64,000 nt of DNA. It comes from Methanococcus voltae. GTDB taxonomy: Archaea > AGJL01 > Methanococci > Methanococcales > Methanococcaceae. This document shows, in pieces, positions 1 to 64,000 of this stretch; the stretch's first letter is position 1; each line of letters begins with the position of its first letter. A program made the position numbers and the translations under genes. The notes under the pieces are model-generated. The model ran no database searches, was not told where the DNA came from, and saw only the letters and a program-made list of their open reading frames with translations. The DNA lies in assembly GCF_017875395.1 (NCBI RefSeq), contig NZ_JAGGMO010000001.1:1-64000 (forward strand), written 5' to 3'.

Positions 1-534
1 ACTACGTAAATAACTTCTTCAGTAGCTTCATTTCCAAGATTGTCTTGAGCTACTACAGTTAAGTTGTTTTTATTTCCAGCTACTGTTTCTATTGTAGCAG
101 TGTATGTATTTTCTTGATCTTCTACTGCTTTAAATTCAACAGCTACGTCATCTAAGCTAGCTGAAGTAATTGAACCTTCGTTTAATACTGCAGTAACTTC
201 TAATGAACCCTCATTTACGATAGTTCCATTTATTGGTGTTAATGTGATTGTAGGTGCTTCTGCATCTACTACGTAAATAACTTCTTCAGTAGCTTCATTT
301 CCAAGATTGTCTTGAGCTACTACAGTTAAGTTGTTTTTATTTCCAGCTACTGTTTCTATTGTTGCAGTGTATGTATTTTCTTGACCTTCTACTGCTTCAA
401 ATTCAACAGCTACGTCATCTAAGCTAGCTGAAGTAATTGAACCTTCGTTTAATACTGCAGTAACTTCTAATGAACCTTCATTTACGATAGTTCCATTTAT
501 TGGTGTTAATGTGATTGTAGGTGCTTCTGCATCT
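1..534 (-). repeat. Two tandem 267-bp repeats (89 residues each) in the surface-protein gene
   Basis: Positions 268-534 and 1-267 are the same 267-bp unit with only four base differences. Two change the protein (Gly/Asp and Glu/Lys) and two are silent. The unit starts with DAEAPTITLTPING and ends with EEVIYVV, an Ig-like fold by appearance. The first copy touches the window edge, so more copies may follow. The near identity points to recent duplication or gene conversion. Confidence 0.95.
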
Positions 535-3371
535 ACGGTGAACGAAATTGTTTTTACAGCTTTGTTTCCATTGCTTTCACTAACGTTTATTTTTAATGTG
601 TGAGCACCTGATGTGATACCTGTAACATTACCCGTGTAAGTTGTATCTTTAGGAGTTAATGTAACAATTTTTTCGTTTGCTGTTTTTTCATCAATTATAG
701 CACTATATTTACTTGCTACTTCACTTAATGTAACAGATATGTCAAATGAACCGCTTAATTTAGCACCTTCTTCAGGTGTTACACTTTCGATTGCTATTGG
801 ACTGTCTAATATTACAGCATCATCTACAGTGATGTTGAATACCTGGTTTGATACATTATTCCAAACTGCTGTTATAGTAAATTTTTTATTCTCTTCATTT
901 ACGATAAGATAGTAGCATAATGTATTATCAATTCCTTTAACATCGTCCCATTTGGATTCAACGTCGCCAATCTTTATTTTTGAATTTGAAGTATCTACAC
1001 CTTCAGGCCCTACAATTTGTATACCTATTCTGTTACCTGCGGGCATTTTTTCAGTAGCAGGACTCCATATAATTTCTCCTCCTACATATTCAACGATATT
1101 ACCATTTGAATTAACAACTACATTTTCCCCGCCAACATTTTCTGGGCTTCTGAGGATAACCCCGCCTAATATAGAGGTCGTGTTAAATGTTACGTTTCCG
1201 TAGCTATTACTTTGTTCGTCAGATAATTCAATATTCGTAATGTTTACAACGTAAGGTTTTGAAGTATTCACAATTTCCAATACGAAGTTTGCAAGTTCAA
1301 ATTCACCATATTTATTTTCAGTGAAGTTGAAACCTCCAAAGTATCCGGTTTCGGCATTGTAATTTGAGAATGTACCCGATAACATCTGATCCTTAACTAC
1401 TAAGTTTTTAAGGTTTAATGTTCCTTCAAATCCCGCACATTTTCTATATTCAGCAACGTCTTTTGCGTTAAGCGTGAAAATGAAACCTTTTTCGTTAGGG
1501 TCTTTTTTTGCTGTGTACACATTGATTGCATCATCAACAATTTTTACAGATTTTGAAAGTCTGTTGTTTGATTCGTTTTCTTCACTCACTGCATTGCTAT
1601 CGTCTGCAATTATTGTCAATAATGTAGTTATTTTTGCGTTATTTGCCCATTCGAATTGTATTGTTTCGGTAGCACCTACTTGCAATGAATTAATTGTTTT
1701 TTCGATTGGATTGTTTGCATCAACATATAATGATACTTTGAATGGTTTTGTAATGTCAACGTGACCATTATTTGTAACATCTACATCCAAGGTTACTTTT
1801 TGTCCAATATTGTATGAATCCGGAATAATAGCGTTAATTCCAATATCGGAACTTATGATTTCTACTTTAGCATTATTTAATTCGACATTATTAAATTCAG
1901 AAGTTTTATCTGAAATTGATACATTGGTTAATTCAAAAGTTGAATTTCCACTATTTAAAGCTTTAAATTTAGCTTTTACAATAGGCATATTATTTGTAAT
2001 TCCATCTATAACAATTGAATATCTAATAATTCCATTATTATTATCAATATCAATAAGTTTTAAATTAATATCACTTTCAGGAATTAAAAATGTAGAATTT
2101 TCACACATTACCAAATTCTTATCAAAATTAAGTATAAATTCAAATCCATTTACAGTCCTAACTCCATCTAATTTATTTAAATCAATAGTTATGTTAAAAT
2201 ATTCATCAACTGTAACTAGAGATTTATTTTCAGTCAAATTTACAGAAATTGTGTTTTCTGTAACGTCAATAGTTTTTAATACTTTATTATTAGATATATT
2301 TTCATCGTCGAAGCTTAATTCAGCGATTATTTTTGTACTTGGTTTTTCTGCTGTCCAGTCTACAATTATTTCCTGGGTTTCACCAGCAACTAAGGGTCTT
2401 ATATTTTCCGTTTTTAACAAAGTAGAATCTGCATATACTGAAATAGTATAGCTTGCCGTATCTTTTAAAGTTACTGAACCTTCATTTGAAACTGGTACGG
2501 TTATTTTTGCAGGTGTTGAATAGTATGGATTATCAACGGTAATTTCACCAATTGCAATGTCTGGTGTATTAACTACTATGCTAACATCTTGTTGTGCAAC
2601 TTTTTCAACATATTGAGCAGAAACTTTTCCATTTAAAGTACTTGCATCTAAAACTAAATCTGGTATTTGTACTTTGAATGATTTTGATGTAGCATCATAA
2701 TTCATTGTGTAATTTTTATCATTTAGTGAAAAGTTTACACTCATACTTTCATTTGCAAAGCCTGGGTTGATTAATTTTGAGTCCACATCTAAAGTAACAA
2801 TTCCTTCGTAAATAAGTTCAGGAAGTACAGTCACTTCAAGAATATTAGGATAATATCCCAAAACTCGAACATTTGCACCCAATATATGCTCTGAAATAGG
2901 AGTTGTTGAAACACCGCCATCTTTAGTCATATCGATATTTCTTAAAAGTACTTCATTTGTTGAAATATTAGATGTATTGAATGTAAGAGTAGCTATTTTA
3001 AAGCTAGTTTCGGTAATTCCTCCGCCTATCCAAGCTAAGCTAATTGAGTTACCTGCTACATTAGCATCTTTAAGACCTGCTGTATTTGCAACGTCGGATA
3101 ATTGAATATCTACTAATTTTAAATTATTCGAGTCATATGCAATAGTGGATTCAAATCCTTCTACAGTTATATTTGAATTATTTACCCAAATATCCATTTG
3201 AACTTGTTGACCGTCGCAAACATGCTGTGTTTGAGGAGCTAAGCTAACAACAATATTGGCATCTGTTGCTGCAGAACAAGCCCCTAAACTACCAAAAACC
3301 ACAAAAATTGCCATCAATGACATTATTATGATTTTTAACTTACTTTTAGAGTTTATTTTTGAATTTTTCAA
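1..3371 (-). CDS. Large secreted surface protein with cohesin-like, CARDB-like and Ig-like modules (C-terminus beyond window)
   Basis: The open frame runs from a TTG start at 3371, preceded by GGTGG, through the left edge, so at least 1123 residues are present and the C-terminus is missing. Residues 1-35 look like a signal peptide: basic start, hydrophobic stretch, then LGAC at 29-32, which could be a lipobox. The mature part appears modular. Cohesin-like beta-sandwiches sit near residues 38-170, 374-505 and 612-740. Two CARDB-like adhesion modules with an S/NNxxxK pattern lie between them. Divergent and then near-identical 89-residue Ig-like repeats follow to the edge. Family assignments are from pattern reading, not a profile search. 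The next gene upstream encodes a dockerin-bearing binding protein, so this protein may be its cell-surface scaffold. Role inferred: extracellular display or adhesion. Confidence 0.8.
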   Translation of the reverse strand, partial: MKNSKINSKSKLKIIIMSLMAIFVVFGSLGACSAATDANIVVSLAPQTQHVCDGQQVQMDIWVNNSNITVEGFESTIAYDSNNLKLVDIQLSDVANTAGLKDANVAGNSISLAWIGGGITETSFKIATLTFNTSNISTNEVLLRNIDMTKDGGVSTTPISEHILGANVRVLGYYPNILEVTVLPELIYEGIVTLDVDSKLINPGFANESMSVNFSLNDKNYTMNYDATSKSFKVQIPDLVLDASTLNGKVSAQYVEKVAQQDVSIVVNTPDIAIGEITVDNPYYSTPAKITVPVSNEGSVTLKDTASYTISVYADSTLLKTENIRPLVAGETQEIIVDWTAEKPSTKIIAELSFDDENISNNKVLKTIDVTENTISVNLTENKSLVTVDEYFNITIDLNKLDGVRTVNGFEFILNFDKNLVMCENSTFLIPESDINLKLIDIDNNNGIIRYSIVIDGITNNMPIVKAKFKALNSGNSTFELTNVSISDKTSEFNNVELNNAKVEIISSDIGINAIIPDSYNIGQKVTLDVDVTNNGHVDITKPFKVSLYVDANNPIEKTINSLQVGATETIQFEWANNAKITTLLTIIADDSNAVSEENESNNRLSKSVKIVDDAINVYTAKKDPNEKGFIFTLNAKDVAEYRKCAGFEGTLNLKNLVVKDQMLSGTFSNYNAETGYFGGFNFTENKYGEFELANFVLEIVNTSKPYVVNITNIELSDEQSNSYGNVTFNTTSILGGVILRSPENVGGENVVVNSNGNIVEYVGGEIIWSPATEKMPAGNRIGIQIVGPEGVDTSNSKIKIGDVESKWDDVKGIDNTLCYYLIVNEENKKFTITAVWNNVSNQVFNITVDDAVILDSPIAIESVTPEEGAKLSGSFDISVTLSEVASKYSAIIDEKTANEKIVTLTPKDTTYTGNVTGITSGAHTLKINVSESNGNKAVKTISFTVDAEAPTITLTPINGTIVNEGSLEVTAVLNEGSITSASLDDVAVEFEAVEGQENTYTATIETVAGNKNNLTVVAQDNLGNEATEEVIYVVDAEAPTITLTPINGTIVNEGSLEVTAVLNEGSITSASLDDVAVEFKAVEDQENTYTATIETVAGNKNNLTVVAQDNLGNEATEEVIYV

Positions 3372-3600
3372 ATTACCACCATCTAAATTCAATAGTAGTT
3401 TATTTTTTTCTTTTTTTACTCATCTTGAGTTTTAATTTCTAATTTATTTTTGATTAAGACATATTTATTAAAAAAATAATTAATAAGGTATAATTAATAG
3501 AGGACAATAAATAGAGAATGATAAAACGACTAAAGTTAATTAAAGTAATTTTATAACTTATCTGACTCTATTAATTACAAATTTAATGTTTTTTAATATA

Positions 3601-4968
3601 TTATGGCTTATAAGGGGTTCCTTCATTAGTTTCTGGATTGTAAGCTAATAAATACTTGGTAGAACGTCCTTTAAAGTCGTCAGGGTACATTATAGTTCCC
3701 ATATCCATTAAAATTTCATCCGTATTTACAATTCCTGTTTGATAGAAATCTGAGGAGTAACAGAATACTCTTCCATTAATTACAGGGTTTAATTGATTGT
3801 AACCTACGTGTCTATCCTTGAAAGCCGACAAGTATTTTGTTGCAGAAGAGATAACCCAAATATCTGCGTTTTTAGTAGTCTCAAGGAATTCTTCCTTAGT
3901 TAATTTTGCAAATCCGGTTCCGGTGTATTGCGTAAATAAGTAATCTGCCTTACAGTTTTGAGTAATTCCTCTAGCGTAATATGATTGTGCAGCAGGAACG
4001 GATGCGTATCCTTTACTGGTTATGTAACCCCAAGAAACAGCGGGTGTATTAGTACCTGATGCTGCTCTTTTAGCGTTTAATGATTTTTTCTCTACTTTTG
4101 AGAAATAGCTATTTATGAACTTTTCTTTGTTGTAGAATGCAGCCATTGCTTTTGCCCATTCACATCTACCTAAGAATGTTTGTTCGGTCCATGATGGGAA
4201 TGCAACACAATTAATGCCTTTATCTTTACAATTAGCATCGATAGTAGCGCCCCTGTTGCCATCTAACGAATTCATAACAAAGTCAGGGTTTAAAGTCGTT
4301 AATTTTTCGTAATCTAAACTATCAGGGTGTCCTAAATGTACTATTTTACTATCACTACCTTCGATACCAGTTAAATGTTGATTAATATAATCAAAATGCC
4401 ATGTTTTTGTACCTGTGGTAGTAGATATTCCACTAATTGTATTCAATACGTCTCCATTTTCATCATTACATACCAAATAAGCTACGTGTACGGTAGATGT
4501 CGATACAACATTATCTACAGGGGTTGTAATTATTTTATCGTATTTTCCATTTGCCCATGCAGGTTCTGCCTGAGTTTGATTTTTCAATAAGTATTTTACG
4601 CCAGCTCCGTCGGTGAATATTTTATATTCGAAACTTTCGCCGTTGTAAGGGTTTACTTCCAAACCATCAGCGTCGTAATATACAAGATCCATGCTCATAG
4701 CGTATGCAATAGGTTCGGACATCTTGTCGTAATAGTTAAATAGATATACAACATCGGAAACGGAAATTTTATTGTCTGCGTTGACATCACCGTCTTCAAT
4801 ATCCATATTTCTAATATTAAACAAATATACAACATCGGAAACGGAAATTTTCCCGTCACAATTAACGTCACCTAATCTATAGTCATAATTTCCATTAGCA
4901 AAGCTTGATGGAATTAAAAAAATTGTTAGAAGGATTAAAAAACCCATTTTAGTCTTAAAACTACTCAA
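3601..4968 (-). CDS. Secreted solute-binding protein with N-terminal dockerin module
   Basis: The 455-residue product begins with a signal peptide (about 1-25). A type I dockerin-like module follows at 31-82, with two calcium-loop repeats, GDVNCDGKISVSDVVYLF (33-50) and GDVNADNKISVSDVVYLF (60-77). Loop acids are D34, N36, D38 and D45, and D61, N63, D65 and D72. The rest (about 90-455) resembles class III periplasmic binding proteins of the iron-siderophore/cobalamin type, for example the LNPDFVMNS segment near 226-234. The protein probably binds a metal complex or cofactor outside the membrane. No permease or ATPase gene is adjacent. The gene lies just upstream of the cohesin-like protein on the same strand, with 229 bp between, which suggests the two proteins dock. 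The ligand is unknown. Confidence 0.85.
   Translation of the reverse strand: MSSFKTKMGFLILLTIFLIPSSFANGNYDYRLGDVNCDGKISVSDVVYLFNIRNMDIEDGDVNADNKISVSDVVYLFNYYDKMSEPIAYAMSMDLVYYDADGLEVNPYNGESFEYKIFTDGAGVKYLLKNQTQAEPAWANGKYDKIITTPVDNVVSTSTVHVAYLVCNDENGDVLNTISGISTTTGTKTWHFDYINQHLTGIEGSDSKIVHLGHPDSLDYEKLTTLNPDFVMNSLDGNRGATIDANCKDKGINCVAFPSWTEQTFLGRCEWAKAMAAFYNKEKFINSYFSKVEKKSLNAKRAASGTNTPAVSWGYITSKGYASVPAAQSYYARGITQNCKADYLFTQYTGTGFAKLTKEEFLETTKNADIWVISSATKYLSAFKDRHVGYNQLNPVINGRVFCYSSDFYQTGIVNTDEILMDMGTIMYPDDFKGRSTKYLLAYNPETNEGTPYKP
4744..4850 (-). repeat. Duplicated dockerin calcium-loop coding segments
   Basis: The segment coding KISVSDVVYL occurs twice, 81 bp (27 codons) apart, and about 26 bases are identical between the copies. 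This is the internal duplication typical of dockerins, unusually well kept at DNA level. Confidence 0.85.
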
Positions 4969-5286
4969 AACTTAGCCTCCATTATTTTTAATTTTGGTAA
5001 TTATTATTTTTTTGTTAAATTTTAGTATGATTTACTGCTATAGTTATAGTTATGTTTATAAATTTTAAACAAAACTTTAATTGGCTCTCAAAATATATAT
5101 AATTATTGATTATTTTAATAGAATTAAATGTACCTTTAATAAAAAAATTACAACATAACTGAAATAATTATTAAAAATAAAAAATGTCAAAACTAAAAAG
5201 TAATAACTAAAAAATAGTAAAAATAATATAGGATAATAAATTAAAAATAATATAGGATAATAAATTAAAAAATAAGTATATATTAA
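4969..5286. other. Intergenic spacer with a 24-bp tandem duplication
   Basis: This 318-bp AT-rich spacer holds the upstream region of the dockerin gene and the 3' flank of the dehydrogenase. A 24-bp unit is repeated exactly at 5220-5243 and 5244-5267, near the dehydrogenase stop. No open frame or RNA gene was seen. Confidence 0.7.
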
Positions 5287-6324
5287 TTATTTAACATATT
5301 TTAAGATATCAATGTTATTTTTTTCGCATATTTGGGATAATTTATTGTATAATTTTTCGTCTAATTCATAACCATCTTTCTTGCTTTCCCAGGTTCTTTT
5401 TTCAGGTTCTCCCGCAACTAAAATTTCATCAAAACCATTTAAAAGTTTTGAACCCTTTAATTCATTGATTAATTCATCGGTTCTAATTTTAAAAGTTTCT
5501 GAACCTCCGAAAAATTCAGGGTTAATTGCTAAAAACAAATCACCTTTAGTACATATTGCTTTTGGGTCCGCAGTTCCTTTAACATTAGTCCCTACTTCTG
5601 CACCACCTAATGCGGACAATAATTCAATTGCTGTAGCAATCCCGTAGCCTTTGATTCCACCGAAAGGCAAAATACAGCCGTTCAAAGCTTCTTTTGGGTT
5701 ATTGGTTGGTTTACCATCTTTATCTAATGCTGAATTTTCAGGTAATTGTTTACCCAATCTATCTGCTTCAAAGATTTTACCTCTTGCAATTGATGCTGTT
5801 GCCATATCTAAAGAGAATTTTGTCTCATTGCCTTCTATTGCAATAGCTACCGGATTTGTGCCCAATATTTTATCGGTTCCGCCATATGGTGCCATTGCAG
5901 GTTCAGTATTTGTTATTGCAAGTCCTATTAATCCTTCCTTCATTGCTCTTTCAGAATAATGACCAGTTATTCCAAAGTGGTTAGCGTTATAGGTTGAAAC
6001 CATACCAATACCAACATTTTTAGCTTTTTCAATTGCTAAATCCATTGCAAAAGCCCCGATTACATAACCCAATCCCATATTTCCGTTGATTAATGCAGTT
6101 GCAGGGCTCTCCTTTTCGATTTTTATTTCTGCGTTTGGTACGATTACACCAGCCTCTAAACCAATCACGGTTTGGTGAAATCTACCTATTCCATGAGACG
6201 TAAAACCTTTTAAATCAGCTTCTGTAAAAATTTCAGCCGTTAATTTTGCATCTTTTTCATTTACGCCGTATTTTAATAAAATTTGTGTTAATAATTCAAT
6301 TTGATTTTCAGGAGTTATAAACAT
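5287..6324 (-). CDS. comC: Malate/L-lactate dehydrogenase family enzyme, probably L-sulfolactate dehydrogenase
   Basis: The 345-residue product belongs to the Ldh2/MDG2 family of NAD(P)-dependent 2-hydroxyacid dehydrogenases, which is unrelated to the Rossmann-type enzymes. Family signs are the early SHGIGRFHQT segment, the NANHFGITGHY segment, and GGIKGYG near the middle. In methanogens such enzymes oxidise L-sulfolactate to sulfopyruvate in coenzyme M synthesis, or act on malate; sequence alone does not separate these. The ATG at 6324 is chosen because GGTGG lies just upstream at normal spacing. A TTG four codons earlier overlaps that site. It stands as a single gene with about 190 bp on its 3'-gene side. 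Confidence 0.85.
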   Translation of the reverse strand: MFITPENQIELLTQILLKYGVNEKDAKLTAEIFTEADLKGFTSHGIGRFHQTVIGLEAGVIVPNAEIKIEKESPATALINGNMGLGYVIGAFAMDLAIEKAKNVGIGMVSTYNANHFGITGHYSERAMKEGLIGLAITNTEPAMAPYGGTDKILGTNPVAIAIEGNETKFSLDMATASIARGKIFEADRLGKQLPENSALDKDGKPTNNPKEALNGCILPFGGIKGYGIATAIELLSALGGAEVGTNVKGTADPKAICTKGDLFLAINPEFFGGSETFKIRTDELINELKGSKLLNGFDEILVAGEPEKRTWESKKDGYELDEKLYNKLSQICEKNNIDILKYVK

Positions 6325-6518
6325 ATTATCCACCAATTTTTAACTATTTTTAACTATTTTGATTGAATTATGATATATGATTTTTTGTATATAATTATAG
6401 TGATTGGGATTTGAAATAACTGATATATGAAGTATTATAAAATAAAGATAAAAAAATAAGAATTTAAAAATTAAAAAATTTAAAAAATAAATGTTTTATG
6501 AGTTTATTTAATATATGA

Positions 6519-8336
6519 TTAATTTTCTAATTCATTTAATGAATAAACTTCCAATTCCGCGTTATTTTTAATAGATTCGATTGCTTTTAATGAAGCTAAA
6601 GCACCCTGTAAGGTTGTGAAGTATGGTATATTGAGTTCTACTGCAACTCTTCTTATTAGATAACCATCAGTTTTTGCCTTATCTCCTGAAGAAGTGTTTA
6701 TCATTAAATTAACACCACCTTTTTGAGCAAGTTCTAAAATACTACCCTTTTTACCTTCGGATATCTTTTTAATTTCCATTACATCGATTCCGAATTGCCT
6801 TAATTCTCTTGCAGTACCCGATGTTGCAACAATTTCAAAGCCCAAATCAGCGAATTTCCTTGCAATTTCTACGATATTATCTTTATCTCTGTTTCTAACA
6901 CTTATGAATACTGTTCCGGAGGTAGGTAGTTCCATATTTGCAGATAACTGGGATTTGTAGAATGCTACACCGAAATCTTTATCAATACCTATTGCTTCAC
7001 CAGTTGATTTCATTTCAGGACTCAATACTGGGTCTACACCAGGTAATTTTAAGAATGGGAATACTGCTTCTTTAACACTTACGTATTTAGCTTTTGCTAC
7101 GCCTTCATATCCCATTTCTTTTAATTTTCTACCCATTATCACATTTGTTGCTATTTTAGCCAATGGTACACCCACAGATTTACTTACGTAAGGTATGGTT
7201 CTTGAAGCTCTTGGGTTTGCCTCAATAATGTAAACTTTACCATCTTTTACAGCATATTGGATGTTTAAAAGACCCACCACACCTAAATCTAAAGCTAAAT
7301 TGGTAGTATATTCCTGAATAACCTTTAACGTTTCTTCAGAGAGTGTTTGAGGTGGTATTACACAAGCACTGTCACCACTGTGGATACCTGCTTCTTCGAT
7401 GTGTTCCATGATTGCACCTAAGAATACGGATTCACCATCACATATCGCATCTACATCGATTTCTGTAGCTTCCTCTAAGAATTTATCCACTAAAATAGGG
7501 TGGTCTGAGGATATCTTAACAGCTTCACGCATATAATCCTTTAATTCCTCTGTATTATATACAATTTGCATAGCTCGACCGCCTAAAACGTATGAAGGTC
7601 TAACTAATACTGGATAACCTATTTTTTCAGCGATTATTATTGCTTGGTCTTCACTGAAAGCAGTTGCACCCTCTGCTTGAGGTATCTTCAATTTATCGAG
7701 CACTTTAAGGAATTGTTCCCTGTCTTCTGCCAAATCAATTGAATGAGGACTTGTACCTAAAATATTTACGCCCGCGTTGTGGAGTTTCATTGCAAGGTTA
7801 ATGGCTGTTTGACCACCAAATTGTACAATTACGCCCAAAAAGTTATTGTTTTTGCTTTCGTTTTCAATTATGTCCATTATTTGTTCGTAAACTAAAGGCT
7901 CAAAGTAAAGTTTATCCGAGGTATCGTAATCCGTACTTACGGTTTCAGGGTTGTTGTTCACAATTATAGCTTCAATACCCATTTCTTTTAATGCAAAAAT
8001 GGCGTGTACTGTAGAATAATCAAATTCAACACCTTGACCAATTCTAATTGGACCTGAACCTAAGATTATTACCTTTTTTCTGTCCGAAGCTTTACTTTCG
8101 TTCTGCTCTTCGTCAATGTATCTTTCGTAGCAAGAGTAGTAATAAGGAGTTGCTGCTTCAAATTCTGCTGAGCAGGTGTCTACCATCTTATAAACAGGTG
8201 TTAAATTAAGTTTTTTCCTAAATTCCCTAATTTCATCTTCAGATTTGTTTAAAAGATTTGCTAACTGTACATCTGAAAAACCATACATTTTGGCTTTTAA
8301 AAATATTTCCTTTAATTTTTTATTATCTATAATCAT
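6519..8336 (-). CDS. carB2: Carbamoyl-phosphate synthase large subunit, C-terminal half
   Basis: The 605-residue product carries the second ATP-grasp unit (carbamate to carbamoyl phosphate) and the allosteric domain. Visible marks are the VIILGSGPIRIGQGVEFDYS start of the synthetase unit near residue 88, the VRPSYVLGGRAMQIVY ATP-grasp segment, and an MGS-like C-terminal domain (about 450-600). The first 70 residues correspond to the end of the oligomerisation domain. An AGGGGAT ribosome binding site precedes the ATG. It lies 101 bp after the N-terminal half on the same strand. Together the two pieces total 1084 residues, about the length of the bacterial single-chain subunit. The small subunit carA is not in the window. 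Role: arginine and pyrimidine precursor synthesis. Confidence 0.96.
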   Translation of the reverse strand: MIIDNKKLKEIFLKAKMYGFSDVQLANLLNKSEDEIREFRKKLNLTPVYKMVDTCSAEFEAATPYYYSCYERYIDEEQNESKASDRKKVIILGSGPIRIGQGVEFDYSTVHAIFALKEMGIEAIIVNNNPETVSTDYDTSDKLYFEPLVYEQIMDIIENESKNNNFLGVIVQFGGQTAINLAMKLHNAGVNILGTSPHSIDLAEDREQFLKVLDKLKIPQAEGATAFSEDQAIIIAEKIGYPVLVRPSYVLGGRAMQIVYNTEELKDYMREAVKISSDHPILVDKFLEEATEIDVDAICDGESVFLGAIMEHIEEAGIHSGDSACVIPPQTLSEETLKVIQEYTTNLALDLGVVGLLNIQYAVKDGKVYIIEANPRASRTIPYVSKSVGVPLAKIATNVIMGRKLKEMGYEGVAKAKYVSVKEAVFPFLKLPGVDPVLSPEMKSTGEAIGIDKDFGVAFYKSQLSANMELPTSGTVFISVRNRDKDNIVEIARKFADLGFEIVATSGTARELRQFGIDVMEIKKISEGKKGSILELAQKGGVNLMINTSSGDKAKTDGYLIRRVAVELNIPYFTTLQGALASLKAIESIKNNAELEVYSLNELEN

Positions 8337-8437
8337 AAAAAATCCCCTAATAATGTTATTAAAGATATAAATGATAGTTATTGAGTATTAAAGATTAAAT
8401 CTTAAAGATTGTATTAATCTTAAAGATTACATTATTA

Positions 8438-9877
8438 TTAAATAATTTTACCTAAAACTTCCAATTCTTTTTTAGTTTCAATTATTTTATTAATTTCTTT
8501 TATGAAAAATTCGTCAATTCCAGTTGATTCGCAAACTTCCCTGATTGACCAGCCTTTATCTAATGCTTCAGCGATTATGAATATCCTTTCGTCTGTTGCA
8601 TTCTTTAAAATTTCATTTATTTCATCATTAGAGTGTTCTGTTTCTTTTCCATCGCCAATAATTCCATATCTTCCGATGTCTAAACTTCTAATTGCCTTTT
8701 GTAAAGCTTCTTGGAATGTCCTACCAATTGCCATAATTTCACCGGTTGACTTCATTGCAGTTCCTAATCTCTTATCAACGGTTCTAAATTTGTCAAATGG
8801 CCATCTTGGGATTTTTACAACCACGTAATCTAAGGTAGGCTCGAAACTTGCAGGTGTTTCTTTTGTAACGTCATTTAAAATTTCATCAAGTGTCATGCCT
8901 AAAGCTATTTTTGCAGCTATTTTTGCTATTGGGTAACCTGTTGCCTTACTTGCAAGTGCAGAGCTTCTTGAAACCCTAGGGTTTACCTCAATTACCACAT
9001 ATTCGGTTCCTTCAGGATTTACTGAAAATTGAACGTTACATCCACCTTCAATTTTTAAGTGTCTTATTATCTGTAAAGCTGAATCCCTTAGTAATTGGTG
9101 TAAATCATCACTTAATGTCTGTGATGGAGCTGTAACAATACTTTCGCCGGTGTGTATCCCCATAGGGTCGATATTCTCCATATTACAAACTACGATACAT
9201 GTATCGTTCTTATCTCTCATAACTTCATATTCAAATTCTCTCCAACCCAATAAACTTTGGTCGATTAAAACTTGGTGTATCATTGAGTATGCGAGTCCTT
9301 TTTCCGTGATTTCTACCAATTCTTCCTCGTTATTGGCCACACCGCCACCAGTTCCTCCTAAAGTAAAAGCAGGTCTAACAATTACCGGGTATCCTAATTC
9401 TTTAGTAGCCTCAATTGCTTCTTCTACAGTATTAACAGCTGCAGATTTAGCTATTGGTTGGTTTATTTCTTCCATTGCTTTATTGAATAAATCCCTGTCT
9501 TCGGAAGTTTCAATTACTTCTTCAGTTGAACCTAAAAGCTCTATATTGTATTTTTCCAATATTCCTCTTTTTGATAATTCAATGGCGAGATTTAAACCCG
9601 TTTGTCCCCCCATTGTAGGTAAAATAGCGTCTGGTTTTTCTTTTTGGATTATTTTTTCAAGTACCTTTGGATTTAATGGTTCCAAATAAACTTTGTCTGC
9701 GATGTTGGTGTCTGTTTGAATCGTTGCAGGATTTGAATTAACCAAAATGGTATAAATACCTTCTTCCTTCAACGATTTACAAGCTTGAGAACCTGAAAAA
9801 TCGAATTCTGCAGCTTGCCCTATTACAATGGGTCCTGAACCTAATATCATTACCTTTTTAATGTCTTGTCTTTTCAA
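8438..9877 (-). CDS. carB1: Carbamoyl-phosphate synthase large subunit, N-terminal half
   Basis: The 479-residue product is the first ATP-grasp unit, which makes carboxy phosphate from bicarbonate and [23 protein letters not shown] at 10-29 is the classic start of the family, and [13 protein letters not shown] is the glycine-rich ATP-grasp loop. The chain ends within the oligomerisation domain, and carB2 continues from there. The start is TTG at 9877, with AAGGTGG upstream. Splitting of this subunit into two genes is known in methanogens such as Methanocaldococcus, where the genes are separated; here they are neighbours. The two chains are expected to assemble with CarA. Confidence 0.96.
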
Positions 9878-10109
9878 ATTTCCACCTTATGATATTGTAA
9901 ATGTTAACACTCTGAAATAGTCTGTGAGTTAAAATTTCGTAATAATAAACTCAATTAAATGAATCAAAATTGAATCAAAATTGATATTCAAATTATCAAA
10001 ATATAATATATTAACATATTTATAGTATCGCATAATTGGTATAATTAAATATATTAATTTTATAAAAAAAATAGATAAAATAGATAAAATAGGAAAATAT
10101 GAAAAGTTG

Positions 10110-11606
10110 TTACCTTAATTTCTTTATGGCTACCACAAATGTGATAACTGAAATTATCGATGACGAAATTAATGTTGCCATTGCACCGCCGACTATTCCA
10201 TATATTGGTATCAAAGATAAGTTTAATAGGGAATTCAATACTATTCCCAGTATTATAATATATAAGGGTATTTTTGCATAACCAATTCCTTGAAGTGAGG
10301 ATGCAGACAAAGTATACATACTCATAACCGATGCAGAAAATGACAATATTATCAAACTATTTGAAACGTCCGTATTTGAAACTCCGAAAGATAATTTCAA
10401 AATTTCATCTGCAAATATCACGAAAATTGCCAATAAAGGTAATAATATCATAAAATTCAATAATATGGATTTTTTTAAATAATTTAAAGCTGTTGAACCT
10501 TTTAATATATTTGAATCTTTTGAATCTTTCGAATTATTTTTGTTTAAATTATTTTCTTTCGAATTATTTTCGTTTAAATGTTCCGAATTAGATTTTGCTA
10601 TTCTTGGAATTAGTACCGTTGAAATAGATGCCGCAAATAAGAATAGTAACTTAGAAATTAATGACGCATAACCGTATAAACCATTATCATATGATCCTAA
10701 CATACTCATTATAAATATGCTATCCAAATCGTTTAATAAACGGTATGAAGTAGCAGTTAAGGCTATTGGTACGGCATAAATCATTACTTTACGTACTATT
10801 TTATTGGAAACTTCCTTATTTAACTTTGAATCCGGAATTGAATTTAATTCTGATTTTTTATTTTTGTAACGAGGTATGTATTTAAAAATTATATAAAGTC
10901 CCAAAAGACCGCCTAAAAGGTAACCTACAGAAACGGATATCAGTGCACCAGTTACGCCAAAAAATAACGCCAAAGGTATTAAAAATATAACTTTTGAAGT
11001 ATGTTCTAACACCCATGTTAATGACAATTGCCTTATTTTCAAATTACCCTGTAATATACCCCTTGACCAGGATATAATCGCTGAAAGAGGTATAGATAAA
11101 GCTATCGCATAGTAATAAATATCGGGTAAAGTTGAATAGTCCCCGCCTAATATGTATTTCAAAGAAATTGCAAATAACGCCCCAACAAAAGAAAATAAAA
11201 CCATATACTTTAGTATATCAAATTCCCAAAGAGTATTTTGATTATTTAAATCATTTAAATTTGTAAAATCGATTTTATCGTTTTTATCGTTTTTTTCTTG
11301 ATGTATTTTTTCCAATTGAGTCTTTGATTTATTTTCGGATATAAATTTCGCCATTGCAGGAGGGATTCCTGAGCAAAAAAAGATTACAATTGTGTCCGCA
11401 ATCGGTAATAAACCCCTGATGGTACCAAAACCTTCTGTACCAACGATAAAAGGGACTAACCAAAAAAATATGTATAATATTAATTTTGAATAGAGATTTG
11501 ACAATATCATATAAAAACTATCCTTAAAAAGACCATTTTCTGAATTTTTAATCTGCTTAAGTCTTCTTAATTTATTTTTAGAATATTGGTTCTTCGTAAT
11601 CTTCAT
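10110..11606 (-). CDS. Polysaccharide (oligosaccharide) flippase-type membrane protein
   Basis: The product (about 498 residues from this start) has 12-14 hydrophobic segments and the general pattern of the MATE/MVF-like polysaccharide transporters, such as an early FYMILSNLYSKLILYIFFWL and late paired helices. Such proteins move lipid-linked sugars across the membrane for surface glycans or N-glycosylation; the substrate is not readable. Two cytosol-like loops are swollen by Asn/Lys/Ser-rich low-complexity sequence (about 115-140 and 350-385). The frame is open up to 11681, but that would overlap the upstream TPR gene by about 100 bp. The ATG at 11606 (29-bp overlap) is a compromise, and no strong ribosome binding site decides it. 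Overlap suggests coupled translation with the TPR gene. Confidence 0.8.
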   Translation of the reverse strand: MKITKNQYSKNKLRRLKQIKNSENGLFKDSFYMILSNLYSKLILYIFFWLVPFIVGTEGFGTIRGLLPIADTIVIFFCSGIPPAMAKFISENKSKTQLEKIHQEKNDKNDKIDFTNLNDLNNQNTLWEFDILKYMVLFSFVGALFAISLKYILGGDYSTLPDIYYYAIALSIPLSAIISWSRGILQGNLKIRQLSLTWVLEHTSKVIFLIPLALFFGVTGALISVSVGYLLGGLLGLYIIFKYIPRYKNKKSELNSIPDSKLNKEVSNKIVRKVMIYAVPIALTATSYRLLNDLDSIFIMSMLGSYDNGLYGYASLISKLLFLFAASISTVLIPRIAKSNSEHLNENNSKENNLNKNNSKDSKDSNILKGSTALNYLKKSILLNFMILLPLLAIFVIFADEILKLSFGVSNTDVSNSLIILSFSASVMSMYTLSASSLQGIGYAKIPLYIIILGIVLNSLLNLSLIPIYGIVGGAMATLISSSIISVITFVVAIKKLR

Positions 11607-13044
11607 AGACATCATCAATATAGTATTCAAATTTATCTTTATCATCTTCATAATTATTTTTAGGAAGTTTGTTCCGGTCATTAGTTTTTCGAACTTCTTC
11701 GTTATTTAAATTTACTACCATTAAATCGTCTTCATTTGAATCTTCGAGTTCGTATTCTTGTTCGTATTCTTGTTTTCTAAGAGAATCTTTAGTTTTGTAT
11801 ATACTTTCATATGGACTACTATATGAATCATTATATGTATTTACATTTGTACGTCTTGTATTCCCAGGTAATTTGGATAAATCTACGCCCATGCCCGTGT
11901 TAAAAGGTATTAAATCTCTTCTAATTTTATTATTATTATTATTATTATTTTTAGTATTTTTAGTAAACTTGTTATTTTTATTATTTTCAACTTCGGAATT
12001 ATTGGAATTATTTTTAAATTCTTTTTCTTCTCTTTCTTCTTTTTCGATAAATGGTTCAGAAGTTAATTTACTTGAATTATCCGTATTATCCTTAATCTCA
12101 ATATCGATATTCCTATTAACTATCTCATTATTTTCAATTTCCATATTAATATTATCCGCGGTATGGTTGATATCAATTTCCCCCGCATCTTTATTTTCCA
12201 AATTTTTGGTAATCTTTTCTTCGAAATCTAATTGTGTTTCTAAAGTATCGTAGATTAAATTATTTATTAAATCGTTTAATTCCATATATTCCGTATTAGT
12301 CTTTATGTCATCATTGTTATTGCTATTGTTACCAATATTTTCATTATTAATACTTTCATTGATATATTCGCTACCATTAGGATTAACACTAGTTTCAGCG
12401 GGATTTCCGACTGATTTCAGTTTCTTATTAAGTTCCTGGGCTTTTGCCTTTTTATCATTTATAATTTTAGAAATTTTAACAATATTATTCTTTATAGATT
12501 GAGAATTAGGATTTAATGACAAAGCATGCTTTAAACATACCCTAGCTTTTTCATATTTTTTTTGCTTGTAAAACTCGAGTGCTTTTGCATTCCACTCATA
12601 GGGCAATCTTGATTTTAAAAGGCTTTGAATAAACTTTAAATTTTTTAATGCAACTTTTGAATTTGGATTGCATACGTACGCTTTTTCGTAATAGTAATGA
12701 GATTTTAAATAGTTTTTATCCTTGTAATATTTAAGTCCCAATTTACTCCAACGTTCGTATTTTTCTAGATTTGATGTTTCAATCTTTTTTCCCAATTTCT
12801 TTTTATAGTTTATTGCTGGTTGATATTGAGAATTGTGATATAAACATTTATTTGCGTAATCGAGTGCAACCTCATAGTCTTCAAGTGCTGTATATACTAA
12901 ACACATACCGAAAAGTGCTAAAAAATCACTTGAATTTATCCTTAATATCCTTTTAAAGTAACCAATTGCGTCTGAATACTTTTTATCGTTGTAATATGTG
13001 ATTCCTTGAACATATAACTTATAAGTTTGTTGATTCGAGGGCAT
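11578..13044 (-). CDS. TPR repeat protein with long acidic, Asn-rich tail
   Basis: The 488-residue product has about four to five tetratricopeptide-like helix pairs in residues 5-190, for example YYNDKKYSDAIGYFKRIL and YKDKNYLKSHYYYEKAY, often ending in NPNS. Residues 190-488 are low-complexity, rich in Asn, Glu, Asp and Lys, and probably disordered, with a poly-Asn run near 370. There is no signal peptide or membrane segment, so it is likely a cytosolic scaffold. GGGAGTGAG precedes the ATG. It overlaps the flippase gene at its 3' end, which hints at a shared job in surface-glycan work, but this is only context. A second TPR gene lies upstream. Confidence 0.8.
   Translation of the reverse strand: MPSNQQTYKLYVQGITYYNDKKYSDAIGYFKRILRINSSDFLALFGMCLVYTALEDYEVALDYANKCLYHNSQYQPAINYKKKLGKKIETSNLEKYERWSKLGLKYYKDKNYLKSHYYYEKAYVCNPNSKVALKNLKFIQSLLKSRLPYEWNAKALEFYKQKKYEKARVCLKHALSLNPNSQSIKNNIVKISKIINDKKAKAQELNKKLKSVGNPAETSVNPNGSEYINESINNENIGNNSNNNDDIKTNTEYMELNDLINNLIYDTLETQLDFEEKITKNLENKDAGEIDINHTADNINMEIENNEIVNRNIDIEIKDNTDNSSKLTSEPFIEKEEREEKEFKNNSNNSEVENNKNNKFTKNTKNNNNNNNKIRRDLIPFNTGMGVDLSKLPGNTRRTNVNTYNDSYSSPYESIYKTKDSLRKQEYEQEYELEDSNEDDLMVVNLNNEEVRKTNDRNKLPKNNYEDDKDKFEYYIDDVYEDYEEPIF
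11928..11949. repeat. ATT trinucleotide run inside the TPR gene
   Basis: A run of about seven TTA/ATT triplets encodes consecutive asparagines on the minus strand. Slippage here would change the length in whole codons. Confidence 0.85.
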
Positions 13045-13299
13045 TTAACTCACTCCCACTATGCTCTCATTTATAGGCGCCACTTTATGATGGGCATATA
13101 TAGACATAATAATTATAGCTATGATAGTATATAAAATATTTTATATAATACGTGTGGTAACTATCTTCATCTATTAATTTAGATAAAGTAATATAATAAA
13201 ATATAATAATATAATAATAAAATATAATAAAATATAATAAATAATAAAAAGAAAAAAAATAAAATAATAATTAAATAAATAAGTAAATAAGTAAATTTA
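13045..13299. promoter_or_regulatory. Probable promoter region of the TPR/flippase genes
   Basis: On the minus strand a CTATATATG TATA-like box (about 13090-13098) followed by CCC lies about 50 bp from the TPR start, leaving a leader of roughly 25 nt. The region nearer 13200-13260 is simple ATAATAAA sequence downstream of the small TPR gene. Confidence 0.4.
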
Positions 13300-13638
13300 T
13301 TATATTTTGAGAACTTCTGAAAGTTCTAAAGCTTTTTTAAAACAGTTTTTGGCTTCTTCAGAGTCATTATCTTCCAATAATTGTGCTTTTTGTATCCATA
13401 GTTTGGAATTTTCTGGTGCAAGCTCCAATGCGTTTGTGATACATTGCATTGCAAGTTTGTCCTTTCCCAACTCATGGTATATTGAAGACATAAGATTCCA
13501 TATTTCGTATTCACTTTCAGCCATTTTTCTTGAAGAAATTACTCTTTTAAAACAGATTAAAGCCTTTTCATAATCTGGTTTATTTGAGTTACAGTTCAAA
13601 ATTCCTTCTTCAAACCAATTTACTGTTGTATCTTCCAT
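13300..13638 (-). CDS. Small TPR repeat protein
   Basis: The 112-residue product contains about three tetratricopeptide-like helix pairs, for example KPDYEKALICFKRVI, HELGKDKLAMQCITNALELA and EAKNCFKKALEL. It is soluble with no signal peptide. The ATG at 13638 is preferred over an upstream in-frame start at 13668 because AGGTG lies at the right distance. The partner is unknown. It precedes the larger TPR gene on the same strand, separated by 255 bp. Confidence 0.8.
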   Translation of the reverse strand: MEDTTVNWFEEGILNCNSNKPDYEKALICFKRVISSRKMAESEYEIWNLMSSIYHELGKDKLAMQCITNALELAPENSKLWIQKAQLLEDNDSEEAKNCFKKALELSEVLKI

Positions 13639-13961
13639 ATTAACACCTGGGACAATATAAATATACACAAAATCTATAATAAACGTATATTTGGGCTCGA
13701 TTGTATGACATGACGTTATTAATGATAATTGTTGTAATATTGTTGATATATATTGTTAAGTCTAATTATGCTTTAAGAGACTATATAAAATTTTTGTGTA
13801 TGTTGTTTGTGAGGTAAGGGTATTTCAACGTAAATTCTATAATATTTATATCATATGTGGGAAATATGTAATATTGAATAATTGACTAAATTAAATGAAA
13901 TTATGTGTAATTATGAAATTATTAATAAATAACAAATAATTAAATTAATGAGGCTAAAAAT
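13639..13961. promoter_or_regulatory. Divergent promoter region
   Basis: This 323-bp spacer separates divergent genes. AATATTTATATCA (from 13841) is a plausible TATA box for the plus-strand hydrolase, and AAATATACG-type sequence near 13688 could serve the minus-strand TPR gene. No other feature was seen. Confidence 0.4.
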
Positions 13962-14813
13962 ATGAAATTAACTGTTTTAGTAGATAATAATGCCCAATTA
14001 TTAAGTAGAGATATCTATGGGGAGCACGGCTTATCTCAATTTATAGAAGTAGATGATAAACAAATTTTACACGATACTGGATTTTCAGATTTATTTATTG
14101 AAAATGCCGAAGAATTAGGTATTAATGTAGCTAATATAGATTACTTAGTGTTATCTCACGGTCACAATGACCACACAGGTGGTTTAAAATATTTAATCGA
14201 ATATATGAGCGAATTTAGAACTAAAAAACAAAAACCTGTTTTAATTGCCCATGAAGCAGTATTTGATAGGAAATTTAAAGGAAGCGAAGAAATTGGTTGC
14301 ACTGTAGATATAAAAGATATTAAAAAAGCTTTTAACGTACAATTATCCAAAAAAATGCAAAAAATAACTGAACATTTTTATTTTTTAGGAGAAATTGAAA
14401 GAAATAATGATTTTGAAACTGTAGACCCTTACAAAAAACTTGTTAAAGATGAAAATGGCAATAATGTATATGTTGACGATTATTTAGTAGATGACAGCTC
14501 CCTTGCATATATCAAAGGTGACGATGATAAAAAAGAATTAGTTATAATCACTGGTTGTGCACACTCTGGTATCTGTAACACCACTGAAATGGCGAAAAAG
14601 TTAATCGGAGATTATCCAGTTATTAGTGCAGTTGGCGGTTTTCACTTAATAGAACCTTCAGAAGATAGGATAACCAAAACCTGCGACTATTTAAAAAGTT
14701 TAAACTTAGACTCGTTATATGCCTGCCACTGTACGGATTTAGATTCAAAAATTAGACTTGCACAAGCAAATCCATTAAAAGAATTATCTGCAGGTACAGT
14801 TTTAGAATTTTAA
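13962..14813 (+). CDS. Metallo-beta-lactamase-fold hydrolase (MJ0301-like)
   Basis: The 283-residue product has the metal-binding motif LSHGHNDHTGG near residues 66-76, a GCAHSGICNT motif near 202-211 and GGFHL near 225. These define the archaeal MBL subfamily often annotated as 7,8-dihydropterin-6-methyl-4-(ribofuranosyl)-aminobenzene-phosphate synthase. That name comes from a reported weak pterin-related activity in the family, so the true reaction is uncertain. Two metal ions are expected. It is soluble. GAGG lies 8 bp upstream of the ATG. It forms a single transcription unit. Confidence 0.85.
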   Translation: MKLTVLVDNNAQLLSRDIYGEHGLSQFIEVDDKQILHDTGFSDLFIENAEELGINVANIDYLVLSHGHNDHTGGLKYLIEYMSEFRTKKQKPVLIAHEAVFDRKFKGSEEIGCTVDIKDIKKAFNVQLSKKMQKITEHFYFLGEIERNNDFETVDPYKKLVKDENGNNVYVDDYLVDDSSLAYIKGDDDKKELVIITGCAHSGICNTTEMAKKLIGDYPVISAVGGFHLIEPSEDRITKTCDYLKSLNLDSLYACHCTDLDSKIRLAQANPLKELSAGTVLEF

Positions 14814-14982
14814 AATTAAACAATTAATTATTAATAATTATCAATTAATTTTTAAAAAAAGCTTTATTTTTATATTACTTATTTTACTTATTTTACTTAT
14901 TTGTTTTTTATTTTACTTTATTTTATTAAATTATTAAAAAAATTAAATTAAGATTTTAAAATTTATTTTAAAAGTTAAAATC
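14814..14982. terminator. Convergent T-rich terminator region
   Basis: Between convergent genes the plus strand is rich in T runs (for example around 14865-14925), fitting archaeal U-tract termination for the hydrolase gene. No strong hairpin is required or seen. Confidence 0.45.
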
Positions 14983-15651
14983 TTATTGTGCTTCAGCTGC
15001 AGCTTCTGTTTTTTCTTCTTCAGCTTTTTCTTCAGCAACTGGTGTTAATACACCCATTTCCATAACATCTGATTTGTAAACTTCTACTCTTCTTAATGGG
15101 AATAATTTTTTACATTCGCCGTAGATTTTTGAACCCATAGCTCCCATTAACATAGCGTGAACGAATTCAGGGAAGGTCAATTCTTTTGACATGTCTCTGA
15201 TGATTTGTTCTGTTTTTAATCTGATTTCTGTTTTGTGGTGGTCTCTTGCTCTAACAGCTGTTAAAACTAAAGCTTTAACTCTTAATTTGAAGCCATCTTT
15301 TGTTCTTACATCAATGATTGTTGTAATTTTGCTTCTTCTTCTTCTAACTTGTGATTTCAAGTATTCTCTTGTAGTGTCGTGACCTACAAATTGAGTAACA
15401 GCGTTTTTACCACTTACTGAATCAACTTTGAACTGCATTCTGATTGAGTGTTTTGAGTGGTCGTTTGTTAAATCTTTTAAGCTGATTTCTGAAACTCTAC
15501 CGATTAAACCTGCTGGGTCGTTTGCAGGTGTTTGTCCTATTTCTGCGCCTCCAAAGGATTTAGGAGCAACAATATTGTACCATACTTTGGTTTTCCAAGT
15601 ATCTCTGGTCATTCTTTTTCCTTTGGTTGACCTTGCTTTCATTCTTGCCAT
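14983..15651 (-). CDS. rps3ae: 30S ribosomal protein S3Ae (eS1)
   Basis: The 222-residue product matches the archaeal/eukaryotic eS1 family: basic N-terminus (ARMKARSTKGKRMTRDTWK), WYNIVAPKSFGGAEIGQTPA, and the RRRRSKITTIIDVRTKDG core. It is a small-subunit protein near the platform and mRNA exit. The tail is Glu/Ala-rich. GAGGTGTAACC precedes the ATG. Codon use is biased toward C-ending codons, as expected for a highly expressed gene. It stands downstream of the zinc-finger gene on the same strand. Confidence 0.97.
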   Translation of the reverse strand: MARMKARSTKGKRMTRDTWKTKVWYNIVAPKSFGGAEIGQTPANDPAGLIGRVSEISLKDLTNDHSKHSIRMQFKVDSVSGKNAVTQFVGHDTTREYLKSQVRRRRSKITTIIDVRTKDGFKLRVKALVLTAVRARDHHKTEIRLKTEQIIRDMSKELTFPEFVHAMLMGAMGSKIYGECKKLFPLRRVEVYKSDVMEMGVLTPVAEEKAEEEKTEAAAEAQ

Positions 15652-15888
15652 GGTTACACCTCAAATATGAATTCGGATTTTTTGAATTCAATGAATATCT
15701 CATGTTTCGTATTTCGTTATAAGTTAAAATGAATTAAATGAAATTTTAAATCATATTATTTATTGATATTAATCGTTAGTATTAATTATTACTTATAATC
15801 ATTACTTATAATTCAATATATTTAATTATGCTACAATATTATATTCAATATTATTCAATATTATTCAATATTAATTATAGTATAATAA

Positions 15889-16557
15889 TTAAATTACATA
15901 ATCGGTTAAATCAATGAAATCCCTCATAGGACTTACAGGTTCCGAGTAAATTCTCACGATTTTCCTTGCAACTTCTCTGGTGAAATATCCTTTTTCTGTT
16001 TTTATTCTTTTTATCCTGAAAAACAGTTCACCTGCCCTATATACCTGGTCTTCCTCAAAAGCCTGATTATGTGAAACTAAAACGCTAAAAGAACGGGTTA
16101 TTCCACCAGCACTAACAGAAATATTGACTTTTTTAGGAACGTCTAAAGATTTAGCCCATATCATTTTAATGTCTTTTGCAAATGCAGATTCCACTCTTCT
16201 TGAACCTTCAAGTTCTACACTAGTTATTTCAACATTCTCGCCTTTTACTGCGATTGTGTCCTCAACACTTAACTTTTCATCGTCGGGAATATCGACAGTG
16301 AATTGTTCGGATTGATTATATCTGCTCACTACAACCTTAATATGTTGTAGTTTACATCTTTTTTCGATGTTGTGCACATTTCCACAATCTTGGCACTTTA
16401 CCGTATATCTCAAAAGTTTTTTTGATTCAACTTTTTTGATTAAATCGTGAGGAGTAATATCATTGCATGCAGGACATTCAAAATATAACTGCTCTTCAAA
16501 TGATTCGCATTCATCGTCGTATTCATTTTCGTAAGTTTTGTTCTGGTTCTCGCTCAT
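15889..16557 (-). CDS. HVO_0476-type zinc-finger protein
   Basis: The 222-residue product has an N-terminal zinc ribbon with Cys pairs at FECPACNDITPH (about 28-39) and VKCQDCGNVH (about 54-63). A beta-rich domain follows with IPDDEKLSVEDTI and GITRSFSVLVSHNQ segments. I place it in the archaea-specific family annotated as HVO_0476 family zinc finger protein; the function is not established. Its position between rps2 and rps3ae suggests a link to translation. GTGGTAAA precedes the ATG. Confidence 0.75.
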   Translation of the reverse strand: MSENQNKTYENEYDDECESFEEQLYFECPACNDITPHDLIKKVESKKLLRYTVKCQDCGNVHNIEKRCKLQHIKVVVSRYNQSEQFTVDIPDDEKLSVEDTIAVKGENVEITSVELEGSRRVESAFAKDIKMIWAKSLDVPKKVNISVSAGGITRSFSVLVSHNQAFEEDQVYRAGELFFRIKRIKTEKGYFTREVARKIVRIYSEPVSPMRDFIDLTDYVI

Positions 16558-16653
16558 TTTACCACTGTTTCTATTTATATAAGTACGATATTTTGTAATA
16601 CTTTATTACTTGATTGATAATTAATTAGATCGTTAATTGATAATACTTATCAA

Positions 16654-17310
16654 TTATCTTCTTCTTCTGTTTTGTCTTCTATTTGGTCTCTTTTTCATTT
16701 TAACTTTGGTATTCATTGATTTTTCTAAGAAGTCATCATATTTGAATGGTACTTCTTCACCAATTAATCCTCTGTTTTTCATGTATTCTCTTGCGATTAA
16801 GTAGTACATTAAAGATACTGACTTTCTACCTTTGTTGTTTGTAGGGATGATGAAGTCAATGTGTGAGGTTAAGTGTTCTGTGTCACACATACCTACAATA
16901 GGTATCCCAACTTCAATAGCTTCTTTTAATGCTTGTTTGTCTACTCTAGGGTCACTTAAGAATAAAACTTCTGGTTCCATGAACTTTCTTGATGCAGGGT
17001 TTGTTAATGTACCTGGCACAAATCTACCTGCGAGTGTTTTGATTCCTGTTGTTTTACCGAATTTTTCTAATGGTCCTACTGTGTAAACTCTTCTTGAAAC
17101 AGCTAAAATTTGTTCTGGTTCATAGTTTGATAAGAATTTTGCAGCTAATCTTAATCTTTCATCAGTTTTCCTAACGTCTAATACATATAAACCGTCAGCT
17201 CTAACTCTGTAGATAAATCTTCTCATGTCTTCGGTTTTTTGCTGTGTACCGATGTGGATACCTGATGCTAAGTAGGTGTCCAACGATGTTAATAGGTTAT
17301 CGTCTGCCAT
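16654..17310 (-). CDS. rpsB: 30S ribosomal protein S2
   Basis: The 218-residue product is archaeal uS2: [20 protein letters not shown] near the start, [10 protein letters not shown] and [12 protein letters not shown] in the middle, and [22 protein letters not shown]. The tail [13 protein letters not shown] is basic. The ATG at 17310 is chosen because GGAGG lies 8 bp upstream. The open frame extends 35 codons further but with no family resemblance. It is a small-subunit assembly and mRNA-path protein. Confidence 0.97.
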
Positions 17311-18058
17311 GTTCTTTTCCTCCAAAATAGTGGGTTCTTGACTTTCGAAAAATAAAGCCTTTTCACATGTTTTCCAAATACTAAAAACTTGTGTATAACA
17401 TATGATATATGCCATATCTTTTGTTTATGTAGCAATTGGACTTTTGTTGTTTTATGAATGGTAATTTACGATTTAATCGTTATTTAAATTGTAATTAATC
17501 AATTAATAATATATAATTAATAATATATAATTAATAATATACAATTAAAACCATTCTTTTTTCAGTTATTAATATTTATTAATATTTAGCGTTTTTCTTG
17601 TTTATTTACTTTAAAATCCTTTAACTCGAATTTTTAAAGAAAGTATTCAATTCGGTTTTATAACCTAATAGATGTTTTATCACTTAATATATATAGTTAT
17701 GCTAGATAGCCACATTACTTTGAATTTCAAATAATGAATACAATATAATTTCAATTTCGAATGGTTTATAAAGGGCATATATCAAATATTATATTGTAAA
17801 TTAATTCGCAGTTAATTCTTAAATAATTCATAATTACTTTGGGATTAATTCATAAATAATATTCATAAATTTAACTATTGGCGCATTTAAAAATTCCAAA
17901 AAATAGGGATAAATTAACAAATATATAAATAAATAGCCAATAAAAGTTAGAAATTAAAGGTATGTGGGAATTAAATAATAAATAATAAATACCCAGATTT
18001 ACAAATTTATATATATGAGGGTTACATGCCCTACCCAAACGAGGGATTGGTGTAAAAA
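17311..18058. other. Long divergent intergenic region
   Basis: This 748-bp spacer separates rpsB (minus) from the coiled-coil gene (plus). It is mostly AT-rich simple sequence, with AATTAATAATATAT repeats near 17500-17540. TTTATATATA at 18006-18015 is a good TATA box for the coiled-coil gene. GGGCATATAT occurs at 17774-17783. No open frame with a convincing start was found. Confidence 0.6.
18006..18015 (+). promoter_or_regulatory. TATA box of the coiled-coil gene
   Basis: TTTATATATA matches the methanogen TATA consensus. Transcription would start about 25 nt downstream, near 18035, leaving a short leader with the GGTG ribosome binding site at 18049-18052. Confidence 0.5.
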
Positions 18059-18664
18059 ATGGAATATGAACCTATAAAAACTCAACTTGATAAGATAAAT
18101 ACTAAAATAAAAGAATTATATGAAGAAGCTAAAGAACTAAAGAAAATAAGAGACGACGCAAACGAAAAGGTTAAGGAATTTAAAGAGACTCGGGAAGCCA
18201 TAAATACGGATGTAAAAAATAGAATTGAAGAGATTAGGGAATTAAAACAGAAAAGGGCAGGACTTCTTGAAGAATTTAAGATGATGAAATTAACCAAAAA
18301 CCAGATTGCTGAAAAAATTGAGCAATTGGAAATGCAACTTGAAACGAGCGCTACAGATATGGACAAAGAACAAGCTTTGGCAGCTCAGATTCAATCATAT
18401 CAAGAATTATACAAAAGAGCTTCTGAATTGGAAGAATTAAATGAAACCATTAAAGAAATGTCAGATAGTATTTCAGTATTGGTAAATGAATCTTCAGAAG
18501 AGCATAAAAAAGTTTTAGAAAATGCGCGAACCAGTGCAGAAAAGCACCAAGAATTATTAATAGCATATAATGAAATAAATCAATTAAAATCAAAAGCTTC
18601 AGAACTTCATGAACAGCTTAAGAATCTAAAACTTCAGGAAATTTCGCAAGATAGTGTAGAGTAA
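18059..18664 (+). CDS. Coiled-coil protein (COG1340-like)
   Basis: The 201-residue product is almost wholly heptad-repeat helix rich in Lys and Glu (for example KIKELYEEAKELKKIRDDAN). Breaks occur near residue 100 (SATDMDKEQA) and near 148. No signal peptide or membrane segment is seen. It resembles the uncharacterised archaeal coiled-coil family COG1340. A structural or scaffold role is likely but unproven. GGTG precedes the ATG. No partner gene is adjacent. Confidence 0.7.
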   Translation: MEYEPIKTQLDKINTKIKELYEEAKELKKIRDDANEKVKEFKETREAINTDVKNRIEEIRELKQKRAGLLEEFKMMKLTKNQIAEKIEQLEMQLETSATDMDKEQALAAQIQSYQELYKRASELEELNETIKEMSDSISVLVNESSEEHKKVLENARTSAEKHQELLIAYNEINQLKSKASELHEQLKNLKLQEISQDSVE

Positions 18665-19420
18665 ACCTCTATATCAGTATTTCAACGTACTATTTAGATT
18701 ATTAGATTTAATAATCCATATTTTATTGTTAATCTTGCTTTATTTTTATTTATTATTCATTTTTAATTTTAATATATAATTATTTGATTTTTTATAGTCC
18801 TATTTTATTTTACTTTGTTTTACATTAATTATTTTAGATTAATTATTTTAGATTAATTATTTTAGATTAATTATTTTAGAGTATATTGATTGTACTTTTT
18901 TTATATGACCTAATTATTTTAACTATTTTATACTTATTTACCAGTGAATTTTAAGTTATATAATAACGCCTTAGGTTTATATATTATTAAACCATAGTAT
19001 ATGAAGATGAAAATAGCATATGGAAATTAAAAACGACTATTAAAACTCTAAATTATAATTCAAATAGCATTTATTTTAAAATTAATGACACTAACGGATT
19101 AAATCGTTGATTTAACCCATATTTATAGATTTATTTATTAAAAACGTGAAATTATGAATTTAAAATTAGATTTTGACTTATATTTTAAAACTTTAAAAAC
19201 TGTATTACTTAAAATATGAAACACTTGCCTTATTTGTTTTTTATATTTTTATTTTATGGGTTTTTCACATAATCTGAAAATATAGCAAACAAATATTCCT
19301 AATATAATTTAATTTTTAATGTAATATAATTTAAGTAATTTAAGTAATTTAAGTTAACATATTTAATTTATTTTAATTTGTATGTATGAAGCAAATATAA
19401 CAATTTAAGGTGTATAAGTT
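18665..19420. other. Long intergenic region with 14-bp tandem repeats
   Basis: This 756-bp spacer carries the 3' flank of the coiled-coil gene and the upstream region of prf1. It is very AT-rich. Apart from the tandem repeat at 18824-18879, I saw no open frame or clear RNA gene. Confidence 0.6.
18824..18879. repeat. Four exact 14-bp tandem repeats
   Basis: The unit ATTAATTATTTTAG occurs four times in a row without mismatch. Each copy has a T4 run on the plus strand and could help end transcription of the coiled-coil gene. Confidence 0.9.
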
Positions 19421-20677
19421 ATGAGCCAAACATCGACAGAAGCATATTTATTTAAAAAATCCCTCAAAGAATTAAAAGGAAAAAAAGGAAAAGGTACCGA
19501 ATTAATTAGCGTTTACGTACCTGCAGGTAGAAGAGTATCTGACATATCCCAATATTTAAGACAGGAATTGTCACAATCCTCAAACATTAAGAGTAAAACC
19601 ACAATGAAAAACGTTCAGTCAGCCATTGAGGTAATCTTACAGAGATTAAAACTCTTAAAAGAACCATTAGAAAATGGTGCAATTATATTTGCGGGAATGA
19701 TACCAAGAGGCGGTCCAGGTACTGAAAAAATGGAAGTTTACGTTTTAGAACCTCCTGAAGCAGTTAAAACATTCATATATAGGTGTGATTCTCAATTTTT
19801 CACCGACCCACTTGAAGACTTTATACAAGATAAAGAAGTTTACGGTGTAATACTCGTAGATAGAAACGAAGCTACAATAGGTACAGTTAAAGGAAAAACT
19901 ATTACTGTGTTAAAAAAATTAACAAGTGGTGTACCAGGTAAATTTAAAGCAGGGGGTCAATCTGCAAGAAGATTGGAAAGATTAATCGACGATGCAGCCC
20001 ACCAATTTATGGTAAGGATTGGAGAATACTCAAATGAATCATTTATGCCAATATTGGAAGAGAAAAAATTGAAAGGATTGTTAATTGGCGGTCCTGGAAA
20101 CACTAAAAACGAATTCGTTGAAAAAGGATTTTTACACCACGAATTAGGTAAAAAAGTTATCGATACTTTCGATTTATGTTACACTGAGGAATTTGGAATT
20201 AGAGAATTATTAGATAAAGCTTCCGAATTACTTAGAGATATGGACTTAATGAAGGAAAAGGTAATTATACAAAAATTCTTTAAGGAATTGATAAAAGATG
20301 ATGGCGGTCTTGCGGCTTACGGTGAAAAACAAGTTATGAAATATCTTGACATGGGTGCAATTGACACACTTATCGTAACTGAAGACTTAAACACGACTAG
20401 AGTAACCATTAAATGTAACAATTGTGAAGCCGTTACAAACATAAATGTGAAGAATAACGAGTTATACAAATTTGAAGAAGAACTTAAATCAAAATCTTGT
20501 CCAAACTGTGAAGGTTCATTAACCATTGCGGAAGAAATGGATATAATTGAGTATTTAGCAGAATTATGTAAGGTAAACGGTTCAAATATTGTTGTTGTTT
20601 CAACCGATACCGAAGAAGGAAATCAGATATCAAAAGCTTTCAGAGGAATTGCTGCGATATTAAGATATAAAGTTTAA
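19421..20677 (+). CDS. prf1: Peptide chain release factor aRF1
   Basis: The 418-residue product is the archaeal class I release factor that reads all three stop codons. The stop-decoding NIKS motif is at 55-58, and the catalytic GGQ, which enters the peptidyl-transferase centre, is at 178-180 within GKFKAGGQSARR. A C-terminal minidomain carries two Cys pairs (CNNC and CPNC, about 331-367) typical of archaeal members. It acts with aEF1A rather than eRF3 in archaea. AAGGTG lies 8 bp from the ATG. Confidence 0.98.
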   Translation: MSQTSTEAYLFKKSLKELKGKKGKGTELISVYVPAGRRVSDISQYLRQELSQSSNIKSKTTMKNVQSAIEVILQRLKLLKEPLENGAIIFAGMIPRGGPGTEKMEVYVLEPPEAVKTFIYRCDSQFFTDPLEDFIQDKEVYGVILVDRNEATIGTVKGKTITVLKKLTSGVPGKFKAGGQSARRLERLIDDAAHQFMVRIGEYSNESFMPILEEKKLKGLLIGGPGNTKNEFVEKGFLHHELGKKVIDTFDLCYTEEFGIRELLDKASELLRDMDLMKEKVIIQKFFKELIKDDGGLAAYGEKQVMKYLDMGAIDTLIVTEDLNTTRVTIKCNNCEAVTNINVKNNELYKFEEELKSKSCPNCEGSLTIAEEMDIIEYLAELCKVNGSNIVVVSTDTEEGNQISKAFRGIAAILRYKV

Positions 20678-20959
20678 TTTAACTACTATAACTAATTATT
20701 ATGATATAAATAACTATTATTTTATTTATTTTTTAATTTAAATACGATATTTAACGACTTAATGAATAACAATTTATAATATTATGAAAAAATAAATAAT
20801 ATAATATAAAAAAATGAAAAGTAAATAAAAAAGCAAATAATATTGATAATATATTGATAATATATTGATAATAATATTGATAATATTAATAATACTAATA
20901 GCTTTAATAAATATAGATAATGATACATAATAGAATTAAAAGGGACCTATTGTGATAAT

Positions 20960-21913
20960 ATGCTTGAAATTCTTGGTTACGTTGAAAAAGATGTTCGAAA
21001 AATGGAATTTAATGAAATCCTGAGTGAAGACCCTAAATTAATTTGGATAGATTGCTATGACCCTTCTGAAGAAGAGTTGTCTGCAATATCTGAAAAACTA
21101 GGTATTGAAACTGATGAACTGGCATTAGGTCTCGATGAACAAGAAGTTCCAAGGGTAGAGGAAGAAGAAGATTACTACTTAATAGTTTTCAAAGCTCCTT
21201 TATTCGAAGAAGATATTACCACAACTTCATTTGGTATCTTTGTAAAAAATAACATTGTTTTAACGATACATAAAGATAAAATTAAAGCAATAGGTAAATT
21301 ACACAGAGCAATAAGCTATAAAAAGCCACGTAACGTATTGGACAAAGGAAACGGGTTTTTTGTATACACCCTTTTGAACCAGATCATAAGTAGTTATTCG
21401 AAAGTGTTGGTTAAAGTTGAAGATGATTTGGATGTTTTAGAAGATAGAATTCTTCAAGATCACAACAAAAACCTTACGGATGACATATTACAGCTTAGGA
21501 AAATGCTTGTATACTTCCATAAGGCGCTTATATCTAATAAAGATGTTATTTCACTTTTAAAACGTAAATACCTCCCAATTACCACTCAAGAAGATAGATG
21601 GGAATTTGAGGATCTTTATTATGATATTATTCAGTTGATAGACATGGAAACGACATACCGAGAATTATTGTCTTCAATGATGGATATGACCTTATCGATT
21701 GAAAATATAAAAATGAACCAGATTATGAAAATTTTGACAATGGTTACTGCACTTTTTGCTGTTCCCGTCTGGATTACAGGAATTTATGGTATGAATTTTA
21801 AATATCTGCCATTTTCTGAAGACCCAAATGGTTTCTGGGTCGTACTATTAATTTCATTAATTCTGATTATCGTAGTTATGTACGTGTTCATTAAAGAAAA
21901 ATGGATAAGATGA
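20960..21913 (+). CDS. corA: CorA-type magnesium/cobalt transporter
   Basis: The 317-residue product has the CorA layout: a soluble alpha/beta N-domain, long stalk helices (about 150-255), and two C-terminal membrane helices (about 255-280 and 292-312). The signature GMN lies in ITGIYGMNF near residue 275. It ends with the basic tail KEKWIR. The protein forms a pentameric channel for Mg2+ in the membrane. A GTGATAAT-type site precedes the ATG. It is a single gene. Confidence 0.93.
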   Translation: MLEILGYVEKDVRKMEFNEILSEDPKLIWIDCYDPSEEELSAISEKLGIETDELALGLDEQEVPRVEEEEDYYLIVFKAPLFEEDITTTSFGIFVKNNIVLTIHKDKIKAIGKLHRAISYKKPRNVLDKGNGFFVYTLLNQIISSYSKVLVKVEDDLDVLEDRILQDHNKNLTDDILQLRKMLVYFHKALISNKDVISLLKRKYLPITTQEDRWEFEDLYYDIIQLIDMETTYRELLSSMMDMTLSIENIKMNQIMKILTMVTALFAVPVWITGIYGMNFKYLPFSEDPNGFWVVLLISLILIIVVMYVFIKEKWIR

Positions 21914-22051
21914 CTAATTGAAAATATGAAAATATAATATTCATATCAAAATAGGATAACAGTTTTAATATTATAAAAATTAAATATAAATAAAATTAAA
22001 GATTAAACATATAAAATTCTAAAAAACTATATGCTATAAATTGGTGAAATG

Positions 22052-22345
22052 ATGACCCAAAAGGAATTTGTGATATGGCCTGCTTACTTTGATATCCAAA
22101 ATAGCCGTTCAAAAGGTAGAAAATTAAATAAAGAATTTTGCACTAGAAATGTTAAATTAAAAGATTTAGTATCTGCAGCTAAAAAATTGGGTTATTCATA
22201 CGAACAGGTGAATTCAAAAGCTTACCCTAAAGAACCTTGGGAAAATATAGGCTATTTAAAAATTAAAATTAAAAATGAAGAGAATTCCGAAAGTAGTGGT
22301 AAATATGAAATATTACTTAAAATAGGTAAACAACTTTTAGCATAA
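22052..22345 (+). CDS. srp19: Signal recognition particle 19 kDa protein
   Basis: The 97-residue product matches SRP19: FVIWPAYFDIQNSRSKGRKL at the N-terminus, a KDLVSAAKKLGYSYE helix, and AYPKEPWENIGYLKI near the end. It binds helices 6 and 8 of SRP RNA and prepares the site for SRP54. Two adjacent ATGs occur; the second (22052) has better spacing from GGTG. No SRP RNA gene was seen in the window. Confidence 0.95.
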   Translation: MTQKEFVIWPAYFDIQNSRSKGRKLNKEFCTRNVKLKDLVSAAKKLGYSYEQVNSKAYPKEPWENIGYLKIKIKNEENSESSGKYEILLKIGKQLLA

Positions 22346-22633
22346 AAATACATTTTAAATTTTTAAATTTTTAAATTTTATTTTAGATATAAAAAAGAGA
22401 ATACTCAAATTTTATAAAATATATCTGTATTTTATAAATATATGAGTATTGAGAGAACTTATTATTTTATTTTTATTATTTTATTTTATTATTCTTATTT
22501 AGCATTGTATTTTGAGTTTAATGCCTTCAAAGGCCACACGTAAATTCATAAGAATGCCATAATTCATATTAATTAATTGGATAACTAATTTCTATTCCAA
22601 ATTAGATAGCTAACTATCTAAATAAAACGGTAA
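22346..22633. terminator. Convergent spacer with inverted repeats
   Basis: This region separates convergent genes. AATACTCA at 22400-22407 and TGAGTATT at 22443-22450 can pair around an AT-rich loop, just after srp19. GCCTT/AAGGC at about 22523-22534 forms a small hairpin. TTAGATAG/CTATCTAA at 22602-22621 is a perfect 8-bp stem with a 4-nt loop, 12 bp after the stop of the minus-strand regulator. These may end the two transcripts. Confidence 0.45.
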
Positions 22634-23020
22634 TTACTTATCGCTGGCAATATTGATTTCGATATTAATAGGACCGTTAATTGTAGCGGGTTTACCCTCA
22701 ATTCTTTCATCAATATCAATTAAATCATTTAATCTTTCTTGAACTTTTTCAGAAATCTTTTGAATAATTGCTGAAGGTTCAACTGCTGAATAAATGTATG
22801 GCTTTTTACCCAAACCTTCTTTTTTCATTTTTTCTCTGTTTACATACCCTAAATTGTACATTTCGAGAATGGATTCCCTTACAGTTGATGGGTATATACC
22901 TGTACCATTAGCAATTTCTTCCACAGTACTTTTTTCAAACTTTCTAAGGAATATGTATATCTTAGCCCTAACTTCACTTGCCATCAAGTTTGAAATGTTT
23001 TGAACTAAAATTCTATCCAC
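22634..23020 (-). CDS. Winged-helix transcriptional regulator (TrmB/ArsR-like)
   Basis: The 128-residue product has a winged-helix domain in residues 10-80: ASEVRAKIYIFLRKFEKSTVEEIANGTGIYPSTVRESILEM followed by a wing with GLGKKPYIYSAV (split here only for reading). A short helical tail (86-110) could dimerise. No metal-binding Cys set is seen. The effector and targets are unknown. It is divergent to the long 23.0-24.2 kb interval, so it may control a transcript there as well as itself. Confidence 0.8.
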   Translation of the reverse strand: MDRILVQNISNLMASEVRAKIYIFLRKFEKSTVEEIANGTGIYPSTVRESILEMYNLGYVNREKMKKEGLGKKPYIYSAVEPSAIIQKISEKVQERLNDLIDIDERIEGKPATINGPINIEINIASDK

Positions 23021-23458
23021 ATTTTCAATTATTTTTTGAGTAATATTGTCACCACGTTTATTTAATTCAAATATTCTATAGCTATTTTAACATAGGGGTT
23101 CATTTAACTAACTTGGAACCTCAAAAACTATAAAAAAGCACATTCATCACCAAAAATACTATTTATATAGTCAAGTCCCAATTTATTAAACAAAATATTA
23201 ATATCCCATGATTTTATATATAGTTTTTGGTTATTATATCTAAGTCACGTTCTTATTATATTAATTATTACCCTTATTATACAAAATTTATCATTATTTT
23301 ATCCTAAAATATATATTAATTAATTGCCAATATAAATTTTATATTCTTATACGATATTTAACACTTATATAAGATAAATTTTGAGCTATTTTATTATTAT
23401 TCGATAAATATATACTCATTTTACAACATGATATATTTAAATCAAATAATTTATGGGC

Positions 23459-23483
23459 ACATATATTAAAATAAAAATAGTGC
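23459..23483 (+). promoter_or_regulatory. Candidate promoter of the 27-codon gene
   Basis: ACATATATTAAAA (from about 23458) resembles a TATA box and is followed about 22 nt later by TGC at 23481-23483, the usual methanogen initiation triplet. A transcript from here would have a leader of about 40 nt. Confidence 0.4.
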
Positions 23484-23522
23484 ATTAAATTTTAAAAAAA
23501 TAAAATAATAAGTGGAAAATGA

Positions 23523-23606
23523 ATGTACCATGAATACGGTACAGCATCATTCGCACGTATCTGTTGGGTTTGGATAATAGATTACACTAACGTTGCAACT
23601 ATATAA
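23523..23606 (+). CDS. Candidate 27-residue microprotein
   Basis: ATG at 23523 opens a frame coding MYHEYGTASFARICWVWI and then IDYTNVATI, ending at TAA. GTGG lies 7 nt upstream. The codons are TAC, TTC, ATC and AAC rather than the T-ending forms, as in highly expressed genes here, and the segment is richer in G and C than its surroundings. Residues 12-20 are hydrophobic and aromatic but short for a membrane helix. I do not recognise a family. The alternative is a structured RNA: GTACC/GGTAC forms a hairpin at 23525-23542. Confidence 0.35.
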   Translation: MYHEYGTASFARICWVWIIDYTNVATI

Positions 23607-23645
23607 AAGTTTAATAAAGAAACTTAATGACATAATGTAAATTCC

Positions 23646-23660
23646 TTATCAACTTGATAA
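23646..23660. promoter_or_regulatory. Perfect 15-bp palindrome
   Basis: TTATCAACTTGATAA has two 7-bp arms around one central base. It looks like an operator for a dimeric regulator such as the flanking winged-helix proteins; this is inference. Confidence 0.45.
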
Positions 23661-23769
23661 TATTGATTAAACGATTATATACTTACGTTATATGGGCATA
23701 TATGTAAAGTGTATTTACCCCAAATACTAAATATAAGATTATTTACGTTCTTCGATTTATTTAAGATAC

Positions 23770-23799
23770 ATTCATTCTATAAATCCGAATAGAATGAAT
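23770..23799. repeat. Perfect 11-bp inverted repeat
   Basis: ATTCATTCTAT at 23770-23780 and ATAGAATGAAT at 23789-23799 pair without mismatch around the 8-nt loop AAATCCGA. It could be a stable RNA hairpin or a protein site. Confidence 0.7.
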
Positions 23800-23878
23800 T
23801 AATATTTCAGCTATAAGACTAAATTTTATCCATAACATAATTTATTCGTCATAACATCTTGACAAATAATAGGGCAAT

Positions 23879-23901
23879 AATGGGAATAATATCCCATTTT
23901 T
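23879..23901. repeat. Hairpin followed by T-tract
   Basis: AATGGGA and TCCCATT pair around ATAATA and are followed by T5. It resembles an intrinsic-type terminator for a plus-strand transcript, or an operator. Confidence 0.5.
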
Positions 23902-24199
23902 GATTTAGTACATCTAATATATATTACTTTCCATTTTTGGAATATCTTTCAAAGTTAAATAACCGAAAATAGGTAAAAAAACTACTAAAGTTTAATGTAA
24001 CTTATTTAAATATAAAGACCATATAAATATTACTAAATAGATTATATAATAATAGCAATCATTATGTATAATACTTATTGCATTAACCAATATGGTTGTC
24101 TTAAGGGAAACTTTTTAGTTTCTTATAGTATTGTATAACATATAAAACCAACTCTTAATACTAAATTAAAAATTAGGTAATAGAATAATGGGATAAATT

Positions 24200-24469
24200 A
24201 TGAAAATCATTAAAGCATTAAATAAAAGTAAAGCTATTGAAATATTGCAGTATCTTATGAATGAAGATAAGTCATACTTTAGTGAAATCGTAGTTATAAC
24301 TCATTCTAACAGTTCTACCACCTACCGAGCTCTTGAATGCTTAAATGAAGCAGGTTTAGTTTCAAGATGCGAAGATGGTGTTAAAAGAAATGATAAAGTA
24401 TACTATAATATTACAAATAAGGGCATTAAAGTAATGAATTTAGTTAAAAAAATAGATGATATAGATTAA
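24200..24469 (+). CDS. Small winged-helix DNA-binding protein
   Basis: The 89-residue product is essentially one winged-helix domain: KSKAIEILQYLMNEDKSYF, the recognition-helix-like SSTTYRALECLNEAGLVSR, and the wing DKVYYNITNKGIKVM. It resembles MarR/ArsR-like archaeal regulators that lack an effector domain. A GGGATAAATT stretch precedes the ATG, a weak ribosome binding site. The ACATATAAAAC box near 24138 is a possible promoter. The target is unknown. Confidence 0.75.
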   Translation: MKIIKALNKSKAIEILQYLMNEDKSYFSEIVVITHSNSSTTYRALECLNEAGLVSRCEDGVKRNDKVYYNITNKGIKVMNLVKKIDDID

Positions 24470-24641
24470 AAATATATATTTTTTTTATGTTAAAATTATT
24501 AAAATACAGAGTATAAGAATAATAAATATTATAAAATAAAATTATAAAAAGTTAAACTGAAATTAGAATAAAACTAAAAATAAAATAGAATAATTAAATA
24601 AATTGAATAAATTGAATAATAGATTTATTTTATAATCTCAA

Positions 24642-26249
24642 TTATTCATTTAACATTTCGCTCTTTTCTTCAGATGATAATATATCAACAATTTCAGAAG
24701 GTTTTCCCATTTTTACCAATTTACCGCCCCTTACGAGACCTGCTCTGTCACATACGTTTAATACAAAGTCCATATCGTGTGAAACTATGATGTATGTTTG
24801 GTCAAGTTCTTTTCTGGAGTTTTGGATTGATTCTGCAACCATGTTTCTTGTTATAGGGTCCATTGTACCTGTTGGTTCGTCTAATAATACTAAGTGAGGT
24901 TCTCTAATTAAAACTTGAGCTAAAGCAACTCTGTGTTTTTCCCCTACACTCAATTCTTTAGGATATTTATCCAACATACTTTCGGCTTCCGCTTCAGTGA
25001 AACCTACTGATACTAAGGTATGCTCTGCTTTCATTTTTGCAAACTCAGCTGGCATTTCGAGACCTATTGACTCAGTTAAGTTATAAAGTACTGTTCTGTG
25101 AGGGTATAAACTGTATTCTTGGAATAAAATTCCAATGTATCTTCTTGCTCTTCCTCTGTTTGCAGGTCCTGCCTTTGTCATATCTACAACTTCTTCCCCA
25201 AGTCTAAAGGAATAGTTACCTTTGGAAGGTGGGAGAATTCCTGCAATTATTTTTGATAAGGTTGTTTTACCTGCACCACTTAAACCTACGAGTCCAAATA
25301 TCTCTTTCTCATTTACAGAGATGTCTATACCATTTACAGCTTTTACGATACCCCTTTCAACTGAAACGTATCTTTTTTCAACATCCTTCAAACTAATAAG
25401 TTCGTCTTTTATTTCCACATCTTCAAATTTTTTCATAGATGTTATGGTTTTCATAAATTCATCTACTACCTTTTTACTCTCGTCAAACATCTTAACTTCG
25501 CCGTTTTCGAGCCATATTGTAGACTGTGAGAGTTCTTCAATAACTTCTGGCCAGTGTGACGTGATAACCATTGCAATATTATGCTTAACAACTGTTTCAG
25601 CTAATGCAGTGTGTACCAACTGTGCTGTTTTAGGGTCTAACGTACCAGTTGGTTCATCTGCTAAAAATATAACCGGATCTTTTGCAATTTGTCTTGCTAA
25701 AACTACCCTTTGCTTTTCCCCACCACTTAAATCTCTAGAAATGTGAGTAATTCTATGTTCTAATTTTACCATTTTAATTAAACCAAGTGCTTTGTCACTT
25801 GCTTCTTTTCCTTCTACGCCTGCGTTTCTTAAAGCTTCCAAAATGTTTTCTGCAACGGTTCTTTCTCCATAAAGTGCGAAAGTTCTTTGTAACATAATTG
25901 CAATTTTCTTCTTTAAATTGTAGGTCATTTCGTCATTTTCCCAGAAATCGACTGCTTTTGCCTTGAATTCTCCAACCTGCTCTTCATTACATTGGCATGG
26001 CTGTCCAACTTTTGACGGAACTTCAACTTTACCACACTTGTTACATACTGCAACGTGGTAGATAACATTACCGGATGTAGGTTCGTAACCTTCCATACCC
26101 CTTAACATGTGTAATAAAACAGATTTTCCGGAACCACTCCTCCCTAAAACACCTAAAACTTGCCCCTCATCGAGAGTAAAATTAATATCTTTTAAAACGG
26201 TATGGTCTCCAAATTTCTTAGTAACGTTTTTTACTTCTATTAAACGCAT
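24642..26249 (-). CDS. atwA: Methyl-coenzyme M reductase activation component A2 (double ABC ATPase)
   Basis: The 535-residue product has two ABC ATPase domains. NBD1 has Walker A GRSGSGKS (about 36-43), a Cys-rich insert with CNKCGK and CQC (about 69-84), and the LSGGEKQRV signature near 173. NBD2 has Walker A GLSGAGKT near 318 and a degenerate LSVGEKHRV signature. No membrane segment is present. This is component A2, which uses ATP in the reductive activation of methyl-coenzyme M reductase by bringing its nickel cofactor F430 to Ni(I). AAGGTGATTTT precedes the ATG. The mcr genes are not in the window. The family is restricted to methanogens and relatives. Confidence 0.95.
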   Translation of the reverse strand: MRLIEVKNVTKKFGDHTVLKDINFTLDEGQVLGVLGRSGSGKSVLLHMLRGMEGYEPTSGNVIYHVAVCNKCGKVEVPSKVGQPCQCNEEQVGEFKAKAVDFWENDEMTYNLKKKIAIMLQRTFALYGERTVAENILEALRNAGVEGKEASDKALGLIKMVKLEHRITHISRDLSGGEKQRVVLARQIAKDPVIFLADEPTGTLDPKTAQLVHTALAETVVKHNIAMVITSHWPEVIEELSQSTIWLENGEVKMFDESKKVVDEFMKTITSMKKFEDVEIKDELISLKDVEKRYVSVERGIVKAVNGIDISVNEKEIFGLVGLSGAGKTTLSKIIAGILPPSKGNYSFRLGEEVVDMTKAGPANRGRARRYIGILFQEYSLYPHRTVLYNLTESIGLEMPAEFAKMKAEHTLVSVGFTEAEAESMLDKYPKELSVGEKHRVALAQVLIREPHLVLLDEPTGTMDPITRNMVAESIQNSRKELDQTYIIVSHDMDFVLNVCDRAGLVRGGKLVKMGKPSEIVDILSSEEKSEMLNE

Positions 26250-26595
26250 AAAATCACCTTAAAATTAATATAAACATAAAATTACAAATTATATAAATGT
26301 ATAATCTAAAGAATTATCGTAAATGTGATATTATCCCGCAGGTAAACAAATAACATATATAATTAATATTTAACATAGTATATGAATTTTACCCATAAGT
26401 GCACATATTATAAAACTATAGGGTTATTTAAATTTTTTCATTTAACGTATTTAGAATACCATATAATTAAAATTTATTAATTGTCACTTATTAGTTATCA
26501 ATTATTAAATTAATTATTAGTTCTTACTTATTAATTATTAGTTATAATTATCGATATCTAACAAACATAAAACATAAGATATGATAACAACTAGT
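26250..26595. promoter_or_regulatory. Upstream region of atwA
   Basis: This 346-bp spacer contains AT-rich sequence with minus-strand TATA-like boxes (for example TTATAATATG near 26405) next to a GTGCAC palindrome (26390-26395). No open frame was seen. Confidence 0.4.
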
Positions 26596-27069
26596 TTATA
26601 AGTCTTTTCTATCCTTCCAATTGCATTGGCGTACTCTATAGCTACATCTACCGCCACCACAAGTATTTCCGCAATTTCTTAACCTATAATGTCCGCCCCC
26701 GATTTGGAGCATTTTACCATTTATTAAAGCATCTGAAATCTTTTGCCTTGCAGACTTTAAAATATTCCAAAAAACACGCCGGGATATCCCCATTGAGGCA
26801 GCTGCATCTTCATGAGCATAACCAATATAATCAACAAGCCTTACACTTTCTAATTCCTCAACGGTTAATTTTAAAGTTTCTAACTCAAATCTGGGTGTCC
26901 CAAGTGGTTTAAAAGTTTCAAATTTTGGTTCTTCACTTATTAATCTAGGTATTTTAGGTCTACCTTTTTTTTCGTCAGCTTTTGTATCGACTTTTGTATC
27001 TGCCTTTGTGTTATTTTCTTCTTGCTCTTTTTCTATTTCTTTATTTTCATTATTTTCATTTTTTTTCAT
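26596..27069 (-). CDS. DUF134 (UPF0251) predicted DNA-binding protein
   Basis: The 157-residue product starts with a 35-residue Asn/Glu/Lys-rich extension with repeated TKAD/TKVD. The family core follows: GRPKIPRLISEEP, LTVEELESVRLVDY, and a helix-turn-helix HEDAAASMGISRRVFWNIL. The C-terminus has a Cys/Gly-rich patch (CGNTCGGGRCSYRVRQC). The function is unknown; DNA binding is predicted from the helix-turn-helix, which looks like sigma-70 region 4. Cysteines suggest a metal or Fe-S site. The ribosome binding site is weak. Confidence 0.85.
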   Translation of the reverse strand: MKKNENNENKEIEKEQEENNTKADTKVDTKADEKKGRPKIPRLISEEPKFETFKPLGTPRFELETLKLTVEELESVRLVDYIGYAHEDAAASMGISRRVFWNILKSARQKISDALINGKMLQIGGGHYRLRNCGNTCGGGRCSYRVRQCNWKDRKDL

Positions 27070-27552
27070 AGTATCAACAGTAATTCATCATCAAATTATC
27101 AAACATATGTGGATTTATTAAATTTTAAACTTATTATTGATTAGTATATTGATTATTATTGATTATTATTGGATATACCCATATAATATCAATCTAAAAC
27201 CATATAGTTGCATATATATACTATTATATCTGTGTTAGTAGTTTATTAATCTAATTGTTAGTAATAAGCTATATTAAATTAATTATGTATATTATGCGAC
27301 CTACTATTTAAAAAAGAAATAAAACTGTCAGGCTATTTATATTCAATTAAGAGTTTAAATAATCTAACAAAGAAAATTAAATTTAAAACTAAATGGCGTA
27401 TATAATGTAAATATATACTATTATACTATAATTTAACAATACAATAGCCTTAATCCGATAATTTAATAATTTAACGATTTAACATAAAGTATAAAATATA
27501 ATATAGGGTAATTCAAACTATAAAATAATAAAATTAAATATATATTCATTGA
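27070..27552. other. Intergenic spacer, nothing recognised
   Basis: This 483-bp AT-rich stretch lies upstream of the DUF134 gene. I saw TATA-like runs but no open frame, tRNA or strong hairpin. Confidence 0.5.
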
Positions 27553-27888
27553 TTAATCCATTTCGGGGTTATTTATTGTCATACCCAAAACAGGCATCAT
27601 AATCATGGTATATTTCTCATCCTCAAGTCTTTCGTGTATTTTTTCCTTGATAGATGGTACAATATCCATATTAACAACTGCATTTATAAGTAATGTATTT
27701 TGAGATAATTGTTTTACAAAATTAATCGCGAGTTCCGGTTCTTCAGACAGTAAAAAGCCTTGCCAATCATAAGGTGACAATCCAGCATATTCTTTAATGT
27801 AAAATCCTGAGATTCCCCCTTCGGAAAGTGCATTTATTGCTTTACCTATGTTTTTTGATTCTATAAATAGTTTTATCAACAATTTCAT
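27553..27888 (-). CDS. MJ1244-like conserved protein (PII-like fold suspected)
   Basis: The 111-residue product begins KLLIKLFIESKNIGKAINALSEGGISGF and ends with MPVLGMTINNP (each read in parts). It resembles the small archaeal MJ1244 family. The alternating beta-alpha-beta pattern is like PII-type or ferredoxin-fold sensors, which is my inference. The ATG at 27888 follows a strong GGGGGG-A site. An in-frame start ten codons upstream lacks one. No gene neighbour gives a function. Confidence 0.6.
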   Translation of the reverse strand: MKLLIKLFIESKNIGKAINALSEGGISGFYIKEYAGLSPYDWQGFLLSEEPELAINFVKQLSQNTLLINAVVNMDIVPSIKEKIHERLEDEKYTMIMMPVLGMTINNPEMD

Positions 27889-28472
27889 ATTTTCCCCCCG
27901 TATGAAATTATTAGGCAAATGTCAATACTAAACTAAATTATTAGTAACAAGATTACAATAAATTATAGCTTAATTATAATTTGTTAAACTTGTTAAACTT
28001 GTTAATTATGTGTAAACAATAGTATTGATTGTATTTTTAACATTCATATATTTAGATACTTTATTATACCCCAATCCATGATATCTATATTTTATTATTG
28101 ATATAATACAGTATACTATAATATATTCACTTACCTAATTTATAACTTTTTATATATTTTTAATTTGATAGTACTTCATTTATAAAGAAAGAGATACAAT
28201 GAGAAAAATTATGGAATATATAATACTATAAGAATATATGACTATACAATAAGGATAATATTGGGACGTAATTAATTAAATTAAGACCGAGATTAAAAAG
28301 AATATTAAAAATAAGATTAAAATCGAATCAATGTTGTAGTTAAAATTAAAAGTAAAATTAAAAATAATATTGGATATTATATTAGATATTATATTAAAAA
28401 TAAAATACAGATAATAGCTTATTTGTATTTTTAATTATTATTCTATAAAATATGTGGATTTATAATTTTAAA
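27889..28472. other. Intergenic spacer, nothing recognised
   Basis: This 584-bp AT-rich region contains simple repeats such as AAAATTAAAA and ATATTATATTAGAT near 28340-28400. No convincing open frame or RNA gene was found. Confidence 0.5.
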
Positions 28473-29294
28473 TTAAGTTCCAATTCTTAAAGGTTCCGAT
28501 AAATCTTTTATCAATCGTATAACTGAATAAGCTGCTAAAGCTGATGTTTTTGGATTATCTTTGCAAGGATTATTCTCAACACAAGTTTTTATTGTACCAA
28601 TGGAACCTTTAACATATATTTCGTGTTTATTGGTGGATAAAGCAGGGTCTGCAACTATTTTCACGTTTGCAGGTACTTTCGAAGCTAATGACAAAACCAC
28701 GGAAACATTTATGTTTTGAGGGAATTTTGAAATTGCATCAAATACAGTTCCTTCAAATACTACCTTAGGTTCCCCTTTTTCTTGAATTTCAGATATTTCT
28801 TGTTCCGTCATCCCGTTTTTCAATAATGCGTTAACTAAACCAAACACTGGCTTGGTAGTAACTAACTCAACCTTTTCAATATGTCCCAAAGAGCCTGCTT
28901 TTATTGCATCTATGCCTGCAATTGCCCCCGATGGAACATAAACTTTTTTATTGTTTTTTTCTGCTAAATCACGTAAGTTAATAAATAGCTCCTTATCTAC
29001 TAAAGCTCCTACGCTCATTATTATGACATCCTTATCTGAATTTAGTGATTTTGTAGCTACGTCGTGTACTGCATTTACAGAAGCACATTCTACTACTAAA
29101 TCAATGTTTGAATTCAAGAACTCTTCTAAAGTCTCGTAAGATTCTGAATTAGTTTTTCTTGCAAGTTCTGACGATTTTTGATAATTTGTATCGTACAAAC
29201 TTATAACTTCGGCTTTTTTAACTCGCTCGGTTTCTAACGCCTTGCATATCAATGATGCGATTGCTCCGCATCCAACGATACCTATTTTTAACAT
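28473..29294 (-). CDS. nadX: L-aspartate dehydrogenase
   Basis: The 273-residue product has an N-terminal Rossmann motif ([14 protein letters not shown], 4-17) and a [14 protein letters not shown] segment. [16 protein letters not shown] stretch contains catalytic-domain residues, and [11 protein letters not shown] follows. It oxidises aspartate to iminoaspartate with NAD(P), the first step of NAD synthesis where L-aspartate oxidase is absent. The ATG at 29294 is chosen with GTGAG upstream; a GTG three codons earlier overlaps that site. nadA and nadC are not adjacent. Confidence 0.92.
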
Positions 29295-29604
29295 TTTACT
29301 CACTATATTTTTAATTGCTTATTGATTAATTTATTATTTTTAATTTATTATTAGTCATTATTTGTATTTTTAATTATTATTTTATAATATATCCTTATAG
29401 TATATAAAATAAAATATTAAAATAAAATATCAAAAGGGATTTGAACAAATACACTAGGAATATAAGATAAAAAAAGTAGAAGATAAATTTAGATAAATTT
29501 AGATAAATTTAGTTAATACTAAAAATCCAACAATATAAAATATGGTATGAAATAATAGGATATAATACAATATAAGGAATATAATTGAGTATTATGAAAT
29601 ATAA
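29295..29604. other. Intergenic spacer with 10-bp repeats
   Basis: This 310-bp spacer is AT-rich. A GATAAATTTA unit is repeated about three times near 29480-29515. No gene was seen. Confidence 0.5.
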
Positions 29605-29859
29605 TTAAAATTTAGATGTTATAGGCGGTTTAATCAATATGATGTTACCTATAGCGGTTATTAACTGGAATGGTAAAACTACTTTTTTAGATGGGTCTTC
29701 TATTGTTTCCTTTAAACATCCGTTAGCCACATCTGCAATAACTATTCCCCCTACGGTTGACTTCTCTGTGTCAATCATTGCATCAAAAACTTTACCAACA
29801 TAAATAGCTTCAGTTGTGTAGATTTTTTTATTCAATAAATCACTTATTTTAATCGCCAT
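29605..29859 (-). CDS. PRC-barrel domain protein
   Basis: The 84-residue product is one PRC-barrel: [23 protein letters not shown], a VGGIVIADV strand, and a [17 protein letters not shown] end (read in parts). Archaeal stand-alone PRC-barrel proteins are linked to cell division (CdpB-like) or to RNA metabolism; this one cannot be placed further. GGGAGG lies 7 bp upstream of the ATG at 29859. It is a single gene. Confidence 0.8.
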
Positions 29860-30217
29860 AAGTATGCCTCCCAATTTCACTAACTGATTATATAAATAAT
29901 ATTTTGATATAAATACTTATAGTTATGGACTTAATTTAAACAATACATGTTATAATTTAATTGATGTATTTATAATATAGTGTATCATTTTTGAAATATA
30001 TTAATTTAAATATCTTGTATTTTATAATAATCGATAAAACATAATTACTTCATAATATATTATATGAATGTAAATTATATAAATTAACGCTATTTAAATT
30101 CAACATATGTATGACAATATAACGAACTAATTTATGATGATATAATTATGATAGTATAAATAGGTAAAATATTAAATATATATTTATTAGCCGAATGTAG
30201 CAAACGATGGGGAAAAT
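29860..30217. promoter_or_regulatory. Divergent spacer
   Basis: This 358-bp AT-rich region lies between the PRC-barrel gene (minus) and a 69-codon gene (plus). TATA-like sequences occur on both strands. Nothing else was recognised. Confidence 0.4.
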
Positions 30218-30427
30218 ATGGCAACAAGACGTTTTGTAAAGTTATATTTTAAAAAAGATGACGATATATGGATAGAAGTGATGAATGCTGAAGAAACTAT
30301 AGAAGTTCTTGAGAAAATAAGAAAATCAGTGATGGTTGATGGATATATGTTAATAGGCTGGGAAGAATGGTATAATGATGATTTATCATTTAGTAACAGC
30401 AAAACAGAATATAGAATAACAGACTAA
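30218..30427 (+). CDS. Hypothetical 69-residue protein
   Basis: The product MATRRFVKLYFKKDDDIWIE... is acidic and rich in Trp and Tyr. It shows a beta-strand start, a helix (EETIEVLEKIRKSV), then GYMLIGWEEWYNDD. GGGG lies 6 bp upstream of the ATG, a good ribosome binding site, so it is probably expressed. I do not recognise a family. No signal peptide or membrane segment is seen. Confidence 0.6.
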   Translation: MATRRFVKLYFKKDDDIWIEVMNAEETIEVLEKIRKSVMVDGYMLIGWEEWYNDDLSFSNSKTEYRITD

Positions 30428-30917
30428 GGATTAATCATTAAAATATATAAAAATACTTTTTTTTATAATATTGCTTATTTATAATATTGTTTATAATCTC
30501 GTACTTCAATTAACTTAAAAATTAAAAATAGAATTTTGAGTATAAATTGCACCTGTATTTAATACAGTATTATAGTGTACATGGCATCCTAAAAAATAAT
30601 ACATTAATGTATAAAACCTAATATGAAATATAAAATATAAATATAAAATATAAATATAAAATATAAATATAAAATTGAATTATGATAAATTATTACTTCA
30701 TTATTTTGTATATTGTCTTTATTTATTATCAATATTGCTAATACGTGGTGATATTTAGTAATAGGGGAATGGGGGGAATTTATCCTAAATATCTAACTCT
30801 TATTTTGTTTACGGTGCTAATGCAAAATATAGGCAAATATAATATTTCAATAAATTTTGGCATATTTATAATGATTTAAAGATTAAAAATTTAAGAATAA
30901 TGTGTAAGTTATTTGAT
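30428..30917. other. Convergent spacer with palindrome and simple repeats
   Basis: This 490-bp spacer contains the palindrome CTGTATTTAATACAG (30553-30567). AAATATAAAATAT-type repeats span about 30620-30675, and a G-rich stretch lies near 30763-30780. No gene was recognised. The palindrome could be an operator or part of the 3' end of the 69-codon transcript. Confidence 0.5.
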
Positions 30918-32156
30918 CTATTTGATTATATTATCTTCTAGTTCTTCAAGTTCTGCAAGAATTTCTTTTTTATTTTGATTTAAATTTTTAGATCTACCTC
31001 TTTGTCTGTTCATTTCTATTTGCTTTTTAACAGATTCTAAGGCATCTTTTAAAACTTCTATAAAATCCCATCTTTGTTTTTCTGCAATCAATTCAATATC
31101 TTCTCCATCGAATTCATATCTCTTGGTTGAGGATAATTTAGGCTTTGACTCACCAACAAACAACTTTCGAGGAGTTTTTACATAAACCTTAACGTTATAA
31201 AATGGACTACCTCCCTTATCACGTTCTTTCTTAATGGATATTTTCATCCATTGCAACTGTCTGGAATATTTCACTATCTTGTTAACTTCTGAACTTAAAA
31301 TTCTTTCTGCAAGCTCTCGTTGTTCCTCTTCTAATTCACCCCTAATTTCTACTTCAATCATTGATTCTGCTTTAAGGTCATAAATATACTTAAGTATGTC
31401 ATATCTTGTAATTACGCCCCTTAAAGTACCATTCTTGTAGACAGGCATTCCTCTAATATCATTTTCTTTTAATATTCTAGCAACTTCAGGTATTGAATCT
31501 GTCAATTCTGCGCTAACTACTGGATAACTCATTATTGAAGAAACTGATTGAGACATCCTTGATATTTTTTCGCCTTTGATATCACCGATTGTCATTTTAA
31601 CTTTTGGTTTGTATATTTTTTTAATTATGTCGTCTTCTGTGACGATACCCTCTGGTTCGCCATCTTCATCTAATACTATTAATCTTCCTATACCGTATTT
31701 AGACATTAAATTCCTTGCCTTACCTACATTTTCATTTTTATCTATTGTTATGGGGTTTTTGGTCATTATTGCGTCTACTGAGACGTCTTTCAAAATATCT
31801 GAAGTTGAAACGGCTTCTATAATATCATAATCAGTTATGATTCCTGCAATGTTATTCTTACTATTATAAACTGGAGCTACCCTCTGACCACTATTTACTA
31901 TGTCAAAGCATGCGTCTATAACTGTCGCGTCTTCGAGAACTCCATGTGGTTTGTACATTAAATCGCCGATTGGTTGACCTACAGAATTTGAAAGTAACAA
32001 ATCATGAATATTTACCAGGTAAATCACACCCTCCTTCTCCACGAGTAAATTGTGGAATCTATTAGTTTCCATCATACTAATTGCTTTGGAAACTGTGGTT
32101 TCCGGCGTTACAATAACGACGTCTTTTGTAGAAATATCTTTAACGAGCTTGCTCAT
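30918..32156 (-). CDS. Four-CBS protein with ribosome-hibernation (S30AE)-like C-terminal domain
   Basis: The 412-residue product has four CBS motifs (about 1-58, 60-118, 124-182 and 205-262), for example VDAIMTKNPITIDKNENVG and GIVTEDDIIKKI. CBS pairs bind adenine nucleotides. Residues 270-385 have the beta-alpha-beta-beta-beta-alpha pattern of HPF/S30AE proteins: IEVEIRGE, WMKISIKKERDKGG, YNVKVYVKTP, RWDFIEVLKDALESVKKQI. So the protein may sense energy charge and bind the small ribosomal subunit; this is inference. The ATG at 32156 follows GGGGTGA. Its basic tail (RQRGRSK) is compatible with RNA binding. Confidence 0.75.
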   Translation of the reverse strand: MSKLVKDISTKDVVIVTPETTVSKAISMMETNRFHNLLVEKEGVIYLVNIHDLLLSNSVGQPIGDLMYKPHGVLEDATVIDACFDIVNSGQRVAPVYNSKNNIAGIITDYDIIEAVSTSDILKDVSVDAIMTKNPITIDKNENVGKARNLMSKYGIGRLIVLDEDGEPEGIVTEDDIIKKIYKPKVKMTIGDIKGEKISRMSQSVSSIMSYPVVSAELTDSIPEVARILKENDIRGMPVYKNGTLRGVITRYDILKYIYDLKAESMIEVEIRGELEEEQRELAERILSSEVNKIVKYSRQLQWMKISIKKERDKGGSPFYNVKVYVKTPRKLFVGESKPKLSSTKRYEFDGEDIELIAEKQRWDFIEVLKDALESVKKQIEMNRQRGRSKNLNQNKKEILAELEELEDNIIK

Positions 32157-32521
32157 CAAATTTCACCCCGCCTAAATCCATGATATATATTTTGTTTTTT
32201 CCCTATTATATCCTTTGGGATAGTGCGCAGTGTCATAAAATGTATATATGATGAACGACATAGATAATTAGTTTCATTAAAAGGTCATTTCATATATAAA
32301 TTTAAAATAATTAAGTTACAACAAAAAGGCTAATTTTAACGTATTTATAATTAAAAATAATGATAAATTGGGGATATTAACTTAAATATATAAATATTTA
32401 TATTAATCAATATTGTAAAAATAATCTAAAAAATAATAAAGTAATAAGATAATAAAATAATAAAATAAAAGAAATAACTTAAAATAAAGTAAATAAAATA
32501 TATAAAAAAATAAAATATTTT
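32157..32521. promoter_or_regulatory. Upstream region of the CBS gene
   Basis: This 365-bp spacer holds TATA-like sequence near the CBS gene and AATAATAAAATAA simple repeats at the 3' side of valS. No gene was recognised. Confidence 0.4.
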
Positions 32522-35191
32522 TTATTGAATTATAGCAATTGTATCAACTGCTCCATCAATACTTACGGTTTCAACTTCTTCACCGTTTGCATACATTGCT
32601 CTTTTAACATCTTTAATATGTTCTTTTGTAAGTATACCAAATTCAGATTCAAAACCTTCATTTAATATTTTTTCAATGGTTTCAGCATCTGCATTTTTAA
32701 TAAAGTTCATTACCTTTCCAGCATTTTGCTTATGTTCTGGACCGATTTTTGATTTATTTGGGGTTACTTCGGATATTTTCTGCTCCAAAGATGGTTTACC
32801 CATTGTTATTACCAAATCATTGATTTTTAATGAACCTGAAATATCCTCTTTTGTAGCATTTAACGCTTTGAATTCTTTTTCTTCAGCGTAAATTTCAACT
32901 TTAGATAATTCTGCATTTAATGGCATACCTTTGTTTGATTTGTATCTTCTTAATGAAGCTACGGCATTTTTAACCATTTCTCCCATTTCTTCATTTTCTG
33001 CGCTGATAAATGATTCATCCAATACTGCCCAGGTGAAATGTAAATCATCGATTTCGTAAATTTCACCAACTAAGTCTGCGAAGTGTGGCGTAAATGGAGC
33101 TAACATTTTTGTACACTCTGTAATAACCTTATAAAGTGTGTACTGTGCCATGAATCTTTCGTTGTTTGCTTCTTCGGTTTCTTCTTTATTGTAAAGTCTG
33201 TGTTTCACTAATTCGATGTAGTTATCACAGAATTCGTGCCATAAGAATTTTTGAATATCTGCAACAGCGTTGAATTTGTAGTTTTCGAGGTCTTCACTTA
33301 CTTCTTTTACCAATTTATTTAATTTACTTAAAATCCAAAGGTCTACAGGATTTGTAATTTCTATTTTTTCGTCTGCATTCATTTTTGCTTTTATTGTAGC
33401 AATTATATCATCGCTGATGTTCATTTTTGCAAATTTACTTGCATTCCATACTTTTCTTAAAAATCTGTTTCCGTATTCAACTTCTTTCCAAGCGAAAGGA
33501 ACGTCTTTACCTAACGTACTGTTTGAAGCCCATAATCTGAGGGAATCTGCACCATATTTATCAGTGATTTCTGAAGGAGCTACAACGTTTCCTCTACTTT
33601 TACTCATCTTAAAGCCATCTTCACCGAAAACCATACCATTTACAGCGATTTCATCCCATGGCTTTTCACCGGTTAAAGCTAATGACCTTACAATTGTGTA
33701 AAATGCCCAAGTTCTGATGATATCGTGACCTTGTGGTCTCAATTGGACAGGGTAGTATTTTTTAAAGAATTCTTCATTTTCCAACCAGCCTGCGATTACC
33801 ATAGGGGTTATTGAAGAATCCATCCAAGTGTCTAAAACATCTGTTTCAGCCCTTAAGTTTTTACTTCCACATTTACAAGTGTATGGTGATTCTTTTGTAG
33901 GATCGATTGGTAAATCTTCTTCTTTTGCGAAAATGATTTCTCCACAATCTTTACAGTACCATACAGGGATAGGGGTTGCAAATAATCTTTGTCTGCTGAT
34001 ACACCAGTCCCAGCCCATGTCTTCAATCCATTTTAAAAGTCTTGATTTCATGTGTTCTGGAATCCATTTAATTTCATTTGTTGCTTTTTCTGCTTCTTCA
34101 AGCATTTTAGTAACGTTTACGAACCATTGATCCCCAACGATGATTTCAATAGGGGTTTTACATCTCCAGCAAGAACCTACATTTTGTTCTAAAGGTTCTT
34201 GTTTTATCATGTAATCGTTTGCCTTTAAATCGTCGATTATTTCTTTTCTTGCTTCTTCGGATTTTAAACCTTGGTATTTTCCAGCAATTTCGGTTAATTG
34301 TCCTTTTTCGTCGATTGCTTTTTTAACTTCTAAATTGTGTCTGTTAACCCATGTAACGTCGGTTTTGTCCCCGAAAGTACATACCATTACAACACCGGTA
34401 CCGAAATCCTTTTCTACATCTTCATCAGGGTAAACGGTTACTTCTTGGTCAAATAATGGAACTCTTACAGTTTTTCCCACTACATCGCTGTATCTTTCAT
34501 CTTCGGGATGGACAACAATTCCTACACAAGCGGCCATTAATTCAGGTCTTGATGTAGCTATTTCTAAGTATTTTCCATCATTTGTTGCGTAAGGGAATTT
34601 TACATAGTTTAATTTAGAGGTTCTTTCCTGATATTCTACTTCTGCAAAAGCAATTGCGGTTTCACATCTTGGACACCAGTTTACAGGGTGCTTTCCCCTG
34701 TATATGAGACCTTTTTGTTGCATTCTTAAAAAAGCAGTTTGTGACTTTTTAACGTATTCTGGAGTCATTGTGATGTATTCTCTGTCCCAATCTGTTGAAA
34801 TACCTAATGAACGTACTTGCTCCCTCATTTTATCGATATTTTCTACAGTGAGGTCAATACACATTTTTCTAAATTCCTGTCTATCTACACCGGATTTAGT
34901 GATATTGTGGATTTCTTCAACCTTTACTTCGGTTGGTAAGCCGTGACAGTCCCAGCCTTGTGGGAACATAACGTCGTAACCATTCATTCTCTTAAATCTT
35001 GCGATAATATCCATATATGTCCAGTTTAAACCGTGTCCTAAGTGCATTTTACCTGTTGGGTATGGTGGGGGTGTATCTATTATATAAGGAGGTCTTTTTT
35101 CATCTTCCATAAACTTATATAATTTTTCATTTTCCCATTTTTCTTGAATTTTTTTCTCTACTTCCATAGAATATTCTTCTTTAATTTCCAT
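32522..35191 (-). CDS. valS: Valyl-tRNA synthetase
   Basis: The 889-residue product is a class Ia synthetase. The [17 protein letters not shown] segment carries the HIGH motif (HLGH). KMSKS is seen as FKMSKSRGN near residue 529. A CP1 editing domain lies between, with two zinc-type Cys sets (CWRCK; CKDCG and CKCG). The WDCHGLPTE motif and TWMDSS pattern fit ValRS rather than IleRS. The ATG at 35191 follows GAGGG; a start four codons earlier is less likely. It stands alone in its transcription unit. Confidence 0.96.
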
Positions 35192-35466
35192 GATAGCCCT
35201 CAAATATAATTATTTATCGAGTATTAATTTTTTGATACCTTTGATACTTTCAATACTTCGGATACTTTTTGATACTATTTGTTTTATAAGTATAATTTAA
35301 TTGTATTTTTAATAATTGCTATTTATATTATATAAAGATTAATAAAATCTACGAAATTTAATTAATAATCTCATAAAAATATAGTATAAAAAATGAAAGT
35401 AGTATTGTAAACTATTAAAAAATAAATAAAAAAATTAAAATAAGTTAAATAATTCAAAATAATTTA

Positions 35467-36591
35467 TTAAATATTTTTGAAAACATCGACTATATATTCA
35501 ATGTCTTCTTCGGTTACAGATGGATGAACCGGTAAACTTAAAATTCGTTCTGATGCGTACTTTGATTTTTCACAGTCTTTATCATATCCTAATTTTTCGT
35601 AAATCGGTTGGTAATTCACAGGGATTGGGTAGTGAATACCTGTACCAATACCTTTTTCAGCTAGGTATTTCTGTAATTCGTCTCTTTCTAACTTAAATTC
35701 GTCTTCGACACGAATACAGTATTGGTGATAAACGTGTTTTGCATTCTTATCCTTAAATGGTGTTACAATACCGTCAACATCCTTAAGACCGTCATTTAAT
35801 AATTTAGCGTTTTTTATTCTTTTTTCAGTCCAATTATCTAGATTTCTAAGTTGTACTCTCCCAATTGCAGCAGATATGCTTGTCATTCTGAAATTATAAC
35901 CTAATTCAGTGTGTAAGTATTTTTCAGACTGTCCATGATTTCTTATAAGCTTAGCCCTATTGCATAACTCATCGTCGTTTGTTAATACAATACCGCCTTC
36001 TCCAGTTGTCATATTCTTCGTAGGGTAAAAACTAAATGTTGAAAAGTCTCCAAATCCACCTACTCTTTTATTATTGTATTCTGCGCCGTGTGCTTGTGCT
36101 GCATCCTCAATTAAATATATATTGTGGTCTTCAGCAATTTCTTTGAGTGCTTTAACATCTGCAGGCTGTCCAAAAAGGTGAACTGCGATTATTGCTTTTG
36201 TATTTGGAGTTATTTTTTCCATTACTTGTTCCGGGTCGATATTATAAGTATTTTCGTCAATATCTGCGAAAACGGCTTTTGAACCTTGGTATAATATTGA
36301 ATTACTCGAAGCTATAAATGTAAATGGTGTTGTTATAACTTCATCGCCATGCGATAGTTTTAAAGCTTTTAAAGCAAGGTCTAAAGCCACAGTTCCGCTT
36401 GTAACGCCGATACCATGTTTAGTTTGCTGATAGTTGGCGAATTCTTTTTCAAATTCCTCAACTTCTGTACCGTGTGCTAACATTCCACTTTTTAATACAT
36501 CAGTAACCGCTTGTATTTCTTCTTCGCCTACCAATGGCTTAGCAATTGGTATATTTCTTGATATATTTGCTTTTTCAGTTTTTTGTGACAA
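35467..36591 (-). CDS. DegT/DnrJ/EryC1/StrS-family sugar aminotransferase
   Basis: The 374-residue PLP enzyme transfers an amino group to a nucleotide-linked keto sugar. Visible family features are IPIAKPLVGEEEI at the start, VTSGTVALDLAL, EDAAQAHGAEYNN, and the lysine loop FSFYPTKNMTTGEGG (Lys about 186). Its likely role is making an amino sugar for the N-linked glycan of S-layer and archaellins. Perosamine-type or WbpE-type substrates cannot be separated by eye. The start is TTG at 36591 after GGCGGG. No other sugar genes are adjacent. Confidence 0.9.
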   Translation of the reverse strand: MSQKTEKANISRNIPIAKPLVGEEEIQAVTDVLKSGMLAHGTEVEEFEKEFANYQQTKHGIGVTSGTVALDLALKALKLSHGDEVITTPFTFIASSNSILYQGSKAVFADIDENTYNIDPEQVMEKITPNTKAIIAVHLFGQPADVKALKEIAEDHNIYLIEDAAQAHGAEYNNKRVGGFGDFSTFSFYPTKNMTTGEGGIVLTNDDELCNRAKLIRNHGQSEKYLHTELGYNFRMTSISAAIGRVQLRNLDNWTEKRIKNAKLLNDGLKDVDGIVTPFKDKNAKHVYHQYCIRVEDEFKLERDELQKYLAEKGIGTGIHYPIPVNYQPIYEKLGYDKDCEKSKYASERILSLPVHPSVTEEDIEYIVDVFKNI

Positions 36592-36832
36592 AATCCCGCC
36601 TCATTAAGTCAAATTTGTATTATCTGTATTATTTGTATATTTGCATTTTATTAATATCTTGTTTACATTATTGGTAATATATTTTTTACATTATTATTGA
36701 TAAAAATCAAATTTTAAAATATATTTGTGGTTTAAGAATATAAAATTAATTATTTAATTTAATACTGAAAAAATACTAAAAAAGTAAAATAATGAATTAA
36801 GAATTAGGGAATTAAGAATTAATATATTTTAG

Positions 36833-37924
36833 TTATTCAGATTGTATGATTTCCATTAATTTTTTAGCTGCGTTATCCATGGTAGTTTCAAATGAAATTC
36901 CGTTTTCATTCAATATTCTTCTACCTTCTTCTTCGTTTGTTCCCATTAATCTAACAGCAAACTTAACATTTGGGTAATCTTTATAAACTTCTACAATACC
37001 TTTTGAAACTTCATCGCATCTGGTAATACCACCTAAAATGTTTATAAATACACCTTTAATTCCTTCTTTTGATAAAGCTCTTCTTAATGCTTTTTGAACG
37101 GTTTCACTGTTTGAACCGCCACCTACATCCAAAAAGCAGGATGGTTCACCACCGGAATTTTTAACAATGTCCATAGATGCTAAGGTTAAACCTGCACCAT
37201 TTCCAATTACTGCTATGTCTCCATCCAAATCAACGTATGCGAATTCTGATTTTTCTTGCTTGCTGTATTCTTCAAATTTGGCAAAATCGTGTTTGTAGTA
37301 GGAATCATCGTCTAAATTAAATACTGCATCTGCTGCAATTATTGTTTCCTCTTTTGTAACCACTAATGGGTTAATTTCAATTAAAGAACCGTCCATATCT
37401 TCGAATGCTTTGTAAAGTTTTGATATAATTGTAGCAATTTTTGAGATTTCTTTTGAAGGAATTCCTGCTCTTATTAACATATTTCTTGCCATATATGGTT
37501 GGAATTCTTTATCGAAGTCAACGTAGTATTTTATAATTTTTTCAGGGGATTTTTCAGCTACTTGTTCGATATCTACACCGCCTTCGGTTGAGAACATTAC
37601 TACAGCCTGTTTATTGTTTCTATCAATAACAATACCTACATAATATTCTTTTTCGATGTTTATCATATCTTCTAAAAGTACTTTTTCTACTGTTTCGCCC
37701 TTGATATCTTTATTTAACAATTCTTCGATTTTTTCATTTGCTTCTTGGGTGTTGTTTGCAAATAATATCCCGCCAGCCTTTCCTCTACCGCCTACGAGTA
37801 CTTGAGCTTTTACAACAACAGGATTATCGATATTTTCTATTTTTTTGTCTGTAACTTTGCTGTTTGGAACAGGGATTCCGTATGATTTGAATATTGCCTT
37901 TGCTTCATATTCGTGTAATTTCAT
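36833..37924 (-). CDS. sucC: Succinate-CoA ligase, beta subunit
   Basis: The 363-residue product has the ATP-grasp start MKLHEYEAKAIFKSYGIPVP and VKAQVLVGGRGKAGG. Later come VIGNGAGLTLASMDIV, the CoA-ligase segment FLDVGGGSN, and FINILGGITRCDEVSKG. It forms succinyl-CoA with the alpha subunit SucD, which is not in the window. In methanococci this serves the incomplete reductive TCA route to 2-oxoglutarate. GGTGAATTT precedes the ATG. Confidence 0.95.
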   Translation of the reverse strand: MKLHEYEAKAIFKSYGIPVPNSKVTDKKIENIDNPVVVKAQVLVGGRGKAGGILFANNTQEANEKIEELLNKDIKGETVEKVLLEDMINIEKEYYVGIVIDRNNKQAVVMFSTEGGVDIEQVAEKSPEKIIKYYVDFDKEFQPYMARNMLIRAGIPSKEISKIATIISKLYKAFEDMDGSLIEINPLVVTKEETIIAADAVFNLDDDSYYKHDFAKFEEYSKQEKSEFAYVDLDGDIAVIGNGAGLTLASMDIVKNSGGEPSCFLDVGGGSNSETVQKALRRALSKEGIKGVFINILGGITRCDEVSKGIVEVYKDYPNVKFAVRLMGTNEEEGRRILNENGISFETTMDNAAKKLMEIIQSE

Positions 37925-38123
37925 AAATTCACCAATTGACTTAAATTTTAAATAATTTATTAAATAATTTATTAAATGATTTTAAAAGATTCTAAATAAT
38001 TTAAATAGATATTTGACTTTTTTGTATATATAGATTACATAATAATATCTGTAATAAAATAGGTAAAAAAATCGATAGTAAAAATAAAATAGGAAAATTA
38101 TGGCTTTAATTAATTTTGTTTTA

Positions 38124-39572
38124 TTAATTTTGGTTTTTCATCTGTTTTCCAATTAAAACATTGACTTCATTTAAGAAATTTTCCATCTCTGTTTTTTTAA
38201 TTGCTGCTCCAGAGGCTACGTTGTGTCCTCCACCATCTCCACCGTATTTTTTAGCTAAACCCATAGCTTCGGATAAATTCAATCCATTTTCAACCAATTC
38301 TCGGTTTCCTCTTGAAGATACTTTGTAAATATCGTTTTCTTCATTAAAACCTAAAACTGGTTTATCAGTAATCATTAACGATGCAATTATTCCAGTTTTT
38401 CCCTTATTACCTATAAAATATCTTAAATTTTCCATTTCCTTGAGTTCAGTGGTTTTTAAATCGTTTATAACTTCAATTTTGTATTCTCGGAATAGTTCTT
38501 TTCCTTTTTCAATTGCTTTTTTGTCCCCAAGTAATATACTTAATCCTAATGCTGTTTCTTCTTTTCTACCGCAAGCATTTAAAATTTCAGATAAGTAATA
38601 AGCATCATTTATTCCTATGTTTTTAAAAGCCCCTAATTCTTTACTTTCAGTATTTATCAAAATTCTTTCTACTATTAAGTCTTTTAACTTATTTTCATTT
38701 ATTTTTTGAATTATATCTGAATTTTTACACTCTAAAGGTAATCTATTTAGGAAATGCTTATTTAATTCGTTTATTAAATTTTCTTTTTCATTTATCGAAA
38801 GTGCTTTACAATTTGGGTTAATTTCAGCGTTATTCAATATTTCGGCAATTTCTCCATTGCTTAAATTTAAATAAGGCTGTGTAGAGTAATAAATTGTTTT
38901 ATTGATTTCTATGTTAAAACAATTGAATATTAAGTCCCTCATTATCTTTATATGGCGATTTTGTCTTGCTTCGTTGAGTATGAACTTATTTAAACCCAAA
39001 AATGGTTTATGTTGCATATCTCCAATAGCTCCAATTAATGCAATAGGTGCTAAATCGCAAAAACCGTAAGCTCTTGCCAATAAATAACAAGTTCCACTAC
39101 CTGAAAGCTCTCTTGAACCATCTACACCCATTAACAATGGGTTTAACTGCAATATTTGATTATTATTCTTATTATTATTATTATTATTATTATTGTTTTT
39201 TTCTTCGTCAATTATATATTTTTGTATTTTAACAGGGTGATGGTCTAAAATAATAGCGTTTAACTTAGCATTTATGATTTTATCAATTTGACCGCTCCCC
39301 ATATCTGAAAATATAAACAATTGGTCATTTCTACAGGATGCTTCTTTTTTAAATTCTTCGATTTTTTCATCGTTTAAATTTTCTATCACAGTTATGTGGA
39401 ATTGTTTGTTAATTCTCATTAACATTTTGATTAATATTGCCCCTGAAGTAAGACCATCTGGGTCGTGGTGGGTAATTAGCCTTATAGTGCCATTATAATT
39501 ATCTATTTTTAATTTTATCAAATTTACAACATTGTTGAAACTTTCTACATCCTTAATTGGTATTATATCCAT
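38124..39572 (-). CDS. DHH-family phosphoesterase (archaeal RecJ-like)
   Basis: The 482-residue product has DHH motifs: HHDPDGLTSG (about 35-44), FSDMGSGQ (about 90) and LDHHPVK (about 109-115). The DHHA1-type end GGDGGGHNVASGAAIKK lies near 446-462. This is the RecJ/GAN-like group of nucleases that degrade single-stranded DNA or RNA and contact GINS/CMG in some archaea. A poly-Asn insert sits at about 127-141 after the third motif. GGTGAATTT precedes the ATG. Function beyond nuclease family is inferred. Confidence 0.85.
   Translation of the reverse strand: MDIIPIKDVESFNNVVNLIKLKIDNYNGTIRLITHHDPDGLTSGAILIKMLMRINKQFHITVIENLNDEKIEEFKKEASCRNDQLFIFSDMGSGQIDKIINAKLNAIILDHHPVKIQKYIIDEEKNNNNNNNNNKNNNQILQLNPLLMGVDGSRELSGSGTCYLLARAYGFCDLAPIALIGAIGDMQHKPFLGLNKFILNEARQNRHIKIMRDLIFNCFNIEINKTIYYSTQPYLNLSNGEIAEILNNAEINPNCKALSINEKENLINELNKHFLNRLPLECKNSDIIQKINENKLKDLIVERILINTESKELGAFKNIGINDAYYLSEILNACGRKEETALGLSILLGDKKAIEKGKELFREYKIEVINDLKTTELKEMENLRYFIGNKGKTGIIASLMITDKPVLGFNEENDIYKVSSRGNRELVENGLNLSEAMGLAKKYGGDGGGHNVASGAAIKKTEMENFLNEVNVLIGKQMKNQN
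39160..39194. repeat. ATT trinucleotide run encoding poly-Asn in the DHH gene
   Basis: About ten near-perfect TTA/ATT triplets encode 9 consecutive Asn plus further Asn/Lys on the minus strand. The tract sits between conserved motifs, so it is probably a surface loop. Confidence 0.9.
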
Positions 39573-39806
39573 AAATTCACCGATTTAAATAATTTTAATT
39601 TACATTTGAATATGATAACTTCTAAATTCTAAATCCAAATTCCCTATATAAACAATTATTTATATTTCTCGTTAATAATAAGTATTATTACTTGTTATTA
39701 GTTATTATTATATGAAATGTTGCATATATCATAATTACATATATTTAAAGATTAAAATTATTAAACTTATTAAAATTATTAAATTATGGATTAATTACGT
39801 GATATT

Positions 39807-40289
39807 ATGATACCAGACTCTTTAAAATTTAAAAAACTCGTTATTGGATGTGGCAATATGATATTTGCCGATGACGGTTTTGGTTACGAAGTTATAAGTT
39901 TACTTGAAAAAATGGAGTTACCCGAAGATGTGGGCTTAATTGATGCAGGTACGGGAGCACCTTACTATCTTATGTCTATCATGGACGAAGATTGCCCAGT
40001 TGAAAAAATAATCATTGTAGATATTATTGATTTTAAATTAGAACCTGGAACATTGAAAAAATTAGGTATCGAAAACTTAACTAAAATTGACAAATATAAT
40101 TTTGATGCTCATGATATGCCATTGTCCGATTATTTACTAAAAGCTAAAGAAGCTGGTATTGAAATTGTAATCGTTGGTTGTCAGGCTAAAAGGGTTACTA
40201 TGCCAGACATAGAAGTTGGATTAACAGAAGAAGTTAAAAATTCACTTGTAAATGCTGTTGAAATGGTACTAGAAGAATTAAAGGATTAG
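39807..40289 (+). CDS. frhD: F420-reducing hydrogenase maturation protease
   Basis: The 160-residue product is a hydrogenase maturation endopeptidase of the HycI/HybD fold: VIGCGNMIFADDGFGYEV (12-29) with the metal-binding acid, IDAGTGAPYYLM, and IIVGCQAKRV-type C-terminal motif. It trims the C-terminus of the nickel-containing large subunit once nickel is in place. It matches the FrhD group for F420-reducing hydrogenase. The hydrogenase operon is not adjacent. GTGATATT precedes the ATG. It lies 91 bp before the DUF126 gene. Confidence 0.9.
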   Translation: MIPDSLKFKKLVIGCGNMIFADDGFGYEVISLLEKMELPEDVGLIDAGTGAPYYLMSIMDEDCPVEKIIIVDIIDFKLEPGTLKKLGIENLTKIDKYNFDAHDMPLSDYLLKAKEAGIEIVIVGCQAKRVTMPDIEVGLTEEVKNSLVNAVEMVLEELKD

Positions 40290-40380
40290 ATTAAATTATT
40301 ATTAAATTATTATTAAATTAAGAATATGGGAATATAAAAATATAGAATATAGGAATATTAAGATTTAGGTGCGTGATAAT

Positions 40381-40770
40381 TTGGAAGAATTAAAAGGTAG
40401 AATTATTTCAAAAGGCTATGCAGAGGGAGAAATTATTATATCCAATAGTCCGATTTCATTTTTAGGAGGAGTTAGTGAAGAGGGTATTGTTACCGATAAA
40501 GAAAATGAATTATACGGAAAAAGCATAGCAAACAAAATATTTGTGTTCCCTACTGGAAAAGGTAGTACCGTAGGTTCATATGTTATATACGGACTTGCAA
40601 AAAAAGGATTACTTAAAGGTATAGTTAACCAGGATTGTGAACCTATTGTAGCTACAGGCGCTATTTTAGGCAAAATACCTCTTGTAGACCATGTTGACAT
40701 ATCCAAAATGAAAAACGGCGATAAAATTGTCGTTGATGGAAATAATGGAATTGTTAAACTTGAAAACTAA
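40381..40770 (+). CDS. Aconitase X small (swivel) subunit, DUF126; probable phosphomevalonate dehydratase small subunit
   Basis: The 129-residue product is the swivelling domain of aconitase X: LKGRIISKGYAEGEII start, TGKGSTVGSYVIYGLAKKG core, and NQDCEPIVATGAILGKIP. In archaea it pairs with a large subunit to dehydrate mevalonate-5-phosphate in the modified mevalonate pathway for isoprenoid lipids. The large subunit is not adjacent. TTG at 40381 is preferred because GTGAT sits 3 nt before it as in other genes here; the GTG at 40369 is the alternative. Confidence 0.85.
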   Translation: MEELKGRIISKGYAEGEIIISNSPISFLGGVSEEGIVTDKENELYGKSIANKIFVFPTGKGSTVGSYVIYGLAKKGLLKGIVNQDCEPIVATGAILGKIPLVDHVDISKMKNGDKIVVDGNNGIVKLEN

Positions 40771-40878
40771 CAAAAAAACTAATAAATAAAGATGTTATAA
40801 AATTGACTTGTAAAAAAATATATTGTTATAATTTAGTATTATAAGTTATTAGTAGCATTTATTAATTAATCTTATTAA

Positions 40879-41310
40879 TTACTCTTTTTTAGAATTTAAT
40901 ATGTCGATATCTTCTTTAAGTTCTTCAGTATTTTCAATATCTTCTATCTTTTTTATTTCGTCATCTTTTGTAGTATCTTCCTCTGTTTTTAGAGCTGGCT
41001 CTGAATATTCTTCTTCATCCCTAAACAAATCATCTTCTTTTTCTTCGACATGCATCAATTCGAGATTTTGAAGATGCTCAACTATTTTACAGCGTTCCGA
41101 AAGTTTACCTGAAATATAAGCCCAAATTATAAAAATTATAAAAATTGCACCTAACCAAGAGTATATACCTACATCGTTAGTCAATAGATAGGCTATTATT
41201 AATATCAATATCCCCACAACTACTCTTAAAACTCTAATCCTAAGTATAGAATCCTTTTCTTTTTTAATACTATGTCTTATGTCCTCTAATTTTCTTGATG
41301 AATAAGTCAT
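40879..41310 (-). CDS. Small membrane protein with acidic tail
   Basis: The 143-residue product starts with a short charged region, then two hydrophobic helices (VLRVVVGILILIIAYLLT, about 25-43; WLGAIFIIFIIWAYISG, about 50-67). The rest (75-143) is Glu/Asp/Lys-rich and probably disordered or coiled. The ATG at 41310 follows GAGGGGGA. I do not recognise the family. It is convergent with the DUF126 gene. Confidence 0.65.
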   Translation of the reverse strand: MTYSSRKLEDIRHSIKKEKDSILRIRVLRVVVGILILIIAYLLTNDVGIYSWLGAIFIIFIIWAYISGKLSERCKIVEHLQNLELMHVEEKEDDLFRDEEEYSEPALKTEEDTTKDDEIKKIEDIENTEELKEDIDILNSKKE

Positions 41311-41456
41311 TGTTATCCCCCTCATATCCATAATAAATTATATTCATTATAGTATTTATATAATATAATCTATCAATTAACCTAAAAATTTATTATGAAA
41401 TAAACTAAAAAATAATATAAAATAATAAAAAAAATAAAAAAATAAAAAAATAAAAA

Positions 41457-42605
41457 TTAAATTTTATTAGCTTCTTTTAATAAATCTACGATTACGATGG
41501 AAATCATACTTTCTAAAACCGGTATAACCCTAGGGACTATAATAGGGTCATGCCTACCTTCTATTTTAAGTTTTGAGTTTGTTTTAGTCTTTAAATTTAT
41601 AGTATCCTGCACTTTGAATATAGAAGGAGTTGGTTTTATTGCTACCCTGATTACAATGGGTGTACCAGTGCTTATTCCTGCAATTACGCCACCAGAGTTG
41701 TTAGATTTATAATTTATTTGACCCTCATGTTCATTTTCATGTTCATTTTCCGTATAATAATATTCATCGTTATTTTCGCTACCATAAAGCTCAGATACTT
41801 CAAAGCCTCGCCCAATTTCAACGCCTTTAACAGCATTTACAGACATTAAAGCTTCTGAAATTCTAGCATTTAGCTTATTAAATAATGGTTCGCCGATTCC
41901 TTGAGGTACATTTAAAACTATCAACTCTACGACTCCGCCCACACTATCATTATTTTCCATTGCGTTTAAAACGTATTTTTCCATATCTTTATAATTAGTT
42001 GATAAAGTTCTAAGTGGATTATTGTCCAAATCATTTATAATTTTGTCAGTGTAGTTATTATTAGTATTATTCTTATTATTATCTAATTTTTCATATAGAT
42101 TATCATAATAATTTATATCGCCGTTAATTTTTCCAATTTTGATAGAATGCCCAAAGACGGTTATTTTTTCATTATTTAACAATTTTTTTGCGATTGCTCC
42201 ACCAATAACGTGTCCTATTGTAGTTCTGCCACTTGTACGACCACCGCCTCGATAATCGTAATTACCATACTTAAGAATGTAATTTAAATCTGCATGTCCA
42301 GGCCTTGGCGTGTCTTTTAAAGCCGAATAATCTTTAGATTTCTGATTAGTATTATATACTAATGCAGATATTGGTGTTCCCGTGGTTTTGCCCTCAAAAA
42401 TTCCCGAAAGGATTTCTACCTTATCTTCTTCCTTACGGGGCGTTGAAAAAATACTATAGCCAGGTCTACGCCTATTTAATTCTTTTTGAATATCGGCTTC
42501 TGAAAGCTCTAAATTAGAGGGACATCCATCTATTACTGCACCCAGTGCTTTTCCGTGGCTTTCGCCCCATACTGTAACCCTAAATAAATTTCCATAGGTA
42601 TTCAT
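41457..42605 (-). CDS. aroC: Chorismate synthase
   Basis: The 382-residue product shows the three family signatures: GESHGKALGAVIDGCPS (15-31), DYRGGGRTSGRTTIGHV (about 117-133, two conserved Arg), and RHDPIIVPRVIPV near the end. It makes chorismate from EPSP with reduced FMN. Two low-complexity inserts, Asn-rich (about 177-192) and Glu/His/Asn-rich (about 285-305), are unusual for the family and likely surface loops. GGTGATATT precedes the ATG. hef is divergent from it, and aroD follows hef. Confidence 0.95.
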   Translation of the reverse strand: MNTYGNLFRVTVWGESHGKALGAVIDGCPSNLELSEADIQKELNRRRPGYSIFSTPRKEEDKVEILSGIFEGKTTGTPISALVYNTNQKSKDYSALKDTPRPGHADLNYILKYGNYDYRGGGRTSGRTTIGHVIGGAIAKKLLNNEKITVFGHSIKIGKINGDINYYDNLYEKLDNNKNNTNNNYTDKIINDLDNNPLRTLSTNYKDMEKYVLNAMENNDSVGGVVELIVLNVPQGIGEPLFNKLNARISEALMSVNAVKGVEIGRGFEVSELYGSENNDEYYYTENEHENEHEGQINYKSNNSGGVIAGISTGTPIVIRVAIKPTPSIFKVQDTINLKTKTNSKLKIEGRHDPIIVPRVIPVLESMISIVIVDLLKEANKI

Positions 42606-42750
42606 AATATCACCATAATTCTAAGTTTAATCCATTGTTAAATCTATTGTTAAATAAAATAAATTACATATATAAATATATTTAATAATAAAAATATAAA
42701 ATATACTAACATATGTTATCATAATTAATTATTATTTATTAGGTGTTATT

Positions 42751-45234
42751 TTGAAAAATTCAAACTCAAAGGAAGAATTACCCAATTTTATTAATACTCA
42801 CCCTTTTATAAAGAAAAATACAATCCAAGCTCGTATATATCAGCAGATGATTGTAGCAAATGCCTTGAAAACAAATACATTATGTGTTTTAGGTACAGGT
42901 TTGGGGAAAACCGCTATTGCAACACTAACAATTGCGGGTATTTTGCATAAAAAAGGCGGTAAAGCGCTTATTATTGCACCATCTCGTCCACTTGTAGAAC
43001 AACACTATGAAAGCCTTAAAAAATTCTTAAACGTACCCGAAGATGAGATATTAATTTTAAATGGGAAAGTTCAACCATTAAAACGTCAAGAATTATGGGA
43101 AAACGGACGTATATTTATTTCTACACCTCAAGTCGTGGAAAATGACATTATCGCTACAAGATTAAATCCAAATGATTTTTCAATACTTGTAGCAGATGAA
43201 GCACACCATACCACGGGTAATCACTCATATACGTTTGTAGGTAACGTATTTAGAGAAAAAACCCATATATTAGGATTAACTGCATCTCCAGGCTCTAATA
43301 TTGAAAGAATTCTTGAAGTATGTGAGAATTTAGGTATTGAACATGTGGAAATACGTACTGAAGATGATTTAGACGTTAAGCAATACATTGCTAAAGCCAA
43401 ATTAAAACCTAAACGTGTAGAACTTCCTGAAGAATACAATGAAGCTTTAAAACTATTAAAAAAATCATTGAACGAGCGTTTAAAAGTACTTAAGGAACAC
43501 AATGTCATATATACGATTAATGTAAATAAAACGGATTTATTAGTGTTGAATAAAAAAATAATGATGATGGATGATAAAAATAAGTTTCAGCTATTAAAGG
43601 TAAATTCAGAAGCCATAAAAATAGATTATCTCATTGAAACACTTGAAACACAAGGAAAAGATGCCTTTTTGAACTACTATGATAAATTAGCCTCTCAAAA
43701 CACGAAATCTGCAAAGGAAATATACCGCGACCGCGATATTAAAAAAATAGTGAATATGATAAATGAAACAGATATAGAACATCCAAAGTTAGATACACTG
43801 TTAGAAGTAGTTTCGGAAGCTGTTGCACAGAAAGAAAAAGTAATTGTCTTTGCACAGTATAGGGATACCGTTTCAAAGATTGTAGATAGTTTAAAAGAAC
43901 GGAATATTCCTGCTTTAATGTTTGTAGGTCAAAGTAACAAAGATGGTAAGGGAATGTCTCAGAAAGAGCAATCAAAAGCTATTGCTAAATTTAAAGGAGA
44001 TATAGACGTCTTAGTGTCTACTAGCGTATCCGAGGAAGGTATGGATATTTCTGCGGTTAACTACGTGGTATTTTATGAGCCAGTACCTTCAGAAATTAGG
44101 TTTATTCAACGTCGTGGACGTGTTATGAGAGGAGAAGGGGGAGAAGTAATAATCCTTATTGCAAAAGGGACACGTGACGAGGGTTATTATAGAGCTGCAA
44201 TTGCTAAAGAGAAAAGCATGAAAAATATTCTTAAAGATATGCAAAAAACACTTAACGAAAAGCTATGCGAGATTAAAAAACTTAAAAATAATGAATTAGA
44301 CGAATTTGAACAATGTAAAATTGACCAAATTCAAAATATTAAAAAATACAAAGAAAATCAAGAAATTGAAAAAACAGTTGTTATCGATGAAAAAGAGGAA
44401 TCTAAACCCAAATATCTTGATTTAATGAATGTAGTGAAATCTGAAAGTGTTAAAAAAGATAAAACAGCTAAAAAAGAAGATTTGGAAAAATTGGAGAAAG
44501 TAGAAAAATTAGATAACTTAGATAACTTAGAGAAAGTAGAAAATATATCCAATGAAACTTTAAAGCCCAAAAATACTAAAAATACTAAAATGGCTACAAT
44601 TATTGTAGATACTAGGGAAAGAGGCATAGGTAGGTATTTTTTAGATAAAGCAAACGTAGAGTTTAAAACTCTTGAAATAGGGGACTATATATTAAGTGAT
44701 AGAGTTGCAATTGAGAGAAAAACTGCAGAAGACTTTGAGGGCTCCATTATCGATAAAAGATTATTTAAACAGCTTGGAGACTTAAAAAAATATGAAAAGC
44801 CCCTATTAATTATCGAAGGAGATGAATTCTACAGATTAAACAAAAATGCGATTACTGGCATGATACTTTCAATTATGGTGGATTATGGAATACCAATAGT
44901 ATTTACCAAAAATGTTCAAGAAACCGTTGATATACTTGTTAGGATAGCAGAACGGGAGCAACTTAAAGAAAAAAGACCAATTGCTATTAGATATGGTAAA
45001 AGACCGATGTCAACAAAAGAACGTCAAAAATTCCTTGTTGAAGGGCTTCCAGATGTTGGCCCAATAATGGCTGAAAATCTATTGACGAAATTTGATACCG
45101 TTGAAGATGTATTTACAGCTTCAGAGCGTGAATTAATGGCTGTTGAAGGAGTTGGAGAGATTACTGCTAAAAATATTAGAAAAGTAGTCACAAATAAATT
45201 TAGTAAACCAGAATATGCTAAAGAAAATAAATAA
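42751..45234 (+). CDS. hef: Hef helicase-nuclease (FANCM/XPF-like)
   Basis: The 827-residue product joins a superfamily 2 helicase with an ERCC4 nuclease. Walker A GTGLGKTA is near residue 49, DEAHH near 149, and the motif VI segment QRRGRVMRGEGG near 451. A charged linker (about 500-610) contains LEKVEKLDNLDNLEKVEN repeats. The nuclease domain (about 615-740) has VDTRERG and AIERKTAEDF. A tandem helix-hairpin-helix (GLPDVGPIMAENLL; VEGVGEITAKNI) ends the chain. It remodels stalled replication forks. The start is TTG at 42751 after AGGTG. Confidence 0.96.
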   Translation: MKNSNSKEELPNFINTHPFIKKNTIQARIYQQMIVANALKTNTLCVLGTGLGKTAIATLTIAGILHKKGGKALIIAPSRPLVEQHYESLKKFLNVPEDEILILNGKVQPLKRQELWENGRIFISTPQVVENDIIATRLNPNDFSILVADEAHHTTGNHSYTFVGNVFREKTHILGLTASPGSNIERILEVCENLGIEHVEIRTEDDLDVKQYIAKAKLKPKRVELPEEYNEALKLLKKSLNERLKVLKEHNVIYTINVNKTDLLVLNKKIMMMDDKNKFQLLKVNSEAIKIDYLIETLETQGKDAFLNYYDKLASQNTKSAKEIYRDRDIKKIVNMINETDIEHPKLDTLLEVVSEAVAQKEKVIVFAQYRDTVSKIVDSLKERNIPALMFVGQSNKDGKGMSQKEQSKAIAKFKGDIDVLVSTSVSEEGMDISAVNYVVFYEPVPSEIRFIQRRGRVMRGEGGEVIILIAKGTRDEGYYRAAIAKEKSMKNILKDMQKTLNEKLCEIKKLKNNELDEFEQCKIDQIQNIKKYKENQEIEKTVVIDEKEESKPKYLDLMNVVKSESVKKDKTAKKEDLEKLEKVEKLDNLDNLEKVENISNETLKPKNTKNTKMATIIVDTRERGIGRYFLDKANVEFKTLEIGDYILSDRVAIERKTAEDFEGSIIDKRLFKQLGDLKKYEKPLLIIEGDEFYRLNKNAITGMILSIMVDYGIPIVFTKNVQETVDILVRIAEREQLKEKRPIAIRYGKRPMSTKERQKFLVEGLPDVGPIMAENLLTKFDTVEDVFTASERELMAVEGVGEITAKNIRKVVTNKFSKPEYAKENK

Positions 45235-45310
45235 GAACAAAATACTAAAAATAATACTAAAAATAAAATATAAAATAATAATACTAAAAATAAATTTGGG
45301 AAGGTGGATT

Positions 45311-46066
45311 ATGGAAAATATGGGAGAAGTTGAAAAATTTGCAGATAGTGAATCATTTAAGATTTGCGTATCTGTTATGGAAGAAACCGTTGAAAAATCT
45401 TTAAAATTTGTAAAAGATGTTCATGATAAAGTATATTCTAAAAATGTGCCTCACATGTACGAATTTAGATTAGATTATTTAAATAAAAGCGAATTATCGA
45501 TTGAAAACATTGAAAAAATTCTTAAATGTGATTGTGAAAAAATAATTACAGTTCGATGGGATTGGGAAGGTGGAAAATGGAATAATGAAAAAGAAAGCGT
45601 ATTAGGTAGTTTGGGCATATTAAAGCGTGCAATAGATTTCAATGTGGAATATATAGATATAGAACATAAAAATTTAGAAAGAGTAAAGGAAGAACTTAAA
45701 AATTATCGAGATACTAAGGGTTCTACAACTAAAATCATAGTTTCATACCACGATTTTATGAAAACCGATGCTTTTTCAGTAATACGTGGGATTATTGAAG
45801 AAGAGTACAAATATGGAGATATTGCCAAAATAGCAACTGCGATATGCCAAAATAGGGAAAATTGTAACATACTTCGAGCCTGTAGTTGGTATAAGCCCAA
45901 AATAATTGCAATAGGTATGGGGGAGTTGGGTAAAATTACAAGAGTTCACGGTCCGCAATTTGGTTCTATGATTACATTCTGCACAGTTTCCAAAGAAAAA
46001 GCCTCTGCACCTGGTCAACTACACATTGATGATTTAGTTGAAATTTGGGAAAGATTCTACCGCTAA
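45311..46066 (+). CDS. aroD: 3-Dehydroquinate dehydratase, type I
   Basis: The 251-residue product has the type I TIM-barrel features: EFRLDYLNKSEL (binding-site Glu and Arg), the general-base His in IVSYHDFMKTD, the Schiff-base Lys in DIAKIATAIC, and the closing RVHGPQFGSMITFC. It makes 3-dehydroshikimate. The ATG at 45311 follows AAGGTGG. The frame is open 32 codons further upstream, but that stretch is low-complexity Lys/Ile spacer. It lies 76 bp after hef. Confidence 0.94.
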   Translation: MENMGEVEKFADSESFKICVSVMEETVEKSLKFVKDVHDKVYSKNVPHMYEFRLDYLNKSELSIENIEKILKCDCEKIITVRWDWEGGKWNNEKESVLGSLGILKRAIDFNVEYIDIEHKNLERVKEELKNYRDTKGSTTKIIVSYHDFMKTDAFSVIRGIIEEEYKYGDIAKIATAICQNRENCNILRACSWYKPKIIAIGMGELGKITRVHGPQFGSMITFCTVSKEKASAPGQLHIDDLVEIWERFYR

Positions 46067-46101
46067 TATTAATATAGCGATTCCATACCTAAATTATTTA
46101 C

Positions 46102-46545
46102 CTAAATTATTTCAAATTCAATTAATAATTCATTTTCTTCTTCTAAACAGTTTATCAAATCTCGGTTTAAATTTTTTGCGCTTTTATCTGCGTTTATAGA
46201 TAAAGTTCTTGGACATATGTGCGTACTTTTTCGTATAACCATATCTGTATCGTGATTAAGGATTAAATCTTTTGAACCTTTTGAAATAATTGTATCTATG
46301 TAAATCTCGTTAGTTTTGTTATTCTTGCACTCTAATGTAATTTTTAAAGATTTACCTTGCTTTAATTGCTCTTTAAATTCTTCGGGCAAATCATTTATTG
46401 CCATGCTTGAATTTATCGCTACTATGCAATCTCCTGCAGGTGTTAGGTAATCTTCTTTTGTTATTTCTAAAGTACTTTTATGTGTTGATTTAACGTTTTT
46501 ATGACCTTTTGCTTTAAATTTTAGTTTTAAATTTTGATTAACCAT
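46102..46545 (-). CDS. DUF371 family protein
   Basis: The 147-residue product matches archaeal DUF371: FKAKGHKNVKSTHKSTLEITKEDYL start, GDCIVAINSSMAINDLPEEF, and the DLILNHDTDMVIRKS segment (read in parts). The function is unknown. It is soluble. The ribosome binding site GGTAATACT is weak. It is convergent with aroD and divergent to dapF. Confidence 0.85.
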   Translation of the reverse strand: MVNQNLKLKFKAKGHKNVKSTHKSTLEITKEDYLTPAGDCIVAINSSMAINDLPEEFKEQLKQGKSLKITLECKNNKTNEIYIDTIISKGSKDLILNHDTDMVIRKSTHICPRTLSINADKSAKNLNRDLINCLEEENELLIEFEII

Positions 46546-46734
46546 AGTATTACCATTTACACTATTGTATTTACATTTTAATTTTAATTTTAATTTTAAA
46601 GTTTAGATAATTTTAAATATTGAAATTAGTTAATAGTACTTTAATTCAATATATAAATATAATATATGCTCAAATAAGTATTAAAATATACAATTATAAG
46701 ATTATAAACAATATAATTATTGGACGGTGAAATT

Positions 46735-47712
46735 ATGGAATTTAGCGGATTTAACGAATTTATGGAATTAAAAGAATATATGAATTTAGAATTTACAAAA
46801 ATGCACGCACTTGGAAATGACTACATTGTATTCAATGAATTAGATAATTTGGTAGTTCCGGAAGAATTAAAAGGCGAATTCTCAAATAAAATATGTAAAA
46901 GAGGCTTTTCAGTTGGTGCTGATGGAGTAATCTTCGTTCAAAAGCCTTCAGAAATCGAAATCGATTACGATGCAGACGTTAGATTTAGGATATTTAACAG
47001 TGATGGAAGCGAAGCGGAAATGTGTGGAAATGGCATAAGATGCTTTTCAAAATATGTGCATGAAAGAACTGATTTTAAAAATAATCCATTAAGAGTTCAG
47101 AGTGAAGGCGGTTTAAGGATTTCTGAAATGGAATTTGACGAATTAAATAAAGATTTCGTGAAAAACGTTAGGGTATATATGGGTAATCCAAAATACGCTA
47201 TGAAAGATATTCCAATGGCTATTGAAGATATTGCAGAAGATTTGGAATTTATGAACTTAGAATTACCTGTAAATTGCGAATGTCTTAAAAAAATCGGTAA
47301 AGAAGCTTTAAAACTTAGTGTGGCAAACGTTGGGAACCCTCACGCGGTTATAATTCTTCAGGAAAACAGCTTAGATGTGGAATTTATACGTAAAAATTTA
47401 AATGAATTAGGCGGTTACATGGAATGTCACTCCGCATTCCCTGAAAAGATAAACGTGCACTTTATAAACCTAATTAATGAAAATGAAATACAAATAATCA
47501 CCTGGGAAAGAGGTGCTGGATATACAACCGCTTGCGGTACTGGTACAACCTCATCTGTTGCAGTTTGTGAAAAATTAGGTAAGACAGGTTGCAAAGTACT
47601 TGCACATCTTGATGGTGGAGACTTAGAAATCGAAATTGTAAATAATGGTAATGACGTTTACATGAAAGGCGGTGCAGAAATCTCCTACGATGGAATACTT
47701 AAAAATTTATAA
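46735..47712 (+). CDS. dapF: Diaminopimelate epimerase
   Basis: The 325-residue product converts LL- to meso-diaminopimelate for lysine synthesis. The paired catalytic cysteines are in AEMCGNGIRCFSKY (about 95-108) and TTACGTGTTSS (about 263-273). KMHALGNDYIVF marks the first repeat. About 18 residues before it (MEFSGFNEFMELKEYM) are not part of the family. The ATG at 46735 follows GGTGAAATT. An in-frame ATG at about 46780 would give the usual length, so the start is not fully settled. Confidence 0.94.
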   Translation: MEFSGFNEFMELKEYMNLEFTKMHALGNDYIVFNELDNLVVPEELKGEFSNKICKRGFSVGADGVIFVQKPSEIEIDYDADVRFRIFNSDGSEAEMCGNGIRCFSKYVHERTDFKNNPLRVQSEGGLRISEMEFDELNKDFVKNVRVYMGNPKYAMKDIPMAIEDIAEDLEFMNLELPVNCECLKKIGKEALKLSVANVGNPHAVIILQENSLDVEFIRKNLNELGGYMECHSAFPEKINVHFINLINENEIQIITWERGAGYTTACGTGTTSSVAVCEKLGKTGCKVLAHLDGGDLEIEIVNNGNDVYMKGGAEISYDGILKNL

Positions 47713-47814
47713 GTTATATCATGAATAAAAATAGTATGGTATTATAATAATATAAAAATAAAAAGTAATATAAAATTAAGAAATATTAAAAATAATAAAA
47801 AAATAAAATATTAA

Positions 47815-49557
47815 CTAGGCATATTTAATGCCATCTTTAATAACTTTTGAATTATTTGATTTTTTCAAATTATTTATTTTGTCCATATTTTTTGAATCTA
47901 CGAATTCAGAACTTTCAAATTCTTGGTCTTGATTATCGGGATTTAAGTATTGGGTTATATTTTCTTCCATTTTATTGAATACATAATCTTTTAAGAAAGT
48001 TTCAATATTTCTTTTTGAATAACCGTGACTTCTTGCAACGTGGTAAATGGTTTTTTCACTACCACTACCGTATTGTGCTGCTTTTTTTGGACGGTCTGCT
48101 ATGTAATCTGGCACGTAATCCCTTGCAACGTCCCTAAGAATCCTTTTCCAATGTTCATTTTTACTGTTTTCAGCGTCTTCGTCTTTTGTAATTTTGTACT
48201 CGACAGGCATTGAAAGAGCCACATTTACAACGTTTTTATCTAAAAACGGAACTCTCAATTCTACACCATTCGCCATGGTACAGTGGTCGTCTCTTTCCAA
48301 ATTAACTTTATAGATATTCATAGAATCGTGGTAAAGTTCTTTTTCGAGTCCTTCTTTTCCTTTTTCAGCGAGTGTTCTTTTATAACGGTTGTAACCTGCA
48401 AAAAGCTCATCAGCACCTTGTCCGGATAATACAACCTTTATTCCATCTTCTTTTGCCATTTCAGAAGCTGCAAATATTGGGATACCTACGCCAAGTTTCA
48501 TAACGTTTAATTCGTCAATTGCATTAGCAACTTTTAGCAAGTAATTTTCAAAGTCATCTTCAGTTAATATTTTTTTCCTAAGCTTTAAATTTAAATCCTT
48601 TGCAGCTTTTTCTGCAAAATAAACGTCTTCTGAGCCTTCAGTACCTACAGTATAAAGTATAACTTCTTTGCAGTTTTCAGATGCTAGTTTTGCTACAAGT
48701 GTGCTATCTACACCACCAGAATAGATAATACCTACTTTTTCTAAGCCCCTTACACGTTTACTTACAGATTGATTAAGTACGTTGTTTAATTCATTTCTAC
48801 AGTACTTGTAATCATAATTTACCGTATTATAATTGTAATTATAATATTCTGTAACGATTTCTTCCAAATTTTCATGAATTGCAATTTCATTATTATCTAA
48901 ATGATAAATTAATTCACTATTTGGGTTTAAACGCTTTATTACTTCTGAATTAAATGCTTCTTCATACGTATAATTTTTTAATTCCATTAATGCGTAATAT
49001 AAAGCCTTCTTTTCAGATGCAAATACGAAATGATTTTCTAAATCCATATAATAAAGTGGTTTGACACCCATTAGATCCCTACGTAATACTACAATATTTT
49101 TTTCCTTGTCATATATTGCATATGCGAAATCACCATCGAGTCTATCTTCGATATGGTCTTCATATGCGTGTAATATCACTTCAGTATCAGTATCAGTTTT
49201 AAAACAGTGTTTTTCACACAAATCATCGTTTAATTCCATATAATTGTAAACTTCACCGTTACATACAATCCATATGGATTCGTCACAATTAGGTAATGGT
49301 TGAACAGCTTCACCCACTATTGCAAGTCTATTATGACCTAAATGAACTCTACTTGAGCTAAACTTTGAATTATGTATACTTTCGTCTTCTAATTCATCAA
49401 AATTCTTAAAATAGATTACATCGTCATCAAGCATCATACCTGACATATCCTGACCCCGATGCTTCAGTATTTTTGTCATTGTTAAAAGCAGCCTCTCTGT
49501 ATTACGACTACTCGAGGGGTCATCATCCTTTGAGATTACTCCAGTTATTGAACACAT
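47815..49557 (-). CDS. asnB: Asparagine synthetase (glutamine-hydrolysing)
   Basis: The product (580 residues) begins MCSITGV, with Cys2 as the amidotransferase nucleophile, which fixes the ATG at 49557. The N-terminal glutaminase domain shows RGQDMSG, HNRLAIVG and CNGEVYNY. The synthetase domain has the ATP pyrophosphatase loop YSGGVDSTL near 272-280 and SGQGADELFAGYNRYK. It makes Asn from Asp, Gln and ATP. The C-terminal 50 residues are Asn/Ser/Asp-rich. GTGAG precedes the start. Confidence 0.95.
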   Translation of the reverse strand: MCSITGVISKDDDPSSSRNTERLLLTMTKILKHRGQDMSGMMLDDDVIYFKNFDELEDESIHNSKFSSSRVHLGHNRLAIVGEAVQPLPNCDESIWIVCNGEVYNYMELNDDLCEKHCFKTDTDTEVILHAYEDHIEDRLDGDFAYAIYDKEKNIVVLRRDLMGVKPLYYMDLENHFVFASEKKALYYALMELKNYTYEEAFNSEVIKRLNPNSELIYHLDNNEIAIHENLEEIVTEYYNYNYNTVNYDYKYCRNELNNVLNQSVSKRVRGLEKVGIIYSGGVDSTLVAKLASENCKEVILYTVGTEGSEDVYFAEKAAKDLNLKLRKKILTEDDFENYLLKVANAIDELNVMKLGVGIPIFAASEMAKEDGIKVVLSGQGADELFAGYNRYKRTLAEKGKEGLEKELYHDSMNIYKVNLERDDHCTMANGVELRVPFLDKNVVNVALSMPVEYKITKDEDAENSKNEHWKRILRDVARDYVPDYIADRPKKAAQYGSGSEKTIYHVARSHGYSKRNIETFLKDYVFNKMEENITQYLNPDNQDQEFESSEFVDSKNMDKINNLKKSNNSKVIKDGIKYA

Positions 49558-49959
49558 TTCACTCACACAAAAATAAATTTGTTTTTTTGTTATTTTTATT
49601 ATTTTTTTATAATTTATTATTTATTATTTTAATTTACAATTATTATTTACAATTATTATTTACATAGTAATTGCTTATTGATTATTAACTAGTTATTTAT
49701 TTGTTAATCTATTTATTTAAGTTATCATATTTATAACTATCAATACTAAGTTCTAAATTTAACAGATAAATTCGCCATTAGTTTGTCTAATATCGAAATA
49801 TCGTGTGTTTAAAGTAGTTTTCAGTTATAAGTAGCTTATTTTATATATACCTATGGATAAAAAAGAAAATTAAAAAAGAAAATTAAAAAATAAAAGTAAA
49901 AAATTAAAATAAATTATAAAAGTTATAATACTTTTAATATATGACAATTATAAAAATAT
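49558..49959. promoter_or_regulatory. Upstream region of asnB
   Basis: This 402-bp spacer has minus-strand TATA-like boxes at 49837-49852 (GGTATATATAAAATAA) and about 49725-49737. The distal box is the stronger. If used for asnB it would give a leader of about 250 nt, or it could drive a small RNA. No open frame was seen. Confidence 0.4.
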
Positions 49960-50364
49960 TTAATTGTTGTCTACAGCAGGATTTTCAATTAAATTTGAAT
50001 TTTCAGTCCTTTCTTTATATTTTAACTGTCTTTTGAGCTTTTTCTCTTTTACATAGGGAATTCTAACAATATTTCCGCATTCTAAACATGTTATGGTTAC
50101 ACAGGACTCTTTTGGATTTGTACGAACGGTAGAGTTTAACCCGTAAATTAAGAAAGAGTCACAATTTTTACATACCTGTCTTTTCCATTGCTTAGGGAAT
50201 GACATTCTAATTTTCATTGCTAATTTTCGGCTTAATGTAACGTATCTTTTTACTCTATCCGTGTTTCCCCTTTTAGTTTCTTTTTCAGCAAGATTCATTA
50301 AAATGTCAATTCTTTCAATTACAATGTTTCTTAAATTTTGATTCGCTTTTTTACTTTTCCGCAT
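49960..50364 (-). CDS. rnp4: RNase P protein component 4 (Rpp21)
   Basis: The 134-residue product has an N-terminal helical region (IVIERIDILMNLAEKE and YVTLSRKLAMKIRM) and the zinc ribbon VCKNCDSFL ... ITCLECGNIVRIPY, giving four Cys ligands. Rpp21 pairs with Rpp29 on the specificity domain of RNase P RNA for tRNA 5' maturation. The ATG at 50364 follows TGTGA; a start 14 codons upstream is less likely. Partner subunits are not in the window. Confidence 0.93.
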   Translation of the reverse strand: MRKSKKANQNLRNIVIERIDILMNLAEKETKRGNTDRVKRYVTLSRKLAMKIRMSFPKQWKRQVCKNCDSFLIYGLNSTVRTNPKESCVTITCLECGNIVRIPYVKEKKLKRQLKYKERTENSNLIENPAVDNN

Positions 50365-50645
50365 TTTTTCACAATAATTATTACTTTTTATTTGATACAT
50401 ATACAATATTATTATATATTATATAATTTATTATGTACTATGTAATAAATTATACTTTAAAATTATTGGGATTATTCGGTAATTCAATAAGAAAAATAGG
50501 TATTAAATAGATACTAAATTTATATTAAATATATATTAAATATAAATTAAATTTATATCGAATTTATATCAAATGTATACTAAATCGATGAATAAATAGA
50601 TAAGTAAGTCCAAATACTTTGAAATTTTAAAATTTGGTGGAAACT

Positions 50646-51893
50646 ATGAGCAAAGTAAAAGATATGAGCCTTGCGAAAGAAGGACATATGAAAATGGAAT
50701 GGGCAAAAAACCACATGCCAGTTTTAGCTTCCATAAGAGAAGAATTTAAGAAAACAAAACCTTTTGAAGGTATTAAATTAGGTATGGCATTACACCTTGA
50801 AGCAAAAACTGCAATTCTTGCAGAAACCATGATGGAAGGTGGTGCTAAAATTATTATTACAGGTTGCAATCCTCTTTCAACCCAAGACGATGTAGCTGCA
50901 GCTTGTGTTGAACGTGGAATGGAAGTTTACGCTTGGAGAGGCGAAACAAACGAAGAATACTACGAAAACTTAAACAAAGTTTTGGATGCAAAACCTGATG
51001 TAGTTATTGACGATGGTGCAGATTTAATCTTTTTATTGCACACAAAAAGAACCGAATTATTAGACTCAATAATGGGCGGTTGCGAAGAAACCACTACGGG
51101 AGTAATCAGATTAAAAGCAATGGCACAGGAAGGGGCTTTGAAATTCCCTGTTATCAACGTTAACGATGCAGATACAAAGCACTTATTCGATAACAGATAC
51201 GGAACTGGTCAAAGTGCACTCGACGGTATTTTAAGAACCACTAATTTATTAATGGCTGGAAAAACTGTTGTAGTAGCAGGTTACGGCTGGTGCGGTAGAG
51301 GTGTAGCAATGAGGGCAGACGGACACGGTGCAAGTGTAATTGTAACCGAAGTTGACCCTATTAGAGCACTCGAAGCAAGAATGGACGGATACCAAGTAAT
51401 GCCAATGTGCGAAGCTTGTAAATTAGGTGACGTATTTGTTACAACTACAGGATGTAAAGACATCTTAAGAACTGAACACTTCTTATTAATGAAAGATGGT
51501 GCAGTTTTATCAAATGCAGGACACTTCGATAATGAAATCAACAAAGATAACTTAAATGATTTAGCAAGTGAAATAAATGTTGTTAGAAACAATATTGAAG
51601 AATATAACATAAACAACAAAAGAATCTACTTGTTAGGTGAAGGAAGACTTGTAAACTTAGCTTGTGCAGACGGTCACCCTTGTGAAGTTATGGACATGAG
51701 TTTTGCAAACCAAGCTTTGGGTGCAAAAAACATTGTTGAAAACTACAAAAATATGGAAAATAGCGTCTATGAAATCCCATACGAACAAGATGCTAAGATA
51801 GCACTCTTAAAATTAAAATCAATGGGTTCAGAAATTGACGAATTAACCCCCGAACAGAAAAAGTACTTAAATGATTGGAAAGAAGGAACATAA
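50646..51893 (+). CDS. ahcY: S-adenosylhomocysteine hydrolase family (S-inosylhomocysteine hydrolase likely)
   Basis: The 415-residue product shows [25 protein letters not shown], the NAD loop [18 protein letters not shown] (about 210-227), and GHFDNEI. It regenerates homocysteine after SAM-dependent methylation. The chain ends LNDWKEGT and lacks the KPxxYRY tail of eukaryal and many bacterial enzymes. In Methanocaldococcus the homologue prefers S-inosylhomocysteine, so the same may hold here. The ATG at 50646 follows TTGGTGG. Codons are biased as in highly expressed genes. Confidence 0.94.
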
Positions 51894-52193
51894 TTTAAGT
51901 ATATTCTATAATCTATTTTTTTAATTTTTAATATATAATATGTTTTAATATTTCATACTAATTTTATTTTAAAGCAAATAATAATTTATAATATTATGTG
52001 ATATTATGGTTACAAGTATAATATATTTAATAATCTTGATAATTTTAATATCGTTTATTAAAGACCAATTAATTTAAAATTAATTCATACATACCCATAA
52101 TATTAATTTTATAATATTTTAATATATGATATTTTAATATTTTAATAATTATTTGTGGTATAAGCACTATAATTCGGACGAATAGGTGATAAT

Positions 52194-53000
52194 TTGAAGA
52201 ACACGGATACGAGAACACTGGAAAGACCGCAAATGTGCGAAATTAAAGAAATTATAAAGGAAAGTCCCACCGTAAAAACGTTTATATTAAACAGAGAATT
52301 TAATTTTAAAGGTGGACAATTCGCAATGGTTTGGGTACCAGAATACGATGAAAAACCTTTCGGATTTTCAAATAAAAATGGTTTTAGTGTTGCAAATGTA
52401 GGTCGAACTACATCAAAAATGCACGAAATGCAAGAAGGGGAACTCTTAGGTATTAGAGGACCTTACGGGAATGGCTTTGAAACTTTTGGAGATAATATAA
52501 TAGCGGTAGCCGGCGGTATAGGTTCAGCCCCAATAATCCCTACTGTTGAAGAATTTGCAAAACAGAATATAGATGTAACTACAATTTTAGGCGGTAGAAC
52601 CAGGGACGAATTATTATTCTTAGATAGATTTGAGAATGTAAGCAATACAATTCCATGTACTGACGACGGAACTTTTGGGTACAATGGTTTTACAACAAAT
52701 AAGCTTATAGAAATCCTCGAACAGAGAAAAGAAGAAAATATTTCGACGGACTGCCTAATTACCTGTGGCCCTGAAATTATGATGAAAAAAGTCGTAGAAA
52801 TCGCTAAGAATTACAACATACCTGTTCAGTTGTCTTTAGAAAGATATATGAAATGTGGAATAGGTATCTGTGGTCAATGTAGCGTTGATGATGAAGGCTA
52901 CTGCATATGTAAAGATGGACCTGTATTTTGGGACAACAAATTGAATATGATAAAAGAATTTGGAAAATACAGAAGAGATGCAAGTGGTGCAAAAATTTAA
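52194..53000 (+). CDS. pyrK: Dihydroorotate dehydrogenase electron-transfer subunit
   Basis: The 268-residue product is a flavin reductase-type protein with a ferredoxin-reductase fold. FKGGQFAMVWVPEYDEKPF is the FAD site region. An AVAGGIGSAPIIPTVEEFA nucleotide loop follows. A C-terminal [2Fe-2S] site has four Cys in MKCGIGICGQC and GYCICKDGP. It passes electrons from PyrD to NAD or another acceptor in pyrimidine synthesis. pyrD is not adjacent. The start is TTG at 52194, with AGGTGAT 3 nt upstream. Confidence 0.93.
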   Translation: MKNTDTRTLERPQMCEIKEIIKESPTVKTFILNREFNFKGGQFAMVWVPEYDEKPFGFSNKNGFSVANVGRTTSKMHEMQEGELLGIRGPYGNGFETFGDNIIAVAGGIGSAPIIPTVEEFAKQNIDVTTILGGRTRDELLFLDRFENVSNTIPCTDDGTFGYNGFTTNKLIEILEQRKEENISTDCLITCGPEIMMKKVVEIAKNYNIPVQLSLERYMKCGIGICGQCSVDDEGYCICKDGPVFWDNKLNMIKEFGKYRRDASGAKI

Positions 53001-53006
53001 TAATTT

Positions 53007-53090
53007 ATTCTTATTTTTATTCTTATTTTTATTCTTATTTTTATTCTTATTTTTATTCTTATTTTTATTCTTATTTTTATTCTTATTTTT
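53007..53090 (+). terminator. Seven 12-bp T-rich tandem repeats just after pyrK
   Basis: The unit ATTCTTATTTTT occurs seven times in exact register beginning 7 bp after the pyrK stop. Each copy brings a T5 run. Archaeal RNA polymerase ends at U-rich tracts, often without a hairpin, so this array is a likely strong terminator, but it is also a plain microsatellite. Confidence 0.6.
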
Positions 53091-53262
53091 TTAGTTTAAT
53101 ATATTATTTTATTATTTTTAGGTTATTTACCGATTTAACACATTTATTATTGGCCATTAAATTTATAGGTAAACATATCTACCTACACAAGATACTACAC
53201 AAAACACATATAGTATATAATGAGCATAAGAAATTTACATATACAATTACAGAGCTGATAAA

Positions 53263-53850
53263 ATGAATATGTCTGATAGTGTTGAGGAACTAAATATAGA
53301 TACTGGTTTAGACTTAGAGGAATTGGAAAACAGCATGGCGAGTGAATTAAACACTCAAGCTGAAAGTTTAAAGCATTCTATGGATAATATATTGAATAAA
53401 ATAAAATTCGCTGTTCAAAGTGATGATGAAGATTTAAAATCCGTAAAAGATGATATAAACAAAATTTCTTCGAATTGTGAAGCAGATGAACCTTTGGAAA
53501 TGAATTCTGAAATATTACGAATAATAAATAACAAATTAGATGTTTTAATTGATGCAAAAGACGAGCAAAATCTTATGCTTAAAAAAATAAGCGAAGATAT
53601 CGACGATATGCTTATTAAAATTGACAAAAGTGCTGATTTAATTATGGCAAACTTTGAAAATCAGAACGCAAGATTTGACAACTTATTAGAGCTTTTACAG
53701 GATATCTTAGAAGGTATTCAAGAGATTAAAGGGTTACTTTCTGATATGAATATGAAAAATATGAGCAAAGCGTCAAATGTTGTAGATAATTTGAAAACTA
53801 AAATCGATAGCTACATGAGCACTGATGATGCAGGCATTGCAGGATATTAA
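53263..53850 (+). CDS. Coiled-coil protein of unknown function
   Basis: The 195-residue acidic product is helical with heptads (for example LRIINNKLDVLIDAKDEQNL and LLELLQDILEGIQEIKGLL). It has a Ser/Asn-rich N-terminus and an Ala/Gly tail (DDAGIAGY). No signal peptide is seen. General form recalls archaellum accessory proteins such as ArlC, but I see no motif that proves it. It lies about 2.3 kb upstream of the chemotaxis genes with dapB and trmY between. A GATAAA-type weak site precedes the ATG. Confidence 0.6.
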   Translation: MNMSDSVEELNIDTGLDLEELENSMASELNTQAESLKHSMDNILNKIKFAVQSDDEDLKSVKDDINKISSNCEADEPLEMNSEILRIINNKLDVLIDAKDEQNLMLKKISEDIDDMLIKIDKSADLIMANFENQNARFDNLLELLQDILEGIQEIKGLLSDMNMKNMSKASNVVDNLKTKIDSYMSTDDAGIAGY

Positions 53851-54227
53851 ATTATAATTTAGATTATAATATAGATTATAATTTATAAATTATGGATTAT
53901 TAAATTACCACCAAATTCAATTTAAAGAATATTAAAACGATATTTATAGTAATAATAGTTAAATAGTTGTATTGTATATTTAAACTCATAAATATTATAT
54001 TATATCATTAATATTAATGAATAATATAAATTCTAATAAACAAATAATATAATTAAAATAACTAAAATACATAAAATAATGTAATAATATTCGGATATTG
54101 AAATATTAAACAAGTGAATAAAAATAATTATGGATAAATCCTAAGAACTTATAAATTATAAACTATAAATTAAAAATAGAAATTAAATAACAATTAAGTA
54201 AAATCTAAGTAGAAAATAGGTGGTAAA
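53851..54227. promoter_or_regulatory. Upstream region of dapB
   Basis: This 377-bp AT-rich spacer includes TTAGATTATAAT-type repeats (53855-53890) and several TATA-like sequences. No open frame was seen. Confidence 0.4.
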
Positions 54228-55043
54228 ATGATAAAAATAGCAGTTACAGGAGCCGTAGGGAGAATGGGAAGCGGTATTATACAAAATATCTTAGAAAACG
54301 AAGATATGGAATTAGTTGCAGGTATTGAAGCACCTGGAAACCCTAAAAAAGGTTTAGATATTGGTGAAGTTATTGGCGTTGGAAAACTTGGAATCCCTGT
54401 TTCTACAGCTGATGAATTAGAAAAAGTACTAAGTGAAGCTAAACCTGATGTACTTGTAGACTTCACAGCACCAGCCCCTTGCGTTGGTACAGTTAAAACA
54501 GCTTCAAAATTAGGTATAAACTTGGTAATTGGAACCACAGGGTTTACAGCTGAACAAAGAGCTGAAATGGAAACCGCTATAAAAGAAAACGGTGTTTCTG
54601 CAGTAATTTCCCAAAACTATGCCATTGGCGTAAACATATTCTTTAAAACATTAGAATTATTGGCTGACAAATTAAGCAACTACGATATTGAAATCGTAGA
54701 AATGCACCACAAACATAAAAAAGATGCACCAAGTGGAACAGCTTTAAGAGCTGCTGAAATTATACAAGAAAATCTCAACAGAGATTCAAACGTTATATAC
54801 GGAAGAGAAGGCATAACCGGTGCAAGAACTAAGGAAGAAATCTGCATACACGCTTTAAGAGGTGGCGATGTAGTCGGAGACCATACTGTGATATTTGCAG
54901 AAGATGGTGAGAGATTAGAATTAAGCCATAAAGCATGCAGTAGACAGCCACTTATATCTGGCGCATTGATTGCTGTTAGATACATAGTTGATAAAAAAGC
55001 AGGAATATACAACACTTTTGATGTATTAGGACTTAATGAATAA
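54228..55043 (+). CDS. dapB: 4-Hydroxy-tetrahydrodipicolinate reductase
   Basis: The 271-residue product reduces the cyclised aspartate-semialdehyde/pyruvate product with NAD(P)H in lysine synthesis. The Rossmann motif is AVTGAVGRMGSGII (4-17), VDFTAPAP marks the domain link, and the catalytic EMHHKHKKDAPSGTALRAAE is near 162-181. GGTGGTAAA precedes the ATG. dapF is in the window but 6.5 kb away. Confidence 0.96.
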   Translation: MIKIAVTGAVGRMGSGIIQNILENEDMELVAGIEAPGNPKKGLDIGEVIGVGKLGIPVSTADELEKVLSEAKPDVLVDFTAPAPCVGTVKTASKLGINLVIGTTGFTAEQRAEMETAIKENGVSAVISQNYAIGVNIFFKTLELLADKLSNYDIEIVEMHHKHKKDAPSGTALRAAEIIQENLNRDSNVIYGREGITGARTKEEICIHALRGGDVVGDHTVIFAEDGERLELSHKACSRQPLISGALIAVRYIVDKKAGIYNTFDVLGLNE

Positions 55044-55276
55044 AGGATAATAATAAAATAATAAAATAATGGATAAATCAATCTGTTGGTTAAAACATTT
55101 TGCTCTAAACGAATAGTAAAATATATTATTTAAAAAATATATAATACTATTTAACATATTTAAAAAATTAAATTTTGTTTTGATTACAATATAATTATTA
55201 CATCAACATGCGGTAATATTGTATTCAGAATATTATGAATTAATTATGAATTTTAAAAATAAATACTGGTGAAATA

Positions 55277-55888
55277 TTGAAAGAATTCATACTTAAAGCC
55301 AATAAATCAGCTACTTCTGGCGATATAAATATTAAAGACTTGCCGGGAAGTGCAGGTAGATTGGATTTAGTTTGTAGATGTGTAAATAGTTCGTTCTTTC
55401 TCTCCCATGATTTAAGAAGAGATACGGTATTTTATAGCGTTCATTACGGTGAACCTAATGCACCGCTTGCTTTGAAATTTGTAGGTGACGAATTAAAACG
55501 ATTAAGCCCTGATGAAAGAAGTATTGCTCTTTTTATAAAGAAAGCTCTTGAAAAAGATAGTTCCAAACTATGGAAAGAAAGTACCTCTGGAATTTATACT
55601 GCTAAAAAAGAATTTAGAGATATAATTGTAGAAAAAAAGAACGAAAACTACAGGATATTTTATTTACATTTGAACGGTAAACCTCTTGAAGAATGTAATT
55701 TAAAATTAGATGAAGAGAACGATGAAGACGTATTGTTCGTACTTGGTGACCATATTGGTATAGGCGAAGAAGATGAGAAGTTTTTAGACGAATTAGGGGC
55801 TGAAAGAATTTCATTATCACCAGTAGAATTGCACGCAGACCATTGCATAATTTTAGTGCATAACGCATTAGATAAATTAAAAAAATAA
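55277..55888 (+). CDS. trmY: tRNA pseudouridine(54)-N1-methyltransferase
   Basis: The 203-residue product is a SPOUT-family methyltransferase that makes N1-methylpseudouridine at position 54 of archaeal tRNAs. Features are [20 protein letters not shown] near the start, [31 protein letters not shown] (the knot SAM site), and [12 protein letters not shown] near the end. The start is TTG at 55277, with GGTGAAATA upstream. Confidence 0.95.
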
Positions 55889-56129
55889 TGTTTATTCTTT
55901 ACATATTTATTAATTATTTATTAATTAGTTATTAATTACTATTAGCTAATATTTATTATCTATACTGATTATTCATCAATATATCAGTCATATATAATAG
56001 ACAATAGTTGGATAATTGTTAGATAATAAGTATATCAATTTGTTAATAATTATTGATTATTAATTATTAATCATGTTTATAATTTTACAATCTCAAATCT
56101 ATAAGACGATACATTCCCATGGTGATAAT

Positions 56130-56570
56130 ATGGAAGATATTCCAAAAGTTGTAGTATTTAAGCTTTCTACAAACGAATATGGTTTAAGGGTTAACGAAGT
56201 AAGGGAAGTTTTAAAACTTCAAGATATTACGGCAATTCCGAACACCCCAAGTTATATTTCTGGTGTAACAAACATTAGGGGCGAAATTATGCCAATAATA
56301 GATTTAAGAAAAAAATTAAATCTATTTGATAGCGTTGATACACCAGAAGGCGATATGCTCGTCATGGTTGTTGAAATAGATGGCATACCTATTGGAATTT
56401 TGGTTGATTTCGTAAGTGATGTTATGCAAATTTCCTCTGAAAACATTGAAGAAATTGAAGGAATTAAGAAAAATTCAAATGGAGAATACATTGAAGGAAT
56501 TGCTAAAATTGGCAATAGATTAATCATTATATTAAATATTAAAAACTTAATTGACCCCCAAGAGTTTTAA
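56130..56570 (+). CDS. cheW: Chemotaxis coupling protein CheW
   Basis: The 146-residue product has the CheW fold: VVVFKLSTNEYGLRVNEVREVL, ITAIPNTPSYISGVTNIRGEIMPIIDLRKKL (read in parts), and GIAKIGNRLIIILNI at the end. It links the receptor to CheA. The ATG at 56130 follows GGTGATAAT. A start 19 codons earlier lacks a site. It is the first gene of the chemotaxis cluster, 255 bp before cheB. Confidence 0.95.
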   Translation: MEDIPKVVVFKLSTNEYGLRVNEVREVLKLQDITAIPNTPSYISGVTNIRGEIMPIIDLRKKLNLFDSVDTPEGDMLVMVVEIDGIPIGILVDFVSDVMQISSENIEEIEGIKKNSNGEYIEGIAKIGNRLIIILNIKNLIDPQEF

Positions 56571-56825
56571 ATAGTAATATTAACAGCAATATTGATAATA
56601 CAGTCTAAATTTTAAGATTTTAAGATAATAATCAAATTGAGATTAATTAATACTTTATTTGAATAATAATATGACGTATTAATACTCAATAAATAATTTT
56701 AAAATTAAGTTTTGGATAAATAATAAAATAAGTAGAATTCAAATATATGGGCTAATATAAGACGGTGTTGACTAATTATCTAATAACATAATTTAATTCG
56801 CATATGGTAATCCGGAGAGGAAATT

Positions 56826-57992
56826 ATGAAGAAAATAAAGGCTATTGTCGTAGATGATTCCGCATTCATGCGAAAAGTTGTAGAAGATATCTTAAACACA
56901 GACCCCGGAATTGAAGTTGTAGGTACTGCGAAAGATGGAAAAGAAGCGGTTGAATTAGTAAACAAATTAAAACCTGACATTGTAACAATGGATGTTGAAA
57001 TGCCTATTATGGATGGTATTGAAGCAACTAAAAACATAATGCAGACTTGTGCTACACCGATCCTTATGCTTTCTGCAGTAACTCGTGATGGTTCAGAAAC
57101 TACATTGAAAGCTCTTGAAAATGGTGCAGTAGATTTTATACAGAAACCTTCTGGCTCAGTATCATTAGATATTCGTGAAATATCCGAAAAAATTATTAAA
57201 AAGGTTAAGGACGTTTCAAAATCAACAGTCAGACCGTTAAAATTTACAAAAATGCAGTCTTCCATAACTCCAAAAGCAGATGACATTGTTTCAAAGAATA
57301 CCAATACAAATGCGAACTCCGATACCGGTGCCAATAATAACAACTTAGAACGTGAAAATGCAGGATTAAATAATCCAAATTTAGAAAATACCCTTTCTAA
57401 AATTGGAATTATGATGGGTTCATCTACAGGTGGTCCTCCAGTAGTTTCTGAAATAATATCAAGATTACCAATGGGAATGCCCCCAATATTTGTTGTTCAA
57501 CACATGCCTGCAGGATTTACAAGAGTTTTTGCAGAAAGAATTGATAGAATAGCAAAATTAAAAGTTGTTGAAGCTTCAAATGGTATGTTAATAAAGCCTA
57601 ATCACGTCTATATTGCCCCGGGCGATACCCAAATGCTATTAAAAAGACGGGGAAATAATAAATATATTGAAATAGACCCGAACATGCCCAAACTTCACGG
57701 TACAAAACCAACTGTGGATATTACTGCTGAATACGTTGCAAATATTTATGGAAATAATTCTTTAGGAATTATTTTAACAGGTATTGGAAAAGACGGTGCA
57801 GTAGGAATGAGGAACATTAAAGAAAAAGGTGGGTACACGATAGGTCAAAATAAAGAGAGTTGCATTGTTTACGGAATGCCAAAAACTGCTTACGAATTAA
57901 ATGCGTTAAATGACGTTTTACCACCAAGCCAAATACCTCAAAAAATAGAAAAATGCGTTGAAAGATACGTTCAAAAATTAGGGAGTAGATAA
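56826..57992 (+). CDS. cheB: Chemotaxis response regulator protein-glutamate methylesterase CheB
   Basis: The 388-residue product has a receiver domain (1-120) with D10, D11 and the phosphoacceptor D56 in TMDVEMP. An Asn-rich linker (about 155-190) follows. The methylesterase domain carries the Ser in MGSSTGGPP, the His in VVQHMPAGF and the Asp in GIGKDGAVGM. It removes methyl groups from receptor glutamates and sets adaptation. GGAGAGGAAATT precedes the ATG. cheA starts 2 bp after its stop, so the two are surely cotranscribed. Confidence 0.97.
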   Translation: MKKIKAIVVDDSAFMRKVVEDILNTDPGIEVVGTAKDGKEAVELVNKLKPDIVTMDVEMPIMDGIEATKNIMQTCATPILMLSAVTRDGSETTLKALENGAVDFIQKPSGSVSLDIREISEKIIKKVKDVSKSTVRPLKFTKMQSSITPKADDIVSKNTNTNANSDTGANNNNLERENAGLNNPNLENTLSKIGIMMGSSTGGPPVVSEIISRLPMGMPPIFVVQHMPAGFTRVFAERIDRIAKLKVVEASNGMLIKPNHVYIAPGDTQMLLKRRGNNKYIEIDPNMPKLHGTKPTVDITAEYVANIYGNNSLGIILTGIGKDGAVGMRNIKEKGGYTIGQNKESCIVYGMPKTAYELNALNDVLPPSQIPQKIEKCVERYVQKLGSR

Positions 57993-57994
57993 CT

Positions 57995-60900
57995 ATGGAT
58001 GAGATGGAACAGTATAGGGAATTGTTTATGACCGAAGCTGAAGAACATTTACAGTCCCTTAATCAAAACCTTGTCGATTTAGAGAATTGCCCCGAAAATA
58101 CGGATATTATAAATTTAATATTCCGTTCTGCCCACACTTTAAAAGGTTCAGCAAGAACCCTTGGTTTTGAGCATATATCCCAATTAACACACCATATGGA
58201 AGATATATTGGATAATATAAGGGATGGAAAAATTCCTGTTAACCATGAAATCATGGATTTATTGTTTAAATGTTTAGATGCGCTAGAAACAATGGTTGGC
58301 GAAATTGCAGATGGTGAAAATGAGACCACTGTGGATTACGAAAGTATCATTGATATCATTAAAAATTTAAAAAATAAGCACTTAGGCGGAAATATTGGAA
58401 ATTCTGCACCTCCTGCGCCTGAATCGGTACCTTCAGCTGAAGTATCTGCAAACGTTAACAGTGCGGATGCTGTTGCAAATACAGTCTCTTGTGCAACGAA
58501 TGGAAATTCCGGATCTACATCTAATAAACAATCTTATTCTTTGAAAAATGAAAAAACTGTTGTAAAAATTGAAATAAAAAAAGATATCGATTGTAATTGT
58601 GAAGAAAACGAAGTTTCTGAAGTAGATATCAATAATGAAATTGATAGTGAAATCAATGGAGAAATTGATATTGATAACGATGTTAATTCAAAAATTGATG
58701 AAAATAATAGTAATAATAACAAATTAAACGTTCCAGAAAATATTGATGAAATTTTAGCACAAATGCACCAATCTTCAAACACTTTATGTGCTATTTCTGG
58801 CGCTTTAGAACTTCCGGAGCTTCAAACTTCAACAAAAAAGATTAGTAGATTTACCAAGTCTGTTTTAGATAAAAAAATTGATATGGATAAGGATGTATTA
58901 CAAATGATTAACAAATCATTGTCAATTATGAATTCTATTGCCAAATCAATTGAAAATAAAGAAGAAGTTCAAAAATATGGAAATGATGATGCTATAAATA
59001 ATTTAGATAACTTTGTAGCTCAAAAAGTTGAATTAAAAAATTCAAATTCGGAAACCGATAATAATACAGATAATAATATTGATGATGAAATAAACGGCGA
59101 AGATAAAATTAATAATTTTGAAGAAATTGAAGTTGAATTTGACCATACAATATTCGACTATCTTAAAAATTTAAACAAATTGGCCGAAGAAATAAACAAT
59201 AATTCAAATATTTGGCATATCAAATCTGAAATCGAAGAAGATTGTATGTTAAAATCAGTTCGATTTACAATGTTATTAAATTCATTGAACAATGATTCAA
59301 AAGGTAAAATTATTCAATCTATACCTACAATCGATGATTTGAAAAACGTCAGTTACGATAATTTAGATGTATTGTATGCTTATTCAGGAAGTGAAGAGGA
59401 ATTAGAATCTATATTAAATTCTGCTTGTGAAATGAACTATTCCAAAGCTGTTAAAGTAGATATTGAAATCAATACTGATGAAGTAGGCAATATTACTGAA
59501 TTAACAGATTCTTTAGATTGTAATTCAGAAGATAAAGAAATTTCTTGTGATTATAAGATAAGATTTTCAATAGACCAAGAATGTGCCTTAAAGTCAGTTC
59601 GTGCATACATGGTTTTAAAGGATTTATCAGAAATCGGAGCTATTGTGGATTCATGCCCATCCTTTGAGAGGATAAAAGCAGGAGATTCTGTGATTAATCA
59701 GGTTGAAGTATACTTCAACAGTCGTGCAGATATTGATACTGTGGAAGATATCATTGTAAAAACACCTGAAATCAAAAATATAGATGTAGCAACAAACAAA
59801 AAAGATACACAATCAACCAGTGCAAATTCCTCTGAAGATTCAGATTCAGACGACCCTAAAAGTGCTGAAAAATCAGAACGTAAAGAAGGTCAATCTAAAA
59901 AATCAGAATCTAAAAAATCCCAAACTGTTAGGGTAAATATTGAAAAATTGGACAAATTAATGAATTTAGTAGGTGAAGTTGTTATAAATAGGGCAAACTT
60001 CACGCAAATTGCTACAAAATACGACCTCAAGGAATTACATAACGCGGTTGGTAGACTAAACATGCTCTCAACAGAATTGCAAGAGGAAGTTATGAGTATG
60101 CGTATGATTCCCGTAGCATTTGTATTTAATAGATTCCCTAGAACTGTTAGAGATACTGCTAGAGCTCTTAATAAAGAAATAGACTTTATAATTGAAGGTT
60201 CTGAAATCGAACTTGATAGGACAGTTTTAGATGAACTTGCGGAACCACTTACCCACTTAATAAGAAACTCTCTTGACCACGGGATTGAACATTCTGACGT
60301 TAGAAAACAGCAGGGAAAGCCCGAAAAAGGTCTTTTAAAGCTTATTGCTACAAGAGAAAGAGATAGGGTAAATATCGTTATTAAAGACGATGGTAAAGGT
60401 ATAAATCCTGACGCCATAAGAAACAACGTTGTTAAAAAAGGCTTGATGTCAAGAGACGAAGTTGACAAATTAACAGATAATGAAGCTATTAACTTAATAT
60501 TCTTACCTGGTTTCAGTACTGCGGAAAAAGTTTCTGACGTATCTGGAAGGGGGGTAGGTATGGATGTTGTTAGAACTAAAATAGAGTCATTAGGTGGTTC
60601 TGTTTCAGTGCACTCGGAAGTTGGGAAAGGTTCAGAAATTGTATTACACTTACCATTAACAATGGCAATTATACAAACGTTATTGGTAAAATTAAAAGAC
60701 CAAATCTATGCTTTACCACTAACAAGCGTTTTAGATGTTGTTTCAGTAAATAAAGAAGAAATAAATAATTTAGAAGGTCAGGAAGCAATTATTTATCGAG
60801 ACCATATCTTACCAGTTACTTGGTTATGCGATGCTTTGCATCAATACAATGATTGTTCTTCAAAAGAGATATATGTAGTAGTAGTTGAGAAAAACAAAGG

Positions 60901-61054
60901 TAAAATAGGTTTAATTCTCGATGAAGTAATAGGAAGAGATGAAATTGTTGTAAAACCACTTACTGGTATATTAAAGAATATCAACGGTCTCGCAGGTGCT
61001 ACAATACTTGGAGACGGTAAAGTTGCATTAATATTGGATTTAAATAACTTATAA
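57995..61054 (+). CDS. cheA: Chemotaxis histidine kinase CheA, long form
   Basis: The 1019-residue product has an HPt domain (1-105) with the phosphorylated His47 in RSAHTLKGSA. A long acidic Asn-rich linker follows, with an HPt-like helical stretch (about 245-325) that lacks a clear phospho-His motif. Two P2-like CheY-binding domains lie at about 405-480 and 520-598, both with CxLKSVR. The dimer domain (about 645-705), the ATPase (HLIRNSLDHGIE near 754, DDGKGIN near 798, GRGVGMDVV near 851), and a CheW-like domain end the chain. It is longer than typical CheA (650-900). GGAG at the end of cheB serves as its ribosome binding site. Confidence 0.97.
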   Translation: MDEMEQYRELFMTEAEEHLQSLNQNLVDLENCPENTDIINLIFRSAHTLKGSARTLGFEHISQLTHHMEDILDNIRDGKIPVNHEIMDLLFKCLDALETMVGEIADGENETTVDYESIIDIIKNLKNKHLGGNIGNSAPPAPESVPSAEVSANVNSADAVANTVSCATNGNSGSTSNKQSYSLKNEKTVVKIEIKKDIDCNCEENEVSEVDINNEIDSEINGEIDIDNDVNSKIDENNSNNNKLNVPENIDEILAQMHQSSNTLCAISGALELPELQTSTKKISRFTKSVLDKKIDMDKDVLQMINKSLSIMNSIAKSIENKEEVQKYGNDDAINNLDNFVAQKVELKNSNSETDNNTDNNIDDEINGEDKINNFEEIEVEFDHTIFDYLKNLNKLAEEINNNSNIWHIKSEIEEDCMLKSVRFTMLLNSLNNDSKGKIIQSIPTIDDLKNVSYDNLDVLYAYSGSEEELESILNSACEMNYSKAVKVDIEINTDEVGNITELTDSLDCNSEDKEISCDYKIRFSIDQECALKSVRAYMVLKDLSEIGAIVDSCPSFERIKAGDSVINQVEVYFNSRADIDTVEDIIVKTPEIKNIDVATNKKDTQSTSANSSEDSDSDDPKSAEKSERKEGQSKKSESKKSQTVRVNIEKLDKLMNLVGEVVINRANFTQIATKYDLKELHNAVGRLNMLSTELQEEVMSMRMIPVAFVFNRFPRTVRDTARALNKEIDFIIEGSEIELDRTVLDELAEPLTHLIRNSLDHGIEHSDVRKQQGKPEKGLLKLIATRERDRVNIVIKDDGKGINPDAIRNNVVKKGLMSRDEVDKLTDNEAINLIFLPGFSTAEKVSDVSGRGVGMDVVRTKIESLGGSVSVHSEVGKGSEIVLHLPLTMAIIQTLLVKLKDQIYALPLTSVLDVVSVNKEEINNLEGQEAIIYRDHILPVTWLCDALHQYNDCSSKEIYVVVVEKNKGKIGLILDEVIGRDEIVVKPLTGILKNINGLAGATILGDGKVALILDLNNL

Positions 61055-61363
<309 letters not shown>

Positions 61364-61828
61364 ATGGTTTTAAAAGTTAAAATGGGCGGTTATGAAGTTT
61401 CTAAAGGGTTAGAGACCATGGAAACCCTTTTGGGTTCTTGTGTTGCAATAATACTATACGATAGGGGTAAAAAAATAGGGGGCATGGCACATGTAATGTT
61501 GCCTAAATCAAACTCAATGGCGCATAGGAACCCTGGTAAATATGCAGATACTGCGGTTCCTGCACTATTAAATGATATGACAAGACTTGGGGCTAGAAAG
61601 GATAAAATAGTTGCTAAATTGGCGGGTGGTGCGGCTATGTTCGACTGTAATTCTCAAACCATGGACATTGGGAAGAGAAATATAGATTCTTGTAAATTAG
61701 CACTGAAAAAAGTGGGAATACGAACATTTGCCGAAGATGTGGGTGGGACCAATGGCAGAACTGTTTATTTTAACTTAAGAGATGGGGAAGTTAAAATAAG
61801 AAATAAAAGTGATGTACGAACACTGTAA
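61364..61828 (+). CDS. cheD: Chemoreceptor glutamine deamidase CheD
   Basis: The 154-residue product has the catalytic set T21, C26 and H43 within [15 protein letters not shown] and [24 protein letters not shown] and [14 protein letters not shown] complete the family pattern. It deamidates receptor glutamines and can interact with CheC. GGTGCGATATC precedes the ATG. CheC is not seen in the window. Confidence 0.95.
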
Positions 61829-61987
61829 TATCACAAATACCTAATATTCTAAATAACTTAAAAAAATCAATAATTATCAAAATTATATTAAATAATTTAA
61901 ATTTGAGATATTTAAAATATTAAAAAAAAGTTATCCAATAAATATAATTTAAATTTGGCGTATTTTAAATGTGAAAGGTGTGTTTTT

Positions 61988-63379
61988 ATGAATAAAATAA
62001 TGTTAAATATGTTAATAAATTCTGTTGTGGTAGCAATTTTGTTCTTCATAGTTAGCTATATTACAAATCCTGCAACCTTTGGAAGTAACATATTATATTT
62101 AGGCACAGGATTAGTTTTAGCATTAGCTATCGGGTTTATTATGGGTAAAGTATCCTTAAAAAGCTCAGCTGATGAAGAAGAACTATTAGCCGTGATATCT
62201 GAAAGCTTTGGAAAAGAATTGAGTTTTAAAACGCCTGAAGAAAAAGAAAAATTGACTAAATTATTACAAAAAACAAGTAAAGATTTAAAGATATATGATG
62301 ACTTTAGAAAGGGTATTAAAAGCTTATTTGATAATATTGGTCAAGTTACTGAAGCTTTAGGAAGAGGGGATTTTTCTATTAGGGCTGACGAAAGTGGAAA
62401 AAATAACAAATTCCAAAAGAATTTAAATATGGCAATTTGTAAAGTTTCAGAATTAATTAGCAAATTAAAAGAAAATATTGAAACTTTAGAAGATAATGCT
62501 CGTTCAATCGCAGAAGACATCGGAAAGGCAAAATTATCCTCAGAACAGATTACAGATGCTGCTTCACAAGTTGCAATGGCTGCTGCAGATCAATCAACCA
62601 AATTACAAGAAGTTACAGAATTAGTTGAAAGAGCTAATGATGTGGCAAAAGGTGTATACCATACTGCAGAAGACGGTCACCAATCAGCTATGGAAGTTGA
62701 AGAAAATTCAGAAGTTGGTGTAGATAAAATAGAAAACGCCGTTGAAACAATGCAACAAATCACAAATGTGATTGATGAGCTAGGTAAATCTATTGAAGAA
62801 CTTGGTGAAGAAAGCAAAAAAATCAACGAAGTTACCGTTTTAATCAAAGATATTGCAGAACAAACCGGTCTTTTAGCATTAAACGCAAGTATTGAAGCAG
62901 CTCGTGCGGGAGAAGCAGGAAAAGGTTTCGCAGTTGTAGCAAGTGAAATTAAAGGCTTAGCTGAGGAAATCAAAAAATCTGTTGAAGATATTAACAATAC
63001 AATTGTAGGCATCAACAAAAAAGTTCAATCAACCATTGAATTAAGCTCTGCAGGTAAAGCACAAGTTGATAATGGAGTTATTGCTATTGACGATGTTAAC
63101 GGTGCTTTTATGAAAATTAAAGAAAGTATCGATAAAACGGTTACTCAAATAAACGATATAAAAGGCGGTGCTAAAATTGCTGTTGATAATACCGCTGAAG
63201 CACTTAAAAACGTTCAAGACATCGCATCAATATCTGAAGAATTTGCAGCTACTGCTGAAGAGGTTACTGCCTCTGCAGAACAGTTGGACGCATTTGTTCA
63301 GAATTTAGATGAATCAAGCGAAGAAATAACCGAATTTATCGAAGGAGTTCATGAAGATATAACTGTTTTCAAAGTTTAA
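61988..63379 (+). CDS. Methyl-accepting chemotaxis protein, without extracellular sensor
   Basis: The 463-residue product begins with two close hydrophobic helices (about 8-24 and 34-51) with only about ten residues between, so no outside ligand domain exists. A HAMP-like region (about 90-160) and a long coiled coil follow. The conserved hairpin tip [28 protein letters not shown] (read in parts) is near 293-320. The signal must come from inside the cell or through the membrane. The ATG at 61988 follows AAGGTG; an earlier in-frame start lacks one. It closes the visible chemotaxis cluster. Confidence 0.93.
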
Positions 63380-63470
63380 ATTTAAAGCTTAATTTAAAGC
63401 TTAAATTTAAGAATTAGTAGGGGATTAAAAAATTCCAATATTAATTCTTTATTTTAATAAATAATATTAA
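63380..63470. terminator. Convergent terminator region
   Basis: Between the receptor gene and the minus-strand UPF0254 gene there are TTTAAAGCTTAA repeats (63380-63410) and T-rich runs (63440-63460) that may end both transcripts. Confidence 0.35.
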
Positions 63471-63974
63471 TTAACAATTATATTCTTCTTTTAATATTTT
63501 CAAAATTTTTTTAATAGTTTTTTTAATAGCATTTTTTTGACGTTCTGATACATTTTGCTTATTTAATAAATTTGCCTCAATGTCAGATGTGAATTTATGA
63601 ATTTTATGGTCTGTAACAATACAGATTGCTCCTTTTCCAATACCTGCAGTCGTACCTATTGCAATATTACATTTTGTAATCTTTTTTAAGCCTTTTGCCA
63701 TTAATTCAGCTACTAATTCATCATTAGATTGAGTATACGCCTTAGAATAATTATATTCGTAATCAGATTTTGGAAGAGATATATTTAAAAAAGTTTCAGC
63801 ACATTCCTTTGAAGGAATAAACATTGCCGTTAAAACTTTTGAATTGTGTAATGTATTGTATTCTGGATTTTCTTGTAAAAAACAGTCCATTTCAGGGTAG
63901 TTACTTGCTATCTTATGGATATTTACCCCTATTCTACCCAATGTAAAACATTCAGCTGTCGCTATTGTAATCAA
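63471..63974 (-). CDS. UPF0254 family protein
   Basis: The 167-residue product matches the archaeal UPF0254 (MJ1251-like) family: ITIATAECFTLGRIGVNIHK start, TKCNIAIGTTAGIGKGAICIV middle, and a basic coiled tail. The function is unknown. The start chosen is TTG at 63974, where the family sequence begins. The frame stays open to the right edge (S-S-E-K before it) and no clear ribosome binding site is seen, so the true start may lie outside the window. Confidence 0.8.
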   Translation of the reverse strand: MITIATAECFTLGRIGVNIHKIASNYPEMDCFLQENPEYNTLHNSKVLTAMFIPSKECAETFLNISLPKSDYEYNYSKAYTQSNDELVAELMAKGLKKITKCNIAIGTTAGIGKGAICIVTDHKIHKFTSDIEANLLNKQNVSERQKNAIKKTIKKILKILKEEYNC

Positions 63975-64000
63975 TTTTTCAGATGATTCTTCATTATTGG

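Follow-up and report, generated by a model that had tools for sequence, protein, structure and literature searches.

A dockerin as the probable surface anchor of an ABC importer's solute-binding protein in Methanococcus voltae and other Methanococcales

In Methanococcus voltae, a dockerin probably serves as the non-covalent surface anchor of an ABC importer's solute-binding protein (SBP), which would be docked on membrane and S-layer cohesins near a BtuCD-like transporter. According to the proposed mechanism, the SBP would be exported without a lipid anchor, and its N-terminal dockerin would fold around two calcium ions and plug into cohesins. These would be carried by membrane-anchored proteins (the clustered C200, C304 and COH-B) and by a long scaffold with a C-terminal S-layer domain, and the SBPs would thereby be held at the surface close to the transporter. 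The computed evidence comprises modules, fold, synteny, a swap with lipoproteins, co-occurrence and the homogenisation of dockerins.

A dockerin-bearing solute-binding protein beside a cohesin scaffold

The window, i.e. the whole stretch of 64,000 nucleotides that was analysed, forms the left end of contig C1 in a genome assembly of 15 contigs. The dockerin-bearing gene contains the following features.

3601-4968, minus strand: SBP-dockerin gene, 455 aa, with signal peptide, dockerin and class III SBP (Pfam, predicted structure, Foldseek)
4894-4968, minus strand: signal peptide, residues 1-25, without a lipobox cysteine (sequence)
4720-4878, minus strand: dockerin module, residues 31-83 (Dockerin_1 matches; model helices 43-51 and 70-83)
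4834-4869, minus strand: calcium loop 1, DVNCDGKISVSD (sequence; D34-V-N-x-D-...-D45)
4753-4788, minus strand: calcium loop 2, DVNADNKISVSD (sequence; D61-...-D72)
3646-4686, minus strand: solute-binding domain, residues 95-441 (Peripla_BP_2; Foldseek)

The 455-aa product was assigned to the class III SBPs of ABC transporters by its fold and by a Peripla_BP_2 (PF01497) match over the cut-off (6.5e-17, 62.2 bits versus 27.5, residues 203-406). Its structure matches in Foldseek are iron, heme, siderophore and B12 SBPs. Type I dockerins were recognized by two F-hand calcium loops about 25 residues apart and by Pfam PF00404. Both 12-residue loops are intact in the window's SBP, as they are in 40 of the 40 dockerins compared. 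Its best single Dockerin_1 domain scored 18.7 bits, just under the cut-off of 22.9, which was passed once the neighbouring stretches of the frame were summed (25.5 bits). The initial annotation had placed dockerin calcium loops right after the signal peptide and had called for a list of the genome's dockerin proteins; the loops were confirmed, and the list holds two convincing proteins, both of them SBPs. A half-dockerin at C3:157865 was rejected, as it has a single loop.

The adjoining scaffold gene comprises the following features.

3-3392, minus strand: cohesin scaffold gene, 1130 aa within the window, truncated where the contig ends (remainder on contig C5, L145:8264-9745, terminating in S_layer_C)
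2832-3260, minus strand: cohesin module 1, residues 45-187 (78.5 bits; AlphaFold2 model and 2xdh match)
1824-2258, minus strand: cohesin module 2, residues 379-523 (75.2 bits)
1161-1553, minus strand: cohesin-like module 3, weak, residues 614-744 (26.0 bits)
1554-1847, minus strand: CARDB spacer (one of two), residues 516-613 (Pfam; PDB 2l0d match)
3-740, minus strand: tandem Ig-like repeats, about residues 885-1130 (sequence repeat; matches on contigs C9, C5, C8 and C11)

The domain order is thus cohesin, CARDB (2.3e-17 in Pfam), cohesin, CARDB, a weak third cohesin and tandem Ig-like repeats. The bit scores listed for the three modules were obtained with a cohesin profile made from relatives that pass Pfam, from which the window scaffold was left out. 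The AlphaFold2 model of module 1 (pLDDT 92.2, pTM 0.85) has the cohesin jelly-roll fold; the closest structure is the Archaeoglobus fulgidus cohesin 2xdh (E 1.5e-9, TM 0.76/0.80), followed by many cellulosomal cohesins. Compared with the PDB, profile A1 matched cellulosomal cohesins at 1.3e-8 and 2xdh at 1.3e-4. Where at least three cohesin-like sandwiches with CARDB and Ig spacers had been proposed, we therefore find two clear cohesins and a weak third. The accompanying expectation of a cohesin profile match was borne out by the relatives' profile and the 2xdh structure but not by Pfam PF00963, which stayed under its cut-off of 24.1 on the window scaffold (19.4 bits, E = 0.0013) and was passed by the orthologous scaffolds of G018, G023 and G001.

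The scaffold ORF (3-3392, minus strand) is open, without an in-frame stop, up to the contig end. C1 breaks off inside an Ig repeat, and C5 opens with that repeat on the same gene strand and runs 493 aa to an S_layer_C domain (PF05124, 35.8 bits versus a cut-off of 23.9), as in S-layer-like proteins. The kinase-like gene after this continuation is the one that follows the intact, 1385-aa scaffold orthologue of G019. We joined the two parts because of this synteny and of a 76-nt exact overlap within the Ig repeat. The conserved S_layer_C C-terminus also ends the scaffolds of most relatives. No carbohydrate-binding modules (CBM) were found in Pfam scans of the scaffold.

Membrane cohesins and locus layout across the Methanococcales

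Three cohesin proteins, C200, C304 and COH-B, are clustered on contig C5. C304 and COH-B have a C-terminal membrane helix. In C200, the C-terminus is amphipathic in the window's genome, and Methanocaldococcus and G035 have a membrane helix there. The second SBP-dockerin is encoded on C6, and next to it are a pair of FecCD permease genes, CbiZ, a gene for a CbiR-like protein, and chelatase-like genes. The earlier reading included neither the membrane-anchored cohesins nor the other dockerin-SBP of the genome, nor the probable corrinoid context. Two further cohesin-like matches in this genome, at C1:430846 (an archaellin gene) and at C6:108173, were weak and were rejected.

In other genera, the genes form one locus in which the SBP-dockerin and then the scaffold are divergent from C200-C304-COH-B, with the second SBP-dockerin and FecCD/BtuCD-like permease and ATPase genes nearby. 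Cohesins of these types occur in 25 of 36 genomes of Methanococcales, and the docking arrangement seems to be conserved across the whole order. As a query, the window SBP gave no relatives in a first scan of the named genomes, and the paralogous SBP gave relatives in Methanothermococcus and Methanocaldococcus sp. SG1.

Other genes were observed in the course of these searches. Several other Methanococcales encode a secreted protein, alkaline-phosphatase-like by eye, with a C-terminal dockerin-like loop pair (L067, L068, L065, L070 and L061), which is a possible further client in their genomes. G023 holds a second pair (L153:6603-13400), in which a 1751-aa protein with TED, PKD and CARDB domains carries a dockerin at its C-terminus (33 bits) and adjoins a 501-aa CARDB protein whose cohesin scored about the cut-off (24.3 bits, genome search). 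Dockerin-SBP copies with a single stop codon, likely decaying duplicates, lie at L191:6953-8257 (G023, TAG) and L190:7840-9099 (G034, TGA), with intact copies alongside. The window also contains a chemotaxis cluster at 56826-63379 (CheB, CheA and a methyl-accepting protein).

Exchange of dockerin and lipid anchor

Scoring of 110 SBPs across the order, with lipoboxes assigned by pattern and not by a trained predictor, yielded 42 with a dockerin only, 61 with a lipobox only, one possibly with both and six with neither, of which at least two are classification misses. The window's genome has two dockerin SBPs and eight lipobox SBPs. In five Methanocaldococcus genomes, the orthologues of both dockerin-SBP families carry a lipobox where the dockerin would sit; no cohesins were found in these five genomes, including two that were searched again at E<=10. 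M. jannaschii, one of the control genomes, gave no match for dockerin or cohesin, and Peripla_BP_2 was present. Well-supported branches of the SBP tree force two separate changes from dockerin to lipobox, covering both paralogue families.

Dockerin-SBPs and cohesins agreed in presence or absence in 33 of 34 scorable genomes (24 with both, one with a dockerin-SBP only, none with a cohesin only, nine with neither; Fisher's test, 1.9e-7, on counts that are not independent and were not corrected for kinship). The sole disagreement was G015, whose dockerin-SBP (L160:6053-7324) has intact calcium loops and where no cohesin was detected even at E<=10; this protein may be an orphan or a relic.

These data also bear on where the SBPs are held. 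They might be arrayed on the S-layer scaffold as a surface display for distant capture, not placed for a particular transporter, as the several cohesins on a scaffold with an S_layer_C end and the lack of adjoining permease genes beside the window SBP in its own genome could suggest. However, the dockerin-SBPs of G005 and G006 are accompanied by one short membrane-anchored cohesin, with no scaffold found in either genome, so that membrane docking suffices there, and the lipoprotein swap likewise points to membrane anchoring. We thus regard distant capture as unlikely and favour retention near the transporter.

Homogenisation of paralogous dockerins

Among the genomes holding both SBP families, the dockerins of the paralogues were 78.4% identical within a genome, a level that 0 of 20000 permutations reached, and 67.7% identical between genomes, whereas the SBP domains of the same paralogues showed 30.2% and 30.0% identity, respectively. 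The dockerin DNA of the paralogues is 99.4% identical in G013 and 98.7% identical in G023, and the match stops near the dockerin edges. Recent gene conversion would leave such near-identical tracts as its expected trace. The homogenised dockerins fit a need to suit a common cohesin set, but gene conversion could do the same without selection.

Co-divergence of dockerins and cohesins beyond the SBP background was weak in a mirror-tree analysis (partial r 0.05-0.31, best p 0.019 of four tests). This weakness and the cohesin-less G015 are what one might expect if there were no pairing at all, in which case the dockerin would be a domain stabilised by calcium that has some other partner, and the scaffold would be an ordinary S-layer-associated protein. 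Such a reading is very improbable in view of the co-occurrence, the coordinated loss of cohesins with dockerins, the common locus and the cohesin fold.

The either/or anchoring, the lipoprotein swap in cohesin-less genomes and the dockerin homogenisation together suggest that the dockerin most likely stands in for the lipid anchor of the SBP. The extracellular docked pair of the initial annotation, with an S-layer-linked scaffold holding the SBP, has good indirect support from synteny, co-occurrence, the anchor swap, the homogenised dockerins and the scaffold's S_layer_C domain, while the pairing itself is a prediction. We infer that these cohesins would bind these dockerins in the cell and that the SBP would hand over its cargo to the transporter.

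Likely cargo and a shared upstream element

A corrinoid is our best guess for the cargo, because genes for FecCD, SBPs or cohesins repeatedly have CbiZ and CbiR-like genes as neighbours in three Methanococcus genomes and in Methanocaldococcus genomes. The CbiZ match is over the cut-off, and the CbiR and ATPase matches are under NCBI's cut-offs. The structure matches of the SBP do not tell B12 from heme or siderophore binding, and its best matches, in sequence as well as in structure, include iron and siderophore SBPs. An iron chelate, heme or other metal complex, which would leave the docking mechanism the same, hence has a considerable chance of being the cargo, albeit one clearly short of even, given that CbiZ, the CbiR-like gene, a BtuC-like permease and a corrinoid-type ATPase lie nearby in several genera. 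On C6, two nitrogenase component 1-like proteins adjoin CbiZ (L009:2-2994, G000:C6), with cobaltochelatase-like ChlI/ChlD genes nearby, an arrangement conserved in G019 and G020.

The two SBP-dockerin genes also have an upstream sequence in common.

5064-5079, minus strand: upstream 16-mer TAAAGTTTTGTTTAAA, common to the window and paralogous SBP-dockerin genes

The genome contains just two exact copies of TAAAGTTTTGTTTAAA, in the window and at G000:C6:21468-21483 (plus strand), which precede the two SBP-dockerin genes by about 110 and 150 bases and adjoin a TATA-like stretch. The element is conserved upstream of six of six SBP-dockerin genes in three species (including G019 and G020). Its reversed control gave an equal number of matches with two mismatches, and therefore only exact copies are telling. 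A candidate upstream of C200 was unconvincing (five mismatches in the closest gene-strand match), and matches with three mismatches in L010 were near chance. No riboswitches were found near the three loci with Rfam. TAAAGTTTTGTTTAAA is possibly a shared operator of the dockerin-SBP genes; alternatively, common descent of the upstream regions could account for it. In a tentative fuller scheme, to which we give nearly but not quite an even chance, the dockerin would be a calcium-dependent plug-and-socket SBP anchor that can be swapped with lipid, paralogues would compete for shared membrane and S-layer cohesins, gene conversion would keep the dockerins near-identical per species, and the Methanococcus dockerin-SBPs would share a regulator at the element that is exact only upstream of them.

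Comparison with known systems

Cohesin-dockerin pairs outside cellulosomes are known, and an archaeal cohesin structure exists. The role of such pairs has been described as unknown (PMC5244752). The natural comparisons presented here would give them a concrete role, the retention of transporter SBPs at the surface in lieu of a lipid, which is testable in genetically tractable Methanococcus. Such a role is relevant to the retention of SBPs close to their transporters in archaea that lack an outer membrane, and to the way in which methanogens acquire corrinoids and metals. Dockerins are not mentioned in papers on the growth of M. voltae with pyrite or nickelian pyrite.

The arrangement resembles the cellulosome of Clostridia, with its scaffoldin cohesins and enzyme dockerins, in the calcium-loop dockerin of the client, the several cohesins of the scaffold, the cell-surface attachment and the cohesin fold. 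In contrast to the cellulosome, the clients are transporter SBPs and not polysaccharide enzymes, the dockerin is N-terminal, anchoring would be by S_layer_C and membrane helices, and scans of the proteins revealed no carbohydrate-binding modules. The non-cellulosomal A. fulgidus cohesin 2xdh is likewise archaeal and is the best structural match, but in the present case the cohesins are found on a multi-cohesin scaffold and at the membrane, and the clients are SBPs encoded in a transporter locus. Lipoprotein SBPs of ABC importers (BtuF/FecB type) belong to the same SBP family, as seen in the dockerin-less Methanocaldococcus orthologues with a lipobox, whereas here the dockerin sits where the lipid anchor would be.

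For ANME archaea, ABC substrate-binding proteins that carry a dockerin and proteins with several cohesins have been reported, and a link to the S-layer has been suggested (Chadwick et al. 2022, PMC9012536). The view that such a display system is largely undescribed hence does not extend to these components, and may hold for the Methanococcales locus: a search of openly accessible literature retrieved no report of it or of the lipid-anchor exchange. The ANME SBPs are of the NikA/OppA and TroA types (PMC9012536), whereas those of Methanococcales are of the BtuF/FecB type. Beyond the ANME case, the Methanococcales show conserved linkage, lipobox exchange and homogenisation of paralogue dockerins.
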